A stretch of 64,000 bases of DNA from Polychytrium aggregatum (Eukaryota > Chytridiomycota > Chytridiomycetes > Polychytriales). The stretch covers positions 186,001 through 250,000 of the forward strand of contig NW_026516225.1 in NCBI RefSeq assembly GCF_025602895.1, written 5' to 3'. How positions within the stretch are numbered: position 1 is the first letter of the stretch; every line of letters starts with the position of its first letter. The position numbers and the translations under genes are program-made. Below, one piece after another: positions 1-64,000 of this stretch. The notes beneath the pieces were generated by a model. It saw only the letters and a list, made by a program, of their open reading frames with translations, made no database searches and was not told the DNA's origin.

Positions 1-1180
1 CTGGCAAGCCAAACCCTGGCTGTCGAAGCCACACACACACAAGACTGGCTCGATCCGTTGGTTTGCTGGCTGGATTCGCTGTTCTCTGTACTGCCACATG
101 CACTGCCACAGCCATCGAATATGGAATCGAACATGGAATCCAAGTGCGCATTCTACCATCCAAGGCCAGAAGCGCCTCTCCAATGACACCCCCATCTTTG
201 CCATGTGCATGGTCATCCTCTCGGCACACCAGAGCCAATGCCAGTCCCTGTTCCTTCCCTGGACGTTTCACATCTCGGTACATCCACACTGATGCAACTC
301 TCGCGTGATCTCGATTCTATGGGATTCTCAGCGAGAGCGAGCACACACCGGTAACCACCCAGATCTATGTGATGGACTGCTCGATCAGGGATCGCAAAGC
401 GGCCAAAGAAGAATGCACTCTCGTCTTCCTGGCCATGTGGCCTCCTCAGCCATGTCGAATACGACAGAGGTGCGAGGGAGATGAGATTCGTGAGAACCGA
501 TACAGAGGGAGATACACTTGTGGAATCCTTGTCCACAGAGCATGTAAAGTGGACACAGTGCCTTGCAGAGTGGAAGAGATGCACAGAAGCCATGAGAACA
601 GGTCATTTGGAAGGGCACGTCGGCACCTTCCCCGCCAAGTCTTGCCGGGCATCCGCGATGGTGATGGTTGCCAGTCAAGTTGATGGAGCGACTCGATGGA
701 CAAATTAATTCCATTCTGGCTCGATTGATTCGCTCTGAGTCGGCACGCTCTCACCTCAAGTTGGGCGCGGTGCTTGGTCGCCTGTTGCGGTGCCCTCTCT
801 GCTGCTGATCCTTGTACTCGACTCGAGTGTGTTCCTGTTCTGATACTGAATGCGCCCTATCCATCGCTCATCATGACCAAACGGGGTATCCAAGATCATT
901 GGACGATTCGATTTTACTCGGTTCACTCAATGCCAAGAAACCGCGCGTTGTACGAGGCTGTTCCAAGAGCCCAAGTCATGTCGCCACAGGGGCTGCTCGC
1001 CAATGGAGATCAGCCATATGTGTTCATGACGAGCCCTCATATCCAAACAAGTGCCAACCAATGCAGGAGCCCAATCCCATGGCCTTCCGCCGAGAACTGT
1101 ATATCACATTCACTGTGATCAATCATTTCCTTCATTGTTAGAATCTAGATATTTTAACACAGTTTGACTGCCCACCACAA
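1..1180. other. Gene-free left end of window
   Basis: Only short overlapping reading frames on both strands are present, and none resembles a known protein. A short CA run lies near position 35. I see no RNA gene before the tRNA at 1181. The stretch may be the flank of a gene outside the window. Confidence 0.5.
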
Positions 1181-1252
1181 GGGGCCTTGGCGCAACGGTA
1201 GCGCGTCTGACTCCAGATCAGAAGGTTGTCGGTTCAAATCCGGCAGGCCTCA
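1181..1252 (+). tRNA. tRNA-Trp (anticodon CCA), intronless
   Basis: A 72-nt cloverleaf can be folded. The 7-bp acceptor stem GGGGCCT/AGGCCTC has one G-U pair and is followed by discriminator A. The D arm contains GGCGCAACGGTAGCGC. The anticodon stem-loop CTGACTCCAGATCAG presents CCA. The T arm has GGTTCAAATCC. The anticodon loop and D arm agree with eukaryotic tryptophan tRNAs. CCA is not encoded, as expected for a nuclear gene. Confidence 0.95.
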
Positions 1253-1542
1253 TATTTTGCACCATGCCCATATTTTTGTGTCGGCTGGCCATCGATCCGG
1301 CTCGATCCGCATCAACCCGGCTCGACTCTCGATTTCAAACTCTCCCCAGATCGTGTGATCGTGCTGGTTCGCCGCTCTGTCGACGATCCATCCCGCACTC
1401 GCTCTGAACGGCTGATCGAGCCCCGACTGGATCTTCGTCTGGTATGTCCCCACAGCTCCCTGAACTGATCGGCATCATAGATTCGGCTGCTGATATCGGT
1501 ATGCATCCCCCGTCGCGCGGACTCTGATTCTGCCTTCCTCCG

Positions 1543-1592
1543 CCAGCATCCGCCAGCATCCGCCAGCATCCACCAGCATCCACCAGCATCTG
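1543..1592 (+). repeat. Decamer tandem repeat upstream of ISD11
   Basis: About five copies of a 10-bp unit (CCGCCAGCAT, changing to CCACCAGCAT in the last copies). They end roughly 15 bp before the ISD11 start codon, so they lie in its 5' leader or core promoter. Confidence 0.85.
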
Positions 1593-1606
1593 CATCTCGT
1601 CTATCC

Positions 1607-1894
1607 ATGTCGTCCGCAGCTCCTTCCCGAACCGCTGTCCTCTCGCTCTATCGGTCCTTCATCCGCACCGCGAAACAGTTCAAATCCTACAACTACTCGC
1701 AGTATGTCCAACGACGGGCCCGTGATACCTTCCGGGAGCACATGAACGAAACCGACGCCATCCGCATTGCGGCTCTCTACCAGCGCGGCATCTCCGATCT
1801 CGAGATCGCAAAGCGCCAGGCCTGGGTCAACTCGCACTTTGGATCAGGAAACCTGGTGGTCGAAAGCCAGCACCACCGTGTCCACCATGCCTGA
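1607..1894 (+). CDS. ISD11: ISD11/LYRM4, LYR-motif Fe-S biogenesis protein
   Basis: A single-exon protein of 95 residues, close to the yeast Isd11 length. In this family the protein binds the cysteine desulfurase Nfs1 and acyl carrier protein in the mitochondrial matrix and is needed for Fe-S cluster assembly. The tripeptide LYR is at residues 14-16, followed by a conserved F and basic residues (SFIRTAKQF). The block NYSQYVQRRARDTFREH and the C-terminal IAKRQAWVNS also fit ISD11 rather than other LYR proteins. The ATG at 1607 is the first in frame and gives the usual short N-terminus. The tandem decamer immediately upstream is unusual. The gene stands alone between the tRNA and the convergent TTC25 gene. 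Confidence 0.9.
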   Translation: MSSAAPSRTAVLSLYRSFIRTAKQFKSYNYSQYVQRRARDTFREHMNETDAIRIAALYQRGISDLEIAKRQAWVNSHFGSGNLVVESQHHRVHHA

Positions 1895-2506
1895 GTGACT
1901 CAGACCATCTGGCGCTGTTGGCCCAACACTTTTGCCAAAACTTGGTCTGCGGGCTCTGTCAAGCACAGGCGGAGCAGTGCTTCTGGTAGTCTCGGATGAG
2001 ACTAGACCCCAAAAATTTCATCTGGCGGTCCTGTGTTGGACCCAGTTTCATCACTCCACCTTCGCCGAGCCGCTCGCATGGACTCGCCCTTCATTCTTCC
2101 GTCTTTTCTCTGCCTCAGTTGCTCTGGCCCATTCTCTGGATCTGCACACTCTGCGCTCATGTGCCTTTCAGAGCCAGCACTCGTATCTGGCAATAATTTT
2201 TCGCAGAGAATCCATCTTTTGTCCTCGCTTTTCTGCAGGTTCTTTCGACATCCCGCCACGACAACTTTCTCTGTTTGCAGTCGATCCAATAAATGGGACA
2301 CCCTGGTTTTTTGGCCACGGACTTGATATTTGGTTTCCCAATACCATCGCGTGCTGACCATGGCCATTCTCCATCGAGGCCGCACGGGTGGAAATCCATT
2401 GGAAGTTTGGCCATGAACCATGATTGCCTCCTTACCCTGCCTCGGCGAGAGTATCTATGATTGTGCCTCGGGATTCCAAGCAGCGGGCTCATGCCACTTT
2501 GCCGTT
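1895..2506. other. Intergenic spacer between ISD11 and TTC25 (convergent)
   Basis: No coding sequence is recognised. It holds the 3' flanks of both genes and one solo copy of the end repeat also found upstream of the Fanzor remnant (2285-2370). Confidence 0.6.
2285..2370 (+). repeat. Solo copy of Fanzor-element end repeat
   Basis: An 86-bp stretch from TCCAATAAA to CCATTCT aligns with 20679-20767. A perfect 19-bp core, CCCAATACCATCGCGTGCT, lies at 2337-2355 here and at 20734-20752 there, and the remainder is clearly similar with small indels. Both copies have the same orientation. At the other site the repeat stops just before the first ATG of the Fanzor-like remnant; here no coding sequence follows. 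I infer a solitary transposon end. Confidence 0.65.
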
Positions 2507-5500
2507 CTACACAACGGCGACCTTGGATATTCGTCCAATCGTCGAGGCTCGTCCAGCTTGCTCTACCTGCGGGCGGAGCCCGCCTTTGTCCATCAAAGGG
2601 ACCGGAACGAGCCCAGGCTTCTCCTGAGATGTCGACGGCTTGCGCTCCCCCCGTGCATCCTCGCCGGGTGTGTTGGGTCGCAGGCTCCCATAGATCGAGC
2701 CCCGGCCCCCAGATCCTTCCTTGGCCTTGCGCGCCCTGACATCCTCAAGGGCCTTGGATATGCTTTGATGGACAGCCATGTCTGAAAGATCCTTGGCATG
2801 CTGCTGTGCAGTTGTGTATGCCTGGATCGCCTGCTGGAGCTGGGCGATACGGGCTACAAGGACAAGACACATGTCATGAGGAATGTTATCTGGACAAGCA
2901 TAGCCACTGCTGCTGCATCGACCTGTTTGCCTCGCCTCGCAAATTCGGCGCCGCTACATGACTATCGTCGCAGTGGTCCGCACGGCGAGCGCATAGGCAC
3001 GGCAATAGCTCCACTTACAGTAGCCCTGGCCAACAAGCACCCGGGCGTTCAGTGCCCATCGTTTGTCTTTCAGTGCATCGGCCACCGCTGCGCTCTTCTC
3101 GCCGTACTCTGCCGCCACCATAGGGAAGCCCAGCTCGAGGTTGCATCGGCCAATATCATGCAGGAGCCAGGCGCGGTCGATCGACGGATCGGATGTGTAG
3201 TTCAGCTTTTCTTCAAAGGCCCGGATGGCCTCTGGGTACTTGCAAAGACGCACGAATACCCGACCGATATTGCCAAGGGCGCGCGACTTGGCTTCCTTCA
3301 GATTCAGATCCCTTCCGACCATGAAATCTGGGGAGAGCAGGGAGCAGTCGAGGCAGTCGAAGCAGTCAGCACGAGCACACACTTCGTTTGCTATCCCGAA
3401 TCAGTCCATTTGCTGACCCTTTCACTCCGAGCGACTCTGGTCGTGCCTCCGCATGCGTGCCGCATCACCGTCATTACATTCATATGCCGCAGGCACGAAT
3501 CTGTCCAGCCAATAGATATGCCCCAGCGTCCTCAAAAAAAAATAAATAAACACAGCGCACCTTTCTTATGATAGTGGACGGCTTGTGACATCACGCCCAT
3601 CTCAAAATAGATCGTTCCCATGATGCTGTAGATTTCACCGGTGACTTTGTCTCGGTTGACGAGATAGCTGAGATTGTTGGTGTGTGCGAGGAAGCTCTTG
3701 GCCATCCGTAGAGCGCCATCATAGTCGCCAATTTCCATGGCTGTTGTGAGAGAGAATAGGTGAATCGCAGGCAGGGCGCCGTTACAGACAAGATCAGGAG
3801 ACTGCATCTGGCTTGCTGAATATCCAGCAGCAACTTGTAGCCCAGACAATGTAGATCCACGACGACATGGCAAGCTCGTCACGCAGCAAACCCAAGTCGC
3901 CAGGTCGGGTTGGATCGTCAAATCCTGCGGATTGCTCACCTCGGTTGATCTTGTAAAACGCGGAACTGACAACCTTTTGGGCCTGTAGTGCAGGCAGACG
4001 CGGGCTAGTGATTTCAGAGTTCAGCCAAGATATCCAATAACTAGGTCAGTCCGGAAGCCATTATCGATGCCATACAAGCACGGCGCAGTGTCCTTATGCC
4101 GGGCTACTTTATAGCGATATTGGACCGACTGGCTTTCAGCGAGCACCGATCAGTCGCATATAAACATGCCCACATATGCGTGAGCATGAGGGAGGGGGAA
4201 GCGATCCGTGCCTCTGGCAGTGCAAAACATACCCGTTGGGCACTGCACCTCGCTCCTTGTGTGCATGGGGTGTCCATGGTTTGGTATTGTCGGGCAGTGG
4301 GTTCTTTGCCAAGTCGATCTGGTTCGGCGGCGGCTGCCATCCTCCTCCGGCCTTTGGATTCCTCTCGCGCTCTAGCTCGACTTCTTCTCTCTGCTTGCGC
4401 ACGACGGCCTTTTCGTGCAGCATCTTCCTGTTCCTGGCCGAAATAACCTTTCCCTGAAGATCCGATCGCTCGTTCTTACGGGCGTATATGGGCTTTTGCT
4501 GTCGCCAGAACTCTGTCCGACTCTCGAGATAATCGAGCGCATCGGATGCAATCTTGATGATTTCTTCGTTGGGGTTGTTGACAAAGTCTGGACGACGCCG
4601 CACAGGTCGTCGAGAGGAGATGCAAGGGAGAGGCAAGGCTACATATCAGTCCGGATGCTGAGCGACATGACTGCACCGAGTGAGTCGCTAATGCGAACGA
4701 ATGTCAATAGGTTGATGGGATAGCATGTCAGTGCGGGAGTGCGCCAGCGAGAGAAGGTGCGCGTGAGGTCGTATGCCGAGTGTTGTGGCGTGACTTGATG
4801 TGGGTTTAGATGCTATCATGAGGAAGTAAATGCTCTAGGAGAGGGGGCTCTGTCGAACCAAACCTGCTTGCAAAGCCTACGCAGCCGGGATGCTCGTCCT
4901 TGCGCAAAGATAGGCCTTACCGTCGTCGTTGACCAAGCCCTCGAGATACACTTTGTCGGCGTAGAGTCTTCCAAGAAGCTGCTTCTCGGTCTCTTCCAGG
5001 ACGTTGCTGCTTCCCTCCTTGACGCACTTTGCACCATCTCGACCAGCGGATGATGTGCTGGGTCCGGCCGGTTTGCCTGGCTTGACGGTTGCTTGCACAG
5101 AGTCAGCTATCGCTGTATGTCGTCCAGTTGCCGGGGGCTGGAACTGATAATCCTTGGGATCTATGTTTGGAGCGATGTGTCATTGCTCTTGTCGATGCAC
5201 CCAGCCAGCAGCCGCGCTACCTCTCTGTCCCTCACAAACGACGATCGTCATCACAATGTACTGCGGTAAACATTATATCGCCACCGGAAGGATATCCGGC
5301 GTGCTCCAGAGGCAAAGCCTACGCACTTCCGATTGAATTGTCGATCGCCTCCCGGGCCTTTTGGATGCCCAGGCGGAATTCATCGAGCTCGGGTCGCATC
5401 TTGTTGCCGCGGTGATAGTACACGAGCGACATTTCGAAATCACCCTGGGCATAGAGCGCCTCCGCTTTTTGATAGACGCCCTGTTGGTTCCCGTGAGCGA

Positions 5501-6381
5501 CGACAGAGTGCAAGGACCAGCATGCAGCGACAGCGTGCACGAACAGTACAGTATTTCAGTCAGCGGCTCCGATATCACATGTATCTGCCAGTCCAGTAGG
5601 AACGCAGTTCGACGGTGCAGCCCGGTGGGTACCGGGAAGAGAACCAACTGCAGCACGTCCTCCTCCACATCGTCATCAGATATCGAGTCACGGAAAGCTC
5701 TGACGCGGTGGATGCGGCAGGATTTGCATCGATGCTGACCCGGAATCAGGACCGATATGCGCGACAACCACGCCAGAGACTGAATCTCAACGTCGAATCG
5801 GGCTCGGCACACGGTATCAGTGACCCTCGCCAAACCGGCCACCACGTCCCACAACCAGACCTTGAAAAACTCTGGGTCTTCTTTCAGCGCTTCGTCGGCG
5901 TCGGCCAGGGCCGCCCGTGAGTCGCCCAACAGCAGAAAGCATTTGGATCTCGCGACAAGCCCGTTCTTTTCCGTTGGCTTGAGGGTCAGTGCCTGCACGA
6001 CAGACAGACAGACAGACGGTGAGAATGGGATACATGGGCGTGGGAACACTGTGAACCACCGGCCGGCTTCGCCCACATTCGAGTCCAGTGCTATCGTGCC
6101 CTGACTGCGTGTTGGGAGCCAGGCCCCATCTCGCCTTGGCCCCACAACCACCCGGTCATTTTTCAGCGGCTGCTTTCGCCCAGCTCACGTCTCCGGGGTA
6201 TACAAACCTTGGTATATGCCTCAATGGCTTTGCGGTAGTCGCCTTGCTTGGCGAGGATATCACCCTCAGCAGCATGCGACTGGAACGATGAGAGGTTGCC
6301 CTCTTCGTCCGAGTCCTTGTCTTCTTGCCGCCCGGTCCCTGTGGCTTTCGGATCCTTGGTCGCTGGGGGCTTGGTCGCCAT
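2507..6381 (-). CDS. ODAD4: TTC25/ODAD4, outer dynein arm docking TPR protein
   Basis: A multi-exon minus-strand gene. In animals TTC25 helps dock outer dynein arms on axonemal doublets, so a zoospore flagellum role is inferred. Exon 1 (6208-6381) encodes AAEGDILAKQGDYRKAIEAY. Exon 2 (5861-5992) encodes NGLVARSKCFLLLGDSRAAL. The third exon begins at 5480 and encodes QKAEALYAQGDFEMSLVYYH, then RPELDEFRLGIQKAREAI. Later exons carry LLGRLYADKVYLEGLV (near 4950), DYLESRTEFWRQQKPIYAR (near 4500), KSRALGNIGRVFVRL and LLHDIGRCNLELG (3380-3100). All occur in the family order, and the spacing between TPR blocks is preserved. The last exon (2507 to about 2860) ends in a low-complexity tail. The splice sites I checked are GT-AG. 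Exons between about 4870 and 3400 are not fully resolved. Confidence 0.88.
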
Positions 6382-7044
6382 GGTGGTGATGCTGGCAGGG
6401 CAGAGTCAAGCCAGAGGACAGATGTTTCGGAATCTCGACTGTTGAATGCAACGGCGTGATGCGGTGAGCGGACGCTTGTACTGGAATGCTCTCCGAGTCG
6501 AAACGCCGAGTCGCTTTCGGTTCATACGATGGCCTCTCTCCGCTGGAAAGTCTCGTGCGGCAATCTCGCTGTTTTGCAGTTGCTGTTTTGGAATAAAGTT
6601 CCCGATGCTGGCGCAGAGGGCCGGTGGGAGACAGGTCGGCCCGGGGCGGCCGTCAATCCAACGCACCAAGAGAGCATTTGCCATGCGTTCCAATCACACA
6701 GCCAGACCAAGCCCGTGAGTCGAGTCATGGCAGACCGAGGCGACAGCGCTCGGTCTGGGCTGCTGGTTTCCAAAATGCTCGCTGTACGGCTAATCTGAGT
6801 GCTCTCAGCCCGATGGGTTGGTGTGCCGCCTGGACCAATGCGATGTCTTTCGCTAACGAGTCCGGCTTGGACATCCAAGTTGTAGGACGATGCACGACCA
6901 TTGCCGCCCTCCCGGTCGTCTAGATCATGTGGGCAGAGCATGTTGTATTGGCAGATGTGCACTGATGGCAGGAGATCGATGATACGCTGGTTTATCACAC
7001 GGATGAGCCTGGGGCTCGCCAGAAATCGGCCTGAGGCTGGCTTC
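6382..7044. other. Spacer upstream of TTC25
   Basis: Between the TTC25 start and the stop codon of the next minus-strand gene. It should contain the TTC25 promoter. I see no RNA gene, repeat or convincing reading frame. Confidence 0.5.
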
Positions 7045-7812
7045 TCATCGCTTGATTCGCTTGGCTCGCGATCGAGCGTTCAGCGGAGGAGTGCTGGCAA
7101 CGACATCGTCGTCGTCGTCGCTGTCCTCGACTGCCTGGGTGTTTCCTCGGAGGCTGCGCTTCTGGGAGGAGTGGTGGATTCCTGGGGTTGTCGCCAGACG
7201 GAGGCCGCTCTGGGTTGCCGGAGGCGACTGAGGGATGTGGATGGGCTCGTCGCCACTATCGGTATCGGCCGGCTGGCCGTGCCGCTGTGCCCGTCGCGGG
7301 GATTCTACCGATGAAACTTGGGCCTCGGCCGTGTGTGCCGACGCCCGAGAACGAGCCGGGGTTGGGCGAGGCCGGCGCGCTGGCTTTTGCGACCCGGCAA
7401 GAGGTCCCTCGTCGCCGCTGTTCAACGAGGCCTCGTCGGATTCGGGATCGGGCTCCGGTTGAGATTCTTCGTCCGAGTCCTCGGCGTACACTCGCCGAGG
7501 TACTGCGCGGCCTGATCTGCGCGAGGGCGTTGCGGCAGGCGAGGCGACGCTGGCTCGCTTCTTTCGCGCCGAGCCAGATCCCGTGGGAGACCGCACCTTG
7601 GAAAGCGACTTTCTTGGCGTGGCCGATGTCCGTGACTTCTTTGTGGGCGTTTTGGGAACATCAGCGGGCTCGGGCGATCGGTCGCGCTGGGTCTTGGGCT
7701 TGCGGCCGCGACGACGGTTGATGGCCTCGCCTTTCTGCAGCGCCTTGACAAAGTCCCAAAAGCCCTGCCACTCGGGCTCGTCTTCAACAGGCTTGATATT
7801 GTGGCTGGCCAT
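7045..7812 (-). CDS. Unnamed basic, Ser/Pro-rich nuclear-type protein
   Basis: An intact single reading frame of 255 residues starting with ATG. I do not recognise the family. The N-terminus has a short ordered block (PEWQGFWDFVKALQKGEAIN) followed at once by a basic RRRGRKPK stretch. The rest is low complexity: repeated SP/TP dipeptides, Lys/Arg clusters suited to nuclear import (KKSRTSATPRKS, RSRAKRIKR at the C-terminus) and acidic patches (EDSDEES, EDSDDDDD). This composition is common in chromatin-associated or CDK-substrate proteins, but that is inference. It lies 160 bp downstream of the SCC3 stop codon on the same strand. Because it is a long frame in GC-rich DNA, its reality rests on the ATG, the ordered N-terminus and the biased but coherent composition. 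Confidence 0.6.
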   Translation of the reverse strand: MASHNIKPVEDEPEWQGFWDFVKALQKGEAINRRRGRKPKTQRDRSPEPADVPKTPTKKSRTSATPRKSLSKVRSPTGSGSARKKRASVASPAATPSRRSGRAVPRRVYAEDSDEESQPEPDPESDEASLNSGDEGPLAGSQKPARRPRPTPARSRASAHTAEAQVSSVESPRRAQRHGQPADTDSGDEPIHIPQSPPATQSGLRLATTPGIHHSSQKRSLRGNTQAVEDSDDDDDVVASTPPLNARSRAKRIKR

Positions 7813-7975
7813 GGCATCGAGGGTATGTTCAACGCTGAGTTTGGGGACAGGGCGAAAAGAGTCAGATCGGAGTGTCTGTTGTGCGGCACAGAATCAAAGC
7901 CGCTCTGCCAATGATCAGACATCTGCGACTAGCGCTACGCTAGTGCAGCGCTGTACCGCCGTGCTGTTCGCGGGC

Positions 7976-10900
7976 TTACATGTCATCAACCGAGGAGATT
8001 GGCGGCTCGTCTTGGGTTTCAACAACGAGGGGTGCAGAGGGGTCTTGGAGCAGCTGCTGCACGACCGCAGCCAGGACTCCCCACACTCTCCAGGCACCGC
8101 CAACGTCGTCGATTGCGGGGGGCACGGCTTGGTCCTCTTGGATGGAGCTCACGAGTGAATTGTCGGCCTCTTCGCGCCGGCGGATGCTGTCCAGGAGTCT
8201 CTGAACAACCCGGCCCGAGCCTGACTTGATCACCCGCAGGAGCGTGGCGGCGAGAGCGCTCTTCGTGGAGGGGTGCTTGGAGTGCATGAATATGTGCAAG
8301 AAGGCAGCTTTGACCTTGGTGCCGATTGCCTTTGCCGTCTGGAACGACGGGTCTGTCGAGCGCACCCGACCGCTGTAGTGCAAATCGAGGGCCTGGTCCA
8401 CAGCGAATGGCAAAGTCAGAAGATGTGGCTCCAAACGACACCGACGGCACCGACGACACCGACGGCACTGCCGGCACTGGAGGCACTAGAGGCACGAAGA
8501 AATCCTTACCCCATCAAGGCCGTCGACGATGGCGTCATGCAGGGCATCCAGAAGCCGATCAAACTCTGGTCGGAGGTGCGCTTCGTCTTGTTCAAGCATT
8601 TCCACCGCCTTGGACAAATAGGGGCCGATGAGGATGCTCAGGACCGATTCGCCCAAGCTGTTCCAGACAGGGCCCAATACGTCAACCAACGGCCCACCCA
8701 GGACCGCGGTACCGTCCTTGGAGCTAACCAAAGGACCAACGTGCATATACCGGACAAGAATCGAAGCATTCGCGGGCGAGAGGACACCAAGCTTGATCAA
8801 GTTCGAGAACGATCCTGTGGTCCGCAAAAGCATCTGGCGAGCAGATTCGCGGGCCTCAGAGTCGAGCCGGCGAGCAAGCCCGAGGACATCAGCCGGTCCA
8901 GAATCGGTCGAGCTACCGGATGGTTCCGGGAATGACGAAAAGTCGACGTATGCAGAAAGAATCCGGGAGATTTCGGGTTGGATATCGTCGGCAACGACAT
9001 GGCGCATATCGGGGTAAGCTTCGACAAGATTGGAGTTCAGGACGGAGTAAAAATGGAGCAGCACATCGACGGCACCGCGACGCAGCTTGAGGCCAAAGAC
9101 GGTTTGGTCGATGCCGAGAAGCAAGCTCTCGGCAGTGCTGACAAGGCGGCTCGTTTTCTTGTGGACAGTTTCGGCCAGCGCCTCGACTTCCTTCGCCGAC
9201 AGCTCGGCTTTCTCGGGCCCATCAGTATTCTCGGTTTCCGCAGCCGTTCCGGCAGTGTTGGGAGCCGGGGAAATGGTTGAGAAGAGCTTCTTGAGATCCC
9301 AAGTAGTTTGGACAGCGAGGATTCGCAGAGTCAGCTCGATGATATCCTCGATCACTTCATTAGCCGAGCCGAGCGAGTCGTCGGATATCTGGACAACGAC
9401 GCCGCCCTCGTTTTGATTGCGGATCAGCAGACCAACGCCGAGACAGAAATCGACCGCGCCAAATAGCCCCGAGTGCAAATACTTTTCGTCGGCTTCCGTA
9501 GTAGTCACGTCGTCACTTGCAACAATGTTGATGGACTCCAGATCGACCAGGGACATGAGCTGATCTAGCCGGACGAGCACATTGCGGAAGCCAAACAAAT
9601 CGGCTTCGTCCAGATCGCCGTGTGCCTTGAGCGTCTTGTGCAGAGACTTGGCCCTGGTCATCATTTGGTCATTGACAATATGCTCTACAAGCTCTTCAAC
9701 CTTGGTTTTCATGGTTTCTCGCAGGCCAGTCACAGCCGACGAGCTGGCGTCGTCGGCACCGTCCTCAGCCAACTTGCTCTTGGCTGTGCGTTTAGTGCCC
9801 GAGCTGGAGGAGTGCACCGTTCCAAAACGAAGGGTCTGGTCACCCGCGAGGAACATCAAGGCGCGACCGCACTCGAAAATAACGTGGGCGCTTGCGTGTT
9901 TCATGAGGATGCTCTGAATGTCATCGAAGAGAGCTTCGCATGTCTGTTGGACAGAGGTGGCCAGAGAAACTCTTCAGACGAGCACCGGAGCATGCAGAAA
10001 CGAAGGTTCTTCCTACTTACCGAAACCTGGCGGAGCTCAAAGTAAACGTTCAAGTCGATCGATCGAACCAGACAAAGCACCTCGGTGATGCGAATGCGGC
10101 CAAGAGCCGAGAAGTCTGTGGCGTATTTGCGCACCAGCTGAGGCACGGCCTTGACCATGTCGCGGCTGAGTTCCATGCGGCGGTCATCCCACAACCCAGT
10201 GTCTCGGTCGGTCAGAAGCAGCTCAACAGAAGCGCTCAGCATGCAAACCAACGCGGTTTCTTCTCTATCCGAGAGAGCATACGGATCATTTTCAGGATCA
10301 TCGTCGGTTGACAGGGTCAGGTCCTTGGACAGGTAGTTGGCCATAGCGTGCCAGTCCTGGCGAGAGAATGGAACATGTTCGTCTCCGTTTTAGCACCAGT
10401 GAGTCAGGTCTAGCTGCAAGTGCTATGCAACACGCTGTGTCGGAGCGATTTCGGTGGCTCCATAGCAAGTGATTCTATCGCGGCCAGCCACATATGAAAG
10501 TGCATCCGCAGCGAGGACAGCTGAGCCGCACCTGGAGAGCCTCCATGCTCGAGTAGAGCGACTCGACAGCGATCTTGATCCGGTGGTACGCCATCGAAGC
10601 ACCCTCGCCACGAATCTCCGTGAGCCAGCGAGTGAACTCTAGCTGCTCGCACCGGCGCGGGTCTGAGCCTGCGCTTGCTTCTCTGGGCAGGCTCGGTCCG
10701 CTGTCGGAAAGGCGCTGAGAATCGCTGCCTTCTTGGACGCCATCCAGGAGCTTGGCAAGGAACACCGCTACACACTTGAGTTCAATCCACTGGCGGTTGA
10801 GCTTGGCCCGCGATCGGCTGCCTTTGATGGAAGTCACCTTGGGCTCGATGTAGTCGTCCTTCAGGGTCTTGGCTGCCAGCTTGGCGATCTGGCTATTGAC

Positions 10901-12839
10901 CTTGCGGTCATCGACAACGAGAAGCTGCAGAAGCTGGTCGCGGGTGTCATTATCGAGCATGTCGCCGAGTGCAATCTGGACCAGAGTGCTTGCGGCGTTC
11001 AGACGGACTCCGGAGTCCTTGTCTCGGAAGGCCATCTCGAGAAGCCGAGACTTGAAGCGCTCGACAAAGGGCAGGAGGCCGCTGGTGACCTCAATGTTGT
11101 TTGACTCAAAGAGCTTTGCCAGGGACTGGATAGCTTCGGAGCGAACATGCGGTTCCTTGTCAAAGAGGAGCCAGCCGAGGTAGCGAATGTGCTGGCCCTC
11201 GAGATAGAGCTCGGGATACGAGAGGATCCACTGGCCAAGGTGGTGAATGCACTCGGCACGAATGTTGGCATCAATGTCTCGATAGCGATGCGAAAACACG
11301 CTGAATTGGAAATTGCCGCGTGCGGATGAGTTTTAGATGATGCAGAGATGTTGGCGACAGACGACAGAGGCGGTCGGATCGCCTCCAAGCCCAAAGCGCA
11401 CGCAGTGACAACCCTAGATCGCTCGATGCGAGCTGCCACAACACTTGCCTAGTGTAAAAGTCGTTGATGTGCATTTCATACTGTACTTTCTTACGATGGA
11501 GCTCGGCCGAGCGCTCGGTAAATGCGGCGGCTCGCTTGGAGCCGGCTGGTTTGGTGCTCTCGGTCTCGAGCTGCTTGTTGCAAACAACCCACTCCTTGTG
11601 CACAGCCTTGGCGGCCTCGCACAGGGCAGATTGGATGGCAAGTGCAGCCACAACCGAGGTATGACGGATGGGTCGGAAGATGGACGATGTCATTGTGATC
11701 ACCCAGATTTTGAGTTTCTCCAGGGAAGTCTCGTCCTTGGTGAATTCAGCCTTGACCTTTGCCGCCCACTTGAGCCAGAACTCGCCAAAGACTCTTCTGA
11801 ACTTTGCGCCGGCAAGCTTACCCTTGCCCTTCACGATCAGTGGATAGTCTTCAAGCTGCTGATTCTGATAGAAAGGAACGGCGCATCAACAGAGATTCAA
11901 AACGGCCTCCAGGACCAGCCTAAATGCTGCCATTTCTGCTCTCGATGAGGCGCACAAGTTTCAGCGGCTCTCGTGGGATTCGCCGTCTCAAGAGCCACAC
12001 CTACCGATTCGATATCGTCCACCAGGCTTTGGACGATTTGGGGGACGGCGTCATCGTCGTCCAAAACAATCTTGTCCTTGGAGACTTTTAGACCGCATGA
12101 CTATTCACATGCCCAGAAAGAAGCGAATGCGATCAGTCTGTGGTAAAGGCTGCCGAAAGACAGGGCAACGTACGGGTGTCCGGGTCCTGCTACAATGACA
12201 CACCTCGATCAAGAACTGAATCAGATCGATCAAGGCAGAGTCCTCGTTGTGGGAGAAGCTGTCACTCCATTCGGACACGACCAGGTTCAGGGCGATACCG
12301 GGAACGAGGAGCGACTCCATCAATGTCATTTCAGGGGTGTCACTCGCTTGAGTGGTATGTGTTGGCGGTGACGATGACGGCGGGCTCTGTGCGACACTGG
12401 CGTCGTCATCGCCGATGTCTTGGTCGCTTTCATCAGTGTCGTGAGGAAGAGCTGGAGGCACAGCTCTCTTTCTGCCGGAGCTCGTCGCTGCTTTCGATGG
12501 CGTTGGTCGCGCTGATGAGACTGGAGGAGCAATCACACAGAGTGTCGGCGTGAGTCAACGGCGTGAGTCAACGGCGTCAGTCGTGGCCGTCGACAACACC
12601 GGCCATGCCAGCTGCTGTATCTGTCACTGCAAATGGCGACATCTGTCATTGCTGCTTCGCAGTGCGCCGTCGTTCGTGCACGGCTTGGGCCTGGTTATAT
12701 GGGACTCACCTGGCTTGGTCCTGGGTGTTGCTGCCGGCGCTGGAGACGAAGGGGAGGCCGACGCAAGCCTTCGCTGTGACAGGATCCGCGTCGAGACTCT
12801 GCGCTGAGATGGCGGTAGTGATTCAGAGTCGCTCGACAT
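7976..12839 (-). CDS. SCC3: Cohesin subunit SCC3/STAG
   Basis: A long minus-strand gene with several introns. Scc3/STAG binds the Scc1 kleisin and DNA and loads or stabilises cohesin on chromosomes. The ATG at 12839 opens a disordered Ser/Pro/Arg N-terminus. A later exon (about 12200-12536) carries SLLVPGIALNLVVSEWSDSF and LIDLIQFLIEVC. The STAG domain follows at 11834-11440 with FGEFWLKWAAKVKAEF and IWVITMTSSIFRPIRHTSVV. The next exon (below 11300) has the conserved SCD segment HRYRDIDANIRAECIHHLGQ then YLGWLLFDKEPHVRSEAIQS. HEAT-like helices fill 10340-8490. The last exon ends with TAA at 7976. The two blocks together are diagnostic of STAG. An intron near 8440-8497 contains a short tandem repeat. 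Exact borders of the middle exons were not fixed. Confidence 0.9.
8437..8497 (+). repeat. Short GC-rich tandem repeat in an SCC3 intron
   Basis: Imperfect 9-bp units of the type CGACGGCAC / CGACACCGA / GGAGGCACT. They fall between two SCC3 exons, in sequence I read as an intron. Confidence 0.6.
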
Positions 12840-13379
12840 GGCTGTTGCAAGAATGGTGGTGGCCTGGGACGAGGCGGGGCACGGATAGCTCAAAATCGAT
12901 CAGAGTCAACTGCACGGCGAGTTGCGGTGGGTTGAGTCGGTTCTTCTCGGCTCGGTTATGGTGGGACGAGGGTTGCCACGATAAAGAGCAGCGAAGGCTT
13001 CGTGGTGAGCAAGGCCGCCCAGCAGGGAAGTCGTTGCAGCAGGAGGGTCGCAGCAGCAGCCCGACGACGGGGAGGGTGCGTTTGAAATGTCTTGGCCGGG
13101 TGCGGCCCATGTCCAAAGCGGCTCCGCGTCGCCCAAAGCGCATTGCCAAATGCGGACAAATGAGCCACGACGATGCGCTGCGCAGTCGGATCGAGTGCGG
13201 CTGCATGCCCTCGATCCGGCCACACTCGATCCGGTCAGCTGACGCGGGCGTGGCTTGGCTTTTTTTCCTGTTTCTGCGCCACAGACACACGGTCAAAACG
13301 ACCCGGGCTGCGGCTGCCTCTTGCCGCCTCCCTCTTTCCTCTGCAACGTCGTTGACTTTCGGCACACAGACCAACAGAA
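12840..13379. promoter_or_regulatory. Shared divergent promoter of SCC3 and RPL7
   Basis: 540 bp between two head-to-head start codons (SCC3 leftward, RPL7 rightward). It must hold both 5' leaders and core promoters. A pyrimidine-rich tract just before the RPL7 ATG (about 13317-13345) resembles the tracts at ribosomal protein gene starts. No TATA box is obvious. Confidence 0.55.
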
Positions 13380-15252
13380 ATGGCCCCTAGGTTCGTACTG
13401 CAGCCGGGCGTGAACGGAGCACAGCTGGCATACCGCCCCAGGCATTTCGACACTCTGGCGGAACGAGCAGGAAGGCTCAGTAGACCGACAGGATGGGCGG
13501 CTTGCTCCTGCGCGGCGGCCGTTTTCCCAGACTCGCCAGATGGGCAATTCGTTTCATCCACACTGTCCCGAAAAGACTCTTTGAACTATGATGCGATCTA
13601 GGACGACGCTTCAATTGGAGACGGCCCACGGTGATGGGCGTGACTGTTCCCGCAGCCGCCGTCTTCTGTGCCGCCGTCTCCATCCGGAATAGGTTCCGGT
13701 GCGATCACAACGGTTTTGGCAAAATCTTCTTTGGGACACGCCCTGGACTCTGTCGCAGACGAGGCCCGTGCGACCCACTGAAGGAGTTGGGGACTAAGCG
13801 GCGGTCACGGACAGTCGACGGGTCTGAGCATCCTGTGCCATCCGGCGACCCGCCGCTTTTCCCTCAAATCAATTCGTGCTGGTGTTTGGTGGCCGAGCGA
13901 TAGGATCGACACCACCAGGCCATCGAGCCCAGCACGTATATTCATCTCATGTTGGACTCTGGACCAGTTCCGCAGTCGCCTTTTTACGTGAGGACTTGTC
14001 GGCTGCGAGCTCGCCCGAGACGTAGCGCCAGCGGCCTGCATTTGGCCTGCGGTGGACGTCCGGCCGATCCAAGTCTCGCTCCGATCAAATGGATTCGTTG
14101 GATTAATAGCGCTCGTCAAAGCCCGGCGTCGCAGCCGGACCCGCTCCTTCGTGTGTCCCAATGCGACGCCAGGCCGAGCTGCTACTAAGCCTGGACATTT
14201 CCCGAGCTCCCTGCGAGTGACGGATGGCTCCCTTTCCCTGGCCATAAGCGTGCGCATGTGGTCTTATTGACACCCTCTTGTTTCTGGATAGCAGCAAGCC
14301 CACCGTCCCCGAGACCATCCTCAAGAAGCGCAAGGCCACCGAGAAGGTTGCCGCCGAGCGTGCTGCCGCTGCTGTTCTCCGCAAGAAGGTAATGATTTGG
14401 TGTCCACGACTGGGCCTCTGAGCGATGCAGATTTGGTGATGACAAACCACTGTTTGGCTAGCTTCGCGCTATGATGTCAACTGTTAACCATCTTTCGGGA
14501 CTGACGCAATCTGCTGCGAGGGCGCGCTGCGGCTGTATGCCGGCGAATGTGCAGACTGCTGACGAATGTGTGATTTCCCTTGTCGATCGCTTGCCCCTGC
14601 GACTTGCACGCACCGCGATGAATAGGACAACGCCCAGAAGCGCAAGGTCATCTTCAAGCGCGCTGAGCAGTACGTCCAGGAGTACCGCAGCCAGGAGCGC
14701 GACGAGATCCGTCTCCGTCGCCAGGCCAAGGCCACCGGCTCCTTCTTTGTCCCCGCCGAGCACAAGCTTGCCTTCGTTATCCGCCTCAAGGGTATCAACA
14801 AGCTCTCGCCCAAGCCCAGAAAGATCCTTCAGCTCCTCCGCCTGAACCAGATCAACTCTGGTGTCTTTGTCAAGCTCAACAAGGCTTCGCTCCAGATGAT
14901 CCAGTGGGTTGCTCCCTATGTTGCCTGGGGTTACCCCAACCTCAAGTCTGTCCGCGAGCTCGTCTACAAGCGCGGCTTCGCCAAGGTCGACAAGCAGCGC
15001 ATTGCCATCCACGACAACTCTGTTATCGAGAAGGCTCTCGGCCAGTTCGGCATCATTTGCGTTGAGGATCTGATCCACGAGCTCTTCACCGTTGGCCCCA
15101 ACTTCAAGCAGGCCAACAACTTCCTGTGGCCCTTCAAGCTCTCCAACCCCACTGGCGGTTTCAAGGGCAAGAAGTCGATCCACTTCATCCAGGGCGGCGA
15201 GAGCGGCAACCGTGAGCACTTCATCAACAAGCTCATCCAGGCCATGAACTAA
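13380..15252 (+). CDS. RPL7: 60S ribosomal protein L7 (uL30), three exons
   Basis: Joining 13380-13390, 14292-14388 and 14626-15252 gives 244 residues, the yeast length. Exon 1 is 11 nt (ATGGCCCCTAG). Splicing to exon 2 yields [11 protein letters not shown], the usual fungal L7 start. Exon 2 adds the basic N-terminal helix and ends in phase 0 at KK. Exon 3 runs from [16 protein letters not shown] through [39 protein letters not shown] and [16 protein letters not shown] to the TAA. Intron 1 is 901 bp, large for this window, and shows no feature I can name. Intron 2 (14389-14625) carries a box C/D snoRNA candidate. The protein is a structural part of the large subunit. It shares its promoter region with SCC3. 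Confidence 0.97.
14430..14511 (+). ncRNA. Box C/D snoRNA in RPL7 intron 2 (snR39b-like guide)
   Basis: Box C GTGATGA (14436-14442), a C'-like ATGATG (14471-14476) and box D CTGA (14501-14504) are flanked by a 4-bp terminal stem (GATT at 14430-14433 with AATC at 14508-14511). The stretch before box D, AACCATCTTTCGGGA, is complementary over 13 nt to the conserved LSU rRNA segment CCCGAAAGATGGT. Counting five nucleotides upstream of box D points to the G of CCCG, which from memory is yeast 25S G805, the snR39b target. The related yeast snR39 and snR59 (A807) are in RPL7A and RPL7B introns, so the host gene also agrees. Ends are approximate, and no clear D' box was found. Confidence 0.8.
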
Positions 15253-15851
15253 ATGGCCTCGACGGGCTGTCGAAGTGACCTGCAGGGAAATCTCCTTGAT
15301 TCATGACCCCGCGCTGTATTCTGCAAATACAAACGTGTTTGATAGAGGAAACGCAGTGCCCAGACCTGTGCCATCGGATGGCTCAATACACCGTGTGGAC
15401 ATCCGCAATACCCAATCCTCCTCAGGGCCTTGATGGTGTGGGTGGGTGTGGAATGTCGCAGTGAGCGGTGTGGCTTGGCTGCGAATGAGCGCCTCCGTCC
15501 TCGCCACAGGCGTTGCACCGCACTGCCCCATGCCCCCCACACAAGGCGCCACAAGCCCACTGCCGCCCAAACAAAGCAAAACCGGGCTGCATTTGGGCGG
15601 ACAACAACGGCGCGCCCTCTCGCTGCGGTCTCGGATGTGGTCTCGGATGTGGTCTCGCTGTGGTCTCGGATATGTCTTGGGTGTCTCCCCTCTCTCCCAC
15701 CCCCTCTCTCCCGTTCTCTCATCCCATCTCTCCCACTCTCCTCTCCTTCTCTCTTCTCGCTGTCTCCCTCGGCTTCGTTCGGCAAGTCCTTCTGTTTCCT
15801 CCTTTTCCCATCATCGTTCATCTCATCACGCTCCTCACAAGCCTGCCCGCC
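15253..15851. other. RPL7 3' flank and promoter of the wall-protein gene
   Basis: No gene is recognised. The second half (15635-15835) becomes strongly pyrimidine-rich (CTCTCTCCC, TCTCC runs), ending close to the next start codon. A GTCTCGGAT unit is repeated near 15628-15672. Confidence 0.55.
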
Positions 15852-16634
15852 ATGTGGTCGCTCGTCAAGGTCTTGATGGTGCTCTTCGCTGTGCTCGCTG
15901 CCTCGTCGGCCCAGCAGCAGCCGACCTCGCAATCCTCCGTGGCCGCCTCCCAGGCCTCCCTGGCCTCGCAGCAGCCCACGTCCACCACCGTCGCACCCTC
16001 CGGCGCTGTTCTCAATGCCACTCAGTCCCTGGTGTCTCTCAACCCCTCGGCTACGCCTGCGGCCGGCTGCAACGTCAACACCACCAATGCCGGTGGATGC
16101 ACCGACCAGACCAACGCCCAGCCCTGCAGCTCGCTGGACTCCATCCCAGGCTCGTTCCAGTTCACCGCCCCCACCATGAACACCATCGTCACCGTCGGCA
16201 GCAACCTCACCATCAGCTGGGGATACTCCTCCAACACGGACCGCACCAAGTTCCCTGCCAAGAACATTGGCATATATGTGGCCCTCATCAACAGCAACGG
16301 CAACCAGCCTGTCTACAACCTGATTGCCAAAATCAACCCCAACCTCACCACCTTTAACTGGAACAGCATCAACCAGACCCAAACGGGCCAGTATTCGCTG
16401 CGATTGGTCGCCGACGATCTTGACCCGCTCAAGGTCGTCAACGGCCAGGTGCCCTGCTACTCCTCGGGCTTCCCTCTCCCGACCATCTCCAATGCCTTCA
16501 GAATCGTCCAGTCCGACTATCTGCCTTCCTATCCGGACGGCTTTGGCCCCAATTCGGGCTCGGCCCGCATCCTGGCCATGTCTGTTGGCCTGATCTCCGC
16601 CATCTCGCTCTTGCTTGCCGTACAGCTCCTCTAG
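15852..16634 (+). CDS. Secreted GPI-type wall protein, Kre9/Knh1-like domain
   Basis: A single exon of 260 residues. The N-terminus is a clear signal peptide (MWSLVKVLMVLFAVLAASSA). Residues 21-75 are rich in Ser, Thr, Gln and Ala, as in O-mannosylated stalks. Residues from about 96 to 225 form a beta-sandwich-like domain with TVGSNLTISWGYSS, IGIYVALINSNGNQPVYNL and TGQYSLRLVADDLDPL, matching the pattern of Kre9/Knh1-type N-terminal domains of fungal surface proteins. Two NLT sequons are visible. The last 25 residues are hydrophobic with no charged tail (LAMSVGLISAISLLLAVQLL), expected for GPI-anchor addition. A role at the cell surface or wall is inferred. An upstream in-frame extension of the reading frame lacks a signal peptide, so I start at 15852. 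Confidence 0.75.
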   Translation: MWSLVKVLMVLFAVLAASSAQQQPTSQSSVAASQASLASQQPTSTTVAPSGAVLNATQSLVSLNPSATPAAGCNVNTTNAGGCTDQTNAQPCSSLDSIPGSFQFTAPTMNTIVTVGSNLTISWGYSSNTDRTKFPAKNIGIYVALINSNGNQPVYNLIAKINPNLTTFNWNSINQTQTGQYSLRLVADDLDPLKVVNGQVPCYSSGFPLPTISNAFRIVQSDYLPSYPDGFGPNSGSARILAMSVGLISAISLLLAVQLL

Positions 16635-17254
16635 GCATCAGCTCCACTTGCAATCTATTTCATCGTGGCTTGACCTTGGACGTCGCACTCGTGTCGGCCC
16701 GCCAGCTCCATCTTCCGTCCTCCGGCCTCTGCCTGAGACCTCCCCCTTTACTACACCCTCAGTCGTTCAATCATTCCATATCCCCTCCGCATTCAAGTCT
16801 TATTGTTAGAGAGGCTTCTTTTATTGGCCGCACCGACAATCGGCTCCTTGTCTTTGAATACAGCCATTCCTTAGAGCACCAGGTCCTTCCCCAGCTCGAG
16901 TCCATGACCACGTTCGACCGGCATTTGTCATGTCCGCCATCCTGACGTATGGTGGCCCTGGTCCAGACAGGCAGATTGCCGCTCAGGATGCGGGCAGGCA
17001 ATCCTGCGCCAGAGTCCTGGGGAACCAAGAACCGCGCCATTTTTTTTTTCTGCGCGGAATCTTGCTTCTCGAGATCCCCACTTCCCTGACAGCACCTCCC
17101 ATCTCACCAAGACCCCTGGTCCCGTCGTCGACTCAACTCGGTCTCGCTCAACGCCAAAGGTCTGCTCCAGTCTCGTTGAGTCCTGAAGCTCTCACTGATA
17201 TCACAGCGTCTTCGTTCTCACAAGATCGCCTCTGCTGTTGTCCAGCCGCCCGTC
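16635..17254. other. Spacer before Nup85
   Basis: Contains the 3' flank of the wall-protein gene and the promoter and leader of Nup85. There is a T tract at 17041-17050 and C/T-rich sequence towards 17200. No gene is recognised. Confidence 0.5.
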
Positions 17255-19420
17255 ATGAGCAACGATCTTCTCACCGAAATCCGCCAGGAGCTGTCGAGCT
17301 TCACCCCGCCGACCACTCACCTTGGCCTGATCCGCTCCCTCACCGAGCTTCCTGATGGTGTTTCGATCCTGTCGACCCTCCACCCCATCTCGAATACCGT
17401 GCTGCTGCACCAGGCATATACTCCCTCCGACCTGGAATCGCACAGAGGCATGGCCGACACAACCGTTGCCGTCCAGACGGCCCCGTCCATGTCTCCCTCT
17501 CGAGTCTCCTTCACCTCGAGCACAGGCAGCATCTTTCTTGCCCTGCAGTCTGCCTGGGCCGCGTCCGAGACGGCTGATCGAGATGTCGCTTCCACCGACT
17601 TTGCCAAAGACCCGAGTCCCCTGAGGCTCAACCACGACCACCTTGCCCGTTTCGTCCAGCTGTATCTGCAAGAAATCGCCGACTATCGAGACGCCCTCCT
17701 GACAATCGCCTCCGATGTCGAGTCCGAGGACGATCTCACCGACGAGCTGCGCGCCGAAATCGAGTCGGCCGAGATGATGCACTGGATCTGGCACCTGTGC
17801 CAAGTCATGTTCCTAAACGCCTCCCCCAACTCGCCTATCCGAGAGCGGCTCCTCTGGTGGGTCAACGTCAATGACCCGGCCCCAAGCCAGGCGCAGTATG
17901 ACCTGGTCCAGTCAACATCACAGCCACTTCATTCCCACTTTTGGCCCACCGTCCACACATGCATCTTGCGTGGCAAAACCCAGGAGGCATCCGATCTCCT
18001 GCAAGCCATCGATTCTGTTCGACAAAACGAATCGCTTGCGGCTATTCTCGACCGGCAGCTCAAGACCCTGGGCACCGCGTCCTGGGACCTGCAGTCTCGC
18101 AAGGACGCCAAGGCATGGGAGGAGTGGAAAATGACTTGCCAGTATCATAGCCGGTCCGAGGGCCCCGCTGACCCCGATGAGAGCTTGGAGCATCTCCGGC
18201 TCGCCTTTGGAATCCTCGCCGGCAATCCGGATGATATTCTGGCAGCATCCTCTTCGTGGCAGGAGGGCCTGGCCGCTCTCGTATTCTACAGCGATCCCAT
18301 GTGCAAGTCTCACGAGCTCCGGACCCACCTCGAGACTGTGCAAGGCGGCTATGAAATCGCAACGGACCCACTGGAATCCACTCTACTGGCGTTCTTTAGT
18401 CTTGATATCTTCAAGGGACTCCGACTCTGCACCGCGATCGATGTATGGCTGGTCAGTCATCTGACCGATCTCATCAGCAAATTTGCTGTGACGGCAATGG
18501 ATGCCGTATTCGATACCGACGGCAACATTCTCGGCGAGCTTGTGGAAGACTCGCTCACCTCTCGCCCAAAGATGAGCAAAGTCACCGAAACAGCGTGCAG
18601 CTTCCGGGAATGGCATCTGGTCCAGTACGGACAGGCCATATTCAAGCACCCGTCGCTTTGGAGCCTGGCCTTTGAATATTTCAACGCCGAATGCCCTGTC
18701 TTTGGTCAAAGTCTGATCTCGATACTCGTCACCCGCGTACCAATCGACACCGACCTAAAGGCCCGCAAACTGCTTGGGTTGTGCCGTAAGTTCAACCTAC
18801 CCGACGAAGAAAAGACCTTGTACCGAATCCTCGGCACCCGAGCGATCAAGTCAGACTCGCTCGGCGACGCTATCACGTATTTCATCAAAGCCAACGAGCC
18901 TGAGAAGATTGTCGTTCTTGCCGACAGGCTCTTTGAGGAGTTTGTCGCCAATGGCCAGCTCTCCCAGCGCCACGACTTTGTTGTCCACAACATCACCGCC
19001 GAGCAGCTCCACGCCACCAGCGATCGGCTTCTGTTCCTGGCCCACTACCAGCAGTTCACAGAGTATATCAAGCACGGTCAACTCAAGCTCGCTGGATCGC
19101 GACTGATTGAGCTTCTGACCTCGGGCATCGCTCCCAAGGAGGTGTGGGCAAAGCTTCTAGTTGATTCGCTGCCCCTGCTCGAATCCAAGGACACGATCGT
19201 CTTCGACCAGGCGTCCACCATCGAGCTCATGCGGTGTCTCGAGCACATCACCCTCAGCCACCGCCGCACTCAGTTCCTCAAATTTGGGAAGGGTACGAAT
19301 GAGTCCGGCTCAGCAACCGAGGCCAGTCAGGCTGCCAGCCAGGTCGAGAAGGCTCTCGAAGTGGTGCGATTCGGACTGGTGCGCAATCTCGCTCGAGCGA
19401 TGACCCTCCCGGGTCGCTGA
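17255..19420 (+). CDS. NUP85: Nucleoporin Nup85 (Y-complex)
   Basis: A single exon of 721 residues, near the usual Nup85 length of 650-750. The protein is an alpha-solenoid member of the Nup84/Nup107 Y-complex that forms the outer ring of the nuclear pore. Supporting blocks are HDHLARFVQLYLQEIADYRD, then HWIWHLCQVMFLN, LLWWVNVNDPAPS and FWPTVHTCILRGKTQEASDL, in the family's characteristic order. The second half has helical pairs such as DLKARKLLGLCRKFNLPDEE followed by DAITYFIKANEPEKIV. No membrane segments are present. The ATG at 17255 is the first in frame and the protein is complete. It is intron-free, unlike several of its neighbours. Confidence 0.9.
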   Translation: MSNDLLTEIRQELSSFTPPTTHLGLIRSLTELPDGVSILSTLHPISNTVLLHQAYTPSDLESHRGMADTTVAVQTAPSMSPSRVSFTSSTGSIFLALQSAWAASETADRDVASTDFAKDPSPLRLNHDHLARFVQLYLQEIADYRDALLTIASDVESEDDLTDELRAEIESAEMMHWIWHLCQVMFLNASPNSPIRERLLWWVNVNDPAPSQAQYDLVQSTSQPLHSHFWPTVHTCILRGKTQEASDLLQAIDSVRQNESLAAILDRQLKTLGTASWDLQSRKDAKAWEEWKMTCQYHSRSEGPADPDESLEHLRLAFGILAGNPDDILAASSSWQEGLAALVFYSDPMCKSHELRTHLETVQGGYEIATDPLESTLLAFFSLDIFKGLRLCTAIDVWLVSHLTDLISKFAVTAMDAVFDTDGNILGELVEDSLTSRPKMSKVTETACSFREWHLVQYGQAIFKHPSLWSLAFEYFNAECPVFGQSLISILVTRVPIDTDLKARKLLGLCRKFNLPDEEKTLYRILGTRAIKSDSLGDAITYFIKANEPEKIVVLADRLFEEFVANGQLSQRHDFVVHNITAEQLHATSDRLLFLAHYQQFTEYIKHGQLKLAGSRLIELLTSGIAPKEVWAKLLVDSLPLLESKDTIVFDQASTIELMRCLEHITLSHRRTQFLKFGKGTNESGSATEASQAASQVEKALEVVRFGLVRNLARAMTLPGR

Positions 19421-19801
19421 AGGATCGCCACACAGATTCAACCCAACTCAGTCGCGCACCACGGGGACCTGGTGCATTCTTAACACTCAACGATCGTGGT
19501 AGTTCTGGGAAATGGAGGGGTGATCCTCCACGAAAGCGCCGAGCCTGAGCCTTGCATGTGTTGGCATCTCCCGATGCTTCATGACCGATGTGACCCGGCT
19601 GGCTTGCATCGATCCGCACTGCGTCCTGCGAAGGGGTGGGACGATATCATCCGAGGGTGGCCTGGGCCAGCATCCGGGTGGCAACCATCGAGTGCACTAT
19701 TGCAACAATAAACCGATGCTCAGAACTGTGGTCATGGTCCCTGTTGGGGGCGGGTCTGGTGGCTCTGAGACGGATGCATGGGATATCAATGGGACGGATG
19801 A

Positions 19802-19857
19802 GCTGGGAATGGTTGTTGGGAATGGTAGCTGGGAATGGTTGCTGGGAATGGTTGCCG
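19802..19857 (+). repeat. 13-bp tandem repeat, about four copies
   Basis: Imperfect units of GCTGGGAATGGTT with small indels. It lies in non-coding sequence downstream of Nup85. Confidence 0.85.
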
Positions 19858-19901
19858 ATACAACACTTTCGCTGACTCACATCGGCGGGGTACATGACCC
19901 A

Positions 19902-19985
19902 CACTCATCAAACTCATCAAACTCATCACATCCATCACATCCATCACATCCATCACATCCATCACTCATCGCTCATCGCTCATCG
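19902..19985 (+). repeat. CATCACATC-type microsatellite cluster
   Basis: Successive short arrays: ACTCATCAA units, then 9-bp CATCACATC units, then GCTCATC units. All are variants of a CATCA core. Confidence 0.85.
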
Positions 19986-20678
19986 CAGCTCATGGGTGAT
20001 TCCACATCAATCGAGCAGTCCCGGGTGTGCGTTCCTGCAGCCGCCGATCGTTCAGTCCATGATGTGGGTGCTTCGATGACTGCCGCTCTTGCCTCGCCCG
20101 AGTGGAAAGACTTTGTCGACCCAGGTGCGTCGATTCTGCCTCCTCGCCGAACAACCTGGCGGGCGGATACGAGACATCGAGACCCGAGCGGTCTTGTCTC
20201 GGGGATCAACACCAATATCGGAGCTGCTGGGTCTTGAGGGATGTCCCGGTGTTGACAAGAGCACTCAGTGATCCGCTGCTCGGCACCTGGAAAGTGCACA
20301 TGGAAAGTGCATCTGAAACTCTCTATTCATCGATGTCCGTTGTGGCGCAGACTCCGAACATTGCAGGAGCCGGGCCGTCGAGGAGACATTGGTCTGCACC
20401 GTCTCTGTGACGTCTGCTGAGAGCCCAGAACGGCTTGGTGGCATTCATGACCCGAGCCCGACGTTGCATGCCGTGGCCAGGACCTTGGAGTGCTGCCAGT
20501 GGACTCGTCGTCAGGATCGACTCGACCGCCACCTGTATGTGTGGATGCCGGACTATGAGGGACGAGAGTGTTTGAGTTCGCCTGTGGCTCGGGACATTCA
20601 CTGGCACTCCCATCGATCGGACGCTGAACAATCATTCGGCGACCTGTCATTGGGTTCGACCCAGTGTATTACAGCCTA

Positions 20679-20767
20679 TCCAATAAAAATACGAGACCCC
20701 CGGGTTTTTGACCATCGAACGAATATTCAGTTACCCAATACCATCGCGTGCTGGCCAGGACCATTCT
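20679..20767 (+). repeat. End repeat immediately upstream of Fanzor remnant
   Basis: The second copy of the repeat at 2285-2370, in the same orientation, with the same 19-bp core at 20734-20752. It stops 3 bp before the ATG at 20771. This is the expected place for the left end and leader of a mobile element carrying the nuclease gene. Confidence 0.65.
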
Positions 20768-20770
20768 GTG

Positions 20771-21227
20771 ATGCGGTGCAACACTCTCATCAATAGCCTG
20801 AAAAACATTGCCTCTATATTCAGTGTGTCCAAGAGCACCATTCACCACTGACACTCCGAGACCAGTGCAGCGGCAAGGTAAGGGCCATGCATCCAGCCCT
20901 CGGAGGCAGCGGTTTGCTCGGTACTTTGAGCAATTCGAGCACCACCGTCGCCACCCACATCGCACTCATGGAAGTGTCAAGGTGGCCTCGACGAACGAGT
21001 TCAACACCTCGCAAGTGTGCTCCAAGTGCCTGGAGCCAGTTCGGTTGGAAGGACTCGATGCGCCCAGTGTTGCGAATTCCCACTCTGTCAGGAGCTGCAC
21101 GAATCCCAGCTGTCGGACAGTGTGGAATCGCGACGTCAATGCGGCGCGCAACATGATCACAGTGTGCAGGTCGATTGTGGAGATCGGAGAGCGACCGGCG
21201 GTCTTCACTCGGAGGCTGCCAAAGTGA
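20771..21227 (+). pseudogene. Fanzor (eukaryotic TnpB-like) nuclease remnant
   Basis: The frame ending at the TGA 21225-21227 encodes a TnpB/Fanzor C-terminus. NEFNTSQVCSKC gives the first zinc-ribbon pair (numbered from the codon at 20808, C71 and C74; 21018-21029). SCTNPSC gives the second (C97, C102). WNRDVNAARNM carries the RuvC-III aspartate (21132-21134), and the tail GERPAVFTR resembles Fanzor ends. The C-terminus therefore looks intact. There is no room for RuvC-I, RuvC-II or the RNA-binding part. Upstream, an ATG at 20771 in another frame encodes about 26 codons containing NIASIFSVSKSTIHH, a helix-turn-helix-like stretch, then TGA. I read this as an internally deleted, frameshifted copy, not a working RNA-guided nuclease. 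A hidden intron (GTAAG at 20876) cannot be excluded. Confidence 0.8.
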
Positions 21228-21356
21228 TTTGATTGTATTACTTATGGCTTTGCTTGACGCGAGCACACCACATACTACATGTTCATGGAAACGGCTGTGT
21301 TGTCCCGTTGTTTTCTGAATATAGTGTATTGCCCCTGCATTGTCTTCAGGGTCGAC

Positions 21357-22963
21357 TCAGCTTCTACTCTGGGGTTTTGAGGGTTTGCCGCGCGACCGAC
21401 TCTCGGCACCGTTTGCTCTGCTCTCTGACGAGAACGTCGACTGGGCATACGACGGCGTGCTCCGAACTTGGCGATAGTGACTCGTTGCCATCGAGACCAG
21501 CGACGGTGGCTCTCGCGCGGTATACGTTCGAGTTCCTCTGTCTGCCGCTTGTGACGGATACTTCGTCGGCTGCGGCGACTGTCTCGATGGACGGACGGAT
21601 CTGGCTGGTCCCGCTCGTGGCCGATCCGACGCATCAGTCCTATTCGGTGGCAGTCGGGAGTGTGGCTTGTGGCTGTGCTTCTCTCTTGATGCCTGTCCCT
21701 GCGACGGTATCGCTTTCGGCAATCGAGCGGCGGTATCCTGTGGAATCTCAGTGTGATCCGTCGTGATTTCAGAAACAATGCGCACCAGCTGCTGCTCAAA
21801 GTCTTGCACTTCTTGATGAATTCTGGAGCTTGCTGACAGGCGTCGCTTCTGTTTCGCTGCCTCCCTCCGCGTTTCTGGAGCAAGCCTGCTTCTCACGGCT
21901 TCTTCGATTGAATGCTTCACCTGGCTTCGGATCTCACCGCGCAGCGACTGGATCATCGACTCGAGCTCCTCCTTGAATTGAGATTGAGCCAGGATTCCAG
22001 TATCCACACTGTGATGCACTGGAGGCTGATCAACAGTCACGACCCTTTCTTGGGATTCTGTTCCTGTTGTGACTAGGACTTTGGCTCCGTCGTCGACCGA
22101 AGCTTCCGGCTTCCTGTCTAGCTGTGGCTTAATGCACAAACTACGAGGCGACGAATGTCCAAGCTCTTGACCTATTTGATGGCACAGTTCCTGGATTTCC
22201 TTGCGAATATTGGATAGAGATCTGTCGATGTTGTTGAGTTTCACATCCGAGGCTGTCCGTCAAAATCGGTGATATGGTCACGGGTCTTGGCTTAATGGAT
22301 CCAAAACGGACTGCACCTCATCACCCTTTGCGACATCCCATCACCATGATATCCAATAGGGCTTAACAATCGATGAGGCGCACTCCACATCACCGGGCTT
22401 ACCACGAAATATATCCTCGCAGTCGTCGCTGAGAATCGGGTTGGCGCTCTGCGATGTGCATGGCAAGTGGGCATTGCTGGCTGGTGGCAATCCGTCACCG
22501 CCCCAAACTAAGAGTGTGGCCATCGTTAATATAGCATTCTAAAACTCAGGAATATCTTTCTATTCCCGTCGCTCGATCGGGCTGTGATCATACCATTGTC
22601 GGAAGGGCCGCTGCTATTCCGTGGAGCCGTTATTGCAGATTTGCTCGAGACGCGATCTGGCTGTGCCAGTTTGCCCTTGACGACCACACTCTCAAGGAAG
22701 CTGCTGTGCTCTTCGAGAGAAAAGCGGACGGCTATCGGACGACGGATATCGTGTTTTGGCCACGAGCTCTGAATCTCTCGGAGAAGCTCGCGCTCTTCGT
22801 CGTAGTTGACCGACGATGGCAGCTCGCTGAGGGAAATCGTCTGTGAAGCCTCGGCTGCGACTGCAAGCGGATGGCTTGCGGGCTGAGGCAGCTTGGATAT
22901 CACCAGATTCCGAGTCCACAACGACGATGCAGACGAGCATGTGTCGCCGATGTCATGATCCAT
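21357..22963 (-). CDS. Unnamed coiled-coil protein, about three exons
   Basis: I do not recognise the family. Exon 1 starts with ATG at 22963 and encodes a region with SVNYDEERELLREIQSSWPK; its donor is probably the GTATGA near 22595. A second exon near 22404-22523 encodes ANPILSDDCEDIF before a GTAAGC donor. The last exon begins after an AG near 22253 with SDVKLNNIDRSLSNIRKEIQ, followed by heptad-rich helices (QFKEELESMIQSLRGEIRSQ) and a long basic Ser/Pro/Arg tail. The helices suggest a coiled coil and the tail disorder. It is head-to-head with ORC3 and tail-to-tail with the Fanzor remnant, its stop lying 130 bp from the remnant's stop. The splice model is tentative. Confidence 0.5.
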
Positions 22964-23400
22964 GGCCCGTCAGCGTCCAAAGCCCAGCCGCCGTTCGGGG
23001 CCTGGTTGCTGCCAAAACGACACCGACGAAGCCAGATCGCGACTTGCCTTTTTAGGATAGATTGCCGTCCGCTCTCACAACAAACCGCCCTTCGACAGCC
23101 GGATCGGGCATGATCCAGATTTGCATCCGGCTGCATCAAGATCCATCTGCGAACCATGGCCCAGATCCTCGACTCGCTGTCCAAGGTGCTGATCTGCCGA
23201 ACCCGCACTGCTTCCACGGTATCCAGGCAGATGCCCGTGAATGGATGCGAAACCGATCCTCGTCTCTGACGCCCTTCCCTTCGGCCACAGGGCTGTTTCC
23301 TGGTCCCGCCATCGAAGTCCGCCGACACCTCCATCCGAGACTGTAAGCCGCACTCATCCGTCGGAATAGGAGCCATCTCTTTCTCCACAAGTCAGCTCGA
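22964..23400. promoter_or_regulatory. Divergent promoter region, unnamed gene and ORC3
   Basis: Lies between the start of the minus-strand coiled-coil gene and the first clear ORC3 coding sequence. It probably also contains the ORC3 first exon, which I could not place. No RNA gene is seen. Confidence 0.4.
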
Positions 23401-26400
23401 TCTCGTCGAGGCGCTCTTCCTGCTGTTCCCCTGCTTTCCTCGTCTAACAAGACCATCTCGACCTGGCCGACAGCCAAGCTGATCTCGGGATTCCAAAAGC
23501 TGAACGGCGGACAAGAGCATCCATCTTTGGTGCTCCAACGGCTTGATCGATACACTTCCAAGTGGGACGAAATCCGGGCAGAGGCTGAGGTGTGCTTGCT
23601 GCTGACAAGTGCTCCCACAATGTGTATAGTCCGGAGGAGGGCAACCATCCACAGGCTACCGTGCAGAACTGCGATATCACCATCGATCAGCAGCCATGTC
23701 ACTGCTGCAACAGTCTGGATTCCTGAATCGCGGGCAAGGATAGCTGGAGAGAGAGGATTGAAGCATATCAGCGTTCTTATGTTGCTGCCGGCGGCCCCTT
23801 TCCAGAGCTTGATCGTCAAAGTGAACGACCAGACATTCCAAGACTTGGATGAATTCATCTCCAAGAGCAACACGGATGTCGGCGATAGCAACAGCATCCG
23901 GTAGGTATCAATGACGCAACAAGCAGAGCCATGGTGATGGATTGATCTCCGGCCCATTTTTTTAGATCAATACGCTGACATCGTTCCGCAGCCTCCCAGT
24001 CCGTGAGCTACCCACAGCCTTGGTGTTTGCCGGTAGGTACCTACTCCGATGACCCGTCATCGCCGCCATCATCGCCGCCGTCATCACAACGACCACATTT
24101 TGATATGTATTGCCTTGAATCAATGCGAACAGGAACAAACATCTCGGACCACACCCCTGTATTCAAGCAAATCGCTTCACAGACCCTCGAGAGCGGCCGA
24201 TGCGATCGAGTGGCGATGCTCTACTCCAAGGACTGTCCCAACCTCAAATCGATTCTTTCAAACATGATTGAGCAAATTATCGGCCGCCAGAAGGCGCTAG
24301 AGACTGAGACGGTGGCGGTAGGTGGCGTCTCTGATGACGATCAGCGCGACTTTGCCATAGGCTGATTCAACCTCCCGTTCGCTACATTTCATGCCGTGAC
24401 CTCCAGGCCGATGACGAGGACGACGATATCACGGACTTATTCGCCAGCAAACGTGTAAGTGCCTATATCCCACACACCCGCTCAGACACCATTCTTGGCC
24501 CACTCCCGTTCACCAGACTAACGGCATTGTTCAATCGCTGAAATTGCGTCATGCAGGGCATTTGTAGCGTGGCAACCGACGACATACAGCTGCTGCTGGG
24601 ATGGCACGCAGAATGGACTGCTGGCAAGTCCAGAGATGGCAAGCTCGTCTTGATTGTCCCCGACTTTGAGGGCTTTGATACAGTCGTTCTCCACGACTTT
24701 ATTCGCATCTTGAGGTACCTGACACAAACCGCTTGATGGAATCCAGGGCAAAATGGCGCTTCGCCAGATACATGCGCTCATATCGATCCGCCTTACTTTG
24801 CTTCAGCTCATATCAACACACCCTGCCTTTCGTGCTGATCTTGGGCATCGCAACATCAATGAGCGCCATCCACCAAGCCTTTCCGAGATCGGTCCTGTCG
24901 CTGCTGAGAACACAAACCTTCACAATTGAGCAGTCCACCACATACATCAACAAGATCGTCGAGCATGTGGGTATCATCAATCGTGTTTGCTGTGGAGCGA
25001 CTCCTCCAATCCGCGAGCAAAAGTAACGTCTTTGGCTTGATGTCACTGCAGATCTTCATTCGGAGGCATCGGGGCATGAAGTTGTCGTTTTCGTCGTTTC
25101 ACAACATGCTCGACGACTTCAACTTGTGCTCGAGATCGGCCAAATCGTTCATGAACTCGCTGCAGGTGAGCGAGCTTGTCGATGACGTTGCTGTTGCGGG
25201 TGTCTCTATACAGACAAATCGCATTGACGACTATTGAGATAGTGTTGGTCTGGCGGTACGCGAAGCTCCACTCCTAACCGAGGGCCTCATCGTCTGCGCG
25301 TTGCCCTTGTTCTTGAGTAGTACTCTTTGATGGACCACTACTACTCGAATCCACTCAGCATCCTCACCGACGTGGACCCGGAGGACGACCAAGAACTCGA
25401 AAAGGTGCTGAATCTTATGAACGAAGAGTGCATCGTAATGATTCGGATGCTGGGCTCATTCAAACGGTATGGATTATTGAGCTGCCTTTGAGCGACGACA
25501 TCACGTTCTCCGAAATCGTTGCACTCACGACTTTGGTTCTGCTTCCAACTCAGACATATTGAGGGTCTTTGTGAAAACGGCGAGCTCACGGAGGCTCGCA
25601 ATCTCCTGGAAGACGACGAGTATCTGCTGCAAGCCGTCAGCGGCTATCTCTCGGAACTTGAGGCATACCACCAAAGATTCGATGCTGCATTTCGCCTGCT
25701 CCTGCGGATTCAGGATTCGGCACCTCCGACTTTCCGCAGACCAATCCGAACGCTGTACTCGAAGAGCCTCGAGCCACCAGGTCTCGGGCAGTCGGCTCAC
25801 ATTCGCGAGCTTATGCTTGTTATGAGGTCAGTGGTGTGATTGACTTGTTGCCTCGGGCCGATCCCTGCAAGCCAGGACATGGAGAATGCGGTACTCTCAT
25901 TCGTGCGGTACACTGGGTCAGATCACGCTGTACAGATCATTGATACTGCCATGTTGAAGCAACACCGGTACTGACGAGTCTGACACATACCATCGACAGA
26001 AAAATCAAGTCAGCAGAACTTCGCGAGTGTCTGAGCGACTGTATCCACATTCTGGGCGACTTTCGGGACATTGACTCGCTCCTTCCAAACTTCAGGACAA
26101 AGCTCATCGATCTGCTCGCCGACTACGACCGCATTCGCCAGCAGGAACGTGAGGACGCCGAGGACGATGACGATGACGGTGACGAAGACGAGTCATCAGA
26201 TGAGGAGGACGGCAACTTTTTGAAGCTTGGAACCTTGAAGCGACTTGCCGAAGAGACGTCCAAGCTCAAGTCGCGGAGGACCACTGTGGTCTCGAAACGA
26301 CTTAAGCCCCTCATTGATCTCGAAGAGATCGACAAAGATAGCATCGAGTATGTTTCGAAACGGGCCGCGGCCGAGTTCCAGGATTTGTTCAGGTGAGCCG

Positions 26401-27246
26401 CGCGTGGGCCCCTGCCAGGGTGTGGTGCTGTATCGGCGGTGCTGTGCCGCCGATGCCTTTTTGCTTTTGAGTACCAAGTAACCGTAGCACACGCTACGAT
26501 GTGCTAACTGGTCGCGAAACCACCTTTCGTTCGATTCGAGACACCCGCAGCCAGACACTCAAGCCACCATCGTCAATTCCGCTATATGAGATTGTGTATC
26601 ACATGCATCCCGGTCGGATAGAGAAGGTATGCGCCAGGAGTGGCGGCCGCCACCAAATTTGAATCAACCACCTTGTGTTCGACTGGCCTGGACAGAGCGA
26701 TGAGAGTTGGTTGCATCCTCATGACCCCCCCCCCATCGTCCGCACAGGCGTTCCATCCGTTTCCTCGAGCAACTATCCAGACTGCCCTCAACCACAGCGA
26801 CTACTATCTCGAATTTGGCGTAGACGTTTCAGCACCTGAAACAGAAGCCAGTGACAGAGGCAAACCTACGAACGTCTCTATGGCATCGGACACCAGTATC
26901 GCTTACAAGCTCTACCTCGAATGTGGCCGACTCATCAATCTCTACGACTGGTACCTGGCTTTTGGAGCGATTCTGGAGCAGCACGCCAGCTCGGGAACCA
27001 CTGCGGTGCTCTCAGGCGACCCACAGCTCTCCCAAAGTGAAGTCCAGTAAGCTACCTCACTTCCGCTTGCGTTTGGACGAAAGTATCTGCATGCACTGGC
27101 AATGCGATGATCATTTCACTGACGCTGCCTGTGACCCTAGCGCCCGCTTCATCAAGGCCATCACTGAGCTGCAGTTTATGGGATTCATTCGCCCAACAAA
27201 CAAGAAGGTCGACCATGTCACCCGGCTGACGTGGGAGTCGCGCTGA
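23401..27246 (+). CDS. ORC3: Origin recognition complex subunit 3
   Basis: A multi-exon gene; ORC3 is part of the hexamer that binds replication origins and loads MCM helicase. Conserved blocks in order: [10 protein letters not shown] (23560), [20 protein letters not shown] (23810), [11 protein letters not shown] (24000), [11 protein letters not shown] and [20 protein letters not shown] (24130-24290), [10 protein letters not shown] (24690), [17 protein letters not shown] (24825), [20 protein letters not shown] (25555), [14 protein letters not shown] (26775), [20 protein letters not shown] (26900), and the last exon [20 protein letters not shown] then DHVTRLTW to the stop at 27246. The last part matches the ORC3 winged-helix C-terminus closely. 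An acidic insert ([18 protein letters not shown], near 26160-26215) precedes a basic segment. The start codon is not resolved; it may lie in an upstream exon between 22970 and 23400. Confidence 0.9.
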
Positions 27247-27384
27247 TTCCGCCATAGCCTCGATGGCAGGGCAAGCCATCCACATATGCAAATCTGCATC
27301 ACCGCAATATATTCGTCGGCGAAACCCGGCTGACTTACACGTCGAGCAGCACCAAATTGCACGTATAATCCTACTGCTTGTGTC

Positions 27385-28389
27385 TCACAGCGATGACAGA
27401 AAGTCGTTCAGGGTCAACCCGGTCTTGGCCGGCTCGCGGCTCTGGCCCTTCTTCTGCTCCAGCAGGGCCTTGAGTCCTTTTTTGCGGTCGGACTTCTTGG
27501 CGGCCCCACCCTTGGCTGGAATGGCGGGGCCCTTGGAAACCGAGCTGGTCGGAGCTGAGGCCGGCTCGTAATCGGCAAGGCTCCGTCCGTAGAGTTTTGC
27601 AGGCACAGTGAATGCCGGAGTGTCCTTTTGGCCCCTGCTGATCTGCCGTGACAGGAGCGTCTCTGGTCCAGAAGGCGGCAGGACGGTGCTGGTTTGCTTG
27701 ATCTGGGGCTGTGTCTTCCGGACTGACTTTGTTCGCTTCGGTTTGTAGATGGCAGCAGCGGCCTGGAGAACCGTTGCCCCTGTGTACTGCGTTTGCGTCT
27801 CGCAGACCAAGCAGGTTACCCGCATGTGGTTGTGGACAGCATCCTTCTGGGCATCAGCGCCGCTGGATAATGGCTGCGATCGCTCGCCGGACTGGCTGGG
27901 CCTTCCAATACCAGCCATGTGGTCGGAATTCAGGGACAGATGAATCGTTTTCGGTTTCTTTGGCAGAGGCTGCTTGGCTGAGCCAGTGGCCGACCTGGCC
28001 GGTACCGAGGTCGGTTTGGTGTGGGGTTGGTTCTCCTCGGCGGTTGTGCATTGGCTCGGCTCGCTCGCTGCGATGGGAGCGTCGCTCTTCAGTCTCTTCT
28101 GCTGGCTGGTCTTGGAAACAGCCTCGGCTTCGGCAGCCCCAATCTCTTGCCGGCGCTTTCGGGCACGGTGAACCGTCGCCACCTTGCTGTTAACACCAGG
28201 GACCACGTATGTGCCGCATCGGAAGCAGACGCTCTTCTTGGCAGTGTCGGAAAGGGGCGTGCCGTTTCGTTTCGACAGATCGAGGAACTTGGATGCCAAG
28301 TAGCGGGAGAGCGCAGGGTGCTTGGCAAAGATCTGGTGCGAGGCTTTCCAGAGGAATCCCAGGCGGCAGTCGGTCGGCGTAGCAGACAT
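27385..28389 (-). CDS. Snm1/C18orf21-like RNase MRP-associated zinc protein
   Basis: A single exon of 334 residues from the ATG at 28389. An upstream in-frame extension lacks ATG. The N-terminal helix (FLWKASHQIFAKHPALSRYL) is followed by a zinc-ribbon-like pair: CFRCGTYVVPG near residue 54 and VTCLVCETQTQY near residue 190. The last residues are TLNDFLSSL. The human C18orf21 protein has the same architecture: helix, CxxC, basic linker, CxxC and terminal DFRNFLSSL. That protein was recently described as an RNase MRP subunit related to yeast Snm1, which would place this one in rRNA ITS1 processing in the nucleolus. The long linker between the two Cys pairs is Lys/Ser-rich. Assignment rests on motif order, as overall similarity is low. 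It is head-to-head with the FMO gene, 202 bp between starts. Confidence 0.65.
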   Translation of the reverse strand: MSATPTDCRLGFLWKASHQIFAKHPALSRYLASKFLDLSKRNGTPLSDTAKKSVCFRCGTYVVPGVNSKVATVHRARKRRQEIGAAEAEAVSKTSQQKRLKSDAPIAASEPSQCTTAEENQPHTKPTSVPARSATGSAKQPLPKKPKTIHLSLNSDHMAGIGRPSQSGERSQPLSSGADAQKDAVHNHMRVTCLVCETQTQYTGATVLQAAAAIYKPKRTKSVRKTQPQIKQTSTVLPPSGPETLLSRQISRGQKDTPAFTVPAKLYGRSLADYEPASAPTSSVSKGPAIPAKGGAAKKSDRKKGLKALLEQKKGQSREPAKTGLTLNDFLSSL

Positions 28390-28591
28390 TTTGGCAGCCG
28401 TATTGACCACCGCGGCGCTTGATGGACGATGATGGGTGGAATTGCGATTGTCTTGGGATTCGAGCAAATATCGGCCGAGAGCGAGAGCGCTTCTCGGAGT
28501 CCCTCGGTCGGCGAGAGCGGTCTTTGGGCAACTCCAAGGTCCTCTGGCTCTGCAGCCGAGTCGGGGCTTTGCAAGCTACGACATCGCCATC

Positions 28592-30182
28592 ATGAGGATC
28601 GCCATCATCGGCGCAGGCCCGGCCGGCCTCGCCGCCGCTCGAACATTCAGCGAGTGCTCGAATCCTGCGTTCGACATCCAGGTGTTCGAGCGCAACACCG
28701 ATGTGGGAGGAACCTGGTGGGCATTCGCAGCCGCACCGTCCGCACCCTTGCTTACCCCTCGCTGCGATATGGATGCCAGCGCAGAGCACCAGCGCATTGC
28801 AGCAAGTCTGTCTGATGCCTCTCTGTCAATAGGATTTACGATCCCGTCCCGTCGCCGACGGCCTCGGCAATGTATGCCAACCTTCACACCAATCTCACCC
28901 ACGACCTGATGAGCTTCCTGGACTATCCCTTTCCTGCAGACACACCCGAGTTCCCCCCGCACCATCTCGTCTTGAAGTATCTCCGGGACTTTGCGACTCA
29001 TTACAACCTTCGACAGTTCATCCGATTCCACACCAATGTTGTGGCCGTGCGCAAGAGCATCGTCCCTGGACAAGAGCCGGCTTGGGAGGTTGTAACAGTC
29101 TCGGGCGATGGCCCGGCCCGGCTCGAGGTCTTTGACGCCGTCGTGGTCTGCAACGGCCACTACGAGAAGCCCAGATGGCCAGCGATCCGGGGACTGGCCG
29201 AGTACAGAGGTAGGTGCAAGCTGTTTTGCCATCCGGCGACGGCGGCGGCCGGCAACCGCTTGGACCAAAAGCCAGTGTTCTGACTGTCTGCTCGCCGCCA
29301 ATGTTGCCATACTCAGGCGAGCTGCTACACACCCGAGACTATCGGACGCCCGAACAGTTTGAGCGCCGCTCTGTGTTGGTTGTCGGTGGCGGAAGCTCGG
29401 GTATCGACATTGCCCGTGAAGTTTCGGCGGTGGCATCCATCGCCTATCTTTCCACGGACCGACCCGATGCCGCTGGCGACCTCGGCGAGACCCTCAAGAA
29501 GCTCAGTACCAACATCAAGGCCCGACCAGAGATTGACCACATCGAGCCAGAGACCGGACGGGTCCATTTTGTCGACGGATCGCAGACGACCGAGTCCATC
29601 GACGCCATCATCCTCGCGACCGGGTATTACTTCGCCTTCCCATTCCTTGACCGCTCGCTGCAAGACAGTCTTCGAGCCTGTGCCGGGCAGGAGAAAGGCC
29701 TGGGTGTCAGCAATCTATATGCGTCGCTCTTCCATATTCCAGACCCGACTCTGGCTTTTGTGGGACTGCCCATGCAGGTCGAGCCGTTTCCGCTGTTCCA
29801 GTTACAGACCCAGTGGATCGCACAGGTGTGGCAAGGCAAAGTTCGGCTACCTGGCGAGCCGCAGATGCGACAGGAAGAAGAGAACGAGCACCAGAAATAC
29901 GGCTTCGCCGACGGCGACCGCAAGAAGCTCGTCTTTGGAGTCCAGCGACAGTGTGAGTCACAGACCGCAGGGGCTTGGTCAAAGTCAAACCGACTTGGGG
30001 TCATGCGCCGTGTGCCTTTCCAACCACCGCCTGTTCCCTTTGAGCACTTACACCTCGGCAACTGCACAGATCCCTACTGGAACAGAATATGCGACATTGT
30101 CGGATACCCCAAGGTCGGCCAGGCGCGCATCGACCGCCGAGTCCAGATGCTTGAGATCCGTCGAAAAGCCTTGGGATACTGA
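28592..30182 (+). CDS. Flavin-containing monooxygenase (FMO-like)
   Basis: Four exons, 28592-28716, 28833-29209, 29317-29952 and 30070-30182, join without frameshift into 416 residues. The enzyme class uses FAD, NADPH and O2 to oxygenate soft N or S nucleophiles. The FAD-binding GAGPAG is at residues 7-12, followed by FERNTDVGGTW across intron 1. The FMO signature appears as YRGELLHTRDY, with Y replacing the usual first F, and is itself split by intron 2. The NADPH motif is VVGGGSSG and the late ATGYYFAFPF corresponds to the FATGY motif. HIPDPTLAFVGLP is also typical. The C-terminus ends soon after the domain with no membrane anchor, so a soluble enzyme is likely. The substrate cannot be told from sequence. 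Confidence 0.92.
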
Positions 30183-30612
30183 TATCTCATAGGTGCAAGC
30201 AACTAGTCACGATGTATCGCTGTGCCAACAATACAGCCCAATCGAAACGGGCCAGCGCCCATTTGCATTCCTTCAAATCAACCACTGCATGTTATTGGCT
30301 GGGAGGCACAGCCTTGAGCTGCCATATGCACTCGACCATCTGGGCGGGCTCAACGAGTCGCTCGCCGTGTGTTCTCTGGAGGTGGTGGAGCGGCTCTAAC
30401 CGCTTGGCAAGCCTGCGTCTCCATGTACCCGATGGGTATCTCTCCCCTTACTTGCGCGAGTTGCTCCCAAAGGCAGCCACGTGGGTATGTATTGAGGATC
30501 CAGAGCAAAGACGGATGGATGTCCTGTTTCACGTTGCGTGCGCCGTATTCAGTGCTGAGCTCCCGTTCTGGCGACTCGAGCAAGCAGGCATTGGTACCAA
30601 GCTGCAACTGGG
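30183..30612. other. Convergent spacer between FMO and the CCDC87-like gene
   Basis: 3' flanks of two genes facing each other. Nothing else is seen. Confidence 0.5.
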
Positions 30613-33600
30613 TTACTTTCTCGATGGCCGTGACATGCTCCGTCCAAATGGTGACTTGGATGGCGAGGGCGTGGCTTCGGCCCGCTGCTGTCGCTCCCGC
30701 TCCTCACGCTCCTGGGCAACTTTTTGAAGGATCTCGGTATAGTCATACTTCATCTTCTCGATGTACGGCGCACCTGTTGGCATGAGGCAAGGATCGATGC
30801 ACGATTGTGAACGGAAAGAATATGTCCTGCCTGCTCGATCGCCGACCTGGTCAAGGGTAAGGGAATGCCACCACATCGAGCGAACGATCCAGCATGATAT
30901 GGACGATCCGGCATGATATAGGCAATCGCAGGCCTGGCCTTTGTGCAAAGCCGATGCGCCTCACCTTTGTACGTCACAGTCTCATTCAACTCGAGCTTGA
31001 TCAAGCTAACGACATCGTGGATGCGCGCCTCGACATAGTGCAGCTTGCGCATAAGGTCTTCTCGAGCACGAGCCTCGGCCAGCCGCGCTTCCGAGGAGCC
31101 GTCATGTCCGCGGCGAAAGAACCGCCTGAACGCCTCATCGTTAGCCCAGTTAGCCACGCCAGTTACACCCATCAATGCCAGCCAACGCTGATGCAAACCG
31201 CGCCAAGCTGTCCGGGAACTCACGCAGGGTCTGAGGCAGTGCGCTCGAACGCCTCGATATCGATCAAGAGTGTCTCCCGCGTTTGGATGTGCTCTGAAAC
31301 GCTTCTCCACAACTTGAGCGCCTGCCAAGAGATTGCAACGCCGCGGTCGTCAGCCCCGACCTCGGCATTGAGTGTCCCTCTGCTCACGAGCTAGGTTAAG
31401 CACACAAACCGTTTCGAGCTTGGAAATAAACTTGTGCGAGCCATATTTGATAGCCATGTCGAGCTTTTGGTCCAGGGGCATGTAGAGTGCTCGCCAAAGC
31501 CTCTCGAGCTCGCCCTGAATCTTGCCAACGTTGTCTTCGGCAGCCTTTTGTGTGAAGGTCTCCTGGTTGAAAAACTTGACTCGTTTGCCATCGGCGGGGG
31601 TGGGAAGTGGCTGGTCGGCGCTGCTAACCGCAGCGAATACGCGGTTGCAAAGATCAGTTTGGCTCACCGCAGTGTAAAGCAAGCTGGTGATGGACAGGCA
31701 CCGTCGAGGCTTCGCCTCGATCAATCTACCACCTACTTGGGCTCGTTGGGCTCAGACTCGCCATTCTCTTGGATTTGCTCGAGACCTTCCTTCTGGTGCC
31801 TCTCCTTATCCTCGTCTCCCGGTTCGCTGTCGCTCCCAGAGTCGTCCAGAATCGACAGTAGAGCCTCATTATCTTGGTCGGCTGCGCCATCTTCCGCGGC
31901 CGGCTTATCGCCCGGCTGCGATCCAGCTGTGCCCAAGTCGATTTCAGGCTGTCCTGGTGCTGGTGCCGAAAGCGGTGACTGAGGCGTAAATGACTTTGGC
32001 GCTGGCACATCGTCGTCTCCGTCGCTTTCGCGGATCTCTTCCATGTATTCGATGATCCCCGGGTTCCACATGCCCTTCTCAAAGTGGAGCAGCCGCTTGC
32101 GTCGTTCGACTTTTTCGAGCTTGAATTTCTCGACGCGCTCGGTCTCCTCCTTGATCTTTTGCAGCCGTCGCTGTTCCTCCATCTCCCGCTTGAACTTTTC
32201 CTCGTCGTCGAGATCGTCGATGAGCAGATCGGCCACAAAATCGCAGGCGCGGCTCCGAAGCCAGCCAAGGTAATCGTCCGGTCCAAAGGGCACATTGTGC
32301 ATCTGCCGCCGTTGCTCAAAATCAAAGGGAATGTATCCACCGTAGTTGTACTTGAACACACCGTACTTGGACGACGGGGTCTTCTTCATCGCAAGCATGC
32401 GGTCGTTGATGAAGTCGTCGGGCTGGACCATAACGTCCCGCAAACGGGGATTCATCCTGACCTCGGGCGTATCAAACTCGCCGTTGATGTTGGCCCGGAC
32501 GGTGTCGTCGTACTTTGGCTTCTGGTTCGGCAGTGGGCCGAGCGCTATTTCAGAGCCAAAGTGCTCGCGTCGCTCGGAGATGTTGGTGGCTCTGCTGATT
32601 TGCTCGGCCTCGATATCCTGGTGGCTGGTGGGCGGAGGCGGAGCCAGGCCCTGGTATGCGTACGACATCGTCAGGGCATTATCGAAGGGCGCAGCGGGGG
32701 TGATAATGCCCGAATCTTGCTCGGCTGCGTGGGTGACCATAGGTCGGACACATTTCGCATTAATTGATGACCAATCTCATGGATCATGGCTGACACAGCG
32801 GGCTGACGCAGCAGGCTGACACAGCGGGCTGACGCAGCGGGCTGACACAGCGGGCAGACGCAGCGGGCCGACGCAGACCATTGTGTGCACCCACCTTCCT
32901 CGCCTTCCCAGTACGAGCTTCCAACGACCGTCTTCATGATTTCGTCATAGAGTTCTTCGACTTCCTTGTACTGAGTGAGCCGCTCGTCTGGTTCAGAGAG
33001 AGGCATCAGCACATCAAGTAAAAACCACGAAGGCCGGTCCACATGCCGCCTACCAAGATTCTCCTTCAAATTGGAGTCAAGGTCTTGGCCAAAGTCTGTG
33101 ATTTCAGATGCCGGCTCAACCGAGAGCGTTATGAATCCTTGTGGCATCCGACCCGAGACCCGCGAGTCCATCGAGCGCACAACCATCTGTGGAGCGATAA
33201 TATGAGTTATTAGTTGATAGCACGTTTCGGCACACCATCGCATCATCGCATAAAAGCGAGACCGAGATGGGCCACAGCTTAGTCACACACTCCCCAGCGG
33301 CAAACACTGACGCTGACCTTTGTGTCCGAGAAGACGGTCTGAATACTCTCTCCGAAATGGTCAACTTGAGTTGGAGGAAAGAACATGGATTGCTTCCTCG
33401 CAAACGACGGTAGGAACTGATCGATACCAGCACAGCCATGCACGGACAGAGGACGATGGTGAGCGCAGGCTCGGCTATCGTCGATTTGCTTCTTCCATCG
33501 CTAGCCACGGAGGGTCTGCAACAGCATGTCTCAGAGTTTGATCATCCGCCATCATCGTGCTTACCTGCTCGTCCACACTGGAGTAGTTGAAGGACGTCAG

Positions 33601-36092
33601 ATGCTCCTCTCGGATCTTGCTGGGCTGCAGATAGCGCTTCCGTGGCGGAATCTTGGTGATCACCGGTCGACGGGTCTTGCGTCTCACAAAGCGTGGGTGG
33701 GACTGGAGAATGGGATCGACGATTCCAAGATCGCCCTGGGAAAGGAGAAGCGATTCGTCTGGCTCGTCTGCGTCCTCGTCGCCCGTGTCGGCGTGCTTTT
33801 TGAGGTTCAGTAGCGAGGCCAAGTCGGTGTTGACCAGGTTGTACTGCAGAGCGGTTTCGTCGGTTAGCTGATGCTTGCGCTCTCCCTTTTTGCCCTTGGC
33901 CTTGTTGGCGGCAATCTCGAGCTCGGCGGCCTCGAGATAGGACATGGACTGGGCGTTCATGAGGTTCCGCCGCATAACAGTGGGCTGCAGCTTGACGGAG
34001 ATGATGGGTCGGTGCAGGACCGGCGTTGGATGTGTGATTGCATCCAAGGCGTCTTTCAGCTGGCGCAGGGGAAGTGGTTAGAATCAACGACAGGCGACCG
34101 TATCTGGGTGGTCGTCCTTCCAGGATATCCGCGGCATTCAACAGCATTGACGGTATCGACAAGTACCTGCTGGAGCTCGATCTTGAACAGCTCCTGGCGA
34201 GTCAGGGCCTTTGGCACCTCGTGGACCACAAACCCGCGGTGGACCTCCTCGATGACATATTTCATTATCTGAGTAGTATCGATGCTAAGGCAAGGTCAGA
34301 GCCCATTTGTTCGAGACTACGACCGTGCTCGCTGACTCTGGCAATGCGGCATTGCTGCATGGATATACTTCCTCGTACCACCATCACCATCACCATCACC
34401 ATCACCATCACCATCACCATCACCATCACCATCACCATCACCATCACTGCTATAACCCCACCGGCAAGCGTACTCACTTTCTCGACAGCTCGGTCCTGAA
34501 CAGCGATGCGATGCGACAGTTGTTTGCATCGTCTCCAAAGACTGCGGCGCTCTCCATCCCTGTGTTTTGAAGTATTCCACCACCACCACCCAATCCGATT
34601 TCAGATCAGATATCGGTACCCTATCAGAACGATGCTCGGCCAAGAGTCACTCGGGAAGGAGGCAACAAAGCGAGTGGTATCTCCAGAGAACATACGAATT
34701 CGCTGCTTCCGCAGCTTCTCGAGGATGTAGCTTTTGATGGCACCGATCCTCTCAAAGGTCTTGATGACAAGCGTCCGATTTTGCTGCGGAGACAATGTGG
34801 GTATCATGATGTCCTCGATTTGGTGGTAGCGCAATGCCAGATCTGAGATGAATGTGTTGACCTAGGAATGATGTGGGTGTGCATGCGAGACCCTCGGTGA
34901 GACGGCGAGACGGCGAGACGGTGAAACCTAGGAAAGAACTGAGCCTGCCCAGTCGACAGAAAGATTTTTGCACCGAAAGCCTACCACAGACTCACGCTCG
35001 TCCTCGGTGAGCCATGTCACTTTGTCAATTTCGGCCACGATTCGCTTCAGGGTGGCATTGATGCTGTTGTTGGCCACAGCCGTGGCTTTCTCTGTTGTGG
35101 CAGGGCGCAAACAGTCAAGCCTTGGATAATGGCATGCATTTGGAGCGAGGGAGGGAGGGAGGACGGGCAGATCATCCATCCAATCGTCTGGGGGGTGGGA
35201 ACGAGGGACTGGGCAAGTGGACATGCGATCGCAAGCAGCCACAGAGCCCCCAGCGTCCCCAGACTTACTCGAGATGACATCGGGCATGGCCAGCAGTCGC
35301 GTCCCAGAGAGTTTTTCATGGGTCTGTTTAGACGGGGAGGGTTGGCCGGGTGAGTGCAGCGGGCGGTCAGCACACTTGTTCGATGCCGCACCAAGCGTCG
35401 GCGGGCAGCGGATGGAGAGGACTCGAGAGACGGACCATGTGGGTGTCGATCGGAGCAAGGGGCTTTAGTGGCAGCTGCTCGTATCCGAGATGGCCCAGCG
35501 CCTTGAAGCTCTTGTAGTAGCTGCTCGTGCTTGGAGGGGCGGCTAGATCCGGCTTGCTGCGATACTGGCCGTCTCCATGCTCGTCCGGGCGCTCCTTCTC
35601 CTTGGGAAGCTGAAGCTTGTTAAGCTGGGCACGGACCAGCTGCCGGTGCTCTGCCCGGGCGACCGCGAGCAGCTCCGTCTTTGAGAGCCGATTGAGCTCG
35701 CTTGCCGAGAACTCTGACCGCAGCGACGAGCCGATGCTCATCGGCCGGTTCCAGAGCGACACCGGCGAAAAGTCCTCCGACGAGCCCTCGGGGTTCCATG
35801 AGGACGCGTCGCTGTACTTGGCCTGCATCCGTTTGCTATTCATGGCGGCCATGATCAGCTTGGAGCGTCGTCGGGAGCAGGGAATGAGCATCTCCTTGCG
35901 GGCGACGTAGCTTTGTCGCTTGGGAGCGGCCTGCTCGGCACTGATTTCCTCGCGGATGACCTGCCGGACGAGCGCTTTGCTGACATCGGGCAGCTTCCGT
36001 CCGTGGTAGAGGGCAACCTTGATGGCATCCTTCCCGGAGAGTGCTTCTTCCGACTCCTTGGACCGCGAGGTCGTTGCGGCCAATAGAGGCAT
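30613..36092 (-). CDS. CCDC87: CCDC87-like flagellar/sperm-type protein
   Basis: A large minus-strand gene with many exons, start ATG at 36092 (or further up, to 36452) and TAA at 30613-30615. The C-terminal exons carry the clearest homology: GELERLWRALYMPLDQKLDM plus AIKYGS (31440-31500), FFRRG (31110), LIKLELNETVTYK (31000), and across the last intron GAPYIEKMKYDYTEI (30720-30770). These follow the same order as animal CCDC87 (LEQLW, DMTIKY, FFKK, EPVTFKG, YLDKMKHD). Earlier blocks include PDERLTQYKEVEELYDEIM (32990-32930) and a poorly conserved Ser-rich N-terminus with LGYEQLPLKPL. Introns contain a 13-bp tandem array and a CATCAC array. Animal CCDC87 is linked to sperm; with TTC25 in the same window a flagellar role is inferred. 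Exon borders are approximate. Confidence 0.72.
32789..32876 (+). repeat. 13-bp tandem repeat in a CCDC87-like intron
   Basis: About 6.8 copies of GGCTGACRCAGCG, alternating A and G at the R position so that the higher-order unit is 26 bp. It lies between a donor (GTGGGT, minus strand, near 32895) and an acceptor near 32735, so I place it in an intron. Confidence 0.85.
34377..34447 (+). repeat. (CATCAC)n microsatellite in a CCDC87-like intron
   Basis: About 11-12 nearly perfect CATCAC hexamers. The flanking minus-strand sequence has a GTGAGT donor near 34478, so the array is intronic. Confidence 0.9.
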
Positions 36093-36510
36093 GACGGGAA
36101 ACAACGGGGAGAGAGAAGCAAGGTGTTGCCGGGGCGGTTTGCGAGACCAACAGACTGGCTCTGCGGCTGCAGATTCGCTGGCGAGGGATGTGCGGCCCGA
36201 CGGGAGAGAGTTGCGGCCTGGGCTATCTTGGCTGGGCGGCCTGGGCTCTCGTCTGTCTTGCACGGCTGTCTCGACGATGCACGGCGGCGAGCATTGTTCT
36301 TGCGAGAGCGTCCCCGCCCGCTGCGGGTTTGATCCGGAAGCGGGGGCTGCTGGGCCTCGATCGGCCGGTTGGTGGGCTCGGCCGAGAAAGCTCGGCCATG
36401 ATCGAACCTCTGCCGGTCTTGCGGTTGCCTTCCCATCCCGCTGCCGTTGCATCCTCCCCTCCCTGCCGGAGCTTTAGTGGACCAGCCCACTTACCCATCC
36501 GCCAGAACCC
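36093..36510. promoter_or_regulatory. Divergent promoter, CCDC87-like gene and MBIP
   Basis: 418 bp between opposite start codons. The CCDC87-like frame stays open through most of it, so the true start may be further up and the promoter shorter. Confidence 0.45.
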
Positions 36511-38597
36511 ATGTCCAAGCTCGAGCCCGCCGACGTGCTGTTCTTCCAGAGCCTGATGGACGTCATCTCGGACGTTTTGCGGCCTGTTCGTATCGGACCT
36601 CCACAGCGTTCTGCTTCGATCTGCCTTGCGATTCTCGACGGCCGGTTTGGGCTTTGGGATTCAGATCTGGATCTAACGGACGACGCCGATCGATCGCGAT
36701 GCTGGTCGATATGACGACTGTCTTCCCTCTTCACTTTACAGTTCGGACTTGGGATCGCCCCGATCGAGGAGCAGCTCCAGACGATTGACGATCGATATGC
36801 ACAGTCGCTGCAGTCGCCGACGACAAGCCAGTCTGTCCACGACTATTTTGTCCTCGTCGGCGTCGGTAGATCCAGTCGCATCGTGCCAGAGGAGATTGCA
36901 GTCGGATGCATTGGTCGATGGCGTTCGTTGAGCTTCAGGGTGGCGGATCGAAGCCAGCTGCCCAAAGTAGATGGCCGATATGTTTCCGCCGGCTTCTTCT
37001 CGCTCACTGCAGCTGCCCACCGCTCTGTCTCCACCCTGGGCCACAGCAACTGCAGAAAGTCCTGCCGCCCTCCCTTCGAGGAAGCCACAAGCGAAAATAT
37101 GACGAGAGCGTGGGCGAAGGTAGGGACATCCGGCTGCTCGCAGCGTCACTGTTGCCGGTATGGCCGCTGGCGATACTCATTGCGTTTTCAATATGGCATG
37201 CAGAAACGAGGCCGTCCGAAAGCAACTCGCAGCATGTATTGACAAAGGACGAGGTAAGCGACCCTTGCATCTCCAGCGCCGTAGTCCCCATTGTTGGAGC
37301 CGAGTCTGATTCTGTTGGCCACGGCGCCCAAGATGGACCAAAGAATCGAGTCGCTGATCCAGAACAAGCGGAGTCAGATCAACGAGAGCAATACGGTCGA
37401 GTTTCTGAAGCCTGGTGCGGCCAAGGAGGGTAAGTTGGCCGATGCGAGGCGACCTGCCCGAGCAGAGGAGCTCCATCCGGGTCCGGGTCCATGGGGGCAC
37501 CATTCCGACCAGAGCCTTGCATTCGCTTGCAGAGTATTCGTGTGCCCGAGCGGATGCCAAGGACCTCAACCGCAGCATCCAGATGAAGACGAATGTGGCC
37601 ATGAACTTTGATGGCCCGCTCTCGCGGTCGATGCAGCGGAGCCGGATAGCGAAGGCGGAAGCGAAGGGAGCCGGCCCGGACCTCAAACAACGGATTGCCA
37701 ACATCGAGTCGCACCTCAATATTGAGTTTGGTGAGAGTCTTGGCTCGCTTGACGAGCTTGGCTTGAGCGACGAGTGTCGTCGATCGACCATAGCAGCTGG
37801 CCAGGGCGCTTGGATTCGGCTGATGTCGCTCTGATGCACACCGCCAGCAAACTCCATGAACCCAATGCAACGCATCAAGGCCATCGAAAATACTCTTATC
37901 CGACTGGAACGAGAGTATCCCGCATGGGCAGCCTTTCATTTCAACCAACCGGATCCATATGTAAGTGTTTGGGCTAGACGAACGAGTGTAAGTGGGTGGA
38001 TGGATGGATGGGCGGATGGCCGAATGAATGAGTGGGCAGAGAGGTTGCTGAGCGCTGGCGGCCTCGACGAAAGCCCGTTGTCTGTCGATGCGACGCTTTC
38101 CTTCGTCGGCGAGTGGCTCCTCAACTCTGGCCGCTCCGAATTGCGACTCCAATTCGCTCGGTCGAGCTGTGGCGCTGATCCAGTCCACTCTGGTTTGGGC
38201 AGAACGAGAGCTCGATCCCTCCACCGCCGGTGACGGTTGCGACGACGACACCTCAAGGCAGCGTCAACATCACAACGATGCCGCACACCCGTACCGACCT
38301 AGCATCGGTTGCCGGTACAGGACTAGCAGCCGGCGGACGAACCAAGTCCGAGGCAGGCCCAAGCCAGCCCGGGTCGCCGGTGAGTTGCGTTGTCGGCCGG
38401 CAAGTGGGCGTTGGTGGCGCTCGGGACTGGTGCGAAGGACAGCTGGAGCAAAACAGGGCAGCATCAGCCGGGCCTGTTGTGGGTCTGGTCTGCATCGTCT
38501 CCTGACCGAATCGTATCCGGGACAGACCTCAGGCATGCAGTACATCGAGAAGCGTATCCAGATGCTGCGGAGCATGCTGAAGGAGGACCCGGCGTGA
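36511..38597 (+). CDS. MBIP: MBIP-like subunit (ATAC acetyltransferase complex)
   Basis: A multi-exon gene starting at ATG 36511 and ending at TGA 38595-38597. Human MBIP is a MAP3K12-binding protein and a subunit of the ATAC histone acetyltransferase complex. Matching blocks in order: RIESLIQNKRSQINESNTVE (37335-37400, human ERKQMEINENNVREF), SCARADAKDLNR (37540-37575, human SCARTDAIF), VAMNFDGPL, DLKQRIANIESHLNIEF (37680-37730, human VEERLQNIEAHL), QRIKAIENTLIRLEREYPAW (37865-37920, human YQRIKKLEDKILELE) and the last exon YIEKRIQMLRSMLKED. The central coiled-coil-like helices and the Cys-containing block make the assignment good. The N-terminal exon (LEPADVLFFQSLMDVISDV) has no partner I can recall. 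Internal exon borders were not all fixed. A nuclear role in chromatin regulation is inferred. Confidence 0.78.
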
Positions 38598-40091
38598 GTC
38601 CAGAGACGGCTTTGGCCGGCGTGCTCAAATACAGCCAGCTGATGTGTTGGAATGAAAGGTTGCTGTTTTTGAGGAGATCAAGCAGAGATGGAGTGGCAGC
38701 GTCGCCGAAGGTTCGGACGGCAAACCGGTGCCGTGGCTCCAGCAGCAACCCAGGCAAGCAGCAACAACAGCAACCCAGGCAAGCAGCAACAGCAGCAGCA
38801 GAGGCAGCGGTATCTGTTTGTGGGGGTGGACTTGTGTCTGCGACCAATCGGGAGGTGAGCCCAGTAGGCTGTATGGACTCTGCCGGGCATAACAGGCGCT
38901 GGATGCAGCCCCGCAATTCCTGAAGACCTGCCAAATACGCTGCCAATGTGGCAAGCGCCCCTTCCCTTGGAGAAATCTGCAAGAGGGCTCGGCTGGCCCA
39001 GGGTCGAAATGAAACGACGGCAAGGCACAACAGCGAGCGGCAGGGCTGGCGCGGTGCTGGGCACTGCAGCGGCCTCGCAGAATCGAGCGGATACAACCGA
39101 AGCAAGCGGGGTGGGCACGCTCGCCAGGAAGGACCTGCGAATGGTGGATGTATGGATCGACGGCGAGCCAGGACAGGATTGGAGGAGATCGGGCGAGGGA
39201 TGGACGAACGAAACGGCGTGGCGGAAGGACGAATGCGGTGAGGGCGAGCGCGTGGGTGTGTGTGTGGGGTCACGCGTCTCGTCATGCCCGTCGGTGCGCT
39301 CTCGGTGGAAGCGACGGGGCGGTATCGAGCGAGTGGAGATATCGCAGCATCGTGCAGATGGAGATATCGCAGCACCGTGCGAGTCGACGGCAGAGACTCG
39401 ACCAGTCTTGCCTTTTCCTTGGGGCTCGCCGTCCTCGATGCAACTGCCGATCGCTCCATGGCGGTTTCGCTGCCTGTCTCGCTGCCTGTCTCGCCTGTCC
39501 TCGCCTGTGCTCTCGCGGCGGATGAGCGCTGCGCACGCCCAACGGCAAGGAAAAAAAACGGCCGCCCAGCCACACATCGGCCTCCATACAGCACTGCGGC
39601 GGTTCTGCCATTCATCCGCGGCTTGCCGCTGGACTGCCACGCGCACTGCCACGGGCCTGTATCCGCCATCCACTCGTCGTGCGGCGCCGTGTGGCAGTCC
39701 GTCCTCGCCACGCGCGCTCTCTCTCGGCACACGTTCTCGCTCTGTGTCTCTCTCTCTGCCCGTTTCCATTCAAGCGTCTACACACTCTCTGTGGCGCCCT
39801 CCTTCTCGCCCCTCGCCTCTCTCCTCGCCCCCGTGGTTGTATGGCCAACATTCCATTTTCGACCTTTTTTCCACTCTCGGCTTTGATCGCTCAACCGAAT
39901 CCGTTCCATATGTCGTATACACGGCCTCGACTGTCTGTCGGGACATGTCCCCCGGCCAAGAAGGAAAAAAAAAAATAGGTTCCCTTCCGATATAAATCCT
40001 CTCGTCGCCCCGTCGCCAACCATGCTCACCACCAGTCTGCTCGTCCTCGGCCCAACACAATCGCTCCAAAGCGCCTCGCTGTCCACCCGCC
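38598..40091. other. 1.5-kb gene-free stretch before the zinc-finger gene
   Basis: GC-rich DNA with long but biased overlapping frames on both strands, none credible. It contains a CAG/CAA-rich repeat (38750-38815), a duplicated GGAGATATCGCAGCA segment (39335-39375) and CTGTCTCGC repeats near 39470. The last 400 bp are pyrimidine-rich, with an A run at 39964-39975 before the leader of the zinc-finger gene. Confidence 0.5.
38750..38815 (+). repeat. CAGCAA/CCCAGGCAAG repeat
   Basis: Two to three copies of a unit CAACCCAGGCAAGCAGCAA merged with CAG/CAA triplets, in non-coding sequence downstream of MBIP. Confidence 0.75.
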
Positions 40092-41030
40092 ATGCAGAAG
40101 CTTCCCTTCGCCAGCGTCTTTGCCTCGCCCGAGGCTGCTGTCCTGCAAACCACCCTGTTCGATAACTCCGACAAGGCCCTCAAGGTCGCTCGCAATGCTT
40201 CGCCAACCCTGGCTCCTTCGCCTCTGCTCGACGGCCCTGCTCGCGAGCTGTTCCTGAAAGAGTGCTCGCCCGATTTCCTCCAGCACGTCCACGACCGCCT
40301 CACTTCCCCGGCACTCTCCGAATCCTCCTATCTCAGCGACTCGTCGCATTCCGACGATCTCGATCTCGCTACCGACGCCATCGAATTCTTTGCCGACTGT
40401 CCTCCTCCCTTCGGCCACGAATCCACCGTCCTGGGCCTCCACCCCTTCACCCCGCTCGAGGACATCATCCCGGACACGCCGTGCGAGTCCGTCACCTCGC
40501 CTCATACCACCATCTCGACTTGCTCCGCCAGCCTCTCGTCGCTCGTGGCCTCGCCCAGCGAGCCGTGCCTCTTCCAGGCCGTCCATGCCGACCACTACTT
40601 TGAGCACAGCCTCGACGAATCCATCCATACCCTCAACTCGCTCGATCTGCAGCCCGCAAGCGCCCCGTCGTCCCCGATCATGCCATACCCTGCCGAGCCT
40701 CTCGCCGATACCTGTATTTATTCTCTCCCCGACTCGCCAGTCGCCTGTGGCTCGCATGAAGATCGCAAGACCCGCAAGCGTGCCCTCTCTCGCCCCTATC
40801 CCCCGGCCCATCTGAAGCGCGACTCGCCCAGCAGCGAGCCCGAGGCGTCGGTCCTGCGTCCCTTCAGATGCAAAGATTGCGACAAGACCTTCCTGCGCAA
40901 GCAGGATCTGCGACGCCATGAGATTGTCCACGATCCCAACTGCCCAGGCTACAAGTGCTCGCGCTGCGGAACGACCTTCACCCGAAGCGATGCCCTCTTC
41001 CGCCATGTCAAAACCAAGCGATGCTTCTAA
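40092..41030 (+). CDS. C2H2 zinc-finger transcription factor
   Basis: An intact single exon of 312 residues with two C-terminal fingers. Finger 1 is FRCKDCDKTFLRKQDLRRHE then IVH (C-x2-C-x12-H-x3-H). Finger 2 is YKCSRCGTTFTRSDALFRHV followed by KTKRC, where the last ligand appears to be Cys (C-x2-C-x12-H-x5-C). Between the fingers is DPNCPG. A basic segment (DRKTRKRALSR) before the fingers may serve as nuclear localisation signal. The first 230 residues are Ser/Pro/Asp-rich and acidic, as in activation domains (SESSYLSDSSHSDDLDLA). The layout, two fingers at the extreme C-terminus after a long disordered region, is frequent in fungal stress or developmental regulators. The DNA target cannot be assigned. 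The protein is complete, with no intron. Confidence 0.85.
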   Translation: MQKLPFASVFASPEAAVLQTTLFDNSDKALKVARNASPTLAPSPLLDGPARELFLKECSPDFLQHVHDRLTSPALSESSYLSDSSHSDDLDLATDAIEFFADCPPPFGHESTVLGLHPFTPLEDIIPDTPCESVTSPHTTISTCSASLSSLVASPSEPCLFQAVHADHYFEHSLDESIHTLNSLDLQPASAPSSPIMPYPAEPLADTCIYSLPDSPVACGSHEDRKTRKRALSRPYPPAHLKRDSPSSEPEASVLRPFRCKDCDKTFLRKQDLRRHEIVHDPNCPGYKCSRCGTTFTRSDALFRHVKTKRCF

Positions 41031-42219
41031 ACGGGTGTCCGACTCTCTCTCCGGTCCCTGATTCTGCCCATTCCATATCTCCGATACGTCATTCACGCAC
41101 TCCATGCCATGCTTAATACTCTCACATTCACGCCCCTTACCGTGGGCTCATCTGCTGTTCATTCTCCTCCCTCCCATCTTGCGATGCCTCCGCCAGCCGC
41201 AGTCATCAGTCGAGCTGCCTGGCTTTGTTCTTGCTTTCTTTATCTGTAATCTGTGTTTTTGCCATGCCCTTTCGCCTTCCTGTCCATAGCCTCCCCTCCC
41301 TCCCACTCTCTTTCGTTACCCTCGCCGCCGCCGTCCTCCATGTTGGTTAATTTTGCGCTCTCTTTGAACGAAAACAAGTATATCCAACCTTCACGCCCGA
41401 ACAACAACCTCTGTATATCCTGCGCATATGTCCCTCGCCATCCTTTGGCTTCCCTGTTTGCCCGTTTCCGTGCATTCCGGCTCGTTCTCTGCCCACTTTT
41501 GGTCATTTGGCTCTCGCCTGTCCGTCGCCTGCAGCCAGCTCCCGTCGGCTGGCCCCAATGGCTCGTCCCGAGGTTGTGCAATATACCCAACTCTCCTCGT
41601 GAGATGCCGAAAGCATATGTACAGCATGTTCAGAGCGAACCAGGACAGCAGTGGCGGGATGGCCCCAAGCACCTGGTGAATCTGGATGCGTTGTTCGGCC
41701 ATGGTGCGTATGTACTCGGAACCCAGAAACTGGAGACTGCCCGACCCAGAGTTTGAGTTTCCCCCAACCTTGGTTACACACGACCAAGTAGATCAAGTCA
41801 AGTCATCTCCCTGGGTGGCCGGCTATGGTCGGCGCATCCATACAACTCATATGTCGACAGAGTCGGTGTGTCCGTGCAGCCAGCCCGTCAATGGAGTCGG
41901 TCCAAGACTCGAATGTCTCAGCGGTCAACATCTCATCGGCCAAGTTCATTGCAACAGTGCGAGCACCAAGCGGCGTCACGCAGCCAAGCAGCTGATCAAC
42001 ACCTTTCAATCCACAGGTCGAAATGCCTTGTTTCAGTTGGGCCATTTGCTTGAGCCATTGGGATCACAACTGCGATTGAGCAATGACCGTGCTCGTCTTG
42101 CCCTTCCCTTTCCCTTCCTCACTTTCATCTTGGCTCGCCCATCAGCACTCCTCTCGCTCTGCAACCTCATCATCGCCTCCTGCACCGGGCACCACCAAAC
42201 CACCTCATAACTCCGCCAA
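41031..42219. other. Spacer between zinc-finger gene and gag remnant
   Basis: T/C-rich 3' flank of the zinc-finger gene, then no recognisable gene. I found no long terminal repeat copy here that pairs with sequence after 43014. Confidence 0.5.
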
Positions 42220-43014
42220 ATGTCCCGGGCTCGCCTCCACGTCGATCGAAACGGCCTCCCCGAGGTCGACCATGACATCTATCCGGTCTGGAAGATGAAG
42301 GCCATCGGCCACTTCCTCCAAGAAAACCTCTACGACTACATCACCGGCACGATCCCCAAACCCGGCAAAGACAGCCCCGAGGAGCTCGCCCAGTTCAGAC
42401 ACGAAGACAACAGGGCCAAGGGAACCATCTTCATGTCCCTGCCGATCCGCCTCGCGATGCGCTACGAAAGCAACATCGCGGAGATAACCTCGGCCGAGCT
42501 CTGGGCTGCCGTCGTCGCCGATTTCGAGTACACCAGCACCATTAAGCTGATGAAGTCCCTCGAGAATGCGATGGAGATTCGACTCGAGGGCGACATGAGT
42601 GTCGACGACTACATCAGCCGCAAGGAACACGCCATCGCCATCGCCCGTTTCTCCGGAAACGAAATCACCGCCAAAGAAGAAATCTAACTCTATCTCAGCG
42701 GGCTCGGCAGACGGTTCGAGACGTTCATCATGGCCAAGAGCCAGAGGCCGGGTCTGACCGTGGACGAGGTCATTGGCGACCTGCGATGGTTTGGCTCGAG
42801 AATCGGCTCGCCACAAAAGATGCGCAAGTTCCGCTCAGAAACCAGCCAGGCCGAGGCCGCCGGCCAGAGCGCAGACTCGGCTTACGACAGACAAAAGTCG
42901 ACCAGGCCTCAATGCGCCCGCTGTGGCCGAAAGAACCACGTTGTCTCCGAGTGCTTTGCAATCAGACACGTCTCCGGCCATGCCCTCGAAGATGCCGACT
43001 CGAAGGCTTACTGA
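42220..43014 (+). pseudogene. Solo Ty1/copia-type gag with one in-frame stop
   Basis: One frame of 264 codons encodes a copia-type Gag (UBN2/retrotran-gag family) but is interrupted by TAA at 42685-42687. Before the stop: PVWKMKAIGHFLQENLYDYI and SAELWAAVVADFEYTSTIKL, the classical Gag helices. After the stop, in the same frame: LYLSGLGRRFETFI, then a CCHC zinc knuckle CARCGRKNHVVSEC (C-x2-C-x4-H-x4-C), and a second stop at 43012-43014. No protease, integrase or reverse transcriptase sequence follows and I see no LTRs. Apart from the one nonsense codon the frame is clean, which is unusual for an old fragment. It may be a recent fragment, a strain-specific or sequencing nonsense change, or a co-opted gag. 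I describe it as found, interrupted. Confidence 0.8.
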
Positions 43015-43555
43015 GTCCAACACACCTGACTGGCTCGGGCGCCCAGGAGCACGGCGCGGAGTCGTCATTTCCTGGCGACTTTTGTGGGTGTGGATCGTTC
43101 CCGCGACGGCGGCAGCGGCGGGTTGCGGGCACACGCATGTACACATGTGTATTTCTTGGCGGCTCTTGGGAGGTCCCGCTCTGCACCGACAAGAAATAAA
43201 TTGCCGTTCGCTTCGTTTCGTCGTTAGTCGCTTGAGCCGGCTCCGATCAATGCCGCGCTATCGCTTCGCATCGGGTGATTCGTCGTTGCCGATCCTTGGG
43301 CGTCGATGAGAAGCAGTCTATGAGCAGCACATCCATGGATGAGCACAATCGACCATCATGGGCGACGGTCGATGTGCACACTGCATCCATCGTCTTCTAG
43401 ACTGCGGGCAACTTGGCGGTCTTCCTGGATAGTTCGGAGCAGCTATCGTCGTTGCCTGGATCTTGCGGGCACACTTGCCTCTGTATCAGCGCATACGGTC
43501 GACTAGCTTCGATTGCCGCCGCCCCATTCCCGGTTTGACTTGGTTTGGTATATTT
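43015..43555. other. Spacer between gag remnant and LRR gene
   Basis: No gene is recognised. It contains short inverted ATCATGG/CCATGGATG segments near 43330-43365. No further retrotransposon coding sequence is seen. Confidence 0.5.
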
Positions 43556-46189
43556 TCATTGTCGCCATCGGATCTCCACGTTTGGTCTGTATGCGGTCAC
43601 AGCGGCAGCGAGTTCTTGGACGACGAGATTGGGTTCGGTCTGGCCAGCGAGGACCATCATCGTGAGCCTGGGCATGTGTGGGAGACCGACCAGAGACCTC
43701 AAGCTGGCGCACGCCATGCTCAGGTCCAAGGTTTCAAGCGATTCCAAGACCCCAGGAAGCCCCTGAAAGTTTTGGACGGACGGGGGCAACCAAAGCTCCC
43801 TGAGCAAGGGCAGAGCCATGTGCTGCAAATCGGACAGCAAGTTGGGATTGGCGCACGATGCGGTTGCTCCTTGGAATCGGAGCAGCGTCAAGGCCGGAAG
43901 GGCTGGCGGGAGCCCTTGCAGACTTCCGAGCGATTTGTCGAGGATCAGTGTCTCCAGCCTCGGGGCATGTGGGAATCCTTTCAAACAAGCGAGTTCGGTG
44001 CATCCCGAGAGATCAAGCCTCTTTAGACACCCCATCACCGTCGGCAGGCCCTCGAGTGTGGTGAGTGTGCGCGCAGGAACAAGCAGCTCCAGGCGCGGCG
44101 CTTGTGGGAATCCACCGAGAGTCTTGAGGAGCAAGCAACTGGCTACGGAAAGCTCGACGACCGAGTCGAGCGACACCGATGCGATACTCAGGGCCTCGAG
44201 TCCTGGGGGGAGCTCAAGCCGCCGGACGCTGGGCAAGTTGGAGAGACCCTCGAGGGACTTTAGACGGCGACAGCGACTGACTCCAAGCGTCGTGAGGGAC
44301 TCCAGGGTCCTTGGCATCCCCTGTAACGACCTCAGAGATTCCGGTAGAGTCAGATTGAGAAGCATTGGCATTGCAGGTACGTTTTTGAGATCCCGCAGTC
44401 TTATGCATACCGATAGACTCAGGCTCTTGATGGCCGGGAGCGTTGGGGGCATGCCTTCCAGGGTTTCGAGCGAAGGCGGAAGGTACAGCTCCTCCAGCTT
44501 GGGCGAGCATGGGAATCCCTCAAGCGAACGTAGTGCAGTGCAGGCCAACAGGTTCAGCCGAACCAGCGACTCCAGACGAGGTGCCATGGCGATCATGGTG
44601 CTGATGCATGACGGGAGAACAAGCGTCTCCAGTTTGGGCATTTCAGGCATTCCCGCCAGCGAACTGACCATGCAGTCCTGATCGAGACAAAGCAGCTGAA
44701 GCGAATCCGGGTATCCGTCGATTTGGGCCAGTGTGTCCATCGATCCATGGAGCCAAAGGCTGGTCAGGCGTAGCATTGGCGGGAGAGTTGCGAACACGTT
44801 CGACTGTCCGCTCATGAACAGATGCAGAGACTGGATTGACTCAAGCATGGTCGAGAGCGGCCCGAGACCCCCAGGAGGATACTGCACCCACAGCTCGGTC
44901 AGAGACGGCCAGGGTGTTGCCAGGGCTTCATCCGGTTCGGCAGACGGCTGCGACTGTTGATGGTGGTGGAGCCAGGCGCTCCAATCTGACATATCATCCA
45001 AGTACCGACCCGATCGTGGTAACCTGAGCACCTTCAGCTTGGGCATGGATACAAGGCCCAGGAGTGATTTCAGGCTGCTGCATTCCCACATGTCGAGCTC
45101 CTCGAGTGCATCCAGCTGCGTGAGCAATCCCTCCAGCGAAAGAACAGAGAACGGGAGTCGAAGCTTGTTCAAATAAGGAAGCGGATGCAATTCTGCCAGG
45201 GACGCAAGCCGGGTGCAGTGGCTCACATCGAGTGACCTCAGGCGGGCGAGGCAGCGTGGGAAGTGCTTGGAGCTGCCACATGTTGCTGACGATACAGGCT
45301 CAGTCTCGCCAGACACACGGCGCATTCCTGTGGGATCCTCGACTCGATCCGCCGCAGGCTCTCCATCGATCCGGAGGTGGGAAATGTGCTCGAGCTCTTC
45401 GGGCCAGCCGGAGAGAGACGAAAGGGAGCAGTTGACGAGGTGGAGCTCGTAGAAATCCGGATCGCCAAGGATGTCGAGTTCATGCGGCAGCAGCCGGACC
45501 CACTGCTCGCGGGTATGAAAGGGGTGCTCGTCAGGCCTGACGATGGCGTAGATCGCCCGCCTATCCCAGTTGCGAATGACGGCAGCGCAATCGGGGCAGT
45601 GGTGTCTGCGAATGATTTGTGCGCTATCGACGAGCCGAAATTGCTCTTGCGGGTCCAGCCACCGGACAGCCTCGAGCGTCTTGGGACCAGCGCAAGCGAT
45701 ACAGGGCATGTCCGATGCTTCGATAATCGGATTCAGGTAGTCCCAGACGGGCGGCACCATGTCGCTGTTGTGGTGGAGGATCCACCAAAGCGGAAGCTCC
45801 TTCTGGTAGGCCTCGAAGCTGCTGGGAAAGCCATTGTTGCGAGTGAGGAAGGAGCACAAGCCCTCCAGGACGGCCCTACGGTCGACGGGCTCGTCGAGGT
45901 CCTCGAAGAAGCTGTCGGTGAGGCCGAGTTGGTCATAGAGCCGGTCGATCCATGCATCGGCGGAAACGAGGGAGAGAATGTCTCTGTGCTGACGAGCAAG
46001 CTGAGGAAGCTTGACCAGGGTTGAGAGTCGGGCAGTGCGCAAGAAGGCGTCGTTGCAAATCAAGATGCAGATGAGATCGTAGCGAGCGAGGGATGAGCCT
46101 GCGCTTGGCTGAGGAGGGAGGGGCTGGGCCGCCGCCGCCATGGCAACTGCTTGGGGCTCCGTCCTCTGTGCATTGCTGTCGCTCGACAT
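43556..46189 (-). CDS. Leucine-rich-repeat protein with N-terminal NDAF motif
   Basis: A single exon of 877 residues from ATG 46189; the open frame extends to 46378 but that would run almost to the divergent SDHAF2 start. The N-terminal part has a helical segment DLICILICNDAFLRTARLS and four Cys in pairs (CIACAGPK, HHCPDC) that might bind zinc. From about residue 290 to the end there are roughly twenty leucine-rich repeats in two-repeat modules of about 46 residues, with consensus LP.SL.SL.G.P..L.SL..L.LS.C..L.SL.G.P (for example PPSLETLEGMPPTLPAI then SLSLSVCIRLRDL). No kinase, NB-ARC, signal peptide or membrane segment is present. A protein-interaction role, possibly as a substrate receptor, is inferred only from the repeats. 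Confidence 0.82.
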   Translation of the reverse strand: MSSDSNAQRTEPQAVAMAAAAQPLPPQPSAGSSLARYDLICILICNDAFLRTARLSTLVKLPQLARQHRDILSLVSADAWIDRLYDQLGLTDSFFEDLDEPVDRRAVLEGLCSFLTRNNGFPSSFEAYQKELPLWWILHHNSDMVPPVWDYLNPIIEASDMPCIACAGPKTLEAVRWLDPQEQFRLVDSAQIIRRHHCPDCAAVIRNWDRRAIYAIVRPDEHPFHTREQWVRLLPHELDILGDPDFYELHLVNCSLSSLSGWPEELEHISHLRIDGEPAADRVEDPTGMRRVSGETEPVSSATCGSSKHFPRCLARLRSLDVSHCTRLASLAELHPLPYLNKLRLPFSVLSLEGLLTQLDALEELDMWECSSLKSLLGLVSMPKLKVLRLPRSGRYLDDMSDWSAWLHHHQQSQPSAEPDEALATPWPSLTELWVQYPPGGLGPLSTMLESIQSLHLFMSGQSNVFATLPPMLRLTSLWLHGSMDTLAQIDGYPDSLQLLCLDQDCMVSSLAGMPEMPKLETLVLPSCISTMIAMAPRLESLVRLNLLACTALRSLEGFPCSPKLEELYLPPSLETLEGMPPTLPAIKSLSLSVCIRLRDLKNVPAMPMLLNLTLPESLRSLQGMPRTLESLTTLGVSRCRRLKSLEGLSNLPSVRRLELPPGLEALSIASVSLDSVVELSVASCLLLKTLGGFPQAPRLELLVPARTLTTLEGLPTVMGCLKRLDLSGCTELACLKGFPHAPRLETLILDKSLGSLQGLPPALPALTLLRFQGATASCANPNLLSDLQHMALPLLRELWLPPSVQNFQGLPGVLESLETLDLSMACASLRSLVGLPHMPRLTMMVLAGQTEPNLVVQELAAAVTAYRPNVEIRWRQ

Positions 46190-46427
46190 TGATGCAGGTC
46201 GGACGGCGGGTGTTTGGGACAAATCGATTGTCAACAAGCGATGTTTCTCTGCAAGCAGCGAGAGCGTGCCGAGAACGTACCGAGAGCGTGCCGAGAGCGC
46301 GGCGAGGAAATGGCTGCGGATTTTGCTTTCGTTGCTGCCATTATCGCCCTCAGACCACCATCCCGGCACATCACCCACATCGCATCAGTACGGCGCACTG
46401 TCGCATTCGCCGCACCGCATCTTCACA
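46190..46427. promoter_or_regulatory. Compact divergent promoter, LRR gene and SDHAF2
   Basis: 238 bp between opposite ATGs. It contains a near-repeated CGAGAGCGTGCCGAGA unit (46258-46300). Confidence 0.5.
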
Positions 46428-46940
46428 ATGCTTCCGCGACTCACGGCGTGTCTGCGGAGAAGCCGCATGTCGGCTGTCTCTGTCCGATTCCTGACAACCC
46501 CCAAGCTGGTCTGGGAGCCCAAGGCCGAGTGGGAGCCCCAAGCACCCGACTGGAGCCGCAAGTGGCCCTCGCCCTCAGAGCAAGAAAGCGACGAGTTTGA
46601 AACGTTCCAGCCCGCAGAGCCGCTGCCGTTCCTGAACCGCAGCCCGGACGAGCCCACGGAGACCAAGCGGGCACGGCTCCTCTACCAGGTGCGCAAGCGC
46701 GGCATCCTAGAGAACGATCTGATCCTCGCGACCTTTGCCAAGACGCAACTCCCAAAAATGGACGCCGAGGCCCTGGCGCAATTCGACCACTTCTTGGAAG
46801 AAAACGACTGGGACATCTTCTACTGGGCCACGGGTGCCCGGCGTGCCCCCGAACGCATCAAGAAGCTGGTCTTTTGGGCTGATCTGGTCGAGCACGCCAA
46901 AAACAAAGACAAGCGGATCCTGAGGATGCCCGATCTCTGA
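46428..46940 (+). CDS. SDH5: SDHAF2/Sdh5, succinate dehydrogenase flavinylation factor
   Basis: A single exon of 170 residues. SDHAF2 helps attach FAD covalently to the SDHA subunit in the mitochondrial matrix. The first about 25 residues are Arg/Leu-rich with no acidic residue (MLPRLTACLRRSRM), a mitochondrial presequence. The core is RARLLYQVRKRGILENDLIL then FAKTQLPKM, and FLEENDWDIFYWATG, the two hallmark blocks of the family (RKRGMLEN and NDWDIYYW). The last codons (PDL then TGA) include GATCTCTGA, the unit that is repeated just downstream. Length and start agree with fungal homologues. Confidence 0.94.
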   Translation: MLPRLTACLRRSRMSAVSVRFLTTPKLVWEPKAEWEPQAPDWSRKWPSPSEQESDEFETFQPAEPLPFLNRSPDEPTETKRARLLYQVRKRGILENDLILATFAKTQLPKMDAEALAQFDHFLEENDWDIFYWATGARRAPERIKKLVFWADLVEHAKNKDKRILRMPDL

Positions 46941-47019
46941 GGGGGGTCGATCTCTGAGGGGTCGATCAATAATGCCCGATCTTTGATAATTCCCGATCTC
47001 TGATAATCGATCTTTGAGG
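46931..47019 (+). repeat. CGATCTCTGA repeats starting at the SDHAF2 stop
   Basis: Five copies of CGATCTCTGA or CGATCTTTGA, plus shorter GTCGATC pieces. The first copy is the final coding sequence with its TGA; the others follow in the 3' flank. Confidence 0.8.
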
Positions 47020-47431
47020 CAGAGACAGCGGTTTTGGGCCGAATACAGCTGCGCGAATCGACATGGCACTGCTGATGCTCCGCTGTGGGTGAGCGCTGTT
47101 TGCGAGCAGGCCGTCTCGCAGCAGGCCAGCGCCCATGAACACGGCCAGCCGGCTTGATTGCATGGCCCTGCGCACACTGCATCGTCCAGATGGCCTCCGT
47201 CCCCAGCATCCGGCTGCGGGCCATGTCCGCTGAACCGGCTCGGCCGATCGGCAGCATCCGCCAGGAGCGTGCGCAGCATGGCCAGAAGGCTGCCCACGCC
47301 GGCTGTTTTCAGCAGGCCCCTGGCGGCTCCAGAGCAAACACCATCCTTTCCGACCTGGCCCAACCCCGGACCGCACACCGACAGCCGAAACAAAGCCCCG
47401 CTCGCTCTCCTCCCCTGCACACGCCTCTCCG

Positions 47432-49015
47432 ATGATCAAGCCAAGAGTCATTTCGCAGCTACTTGCCCAGGCCAACACCGGGGGCGTGCACTCGACGCTG
47501 TAAGTCAGTTCTGGCTGCGAGTCTGGAATCGGGAGCCCCTCCCCCACGACCAGAGCATTATCCCGTCCGAGAGCCGAGCCAGCTTGCAGCGAGCCGGGCG
47601 AGGACTGAGCCGGACTGAACTGAACCGAACCGAGCCGACGTAGCCAGAGACAGGAGCGACGTGCGAGTGCAGTATCAAAACGCGGCGCATTGGCCCACGA
47701 TGGCTGGATGAGGAGGAGCGGGATCGCCATTGTTGCCCCTGACAGGATACTCTGCTGGGAGCAGTCCAGAGTCTGTGTGGCGGGTTTGCTGCTTGAGAGA
47801 CGATTGTACATCGATTCAGGACCGCCGTAATATCCATGTGTGCGAGCCGTTTGCTGACCAGAGTAAACTCGATCTTTTGCTCCTTCACACCGACATCGTC
47901 TCCTTCACTGGGACGATGGACAAAATGGCAAACGTACGGCCACCATATTCCCAACGCTCGCTCACCCACACAAACCCTCACCGGATCCGAATCATCCTGC
48001 GACACCAAACAGGCTTCTGAACTTGAACGGGTCTCTGCTGGCGTTTGCCGGTGGAGACGACCGGTTTGCCAAAATCATCGCCGCCGTCGTGACCAACATC
48101 TGGTCGACCTACCAAAAAAATACATGCGTGGAGGCTGAATCGGCCTCGGCGCCTGGGCAGCTCCAGACGCTGCTGCTAGAATGCGAGGTAATGACCGACG
48201 AAGCGACCCAAGATGATCGGAGATCGCTGCCTGGCCATTTTTCCTCTCGGTGCCGCCTGTCCGGCTCCTCTCTCCCTCCCTCTCACTCTGCCCTCGGGGG
48301 GCTGGCCTACCGGCAAGACGCGGATCACGAAGCGGGGGCAATCTGGATGTCGAGCGGCCTGGACATGAATCTGTGGCGTTGATTGTCGCCTTGCCACAGC
48401 CCTATTCGCCAGCCCACACGGCGGCGGCACCGGACCAATGCGATATGCGCAGCGGGCAAAGGGTTTCGTTGGATATTGGATGGATGCTCGATGATGGATG
48501 CTCGATGATGGATGCTGAACGATGGATACTGAACGATGGACATTCGGCAATGGACGATGGATGCTCGTGTGGCTGCAGAACAGATCCGCGGCTGGACAGA
48601 AATCCGCTGCGGCACGACGTGGGGCAACGAGCAACACAGATCCGGGGGAGTGGTATCGCTGGATGGGATGCTCACTGTCTTCTTTTTCGTGCCTGTGTCT
48701 CGCTATCAGGAAGGACGGGTGGCATTGACCCGAGTGGACAAGCTGCTACTCTGTCTGGTCGGCAGCAACGAGACCGAGTTTGGTATTCTCAGGATGAAGG
48801 TACGACTGGAAGGGGGGGCGCATCGGACGAGAGGAACGAGGAGAGAGCAGCCCATTAACGACGTCGCTAACTGGCGTGTGATATCTGTTGGATTGCGTCT
48901 CCACTGGATATGTCGTCCCCATCGCCCGCCATGGTGGTCCGTCCCATCGCCCGCCCGGCAGGCCAATGCTCTCCGGAGCCACATGGAAGAGCCGCTGAGC
49001 CAGATCGCGGTGTGA
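47432..49015 (+). CDS. LAMTOR2: LAMTOR2/p14, Ragulator roadblock subunit
   Basis: Exons 47432-47499, 48013-48187, 48710-48799 and 48962-49015 join in frame to 128 residues; human p14 has 125. LAMTOR2 pairs with LAMTOR3 in the Ragulator complex, which anchors Rag GTPases on the lysosome or vacuole for TORC1 signalling. The protein reads MIKPRVISQLLAQANTGGVH (human MLRPKALTQVLSQANTGGVQ), then NLNGSLLAFAGGDD, VVTNIWSTY, GRVALTRVDKLLLCLV, and ends ALRSHMEEPLSQIAV. Every block matches the human protein in order. All splice sites are GT-AG. Intron 2 is 522 bp and holds a tandem repeat. The coding sequence is small relative to its introns. Confidence 0.95.
48477..48568 (+). repeat. GGATGCTCGATGAT tandem repeat in LAMTOR2 intron 2
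   Basis: About six degenerate 14-15-bp units (GGATGCTCGATGAT, GGATGCTGAACGAT, GGATACTGAACGAT) within intron 48188-48709. Confidence 0.85.
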
Positions 49016-49578
49016 AACCGGGACGGCGCACACAGGCCCTAGCAAGCCCTAGCAAGCCCTTAGGGCTGTCGCGCCGCAGCACACAAGGGGGCGTGTGTGT
49101 GCTCGGGCCGCAAGCCGGCCGCGGCAGTGTGTCTGTGGGCAGCAGCAGGCGGCCGGCCTGTCCATAAATGGAACGACACACGCACAGACGCCCGTCTTGC
49201 AATACACGGTGTGACACAACGCCCTCGAATGGACAGGTTCGCGGGCGGATAGCGAGGCCGCGCGGCGAGGCGAGAGGCGGGCGAGGCCGCCGCTGAGTGG
49301 GCCGCTGCGGGGCGAGAGCACGGGCGAGAGCGTGGGCGAGGCCGATGGATGGCCGCGCGGCCTCGCCTGGGCTGGTCGAGAGCGCTTTCGGGGGCGGCCC
49401 AAGTGCGTTTCCGATTCGGCCCGCCGCTCTTTCCTCTCGCTTCTGCTTTTTCATCGGGTCCTGCCGCTCTCCTGTCCCCTCCAGCCGAGCCAGCTCCCCC
49501 TCACGGTCGACGAACGCCCAGCAAGTGCCTGCTGTCCCAACCGCCCCTCCTCTCCGTCTGCCGAATCTCTCGCCCGTC
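49016..49578. promoter_or_regulatory. LAMTOR2 3' flank and CDC10 promoter/leader
   Basis: No gene is recognised. A CCCTAGCAAG unit is repeated at 49036-49058. GAG/CGAGGC-rich sequence at 49250-49340 is followed by a C/T-rich leader up to the CDC10 ATG. Confidence 0.5.
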
Positions 49579-51965
49579 ATGTCCGCTGCCTCCATCCAGT
49601 CCGCCTCGACCGTGCCCTCGCTGGCCCCCACCGTCAGCGAGGCTCCCAAGAAGGTCACCCTCACCGGCTATGTCGGCTTCGACTCGATCACCAACCAAAT
49701 CGAAAAGAAGCTGCTCAAGCGTGGCTTCACCTTGAACATCATGGTTGTCGGTAACGATCGTTCCGGGGGCCCGTCCCATGCTGCTCTCGTCCCTGTTGCG
49801 CTGGCCACGACTTGGTGCTGTGTCAGGGCCGCTCTTGCTCCTCGGGCTTGCAATCTTTGGCTGGCTGGTGCTGTCGCCGGATGCAGGAGAGAGGCCGCCA
49901 AGCATGGAGCCGCCCCGCCGTGACTTTGACCGCGGTCCTGCAGCACCAGCGGTCCTCTTGATTGGCAGGCGCGGCGCACCGTGAGCAACTGGGCAACAGC
50001 GATCATCGCATCGCCAAGGCAATGCGGATCCGCTGCTGGCACACATTGGCATCGGTTTGTGTATTTTCTGTCAGCTTGGGCAGCGCCTTGGTCGCCAGCA
50101 GCCCGCCAGCAGCTCAAGCGATGAATGCCCCGTGTTTCCGGTGCGATCCAGGAGGCTCATGGTGCTGAGTTGCCATGGCCTGGGATGATGGGTTTGTCTG
50201 TCAAACCAATGCTAACCACGCTTCTTGCTTTCTCACCATCATCCCTGCCTTGATTTCGTCTCTCGCAACGTCTCCCTCAACATGCATCATCTGCCCTGCC
50301 AACTCACCCGACGACGCCTACGGATGCAATCACCAAAATCATTATTGTCGGAATTTGCTCCACTCCACAACGCATGCTGGGCAATCCATGTCCTCGACGA
50401 TGGGCACCGCTGGCGGATGGCTAACACGCATCTGCACGCAACGTCGCAGGCCGCACTGGTCTTGGAAAGTCCACTCTGGTCAACACCCTGTTCGCCTCGC
50501 ACCTCATTGACTCCAAAGCTACCAAGAAGCCCAGCGATCCTCAGCGCCAGACCACCGAGATCATGACCGTCAGCCACGGTACGCCTCTGGTTCCGGCCCG
50601 TCTGCAGACATGGGGGAGACGTATCCAATGACGATGCTCATTGCACATTGCTCATTGCTGATTGCTGATTGCTGATCGCTGGCCACTCACATGCGCATCG
50701 GTACTATTTGTCCACAGTCATCGAGGAGAACGGTGTCAAGCTGAAGCTCACCATCACCGACACCCCCGGCTACGGCGACCAGGTCAACAACGACAACTGG
50801 TGCGTGTCAAGTCCTACTGCGACTGCTCCCGCGGGTCCAAGTCGCAGCATCTCCCGCTGTCGTCGCCTTCGTCAGCATCGTTGCTCCTGGCTGTCGTGTT
50901 TGATTCTCGTCTCTGCAACCAGCAGCCAGCAGCTGGTGGTCGGGAGTCCAAACACTCATCTCTGTCTGTGCTGTCATACACGTTTCGATTCACAGCTGGG
51001 AGCCCATCATCAAGCACATCAAGGAGCAGTACTCTGCCTACCTCCGCAAGGAGCTCACCCCCAACCGCGACAAGCGCATCGCCGACACCCGCATCCACGC
51101 TGTCCTCTTCTTCATCGCCCCCAGCGGCCACGGGTAAGAATAGACTCGGCTTCCGCGTTTCTCGTCCTAAGCGATCCACCTGCCGGGGCGCTGCTGACCA
51201 GCACCACGTACTCTTTTTTCCCCGGCTTTTCATTTCTATGCTGCAGCCTCGCTCCCCTCGACATTATTGTCATGAAGAAGCTCTCTGAGATCTCGAACGT
51301 CATCCCCGTCATCGCCAAGTCCGACTCGCTCACCCCGGAGGAGCGCACTGCCTTCAAGAAGCGCATCAAGGAGGAGATTGACTTCCACGGCATCCGCGCC
51401 TACCCTTACATCGATGTCGACGATGACGAGCTGGATCGTTCCGAGAAGCAGCTTGTCCAGCAGATCCGCGTAAGTACCCGCTCAATGGCCACTTTTACGC
51501 TCTGTGGCTGTGCCTGGTGTCTATTGCATGACGCACCACGCTCGCAATTGTGATATCGGCTCGACACGGATGACTGATCAGTACACCACTCTCCCCTCTT
51601 GACCAGGACATTATCCCCTTTGCCATTGTTGGCTCTGAGCGCAACATTGTCGTCGAAGGCAAGGCTGTTCGTGGACGACGAACCCGCTGGGGCATGATCA
51701 ACGGTATGTCGCCTGCGCACCGGCCTTGATCGGATCTGCAAGTAATCCACTAGGACGCGACTAACACTCTCCGCCCGCAACTCTTGTCCACCTCCCGTCT
51801 CCAGTCGAGAACGAGCAGCACTGCGACTTTGTCCACCTCCGCAACTTCCTTGCCCGCACCCACCTCCAGGACTTGATCGAGACCACCTCACAAATCCACT
51901 ACGAGGCCTTCCGCACCAAGCAGCTCCTGGCGCTCAAGGAATCCACCATGTCTGCATCAAAGTAA
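49579..51965 (+). CDS. CDC10: Septin CDC10-type GTPase, seven exons
   Basis: Exons 49579-49750, 50450-50578, 50718-50799, 50996-51133, 51247-51469, 51607-51703 and 51805-51965 join to 333 residues. Septins polymerise into filaments at the cell cortex and sites of division. The protein begins its septin core with YVGFDSITNQIEKKLLKRGF. The P-loop GRTGLGKST is split by intron 1. The G3 motif is DTPGYGD, the G4 motif is AKSDSLT, and the septin-unique element includes RGRRTRWGMI, DFVHLRNFLARTHLQDLIET and TSQIHYEAFR. There is no C-terminal coiled coil; this and overall similarity place it with CDC10 rather than CDC3, CDC11 or CDC12. All introns are GT-AG. A pyrimidine tract with a CT run follows the stop (52018-52050). 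Confidence 0.96.
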
Positions 51966-53462
51966 GACGGGGCCATGAAACCCCGTCCGGCACAGCAATA
52001 AAAGCCAAGGCGACTCGCTCTTTTTTTCTCTCTCTCTCTCCTTCTTTCTTGCCGACCTCTCTCCCCCGCAAAACAACAATGGACATGTAGAAGTATTAGA
52101 GGGGATTTCTCAGCCTCCTGGCTCGTCCTTACCTTTTTTTTTGTTTGACTATTGCACTATCTTTTCTTCTATTGCCTTTCTTTACACTTCTCGACGCCCA
52201 CCCTTTGCCACTCTATCCCTTCGTATTCCAACCTTGCCTGGCCTCCTCTGATCTCTCTGCGCAGTTGCCGTGCACCCCTTTCCTCTCACTTTTCCCTCGC
52301 CGTCTCGCTCCTTTGCCGTTGCCAGGCTGCTCGCTCTCTGCCGTGTGCTCGGTGACGGATAAAGGCTAATCCTTGGTGCGTTTTTTTGAACAATATATGG
52401 AATCCACATGCAGTCAGCGTGGACTCGGGTTGCCGAGTGTGTGCGAAGGGAAAGAACGAAGGGCTTCGCGGGCTGCCATCGTCGGGGCATGCAGAGATGC
52501 TTTCGCTTTTCATCCATCCGAATGTCCTCAGTTCCCCGCGACTGTAGTTCGCCGTGCTCGACTGGAGCCCTGTCGTCATCATCCGGAGTTCCCACCAGCC
52601 CCATTCGTCCCCGTCCATCAGGATCGCCTCCAACTTTGAGTCTGTCCCATGGCTATTGCGCTCCCCCCGCCCTGTTCTCTGCGCCCCGATTCCAGTGGAT
52701 GTGGCTCCCAGCAACGCCAAACAACGGCGCATCTGATGCGATGTTGACTGGGCATGACCCCACACCCCCTCCACCAAACCACACGGGAACCATCGGCCAT
52801 CCGCCTCCATGTTGGGAGAGCAGTCAAATCCGGCAAGCGTGGGATGTGGGGAGCACCGGCTGACACACGGTCGGCGATGGCGCCGCAGAAACAGTCGTCG
52901 TCGCCAAAGACGAGTGCTGAGAGTGCCGAGTGCTGCGAGTGCTGCTCGAGAGGTCGATGCCCTGCGCGAGCGGGTCGGGTCTGCTCGCATGCCGGGACTA
53001 GCGCCGTCGACACCGGTTGCACATCCAGCATAGCTCGCTCCGCTGTTGCTTGCCACCTCCTTCGTCTTGCATCTGCCCCCCGGCCACATGCTCTACCCCA
53101 CAATTCCCTGTCCAGTCAGCGCCCTTGTCGACCCCACAGCCGGCTTGCCCGCCGTGTCCCGCACCGTCCGGCTTGCCGAGGGTTTGACGACGATTCCCCG
53201 GTCCGCCAACCAAAATAAATATCGCTTCGATCCGCTGCCGAAATTTCGCCCTCCATTGCCGGCATAGCCGCTTCCCCCCAGCATTCCGAATCCGCTCGCT
53301 CCAGCATTCCCAATCCGCTCTCTTCCCACGCTCCCTCCCCTCTCCTCACCGCGCTGAGTCTCCGTCGCGCACCATTCTGTTGATTCTCTGTTTCCGAGTG
53401 CTTTTGAGTCTCGTCACTGGCCCTCCGTCATCCCCTTCTCGCGTACACACATCCATCCGTCC
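51966..53462. other. 1.5-kb spacer between CDC10 and cysteine dioxygenase
   Basis: The first 350 bp are T/C-rich 3' flank of CDC10. The remainder has no frame I can defend on either strand. TGCTGAGAGTGCCGAGTGCTGCGAGTGC repeats a GAGTGC motif near 52914-52945. The last 150 bp are pyrimidine-rich promoter or leader of the next gene. Confidence 0.5.
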
Positions 53463-54537
53463 ATGTCCACCCTCTTTACCTGCAACCAGGCAGACTGTTC
53501 AAACTGCCGGGGACTGCCCTCCGCCGCAACTCCAGCTGGCCAGGCGGATCCCTATGCCAATCTTCCCGAGCCCCGTAGCCTCAAGGGCCTCGTCGAGATC
53601 CTGCACACTGAGCTCCAAATCGACAAGGAGTGCGTCGACCCGGAGCGCATCCGTCGCATCATGGAGAGCTACAAATCAAACCCGGACGACTGGACACAGT
53701 ATGCGTTTCTGGACCGATCCAAGGCCTATACCCGCAACCTGATTGACGACGGCAACGGGCGCTTCAACCTCATGCTCCTGTGCTGGAGCGAGGGCCAGCG
53801 GAGGTAAATAATAGTGGCTTTGCTGATGGGGTGACTGTCGGCCTGACTCTTGGCTGCCCCTTGACTGGCTCTCGGCCCCAAACGCGCGGTACTTGGTCCA
53901 CACGACTCAACCTCTATTGTTTCTCGGTGCTCCAGCGCCATCCACGACCATGCAGGGTCCCACTGTCTGATGAAAGTTATGGACGGCCAGATTGTCGAGA
54001 CCCAGTTCGAGTGGCCCGAGGGCGACGTCGATGTCTCGTGCCCACACTCGATGCAGCTCAAGCAGAAGGCACTCTATTCCCGGGACCAGGTTGCATACAT
54101 CCATGGTACGTCTGTCCTTGCTGCCTCGCTGTCGCAGCGTCGCAGTCTCCATGACTGGCTAAGCCGTTATGCTCCTCGCTGTGCTCATTCGCACGAGCCG
54201 CCCCCGCTTTGTCTCGAGACTAACCCGGCATCATTGTATAGACAAGATCGGGCTGCATCGGGTGTCCAACCCTTCCAACGACGCCCCCGCCATATCGCTG
54301 CACCTGTACTCTCCGCCCTACGACATGTGCAAGACCTTCTGCGAGGAGACTGGCCAATCCCGCGGCTCGGGTCGATGTCTCTTCTACTCCAAGGGCGGCA
54401 AGCGCTGCGACCGCGGGCTCATCGAGAGCCGTGCACTGCAAACCTCCTCGCCCCTACTGCCGCGGAGACCCGAGAGCCCGTGTGTTGTGGGGTCCGAGTC
54501 GGATAGGCCTGCCTCGCCGATGGTCGGTCGAGCTTGA
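53463..54537 (+). CDS. CDO1: Cysteine dioxygenase, three exons
   Basis: Exons 53463-53803, 53936-54105 and 54242-54537 give 268 residues. The enzyme oxidises L-cysteine to cysteine sulfinate with a mononuclear iron in a cupin fold. Iron ligands are H117 and H119 (AIHDHAGSHC) and H176 (KIGLHRV). The redox-active Cys-Tyr pair is C124 and Y193 (LHLYSPPYD); its spacing from the ligands equals that in the mammalian enzyme (H86, H88, C93; H140, Y157). The substrate-binding Arg is in KAYTRNL. The C-terminus extends about 45 residues beyond the mammalian end, Ser/Pro/Arg-rich. The N-terminus has a Cys cluster FTCNQADCSNC not found in mammals. Presence of C124 suggests the crosslinked cofactor can form. 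Confidence 0.95.
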
Positions 54538-54600
54538 TACTTGATGTTGTGGTCTCGCCAATGGGCTAGGTGGTATTGGGCGTCGTTCATGAAGCGTTGT

Positions 54601-54665
54601 TCAGTATTCCGTATCCATGTTCAGTATTCCGTATCCATGCTCAGTATTCCATATACCATGCTCAG
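54601..54665 (+). repeat. 20-bp tandem repeat downstream of CDO
   Basis: Three and a fraction copies. The first two copies of TTCAGTATTCCGTATCCATG are identical and the third diverges (CTCAGTATTCCATATACCAT). It is AT-richer than its surroundings. Confidence 0.9.
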
Positions 54666-55504
54666 CTCGCCTTTCCGCTTTCTGGGCTGGGCGCCCTGCT
54701 CCCATCGAGCGCATGTGGGCGTCGGTTGTCTCCGGTGTGATCCAGCGGACCTTTGCGATGCGGGATGCGCCCAGCGACCGCCCTCGCTGTCGGCGCAGAG
54801 ACAGCCGCTCTGCAATGCGAATCGCGGCTGCCACCCGCCGAGGAACAGCCGCATTGGCGGGGGCCCGCAACAGGCCAATGCGCCGGCCATTGCATGTCTC
54901 GGATGCGGATGCAAGATGCATGACAGCAACCACACTGGCAGCCTCCAGCGCCCAGGCCCTTCCCTGCCCCATGCCTCCCCACCGAAACATCGTGCTGCGC
55001 TGCTGATGCAAGCACCGGCGACCGCATGCCGGACCCACCCGCATCAGAAGACGCAAGACTCAGCGTGAGCCACAAGAGGCGCGCTTGGCGTGTGCTGTTC
55101 GGCCCTGATCGCCCTTTGTTGCTGCGTCGATACCCACATCGGCGCCATCGAGACGGGAGCGAGGAGGTCTCGACAGCGACGGGACCGGCTGATGCAGCAC
55201 CATGCAGACTGGGACAGGCCGTTCTGGGGTGCTCGCGGCTGGAGACAGGCGAGAGGCAGAGCCTGCTTCTGCCACCTCGAGCACTGCTGTTGCAATAGCT
55301 GAGCCCCCCAGGACGAATATATACATCGCGAGTCAGGCGTGTCGCTGTGCATCTCGACAGAAGCGTGTTGCCGGCTGGAGTGGTGATTTCCTCGCTGCGG
55401 CCTCGCCGTGATCTCGCTTGATATGGCTCGATATGGCTTGATATCGCCTGGGCACGCTCCCGCTGCTCTCGCCCCCCCTCGCCCCGTCTCGCCCCGTCGC
55501 CGCG

Positions 55505-55507
<3 letters not shown>

Positions 55508-55545
<38 letters not shown>
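55508..55545 (+). repeat. (AC)n microsatellite
   Basis: About 19 uninterrupted CA dinucleotides. Confidence 0.97.
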
Positions 55546-55549
<4 letters not shown>

Positions 55550-56343
55550 TGGCTCTCGCTCCTTCGACTTCCCGCTCTTTCTCGGCCTGTTTTTGCTCTG
55601 CCAACGCTGTGCGGCTCCTTCGTCCTCCCTCCCACCTTTGACGCTTGGTTGCAAGGCCGGCGCAACTGCATAAGAGCGAGTGCAATTGCTTCGATCTATC
55701 CGCCTCGTTTTCCTCAAAGCGATAAGGATACCTGGAGCCACTTGCCTCCTCGCTCCCCCCTCTTTTGCCAGGTGCATCCTGTCCTGCAGGCCCTGCTCTT
55801 CCGTCGCTCGCCTGCTTGCTTGCTTGCTTGCCGGCTCGTCCTCGGCGTTTGCCCCCAATCCCTTCCAATCCGCTTGTCCTTTCTTTTGCCACTTGCTTGT
55901 CGAGGCCCTATCCTCACGGCCGCTTGCTCTTTTTTGTATTTTCTGTCTTTTATTTATTGTTGGCGGCATCTCCGTCCTTTTGCTTTGTTTCGATATTAGG
56001 GCTTGTCGGCTCATTCCAACTGCTTCTCCAGTCCGTCGCTGTGTACTTTTTGCTCGCTGACCACTCGCTGTCCAGCGCCGGCTCCTTTCCTTCCTGCAAT
56101 TGGCTCCTCTGGTACTCTCCTTTTCCACCTTCCCCTGTCCAGGCCCGTTGAACTGCCGGGCTTTCCATTCCTGCCACTCCCACCCCGGACGGTCGCTCCC
56201 CCCATCGCTTTCCTGCCCATCCGCCACCTCTTCGGATCATCGACCCCCCCCTTCCTTCCCATTTCTAGACCTTTCCTCGGCCCCGTCTTCCATCGCCTGT
56301 CCTCCGTCTGACCTCCCAGCCGCCGTCTCCAACCCAGCCCACA

Positions 56344-58825
56344 ATGTCCTATACTCGCACCGCACACTCCAACCACCCCCCGCATCCCGACACTCGCCCG
56401 CTGCGGCAACCTGCTCCGTCCTCGTCCTCGTCCTCGTCGTCCTCTCACTACCACTCAAACCCAGCCGCCTCTGGCCACCTGTCCCAGACTTCCAGGCGCT
56501 CTCTGCCGACCGCCTCTGCCACCAAACCCACCTCCACTGCCACCTCTGCATCATCCGTATCCTCATCCTCCCGACCGCCGTCGACCATGGCGACTGCAGC
56601 CACCTCCCACCATCCGTCCTCGCAGGCCCTGCGATCGGATCTTCCGCCCAAGGCCTGGAACCAGTGGACGTTTTCCGACGAGGAGCTGCACGATTCCCTA
56701 ACAAATCTGACAACGTTTTCGATGAACGACCCCCGCTTCAAGACCGCCCTGTTCATCTCCGACATTGCCATGCAGTACTCAACATGGAAGGGCCCCATGT
56801 ATGTATCTGCCAGAGCGCAACTGTCCCTCCTCTCTCATTCTCTCTTTCCGCAAAGTGTCCTCCTCCTCAGGATCGCTGTGCTGGAGGCAGCTGGCCGGCT
56901 GTGGAAACAGCGGCTGTCCGGGCGGTTGCGGCCGGTGTCGAAATGAGTCTGTTTCTGGACTCCCTCTGGCTTGTCCTGGACCTCAGCTTGCTAACGCACA
57001 GTATCGCACGGTATCGCACACGACACACGCCTCCATCAACGACACACCTTGAACCCATCTCGGGTATCCGCTCCACAGTCCCCGTGAAACCATCACAGGT
57101 AAGGGACTCACTCGCCTCCCTCTCGATATCTCGGCCAGATCATGCGCTGATCAATCCCCACCAATCCGCCAGTGGCCCGTGTTCTCGCCCACCGATTCTA
57201 CTCCCGAGCCGGACTGAAAGATAGCAAGTGCATGGAGCTGGCGGCCGCATGCTTGCTGCTGGCCCTCAAGTCGGACGACCGATACTACCGCCGCTGCTCG
57301 ACAAAGTCCTTTGTCCGATGCGTCGTCTATCTCTGCAGCAAGAATGACGTTAAAAAACAGTTCCGGTATGAGGAGCTGATGACGCCCCAGGTGAGTGCCA
57401 TCCACACCCAAGCCCAGTCGCCATGGCCCGGGCGAGTGCTCGGGTGCAGTGACGATCAACAAGCCCTTGGCATCTGTCTTATGCCTTCCCGAAATCTCCA
57501 CCAGGGCCTGGATCTGTACAACAAGTGGTTCGACTACATTCTGCAGTATGAGGAACTTGTCCTGCAAACGCTGTGTTTTGATCTCGAGGTCGATTCGGGC
57601 GAGCTGAAGCTGCACGAGATCCTCAATGCCATCCAAGGTAACGAGGCGGTGCATTCAGCATTCAGGGTGCTCAAGTTGCGGGGTCGGACCTGCAAACGGC
57701 GAGTGTCTGCAGCAACTACAGCACTAATGCATCTGTCTTGATCGGCCCTCCCTCCCCTCCCCACAGCCCCTGTTCCTTTACGTGAGGCCGCGATGCGCCA
57801 CCTGCGTGATTCGTAAGTGGCCGATCCTGTGCACCGCCTCTTGGATCCGATCCAGATCCCCGGTCGGACATGCACAGCAGCGACACGTGGACCCGTCCTT
57901 GCTGGTGGCGGACAGACGGATGGACAGCAGATGGGCGGCCTGTGCTCGCTGCGGTCGGCTGTTGTGGCTGGCTATTGCGTTGCGGCGAACGCGGCACTCA
58001 CAGGGCTGCGCCGTCTGCAATCTAGGTTCTATACCCCCATGTGCCTGCACTTTGACATTGCCACGATCGCGGCGACCTGTGTGATGCTGGCGCATTACAC
58101 TGCCAGACAGCCCGATGGCAAGCTCTTTGAGTTCCCCAAGTATGCGTGGAGCAAACCCTTCGCCAAGCGAAAACACATGAGCAGTAGGTGTCAGGCGCCG
58201 AGGGAATGGATGGCGACACTGCCCTATGTCCGGGACCGCAGCCACGGCCCATCGACTGCGAGGCTGGCCCTGATGGGCTCAAGCGACGGCAACGACGGGA
58301 TTTTGGTTCGGGGAAACTGGCGCCCTGTGACGGCGACTGTTGGCGAACACTGTTGCTGAACGGCGGTCTCTATCGACTCCCCTTATCCTACCTGGCACAG
58401 TGTGCCTGCGGTACTTTGACGGGTGGTTTGTGCAAAAATGCATGGTGCCCTTCCACGCAGCCAAGCCCAAGCGGCAGCCACAGCAAGCGCAACAGCCCAA
58501 TACCCAGGCCCTTTCGCCTCCCAACACGGCCAACCCGTACTGCTTCCCGGCGACACCGCTGCTCCTAGTGCAGGCCACGTCTCCGATGCCTGCAGGTGCC
58601 CATCCCGACCATCCGACGGCCTCGGCGGGATCGTGTCTGACGCCCAATAGCCCGTCCTCGGCTCCGGCGGCCAAGCCAAACGAAACCAAGGCTGCCCTTC
58701 CTCTGGGCACTGGTGCCAAGCGGAAAGGCCACGACCAGGATGCCGACCCATCCAAGCGCCTCAGGGCCACGCCGACATCGAACGGCGGAAGCCAGGAGGT
58801 CGAGGAAGGCGAGCTTCTGGACTAA
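56344..58825 (+). CDS. Cyclin T/K-type transcriptional cyclin, seven exons
   Basis: Exons 56344-56798, 57079-57098, 57173-57390, 57505-57637, 57767-57812, 58026-58183 and 58401-58825 join in frame to 484 residues. Cyclins of this group activate CDK9 or CDK12-like kinases that phosphorylate the RNA polymerase II tail. A Ser/Thr-rich N-terminus precedes WTFSDEELHDSLTNL. The family signature GIPRE appears as GPIPRETITVARVLAHRFYS, created only when the 20-nt exon 2 is included. Next come AAACLLLALKSDDRYYRRCS (helix 3 of the first cyclin box), EELVLQTLCFDLEVD, and in the second box MCLHFDIATIAATCVMLAHY and KYAWSKPF. The tail is Gln/Pro/Ala-rich with a basic GAKRKGHDQDADPSKRLR. It could be a CTK2/Pch1 or cyclin K orthologue; I cannot separate these. 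Confidence 0.9.
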
Positions 58826-59933
58826 AGGCGGCTCGACCTGTGCCAGCCATGTCCGTCTCGACGCATCCGCCCCGATCTCCCTGTGACAGCTTAACGCCAC
58901 ACCTTCCGTCAGGGATCGGGGGGACTACCGTGGCCCTATCCGAGGCCATCGATGCCGGCCTGCAAGCCTCGGCGACGTGCTTCCGGCGATGCAACCTTGG
59001 ACCCTTTGGGTGTATATCTGTTGGTGGACTCGCTTGCGACGTCTATTTGCACATCATGCCTGTGAGCATGCTTGTGCAAGAGACATGAGCAGCAACGAGC
59101 CACCGGCAGGTGAGTGCTTGCCCTGCTCGCTCCCAAGCCTGACCCTCCTCTGCGCCGCCATCAGCCCTGTACTTTTTCTTTCTTATTTTTGTTTATTCCA
59201 ATCCTTTTTGATGCTCGTGCCCGTCGCACCCTCCCTCTATCGCCCCAATTGTCTCCCCTTCTTTGCTCCACCCCTCGCCTAGTTTTGATTGGGTTTCTCT
59301 TTTTCCACAAGAGACCGACCGATCGGACCACAAATGCCCCCCTCCGTGGCTGGCATCCGTCCTCCCTGGGGATCAGCATGGTCGCCGTTTCCATCACTTC
59401 GCCCATGCCTCCCGTCTCCCCAGTCCCCTCCCCCACGCAACTCTCGCTTGTGGATTTTGCATCATATGATCTATCTGTGAACTTATCTATTGGCAGCGAA
59501 CATATTCCGTTTCGCCCCCTCCCCATGGGGAACGCTCGAGCGTCATTATAGCTCGGGACTACTCCCCCTTACTCCTCTCCCCTCCCCCAGACAGTTTCCT
59601 TTCTTTTTTTTTCTCTATTTCTTTCTCTTCTCGAGCCCCTTCCATCGCTCTAATGACAGCGTTTCTCGAATCGAAACGGGACAAATCAGCTCCTCTCCAC
59701 CATCCCCCCCCCTTCTCAATACAGTACCTCCGGAATACCCGAAATACGCATCTATTGCCAGGGCGCTATTGTCTGGGAGATAGTCATAGAGTCGTCTCTG
59801 GCGTCCCGTGAGCCAGCGTGTGGCTTCGGCGTCTGAGTGACTTGGCCTCTCGCTCGGGCTTCTCATTTCGGCCCTGTCGCTTCCCCTCGGCCTTTCGCTC
59901 ATCTCGACAGGCAGTATCCATCCCCTTGCCGAT
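58826..59933. other. Spacer between cyclin and SEL1-repeat gene
   Basis: No gene is recognised. It is C/T-rich from 59210 with T runs (59170-59200, 59600-59640). The last part is promoter and leader of the SEL1 gene. Confidence 0.5.
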
Positions 59934-61415
59934 ATGTCTCGCCAGGCCATCAGCGACCACAACCCAGACATCTTCACCATCATATGTCTCAACGACGCCT
60001 TCCAGCTTGCCCTCGACCACGCCACCATCGCAGCTCTGCTCCAGGTGTGCAAACGGGCCAAACCGTTCTTGAGCTCCAGGGTGGCTCGTTTTCGCACCTG
60101 GTGCCAGACGGCGGAGCTGTGCCGCCCTGATGGGCAGCTGCGGATCGGCCTCACTCCCAGCGACCAGATCGCCCTCTCGTTGCGCTACGATGATCAAGAT
60201 ATCACCGACCGATCCTGGCTCGCTTCGGAGGCATATCGGGACAACCCCACGGCCTCGTACTTTCTGGCTTGGGTCATCGAAACCAACGGGCGCAACTGGG
60301 GCCCGTTCAAGCAGCATATCAAGGAACAACAAATCTTCCGCTGGTTCAAGGATGCAGCCCGCACTGGCCACCCGATGGCACAGTTCCGCCTGGCTGGATA
60401 CTATTACCAAGGCCGCGGCGTCGGCCAGAGCCACACCAAGGCCGTGGAGTTGTACCGAACCCTTGCAGATCGAGGCATATCCCAGGCCCAAGTTGCTCTC
60501 GGCTGCTGCTATGAGAAAGGCGAAGGAGTCGAGCGAGACTTTGACGCAGCCATCGAGTGGTACTCCAAGGCTGCCGATCAGGGAAATAACGATGCTCGAG
60601 TCCGAATGGTGTTTCTCTGGGGATGGATCTCATTCATCGGGTTTGGTGCACCTCAAAGCGATATCAGCGCCTTCAGCCACTGGCAAGAAGTCAGCGAATC
60701 CACCGATCCGGTCCTCAAGCCCATCGCCACCCACATGGTTGGGTGGATGCACTACCTCGGCCGAGGAACTGTGCAGAACAAGCGCAAGGGTATCGCAATC
60801 ATTCGCAACAACAAGTCGGATAGGTTCAAGCTCGGTGAGCATGAGTGCTTGTCCATGAGGTACACCGAGCCGCAGGCTGAATCCGACGCACTCGTCGCCC
60901 GCGAGTTCTTCGAGCTGTGCCGGCTGGGATCGGAGCGGGACTGGGTGTGTAAGCACCTGATGGCCGTGTGCCTCATCAATGGATTCGGAATCCCAAGTGA
61001 CGCATATCAAGCAACAAAAATGTTTGAACAGCTCGCCAGCGACGGCCACAGCCCCAGCCAGTTCTGGGCTGGAATTTGCTACGTTATGTGCTGGGGAGTG
61101 CGGATGAACTCCCGCAAGGCATTCGAGTGGTTCAGCAAGTCAGCAGCGCAAGGCGATTCGTACGGGCAGTGGCTGCTTGGACGCTGCTACCACTATTATG
61201 GACACGGAGTCGCCGTGGACGAAACCAAGGCATTCGAATGGTATCGCGAGTCGGCCGAGCAGGGCAATCGGTACGGACAGTACTGGCTCGGTGTCTGCTA
61301 TCGAGATGGTGTTGGCGTGGCAGGGGACAGCGACACCGCTATCGCCTGGTTCCGCAAGTCCGCCGACCAGGGTTTCCAGTGGGCCGTCAACAGGCTCGGG
61401 GAACTCTGTGATTAG
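59934..61415 (+). CDS. SEL1-like repeat protein with N-terminal NDAF motif
   Basis: A single exon of 493 residues, complete. The N-terminus (residues 11-22) is DIFTIICLNDAF, then a helical region. From about residue 140 there are SEL1-type helical repeats: PMAQFRLAGYYYQGRGVGQS then AVELYRTLADRG; AQVALGCCYEKGEGVERDF then AIEWYSKAADQGN; and at the C-terminus FEWFSKSAAQGDSYGQWLLG, FEWYRESAEQGNRYGQYWLG, and AIAWFRKSADQGFQWAVNRL. The centre is more degenerate. SEL1 repeats act as scaffolds, for example in ER-associated degradation or in chitin synthase activation (Skt5/Chs4). There is no signal peptide, membrane helix or CaaX box, so it is neither a Hrd3 nor a typical Skt5. Function is unassigned. 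Confidence 0.88.
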   Translation: MSRQAISDHNPDIFTIICLNDAFQLALDHATIAALLQVCKRAKPFLSSRVARFRTWCQTAELCRPDGQLRIGLTPSDQIALSLRYDDQDITDRSWLASEAYRDNPTASYFLAWVIETNGRNWGPFKQHIKEQQIFRWFKDAARTGHPMAQFRLAGYYYQGRGVGQSHTKAVELYRTLADRGISQAQVALGCCYEKGEGVERDFDAAIEWYSKAADQGNNDARVRMVFLWGWISFIGFGAPQSDISAFSHWQEVSESTDPVLKPIATHMVGWMHYLGRGTVQNKRKGIAIIRNNKSDRFKLGEHECLSMRYTEPQAESDALVAREFFELCRLGSERDWVCKHLMAVCLINGFGIPSDAYQATKMFEQLASDGHSPSQFWAGICYVMCWGVRMNSRKAFEWFSKSAAQGDSYGQWLLGRCYHYYGHGVAVDETKAFEWYRESAEQGNRYGQYWLGVCYRDGVGVAGDSDTAIAWFRKSADQGFQWAVNRLGELCD

Positions 61416-62066
61416 ACACGAATATTTCACGATTTCCGCGCAGCAGCCCCATGCATCATGCTCGGACTGGGCCCATCCAATGCAACACGCCGCTGATCGA
61501 TGTGCGAATTGTCTCGTGAGTGCCATTTGCCTGGGGTTCAGCGCGCACCCCGGTCTGTGCTGGATGTGACACCACCGTGGCACCAGCGCGGCACCGCCAC
61601 GGAAACAAACAACCAGCCAAAACGCCCGAAACGCCAAGAGCGGCGACTGGCTGCGGCTTCCAGCGCGGCCAGCTGATTGGCCGTCCCCGGCGAGACCCGC
61701 GCGGGCCAATCGCACGCGCTCTCTCTGTCCCGTCGTTCCGTCTCGCCAGCCCTCGCTTCGGCTCAATTCCGTTGACTCACCCGCCCCCGCTCCTGCGCTT
61801 TCCCCCAACGACTTCTCCCTCTGCGTGAGTCACATCTGGACGATATATCCCTGTTCTTTCCCGCGGCCTGCGCCTGAGCAGAAGCACCTCTTCTGCACCC
61901 GCCTCTTCTGCATTGGATCCGTCTGCTCTCCATCCGGCTTGGATCCGTCTGTTCCTCTCCGCCGACTTTGGTCCAGCCGCTTCGACTCATTCCCTCGCCG
62001 CTGCCAAGCCAGCCCCAATCCCGACCCGTTGATTCTGACGACATCCGTCCAGCGCATCGCCCGCTC
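61416..62066. promoter_or_regulatory. Spacer and promoter of the MFS gene
   Basis: No gene is recognised. Several CGCCACGGAAAC/CACCGTGGCACC-like segments near 61570-61605 form imperfect inverted repeats. The 5' leader of the transporter gene is at the right end. Confidence 0.45.
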
Positions 62067-64000
62067 ATGTCGGATTCAACTCTCGAGCCATCGTCCGTGA
62101 GCGCCGCGGCCGCGTCCCCGGCCTCAGCCCCAGAGAGCCGCCCCAAGCGATTCCTCAACCTCTTCACGGTGCACTCGGCCGTCTCGGTCCTCAACTTCCT
62201 GACCTACCTCGTGGCCTCCATTCTGTCGATTGCCCTCTTTGTCTTCCTCAACTCGTCCCAAGGCTTTGTGCTTGGCCAGATCATCAACCTGCCCACGTCC
62301 CAGCTCGGCTCGGCCACGGGCTCGCTCACCTTCTACGATGAGCTGCTCACCATTCCCATGGTCTGGGTCTGGGGCGTTGCCTCGGATCGAGTTGGTCGTG
62401 CGTGGGTCTATGGCCTGGGCTTCCTGTTCATGGGCCTGGCTCTGGTCCTCTACACGTATGCCCAGAACGTCTTCCCGGCGCTGCTTCTCTTCCGCCTGAT
62501 CTTCTCGCTGGGCGCCGCTGCTGCCTCGTCGATGCTAACCGCCGTGCTGGCCGACTATGCCGATGACCAAGTGAGTAGTTCCCACGTTTGCGTGTGCCGA
62601 CTTTTTCACATGTCTTGGATGCCGAAAGTCACCAATGCCTCCATATGGACACCATGGCATGGATTGCTTGATCAATCCGCGCTTGGGCTGTCCACTCTGA
62701 TGCCATCTCTGCATCTCTGCATCTCGCTCCGGAATTCGTCCGGCGCGTCACCATTTCGCCTCTCCGCGAATGCCGCTTCCCCTCGCCTCATTGTTTCAGC
62801 AATGCAAAGGCCAGAATGCTCATTGGTCGCTTCTGCATGTGTCTCTACGTTTCCCTCTGGCTTGCTAGGACCGCGGCAAGATTGCTGGTCTCGTCGGCGC
62901 CATGTCCGGCGTTGGTGCTCTCGTCGCGCTCTTTGGCTTCCTGCGCATCCCGACGCTCTTCCCGGACCCGCTCCAGGGCCTGCGAATCACCCACTTTATT
63001 GTCGGCGGATTCTCAATCGTCTTTGGCCTGTTTGCCATGTACGCCCTCCGCATCAAGCGCCGTGACACCAAGCCTCTCGTCAGCGTCGGCACCCTGGACC
63101 AGGCTCTTCCGGCCGACCACCCCCCAGTCCACGATCCTTCCGCAAGCTGCCCCGTTGTTCCCCATGACTCGACTCCTTCCCGTGCCAAAACTGCTGCCGA
63201 TCTGATGCGCACCTCGCTTGCCGGCTTCCGCGCCGCTGCGGACGGCAAGGTTCTGTTGGTGAGCACCCTATTCCCACGCCTCATCCGATAGACACACCAC
63301 GCTGCCCGCCATCCCGATCTATCGTGGCCATGCTTACTGACGCTGCTGCACCACAGGGCTACATCGGCGGCTTCCTGGCTCGCGGCGATACCATCATCAT
63401 CACCATCTTCCTCCCCCTCTGGATCTACAAATACTACATCAAGACCGGCCTCTGCCCGGGCGAGAGCGACTACAACGATCCCAACATTGATGTCAACTGC
63501 CGACAAGCCTACCTCACGGCCTCGGTCCTTGGCGGAGTCGCCCAAACGCTGGCCCTGATCGGCGCGCCAATCTTTGGCTGGCTCTCGGACCGCCTCTACC
63601 GCCCGATTGTCACCATGATTGCCTCCGTCATTGGCTTTGCCGGGTACTTTGCCATGTTCCTCACGACCAACCCGACCTCCTCGGCCATGTACGGCGTCGT
63701 CTGTCTCGTTGGCCTGGGCGAGATCGGAATGATTGTCAGCTCCCTGTCGCTCGTTACCTCCAAGGCCGTGCCGCACTCGGTGCGTGGCTCTGTTGCGGGC
63801 ATGTACTCGCTCTTTGGCGCCGTCGGCATCCTGATCAACTCCAAGCTTGGCGGCTATCTCTTTGATGCCTGGACCGAAGGCTCTCCCTTCTTTGTGATGT
63901 CCATTGGCCACGCCATCAGCTTCGTTGTCGCCATTGTGGTCATCTTTTCGGATATCCGCCAGCTCCGTAAGCAGAACTCGCTGCAGAGCGCAGACTCGGA
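62067..64000 (+). CDS. Major facilitator superfamily transporter (partial, 3' cut)
   Basis: Exons 62067-62570, 62869-63258 and 63357 to the window end, all in phase 0, encode the first 508 residues; the stop lies outside the window. After a short disordered N-terminus come membrane helices such as VSVLNFLTYLVASILSIALF, then ELLTIPMVWVWGVASDRVGR, which carries the MFS loop 2-3 signature in the form GVASDRVGRAW. Further helices are VYGLGFLFMGLALVLYT, LLLFRLIFSLGAAAASSM and, in the second half, YIGGFLARGDTIIITIFLPL and APIFGWLSDRLYRP, the second-half copy of the same loop motif. A cytosolic loop of about 70 residues joins the halves. Substrate cannot be predicted. An uncharacterised fungal MFS family with long N-terminal loops is the best description. 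Confidence 0.88.

Follow-up and report, generated by a model that had tools for sequence, protein, structure and literature searches.

A ghost copy of a Tc1/mariner-Fanzor1 transposon in Polychytrium aggregatum and a one-sided T beside the left ends of its family

Introduction

The window analyzed here, a stretch of 64,000 nucleotides from the chytrid Polychytrium aggregatum, contains a short open frame that ends like an RNA-guided nuclease of the Fanzor type. Such a fragment raises the question of whether it is merely the last piece of a broken gene or belongs to a transposon that was moved after the gene had been lost and, if so, what the nuclease does for the transposon, a question that Saito et al. 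discuss as unresolved in the accessible text of PMC10432273. The literature used for comparison comprised the accessible parts of PMC10432273, PMC3627910, PMC10711439 and PMC11423790. In a full-text literature search, for which most subscription papers were outside reach, no report was found of the element, of the one-sided T or of the transposase with two Fanzors that are described below.

Identity of the window fragment

An earlier note, made from the letters of this DNA alone, read the fragment as the C-terminus of a decayed Fanzor. The motifs that it named, CSKC (21018-21029), CTNPSC (21096-21113) and WNRDVNAARNM (21123-21155), were all found in that order in the open frame 20802-21227, and the codon given for the catalytic Asp, 21132-21134, is indeed a GAC in RuvC-III. 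The frame matches Pfam PF07282 with an E value of 1.3e-10 and 41.7 bits (cut-off of 26.3), while NCBIfam guided_TnpB matches at 4.1e-7 and 29.6 bits, the model's own cut-off being 100. No unrelated family of Pfam or NCBIfam, which the note had proposed to look for, scored above its cut-off; the only other Pfam match of the frame was IBR (E=0.92, below its cut-off). Positions 20870-21328 are 93-95% identical in DNA to the 3' ends of other copies in the genome, far above chance. At the level of sequence, the fragment is confirmed as what it was predicted to be, a Fanzor remnant.

Two details of that reading changed. The Fanzor part begins near 20870 instead of 20771, and the DNA at 20672-20869 forms the left part of the transposon to which it belongs. 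Both RuvC-I and RuvC-II had been taken as lost; RuvC-I, with the Asp of DPG, and the N-terminal part are absent, but the RuvC-II-type Glu is present (NEFNTSQVCSKC, codon GAG at 20997-20999). It lies six residues before the first CxxC, which is where the catalytic Glu of Fanzors sits according to the accessible text of Yoon et al. (PMC10711439). What remains is the last 119 codons of about 790, without the RuvC-I Asp and the REC and WED domains; as the note had expected, the window copy should make no working nuclease.

Structure of the window element

BLAST comparison of 19500-22500 with the first loci yielded two blocks, 20669-20869 resembling left ends and 20870-21328 resembling right ends. 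The earlier note had suggested finding the element ends from aligned copies, and both were located in this way: the element extends over 655 bp (20672-21326), in which 198 bp of left part are joined to the last 457 bp, and TA is found on both sides. We read this TA as a target-site duplication because of both flanks and because of precedent. The identity of the window copy to the left ends of two full-length copies, L049 and L050, is about 81-85%. The features are as follows.

17180-19420, + strand: open frame for the nucleoporin Nup85, the neighboring host gene
20668-20671, + strand: A-T-T-A before the element; 20670-20671 is TA, the presumed target-site duplication on the left, and T at 20669 is the conserved base of the TAM-like motif
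20672-20700, + strand: left terminal repeat, diverged from the CAGGCAATCCAATAAAAAACGGGACA of the family
20672-20869, + strand: left part; a stretch at 20765-20854 preserves a piece of the transposase reading frame (30 aa, 63% identity)
20847-20865, + strand: 19-bp filler common to the window copy and other ghosts
20870-21227, + strand: C-terminal 119 codons of Fanzor1 and stop (ends 21227), with Glu 20997-20999, the CSKC/CTNPSC zinc ribbon and Asp 21132-21134
21228-21326, + strand: 3' non-coding region and right end, the location of the guide RNA in known Fanzors (presumed role)
21327-21328, + strand: TA, right copy
21329-21343, + strand: putative guide stretch if this copy yields a guide RNA, by analogy with the accessible accounts in PMC10432273 and PMC10711439

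The element lies ~1.25 kb downstream of the Nup85 gene. With both flanks of the window copy as the query, no insertion-free allele was seen among the 40 scored of 1347 candidates. The window also contains another mariner left end at 2275-2373, which is more diverged (77%), and a tRNA-Trp gene at 1181-1252; a tRNA was the only Rfam match in the window.

Full-length relatives

The relatives that the earlier note had predicted are numerous in the 64.7-Mb genome. Searching with the window fragment gave 1235 candidates, and 81 of the 150 scored matches are in frames of at least 790 aa and 24 in frames of less than 300 aa; the Pfam zinc-ribbon model gave 663 candidates, and all 150 scored exceed its cut-off, the copy counts from both searches being lower bounds that include duplicated contigs. 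Full-length copies measure 3.6-3.75 kb and carry a DDE transposase and a Fanzor of about 790 aa. For instance, L049 (~3.6 kb) and L050 (~3.75 kb) consist of left end, transposase, Fanzor, ~100 nt of 3' non-coding DNA and right end, in this order. Their Fanzor frame has 809 codons, about 790 from its Met; the transposase is 310 aa from the first Met in L050, and its frame is broken in L049. In the full-length element, the transposase matches DDE_3 (E=4.4e-21) and IS630 (E=7.1e-33) and the Fanzor matches PF07282 (6.5e-9), which is above its cut-off in L050 (A type) and L141 (C type, see below) as it is in the window. The DDE transposase, the inverted repeats (AAAAAACGGGAC and GTCCCGTTTTTT in the two ends) and the TA on both sides place the element among the Tc1/mariner transposons.

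Four full Fanzors, two of A type and two of C type, were aligned. DPG (in GIDPGVG), the rearranged Glu and the RuvC-III Asp are invariant in all four, so that full-length paralogues with DED residues, for which the earlier note had suggested a search, do exist. The A-type pair is 94% identical, and C type is 42% identical to A type. With the profile of the four proteins, the best match in PDB was the Spizellomyces Fanzor (E=0.0027, marginal), followed by Guillardia Fanzor1 (0.051). The Spizellomyces match begins ahead of RuvC-I and reaches the C-terminus; as judged by eye, the RuvC-I DP, the RuvC-III Asp and the Glu that precedes the zinc ribbon all line up. Single full-length proteins had no Fanzor match in PDB at E up to 1, and they are therefore distant members. 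Their predicted assignment to Fanzor1 and not to Fanzor2 follows from the mariner-type (non-IS607) transposase in cis and from the two best PDB matches, both weak, which are Fanzor1 proteins. In a search for viral relatives, none of 41 pattern matches was confirmed.

Left ends with at most two mismatches number 437 genome-wide, and the reversed control gave 0. Compared pairwise, 30 distinct right ends of 400 bp are 97% identical in the median, and the median of the window right end to the 29 others is 94.7% (range of 84-96%, in which the minimum belongs to the 312-bp ghost L058, whose 400 bp run past the shared part). Within the two Fanzor types, dN/dS is 0.29 and 0.33 (one pair each). The family has been recently active and under protein-level constraint. 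The earlier reading of a Fanzor remnant that lacks RuvC-I and has relatives in the genome is thus supported. It did not recognize that the fragment forms half of a compact, non-autonomous transposon in which both ends are present, nor that the many full-length relatives are coupled to a transposase of mariner type.

Ghost classes

The copies that have no usable Fanzor, or ghosts, fall into classes of about 660 bp (the window type), 1114, 383-385, 312 and 283 bp. Of the 63 ends that could be paired, 50 are 3389-3790 bp apart, one is at 3177 bp, three at 1114 bp, three at 383-385 bp, five at 312 bp and one at 283 bp; pairing used the listed places, which were 100 of 173 left and 122 of 210 right ends, and 63 of 99 usable left ends found a partner. 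The 312-bp ghost is composed of 100 bp of left and 218 bp of right sequence. A search with L058 gave 1152 candidates, and with 40 scored, 41 matches were listed. Of these, 40 cover nearly the whole ghost at 93-100% identity; they include L058 itself and one further copy with the identical sequence. This ghost is found at 40 or more places in the genome.

The window-type, 385-bp and 283-bp ghosts have the 19-bp filler (GCTGGCACTCCGAGACCAG) in common, with two substitutions in the window copy; it is lacking in L049, L050, L141 and L142, as well as in those ghosts of 312 and 1114 bp that were read. These sequence patterns suggest that the ghosts sharing the filler may have descended by successive deletion. 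The junction of the window copy is also found in copies on C223, C101, C372 and C82; those on C372 and C82 have the same flanks and were counted as one insertion, which leaves three distinct places for the four copies. The left tip is missing in the C223 and C372/C82 sisters and the right tip in the C223 and C101 sisters. Apart from these two window-type sisters without right tips, all five A-type ghost classes that were read (window, 1114, 384, 312 and 283 bp) retain the 3' region and the right end. Retention of the right end was considered as proof of a guide RNA and set aside as ambiguous, the left ends being kept as well, by at least 100 bp.

With both ends, a lost Fanzor gene and several copies, the window copy is a Fanzor ghost locus, and such ghosts must be mobilized in trans. 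It is an old, internally deleted, non-autonomous copy of a Tc1/mariner-Fanzor1 element, of which the Fanzor fragment is the right half.

One-sided T at the left flank

Genome-wide counts were made on exact ends, which omits older copies, and they include duplicated contigs. By these counts, T precedes the left TA in 173 of 179 left ends and another base does so in 6, while A follows the right TA in 40 of 210 right ends, which is the background level (Fisher P about 1e-61 for left T versus right A). In a further count, left flanks that agreed over 30 bases were taken as one, by which 9 duplicates were removed. In the main left-end type (TACAGGCA), T then precedes TA in 57 of 58 distinct flanks, and the base before this T is A or T in 50. 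The minor groups, which mix element types, have T in 6/7 (GGCG), 4/9 (GCCA), 3/5 (GTCA) and 0/1 (GTTG); three singleton groups all have T, and the sum is 73/83. Among distinct right flanks, A follows TA in 6 of 27. T is also found before the TA of the window copy and of the ghosts L064, L203 and L204, and at least two 312-bp ghosts have another base, A on C358 and C on C101.

A symmetrical target preference would give A after the right TA, and since A is only at the background level there, the preference is not symmetrical. A new insertion gains new flanks, and T is therefore not inherited with the element; it must result either from orientation-specific insertion or from later filtering of insertions. 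Two simpler accounts were rejected. That T is the first base of the element is refuted by the six exact ends in which A, C or G precedes TA and also by C-type copies with the same left terminus, which show A, G and C; at the right end there is only TA. That absence of T tracks the left subtype TTACCCAAAAC was not upheld, as A-type copies with this subtype whose left terminus could be read have T in 10/10 (L067, L078, L116, L120, L137, L186, L187, L196, L199 and L200; the unclear L198 and the duplicates L188 and L201 were omitted).

A second Fanzor on nearly the same transposase

The C-type search returned 1374 candidates, of which 76 were scored, with 77 matches, 53 of them in frames of at least 800 aa. 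In L141 and L142, the left end and transposase module are 95-97% identical in DNA to type A where compared, and 297 and 298 of the 310 aa of the transposase are identical to those of L050, whereas the Fanzor and the right end both differ from type A.

C-type left flanks, assigned by distance to a C-type Fanzor match, have T in only 5/8 (L085, L084, L144, L092 and L185, against A in L056, G in L083 and C in L076). This count leaves out L082, whose Fanzor is only 62% similar and which has C before TA, and L190/L192/L193, which share one flank inside another Fanzor gene with a mutated TA. The T share of C type is below that of type A (P about 0.004), and three of the five T-bearing copies have the A-like left subtype ACCCAATG. 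In 19 of 20 stretches at the expected distance from C-type copies, no mariner left module was found. The weaker T bias fits the idea that the motif follows the Fanzor, for which eight copies are a small number. The right end differs along with the second Fanzor, and the weaker bias thus does not isolate the Fanzor as the cause.

Copies with a C'-type Fanzor (L165-L182) were noticed in passing. In 17 of 18 of their right ends, some of them duplicates and with L171 as the exception, the sequence after TA is the same (AGTATCTTGCACTG...) over more than 110 bp; it had 150 candidate places, of which 40 were scored. On C391 (L205), it follows a C' 3' region, and no C-type Fanzor of that contig is among the matches listed. 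A shared flank would be odd as a fixed "guide" and may represent either capture of another repeat or homing to one target. A C'-type ghost of ~210 bp, composed of left end and C' 3' region, is found at L050:4405-4620; it is bordered by an 11-bp direct repeat (TATTCTTCGCA) and not by TA, and lies ~10 bp from the type A right end, that is, within the presumed guide stretch of that element. In L184 and L189, a left end (TTACAGCCAATC) is followed at once by a terminus like the C right end (TACAGTCAAACCAGAAAG), which looks tandem or recombined.

Guide RNA and proposed mechanism

In the accessible parts of PMC10432273 and PMC10711439, the guide RNA of known Fanzors comes from the right end, with the next ~14-15 nt as the guide, and the target duplication of Fanzor1 forms part of the guide-RNA scaffold. 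In the case of SpuFz1, a conserved CA precedes the left repeat, and with TA added it equals the measured target-adjacent motif (TAM), CATA (PMC10432273, accessible text). By analogy, the one-sided motif of this family, TTA, resembles a TAM.

Seven right ends folded as single sequences gave z scores of -0.36 to -2.90, the lowest for the 129 nt of the window copy. RNAalifold predicts a stem closing at the right TA for 17 distinct C-type right ends (3 of 20 rows were dropped as duplicates); in this alignment, only 1 of 21 predicted pairs has a double change as a sign of covariation. Rfam searches of 12 loci gave no credible family and only two chance-level rows (E of 0.7 and 0.93, both in L141). 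The structural signal is weak; the predicted folds are compatible with a guide-RNA scaffold and do not demonstrate one.

We propose that the transposase of full-length copies would move full-length elements and ghosts into TA in either orientation. The right end may then be transcribed into a guide RNA that ends in the flanking DNA just past the right TA. Loaded with this guide, the Fanzor would cut the insertion-free site, for instance on the homologous chromosome, by reading TTA and then the match to the guide; the insertion-free allele would have TAM and target side by side, which the occupied allele does not. Repair of the break would copy the element into the cut site, and insertions preceded by T would persist and spread, which would yield the one-sided T. 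By the logic of SpuFz1, TTA is the putative TAM of type A, and the window copy may have provided a guide RNA in trans or may be doing so still. Because a footprint usually stays behind when a mariner element excises, the natural target would be the uninserted homologue and not the excised donor site.

Taken as a whole, it is probable that the window copy is a ghost of a Tc1/mariner-Fanzor1 element that the transposase inserts at TA and whose insertions at TTA are retained or spread by RNA-guided cutting, where we infer the steps from the guide RNA on. A more far-reaching version is tentative, and we would place it somewhat below an even chance: a Fanzor gene drive, in which the transposase scatters copies over TA sites and cutting fixes only those beside the motif (A/T-TTA in A type), ghosts are guide-RNA genes that use the nuclease in trans, and a swap of the Fanzor on one transposase changes the motif.

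Alternative explanations

The target of TA-specific mariner enzymes is a palindromic dinucleotide, and to our knowledge no one-sided preference is known for them. The T bias could nevertheless come from the transposase complex itself, if unlike ends give it a fixed orientation to T-TA, with the Fanzor uninvolved. The left and A-type right termini do differ (CAG versus CAC after TA), and the C-type elements, with their weaker bias, have a right end closer to the left end. Ghosts without any protein mostly have T too, the 312-bp ghosts being 10 among 100 listed T places and 1 among 6 non-T places; as both proteins act in trans, this fits either reading. Besides the palindromic target, two observations speak against this explanation: where a different Fanzor goes with the same left terminus and nearly the same transposase, T is found in just those five of eight flanks, and CA plus TA equals the measured TAM in S. 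punctatus (PMC10432273, accessible text). We consider it unlikely, with enough in its favor to be taken seriously.

It is far less probable that the window copy is a plain dead relic, an ordinary Fanzor pseudogene fragment that has been immobile since its deletion. RuvC-I and most of the protein are gone, and by its median identity of 94.7% to 29 right ends the copy is not young, but the copy still has its two ends and the TA, and its deletion junction recurs elsewhere between different flanks, from which it follows that the element was moved or copied in its already shortened form. We give almost no credence to the fragment as a host exon or domesticated zinc-ribbon gene. Its frame is open over 141 codons; however, the segment coincides with a repeat family, the frame takes in the left part of the transposon, and Nup85 ends 1.25 kb upstream. 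Our preferred reading remains the ghost of a mobile Tc1/mariner-Fanzor1 element.

Comparison with known systems

Fanzor ghost loci are already known as a kind from the Spu-1 ghosts of S. punctatus. As described in the accessible parts of PMC10432273 and PMC3627910, Spu-1 and ghost Spu-1 (with SpuFz1) share with the present family a Fanzor1 between inverted repeats, TA duplications, many ghosts without the Fanzor, conserved bases before the left repeat and a right-end guide RNA, the last being presumed here. No transposase was found within the repeats of Spu-1 according to these parts, whereas here it lies inside the same ends; the motif is CA in Spu-1 and T (mostly A/T-T) here; and the A-type ghosts read, unlike those of Spu-1, are internally deleted and retain no less than about 70 nt from the end of the Fanzor coding sequence. 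The copy number is also higher here than in S. punctatus, for which the accessible text reports 42 Fanzor loci, 19 of them full-length, and 134 ghosts. PGv-1 and PUl-1 (Bao and Jurka, 2013; PMC3627910) likewise carry both a mariner transposase and a Fanzor1 within a single element and have TA duplications, but PGv-1 is reported as single-copy, and a flank motif, a ghost series or module exchange is not described for the two in the accessible part of that paper.

In the P. aggregatum genome, a high-copy element unites a transposase and a Fanzor, nearly the same transposase is combined with two types of Fanzor, and ghosts exist in several classes. Whether Fanzor acts on insertion sites thereby becomes a question for counting and assay, and the predicted motif (TTA) and guide position are directly testable.

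TnpB elements of IS200/IS605 and IS607 share the zinc ribbon and RuvC-III end, as well as a right-end guide RNA and left TAM that are presumed here. They differ in their transposases, and typical TnpB has the canonical Glu and D-hydrophobic-G (PMC10711439, accessible text). A Fanzor2/IS607-like family also occurs in the genome (L001-L008, e.g., L003:280-1710). Two of its copies are inverted and ~5 kb apart on C124, and in L003 a frame of 477 aa fuses the N-terminal part (HTH) of an IS607 TnpA to a TnpB-like protein.
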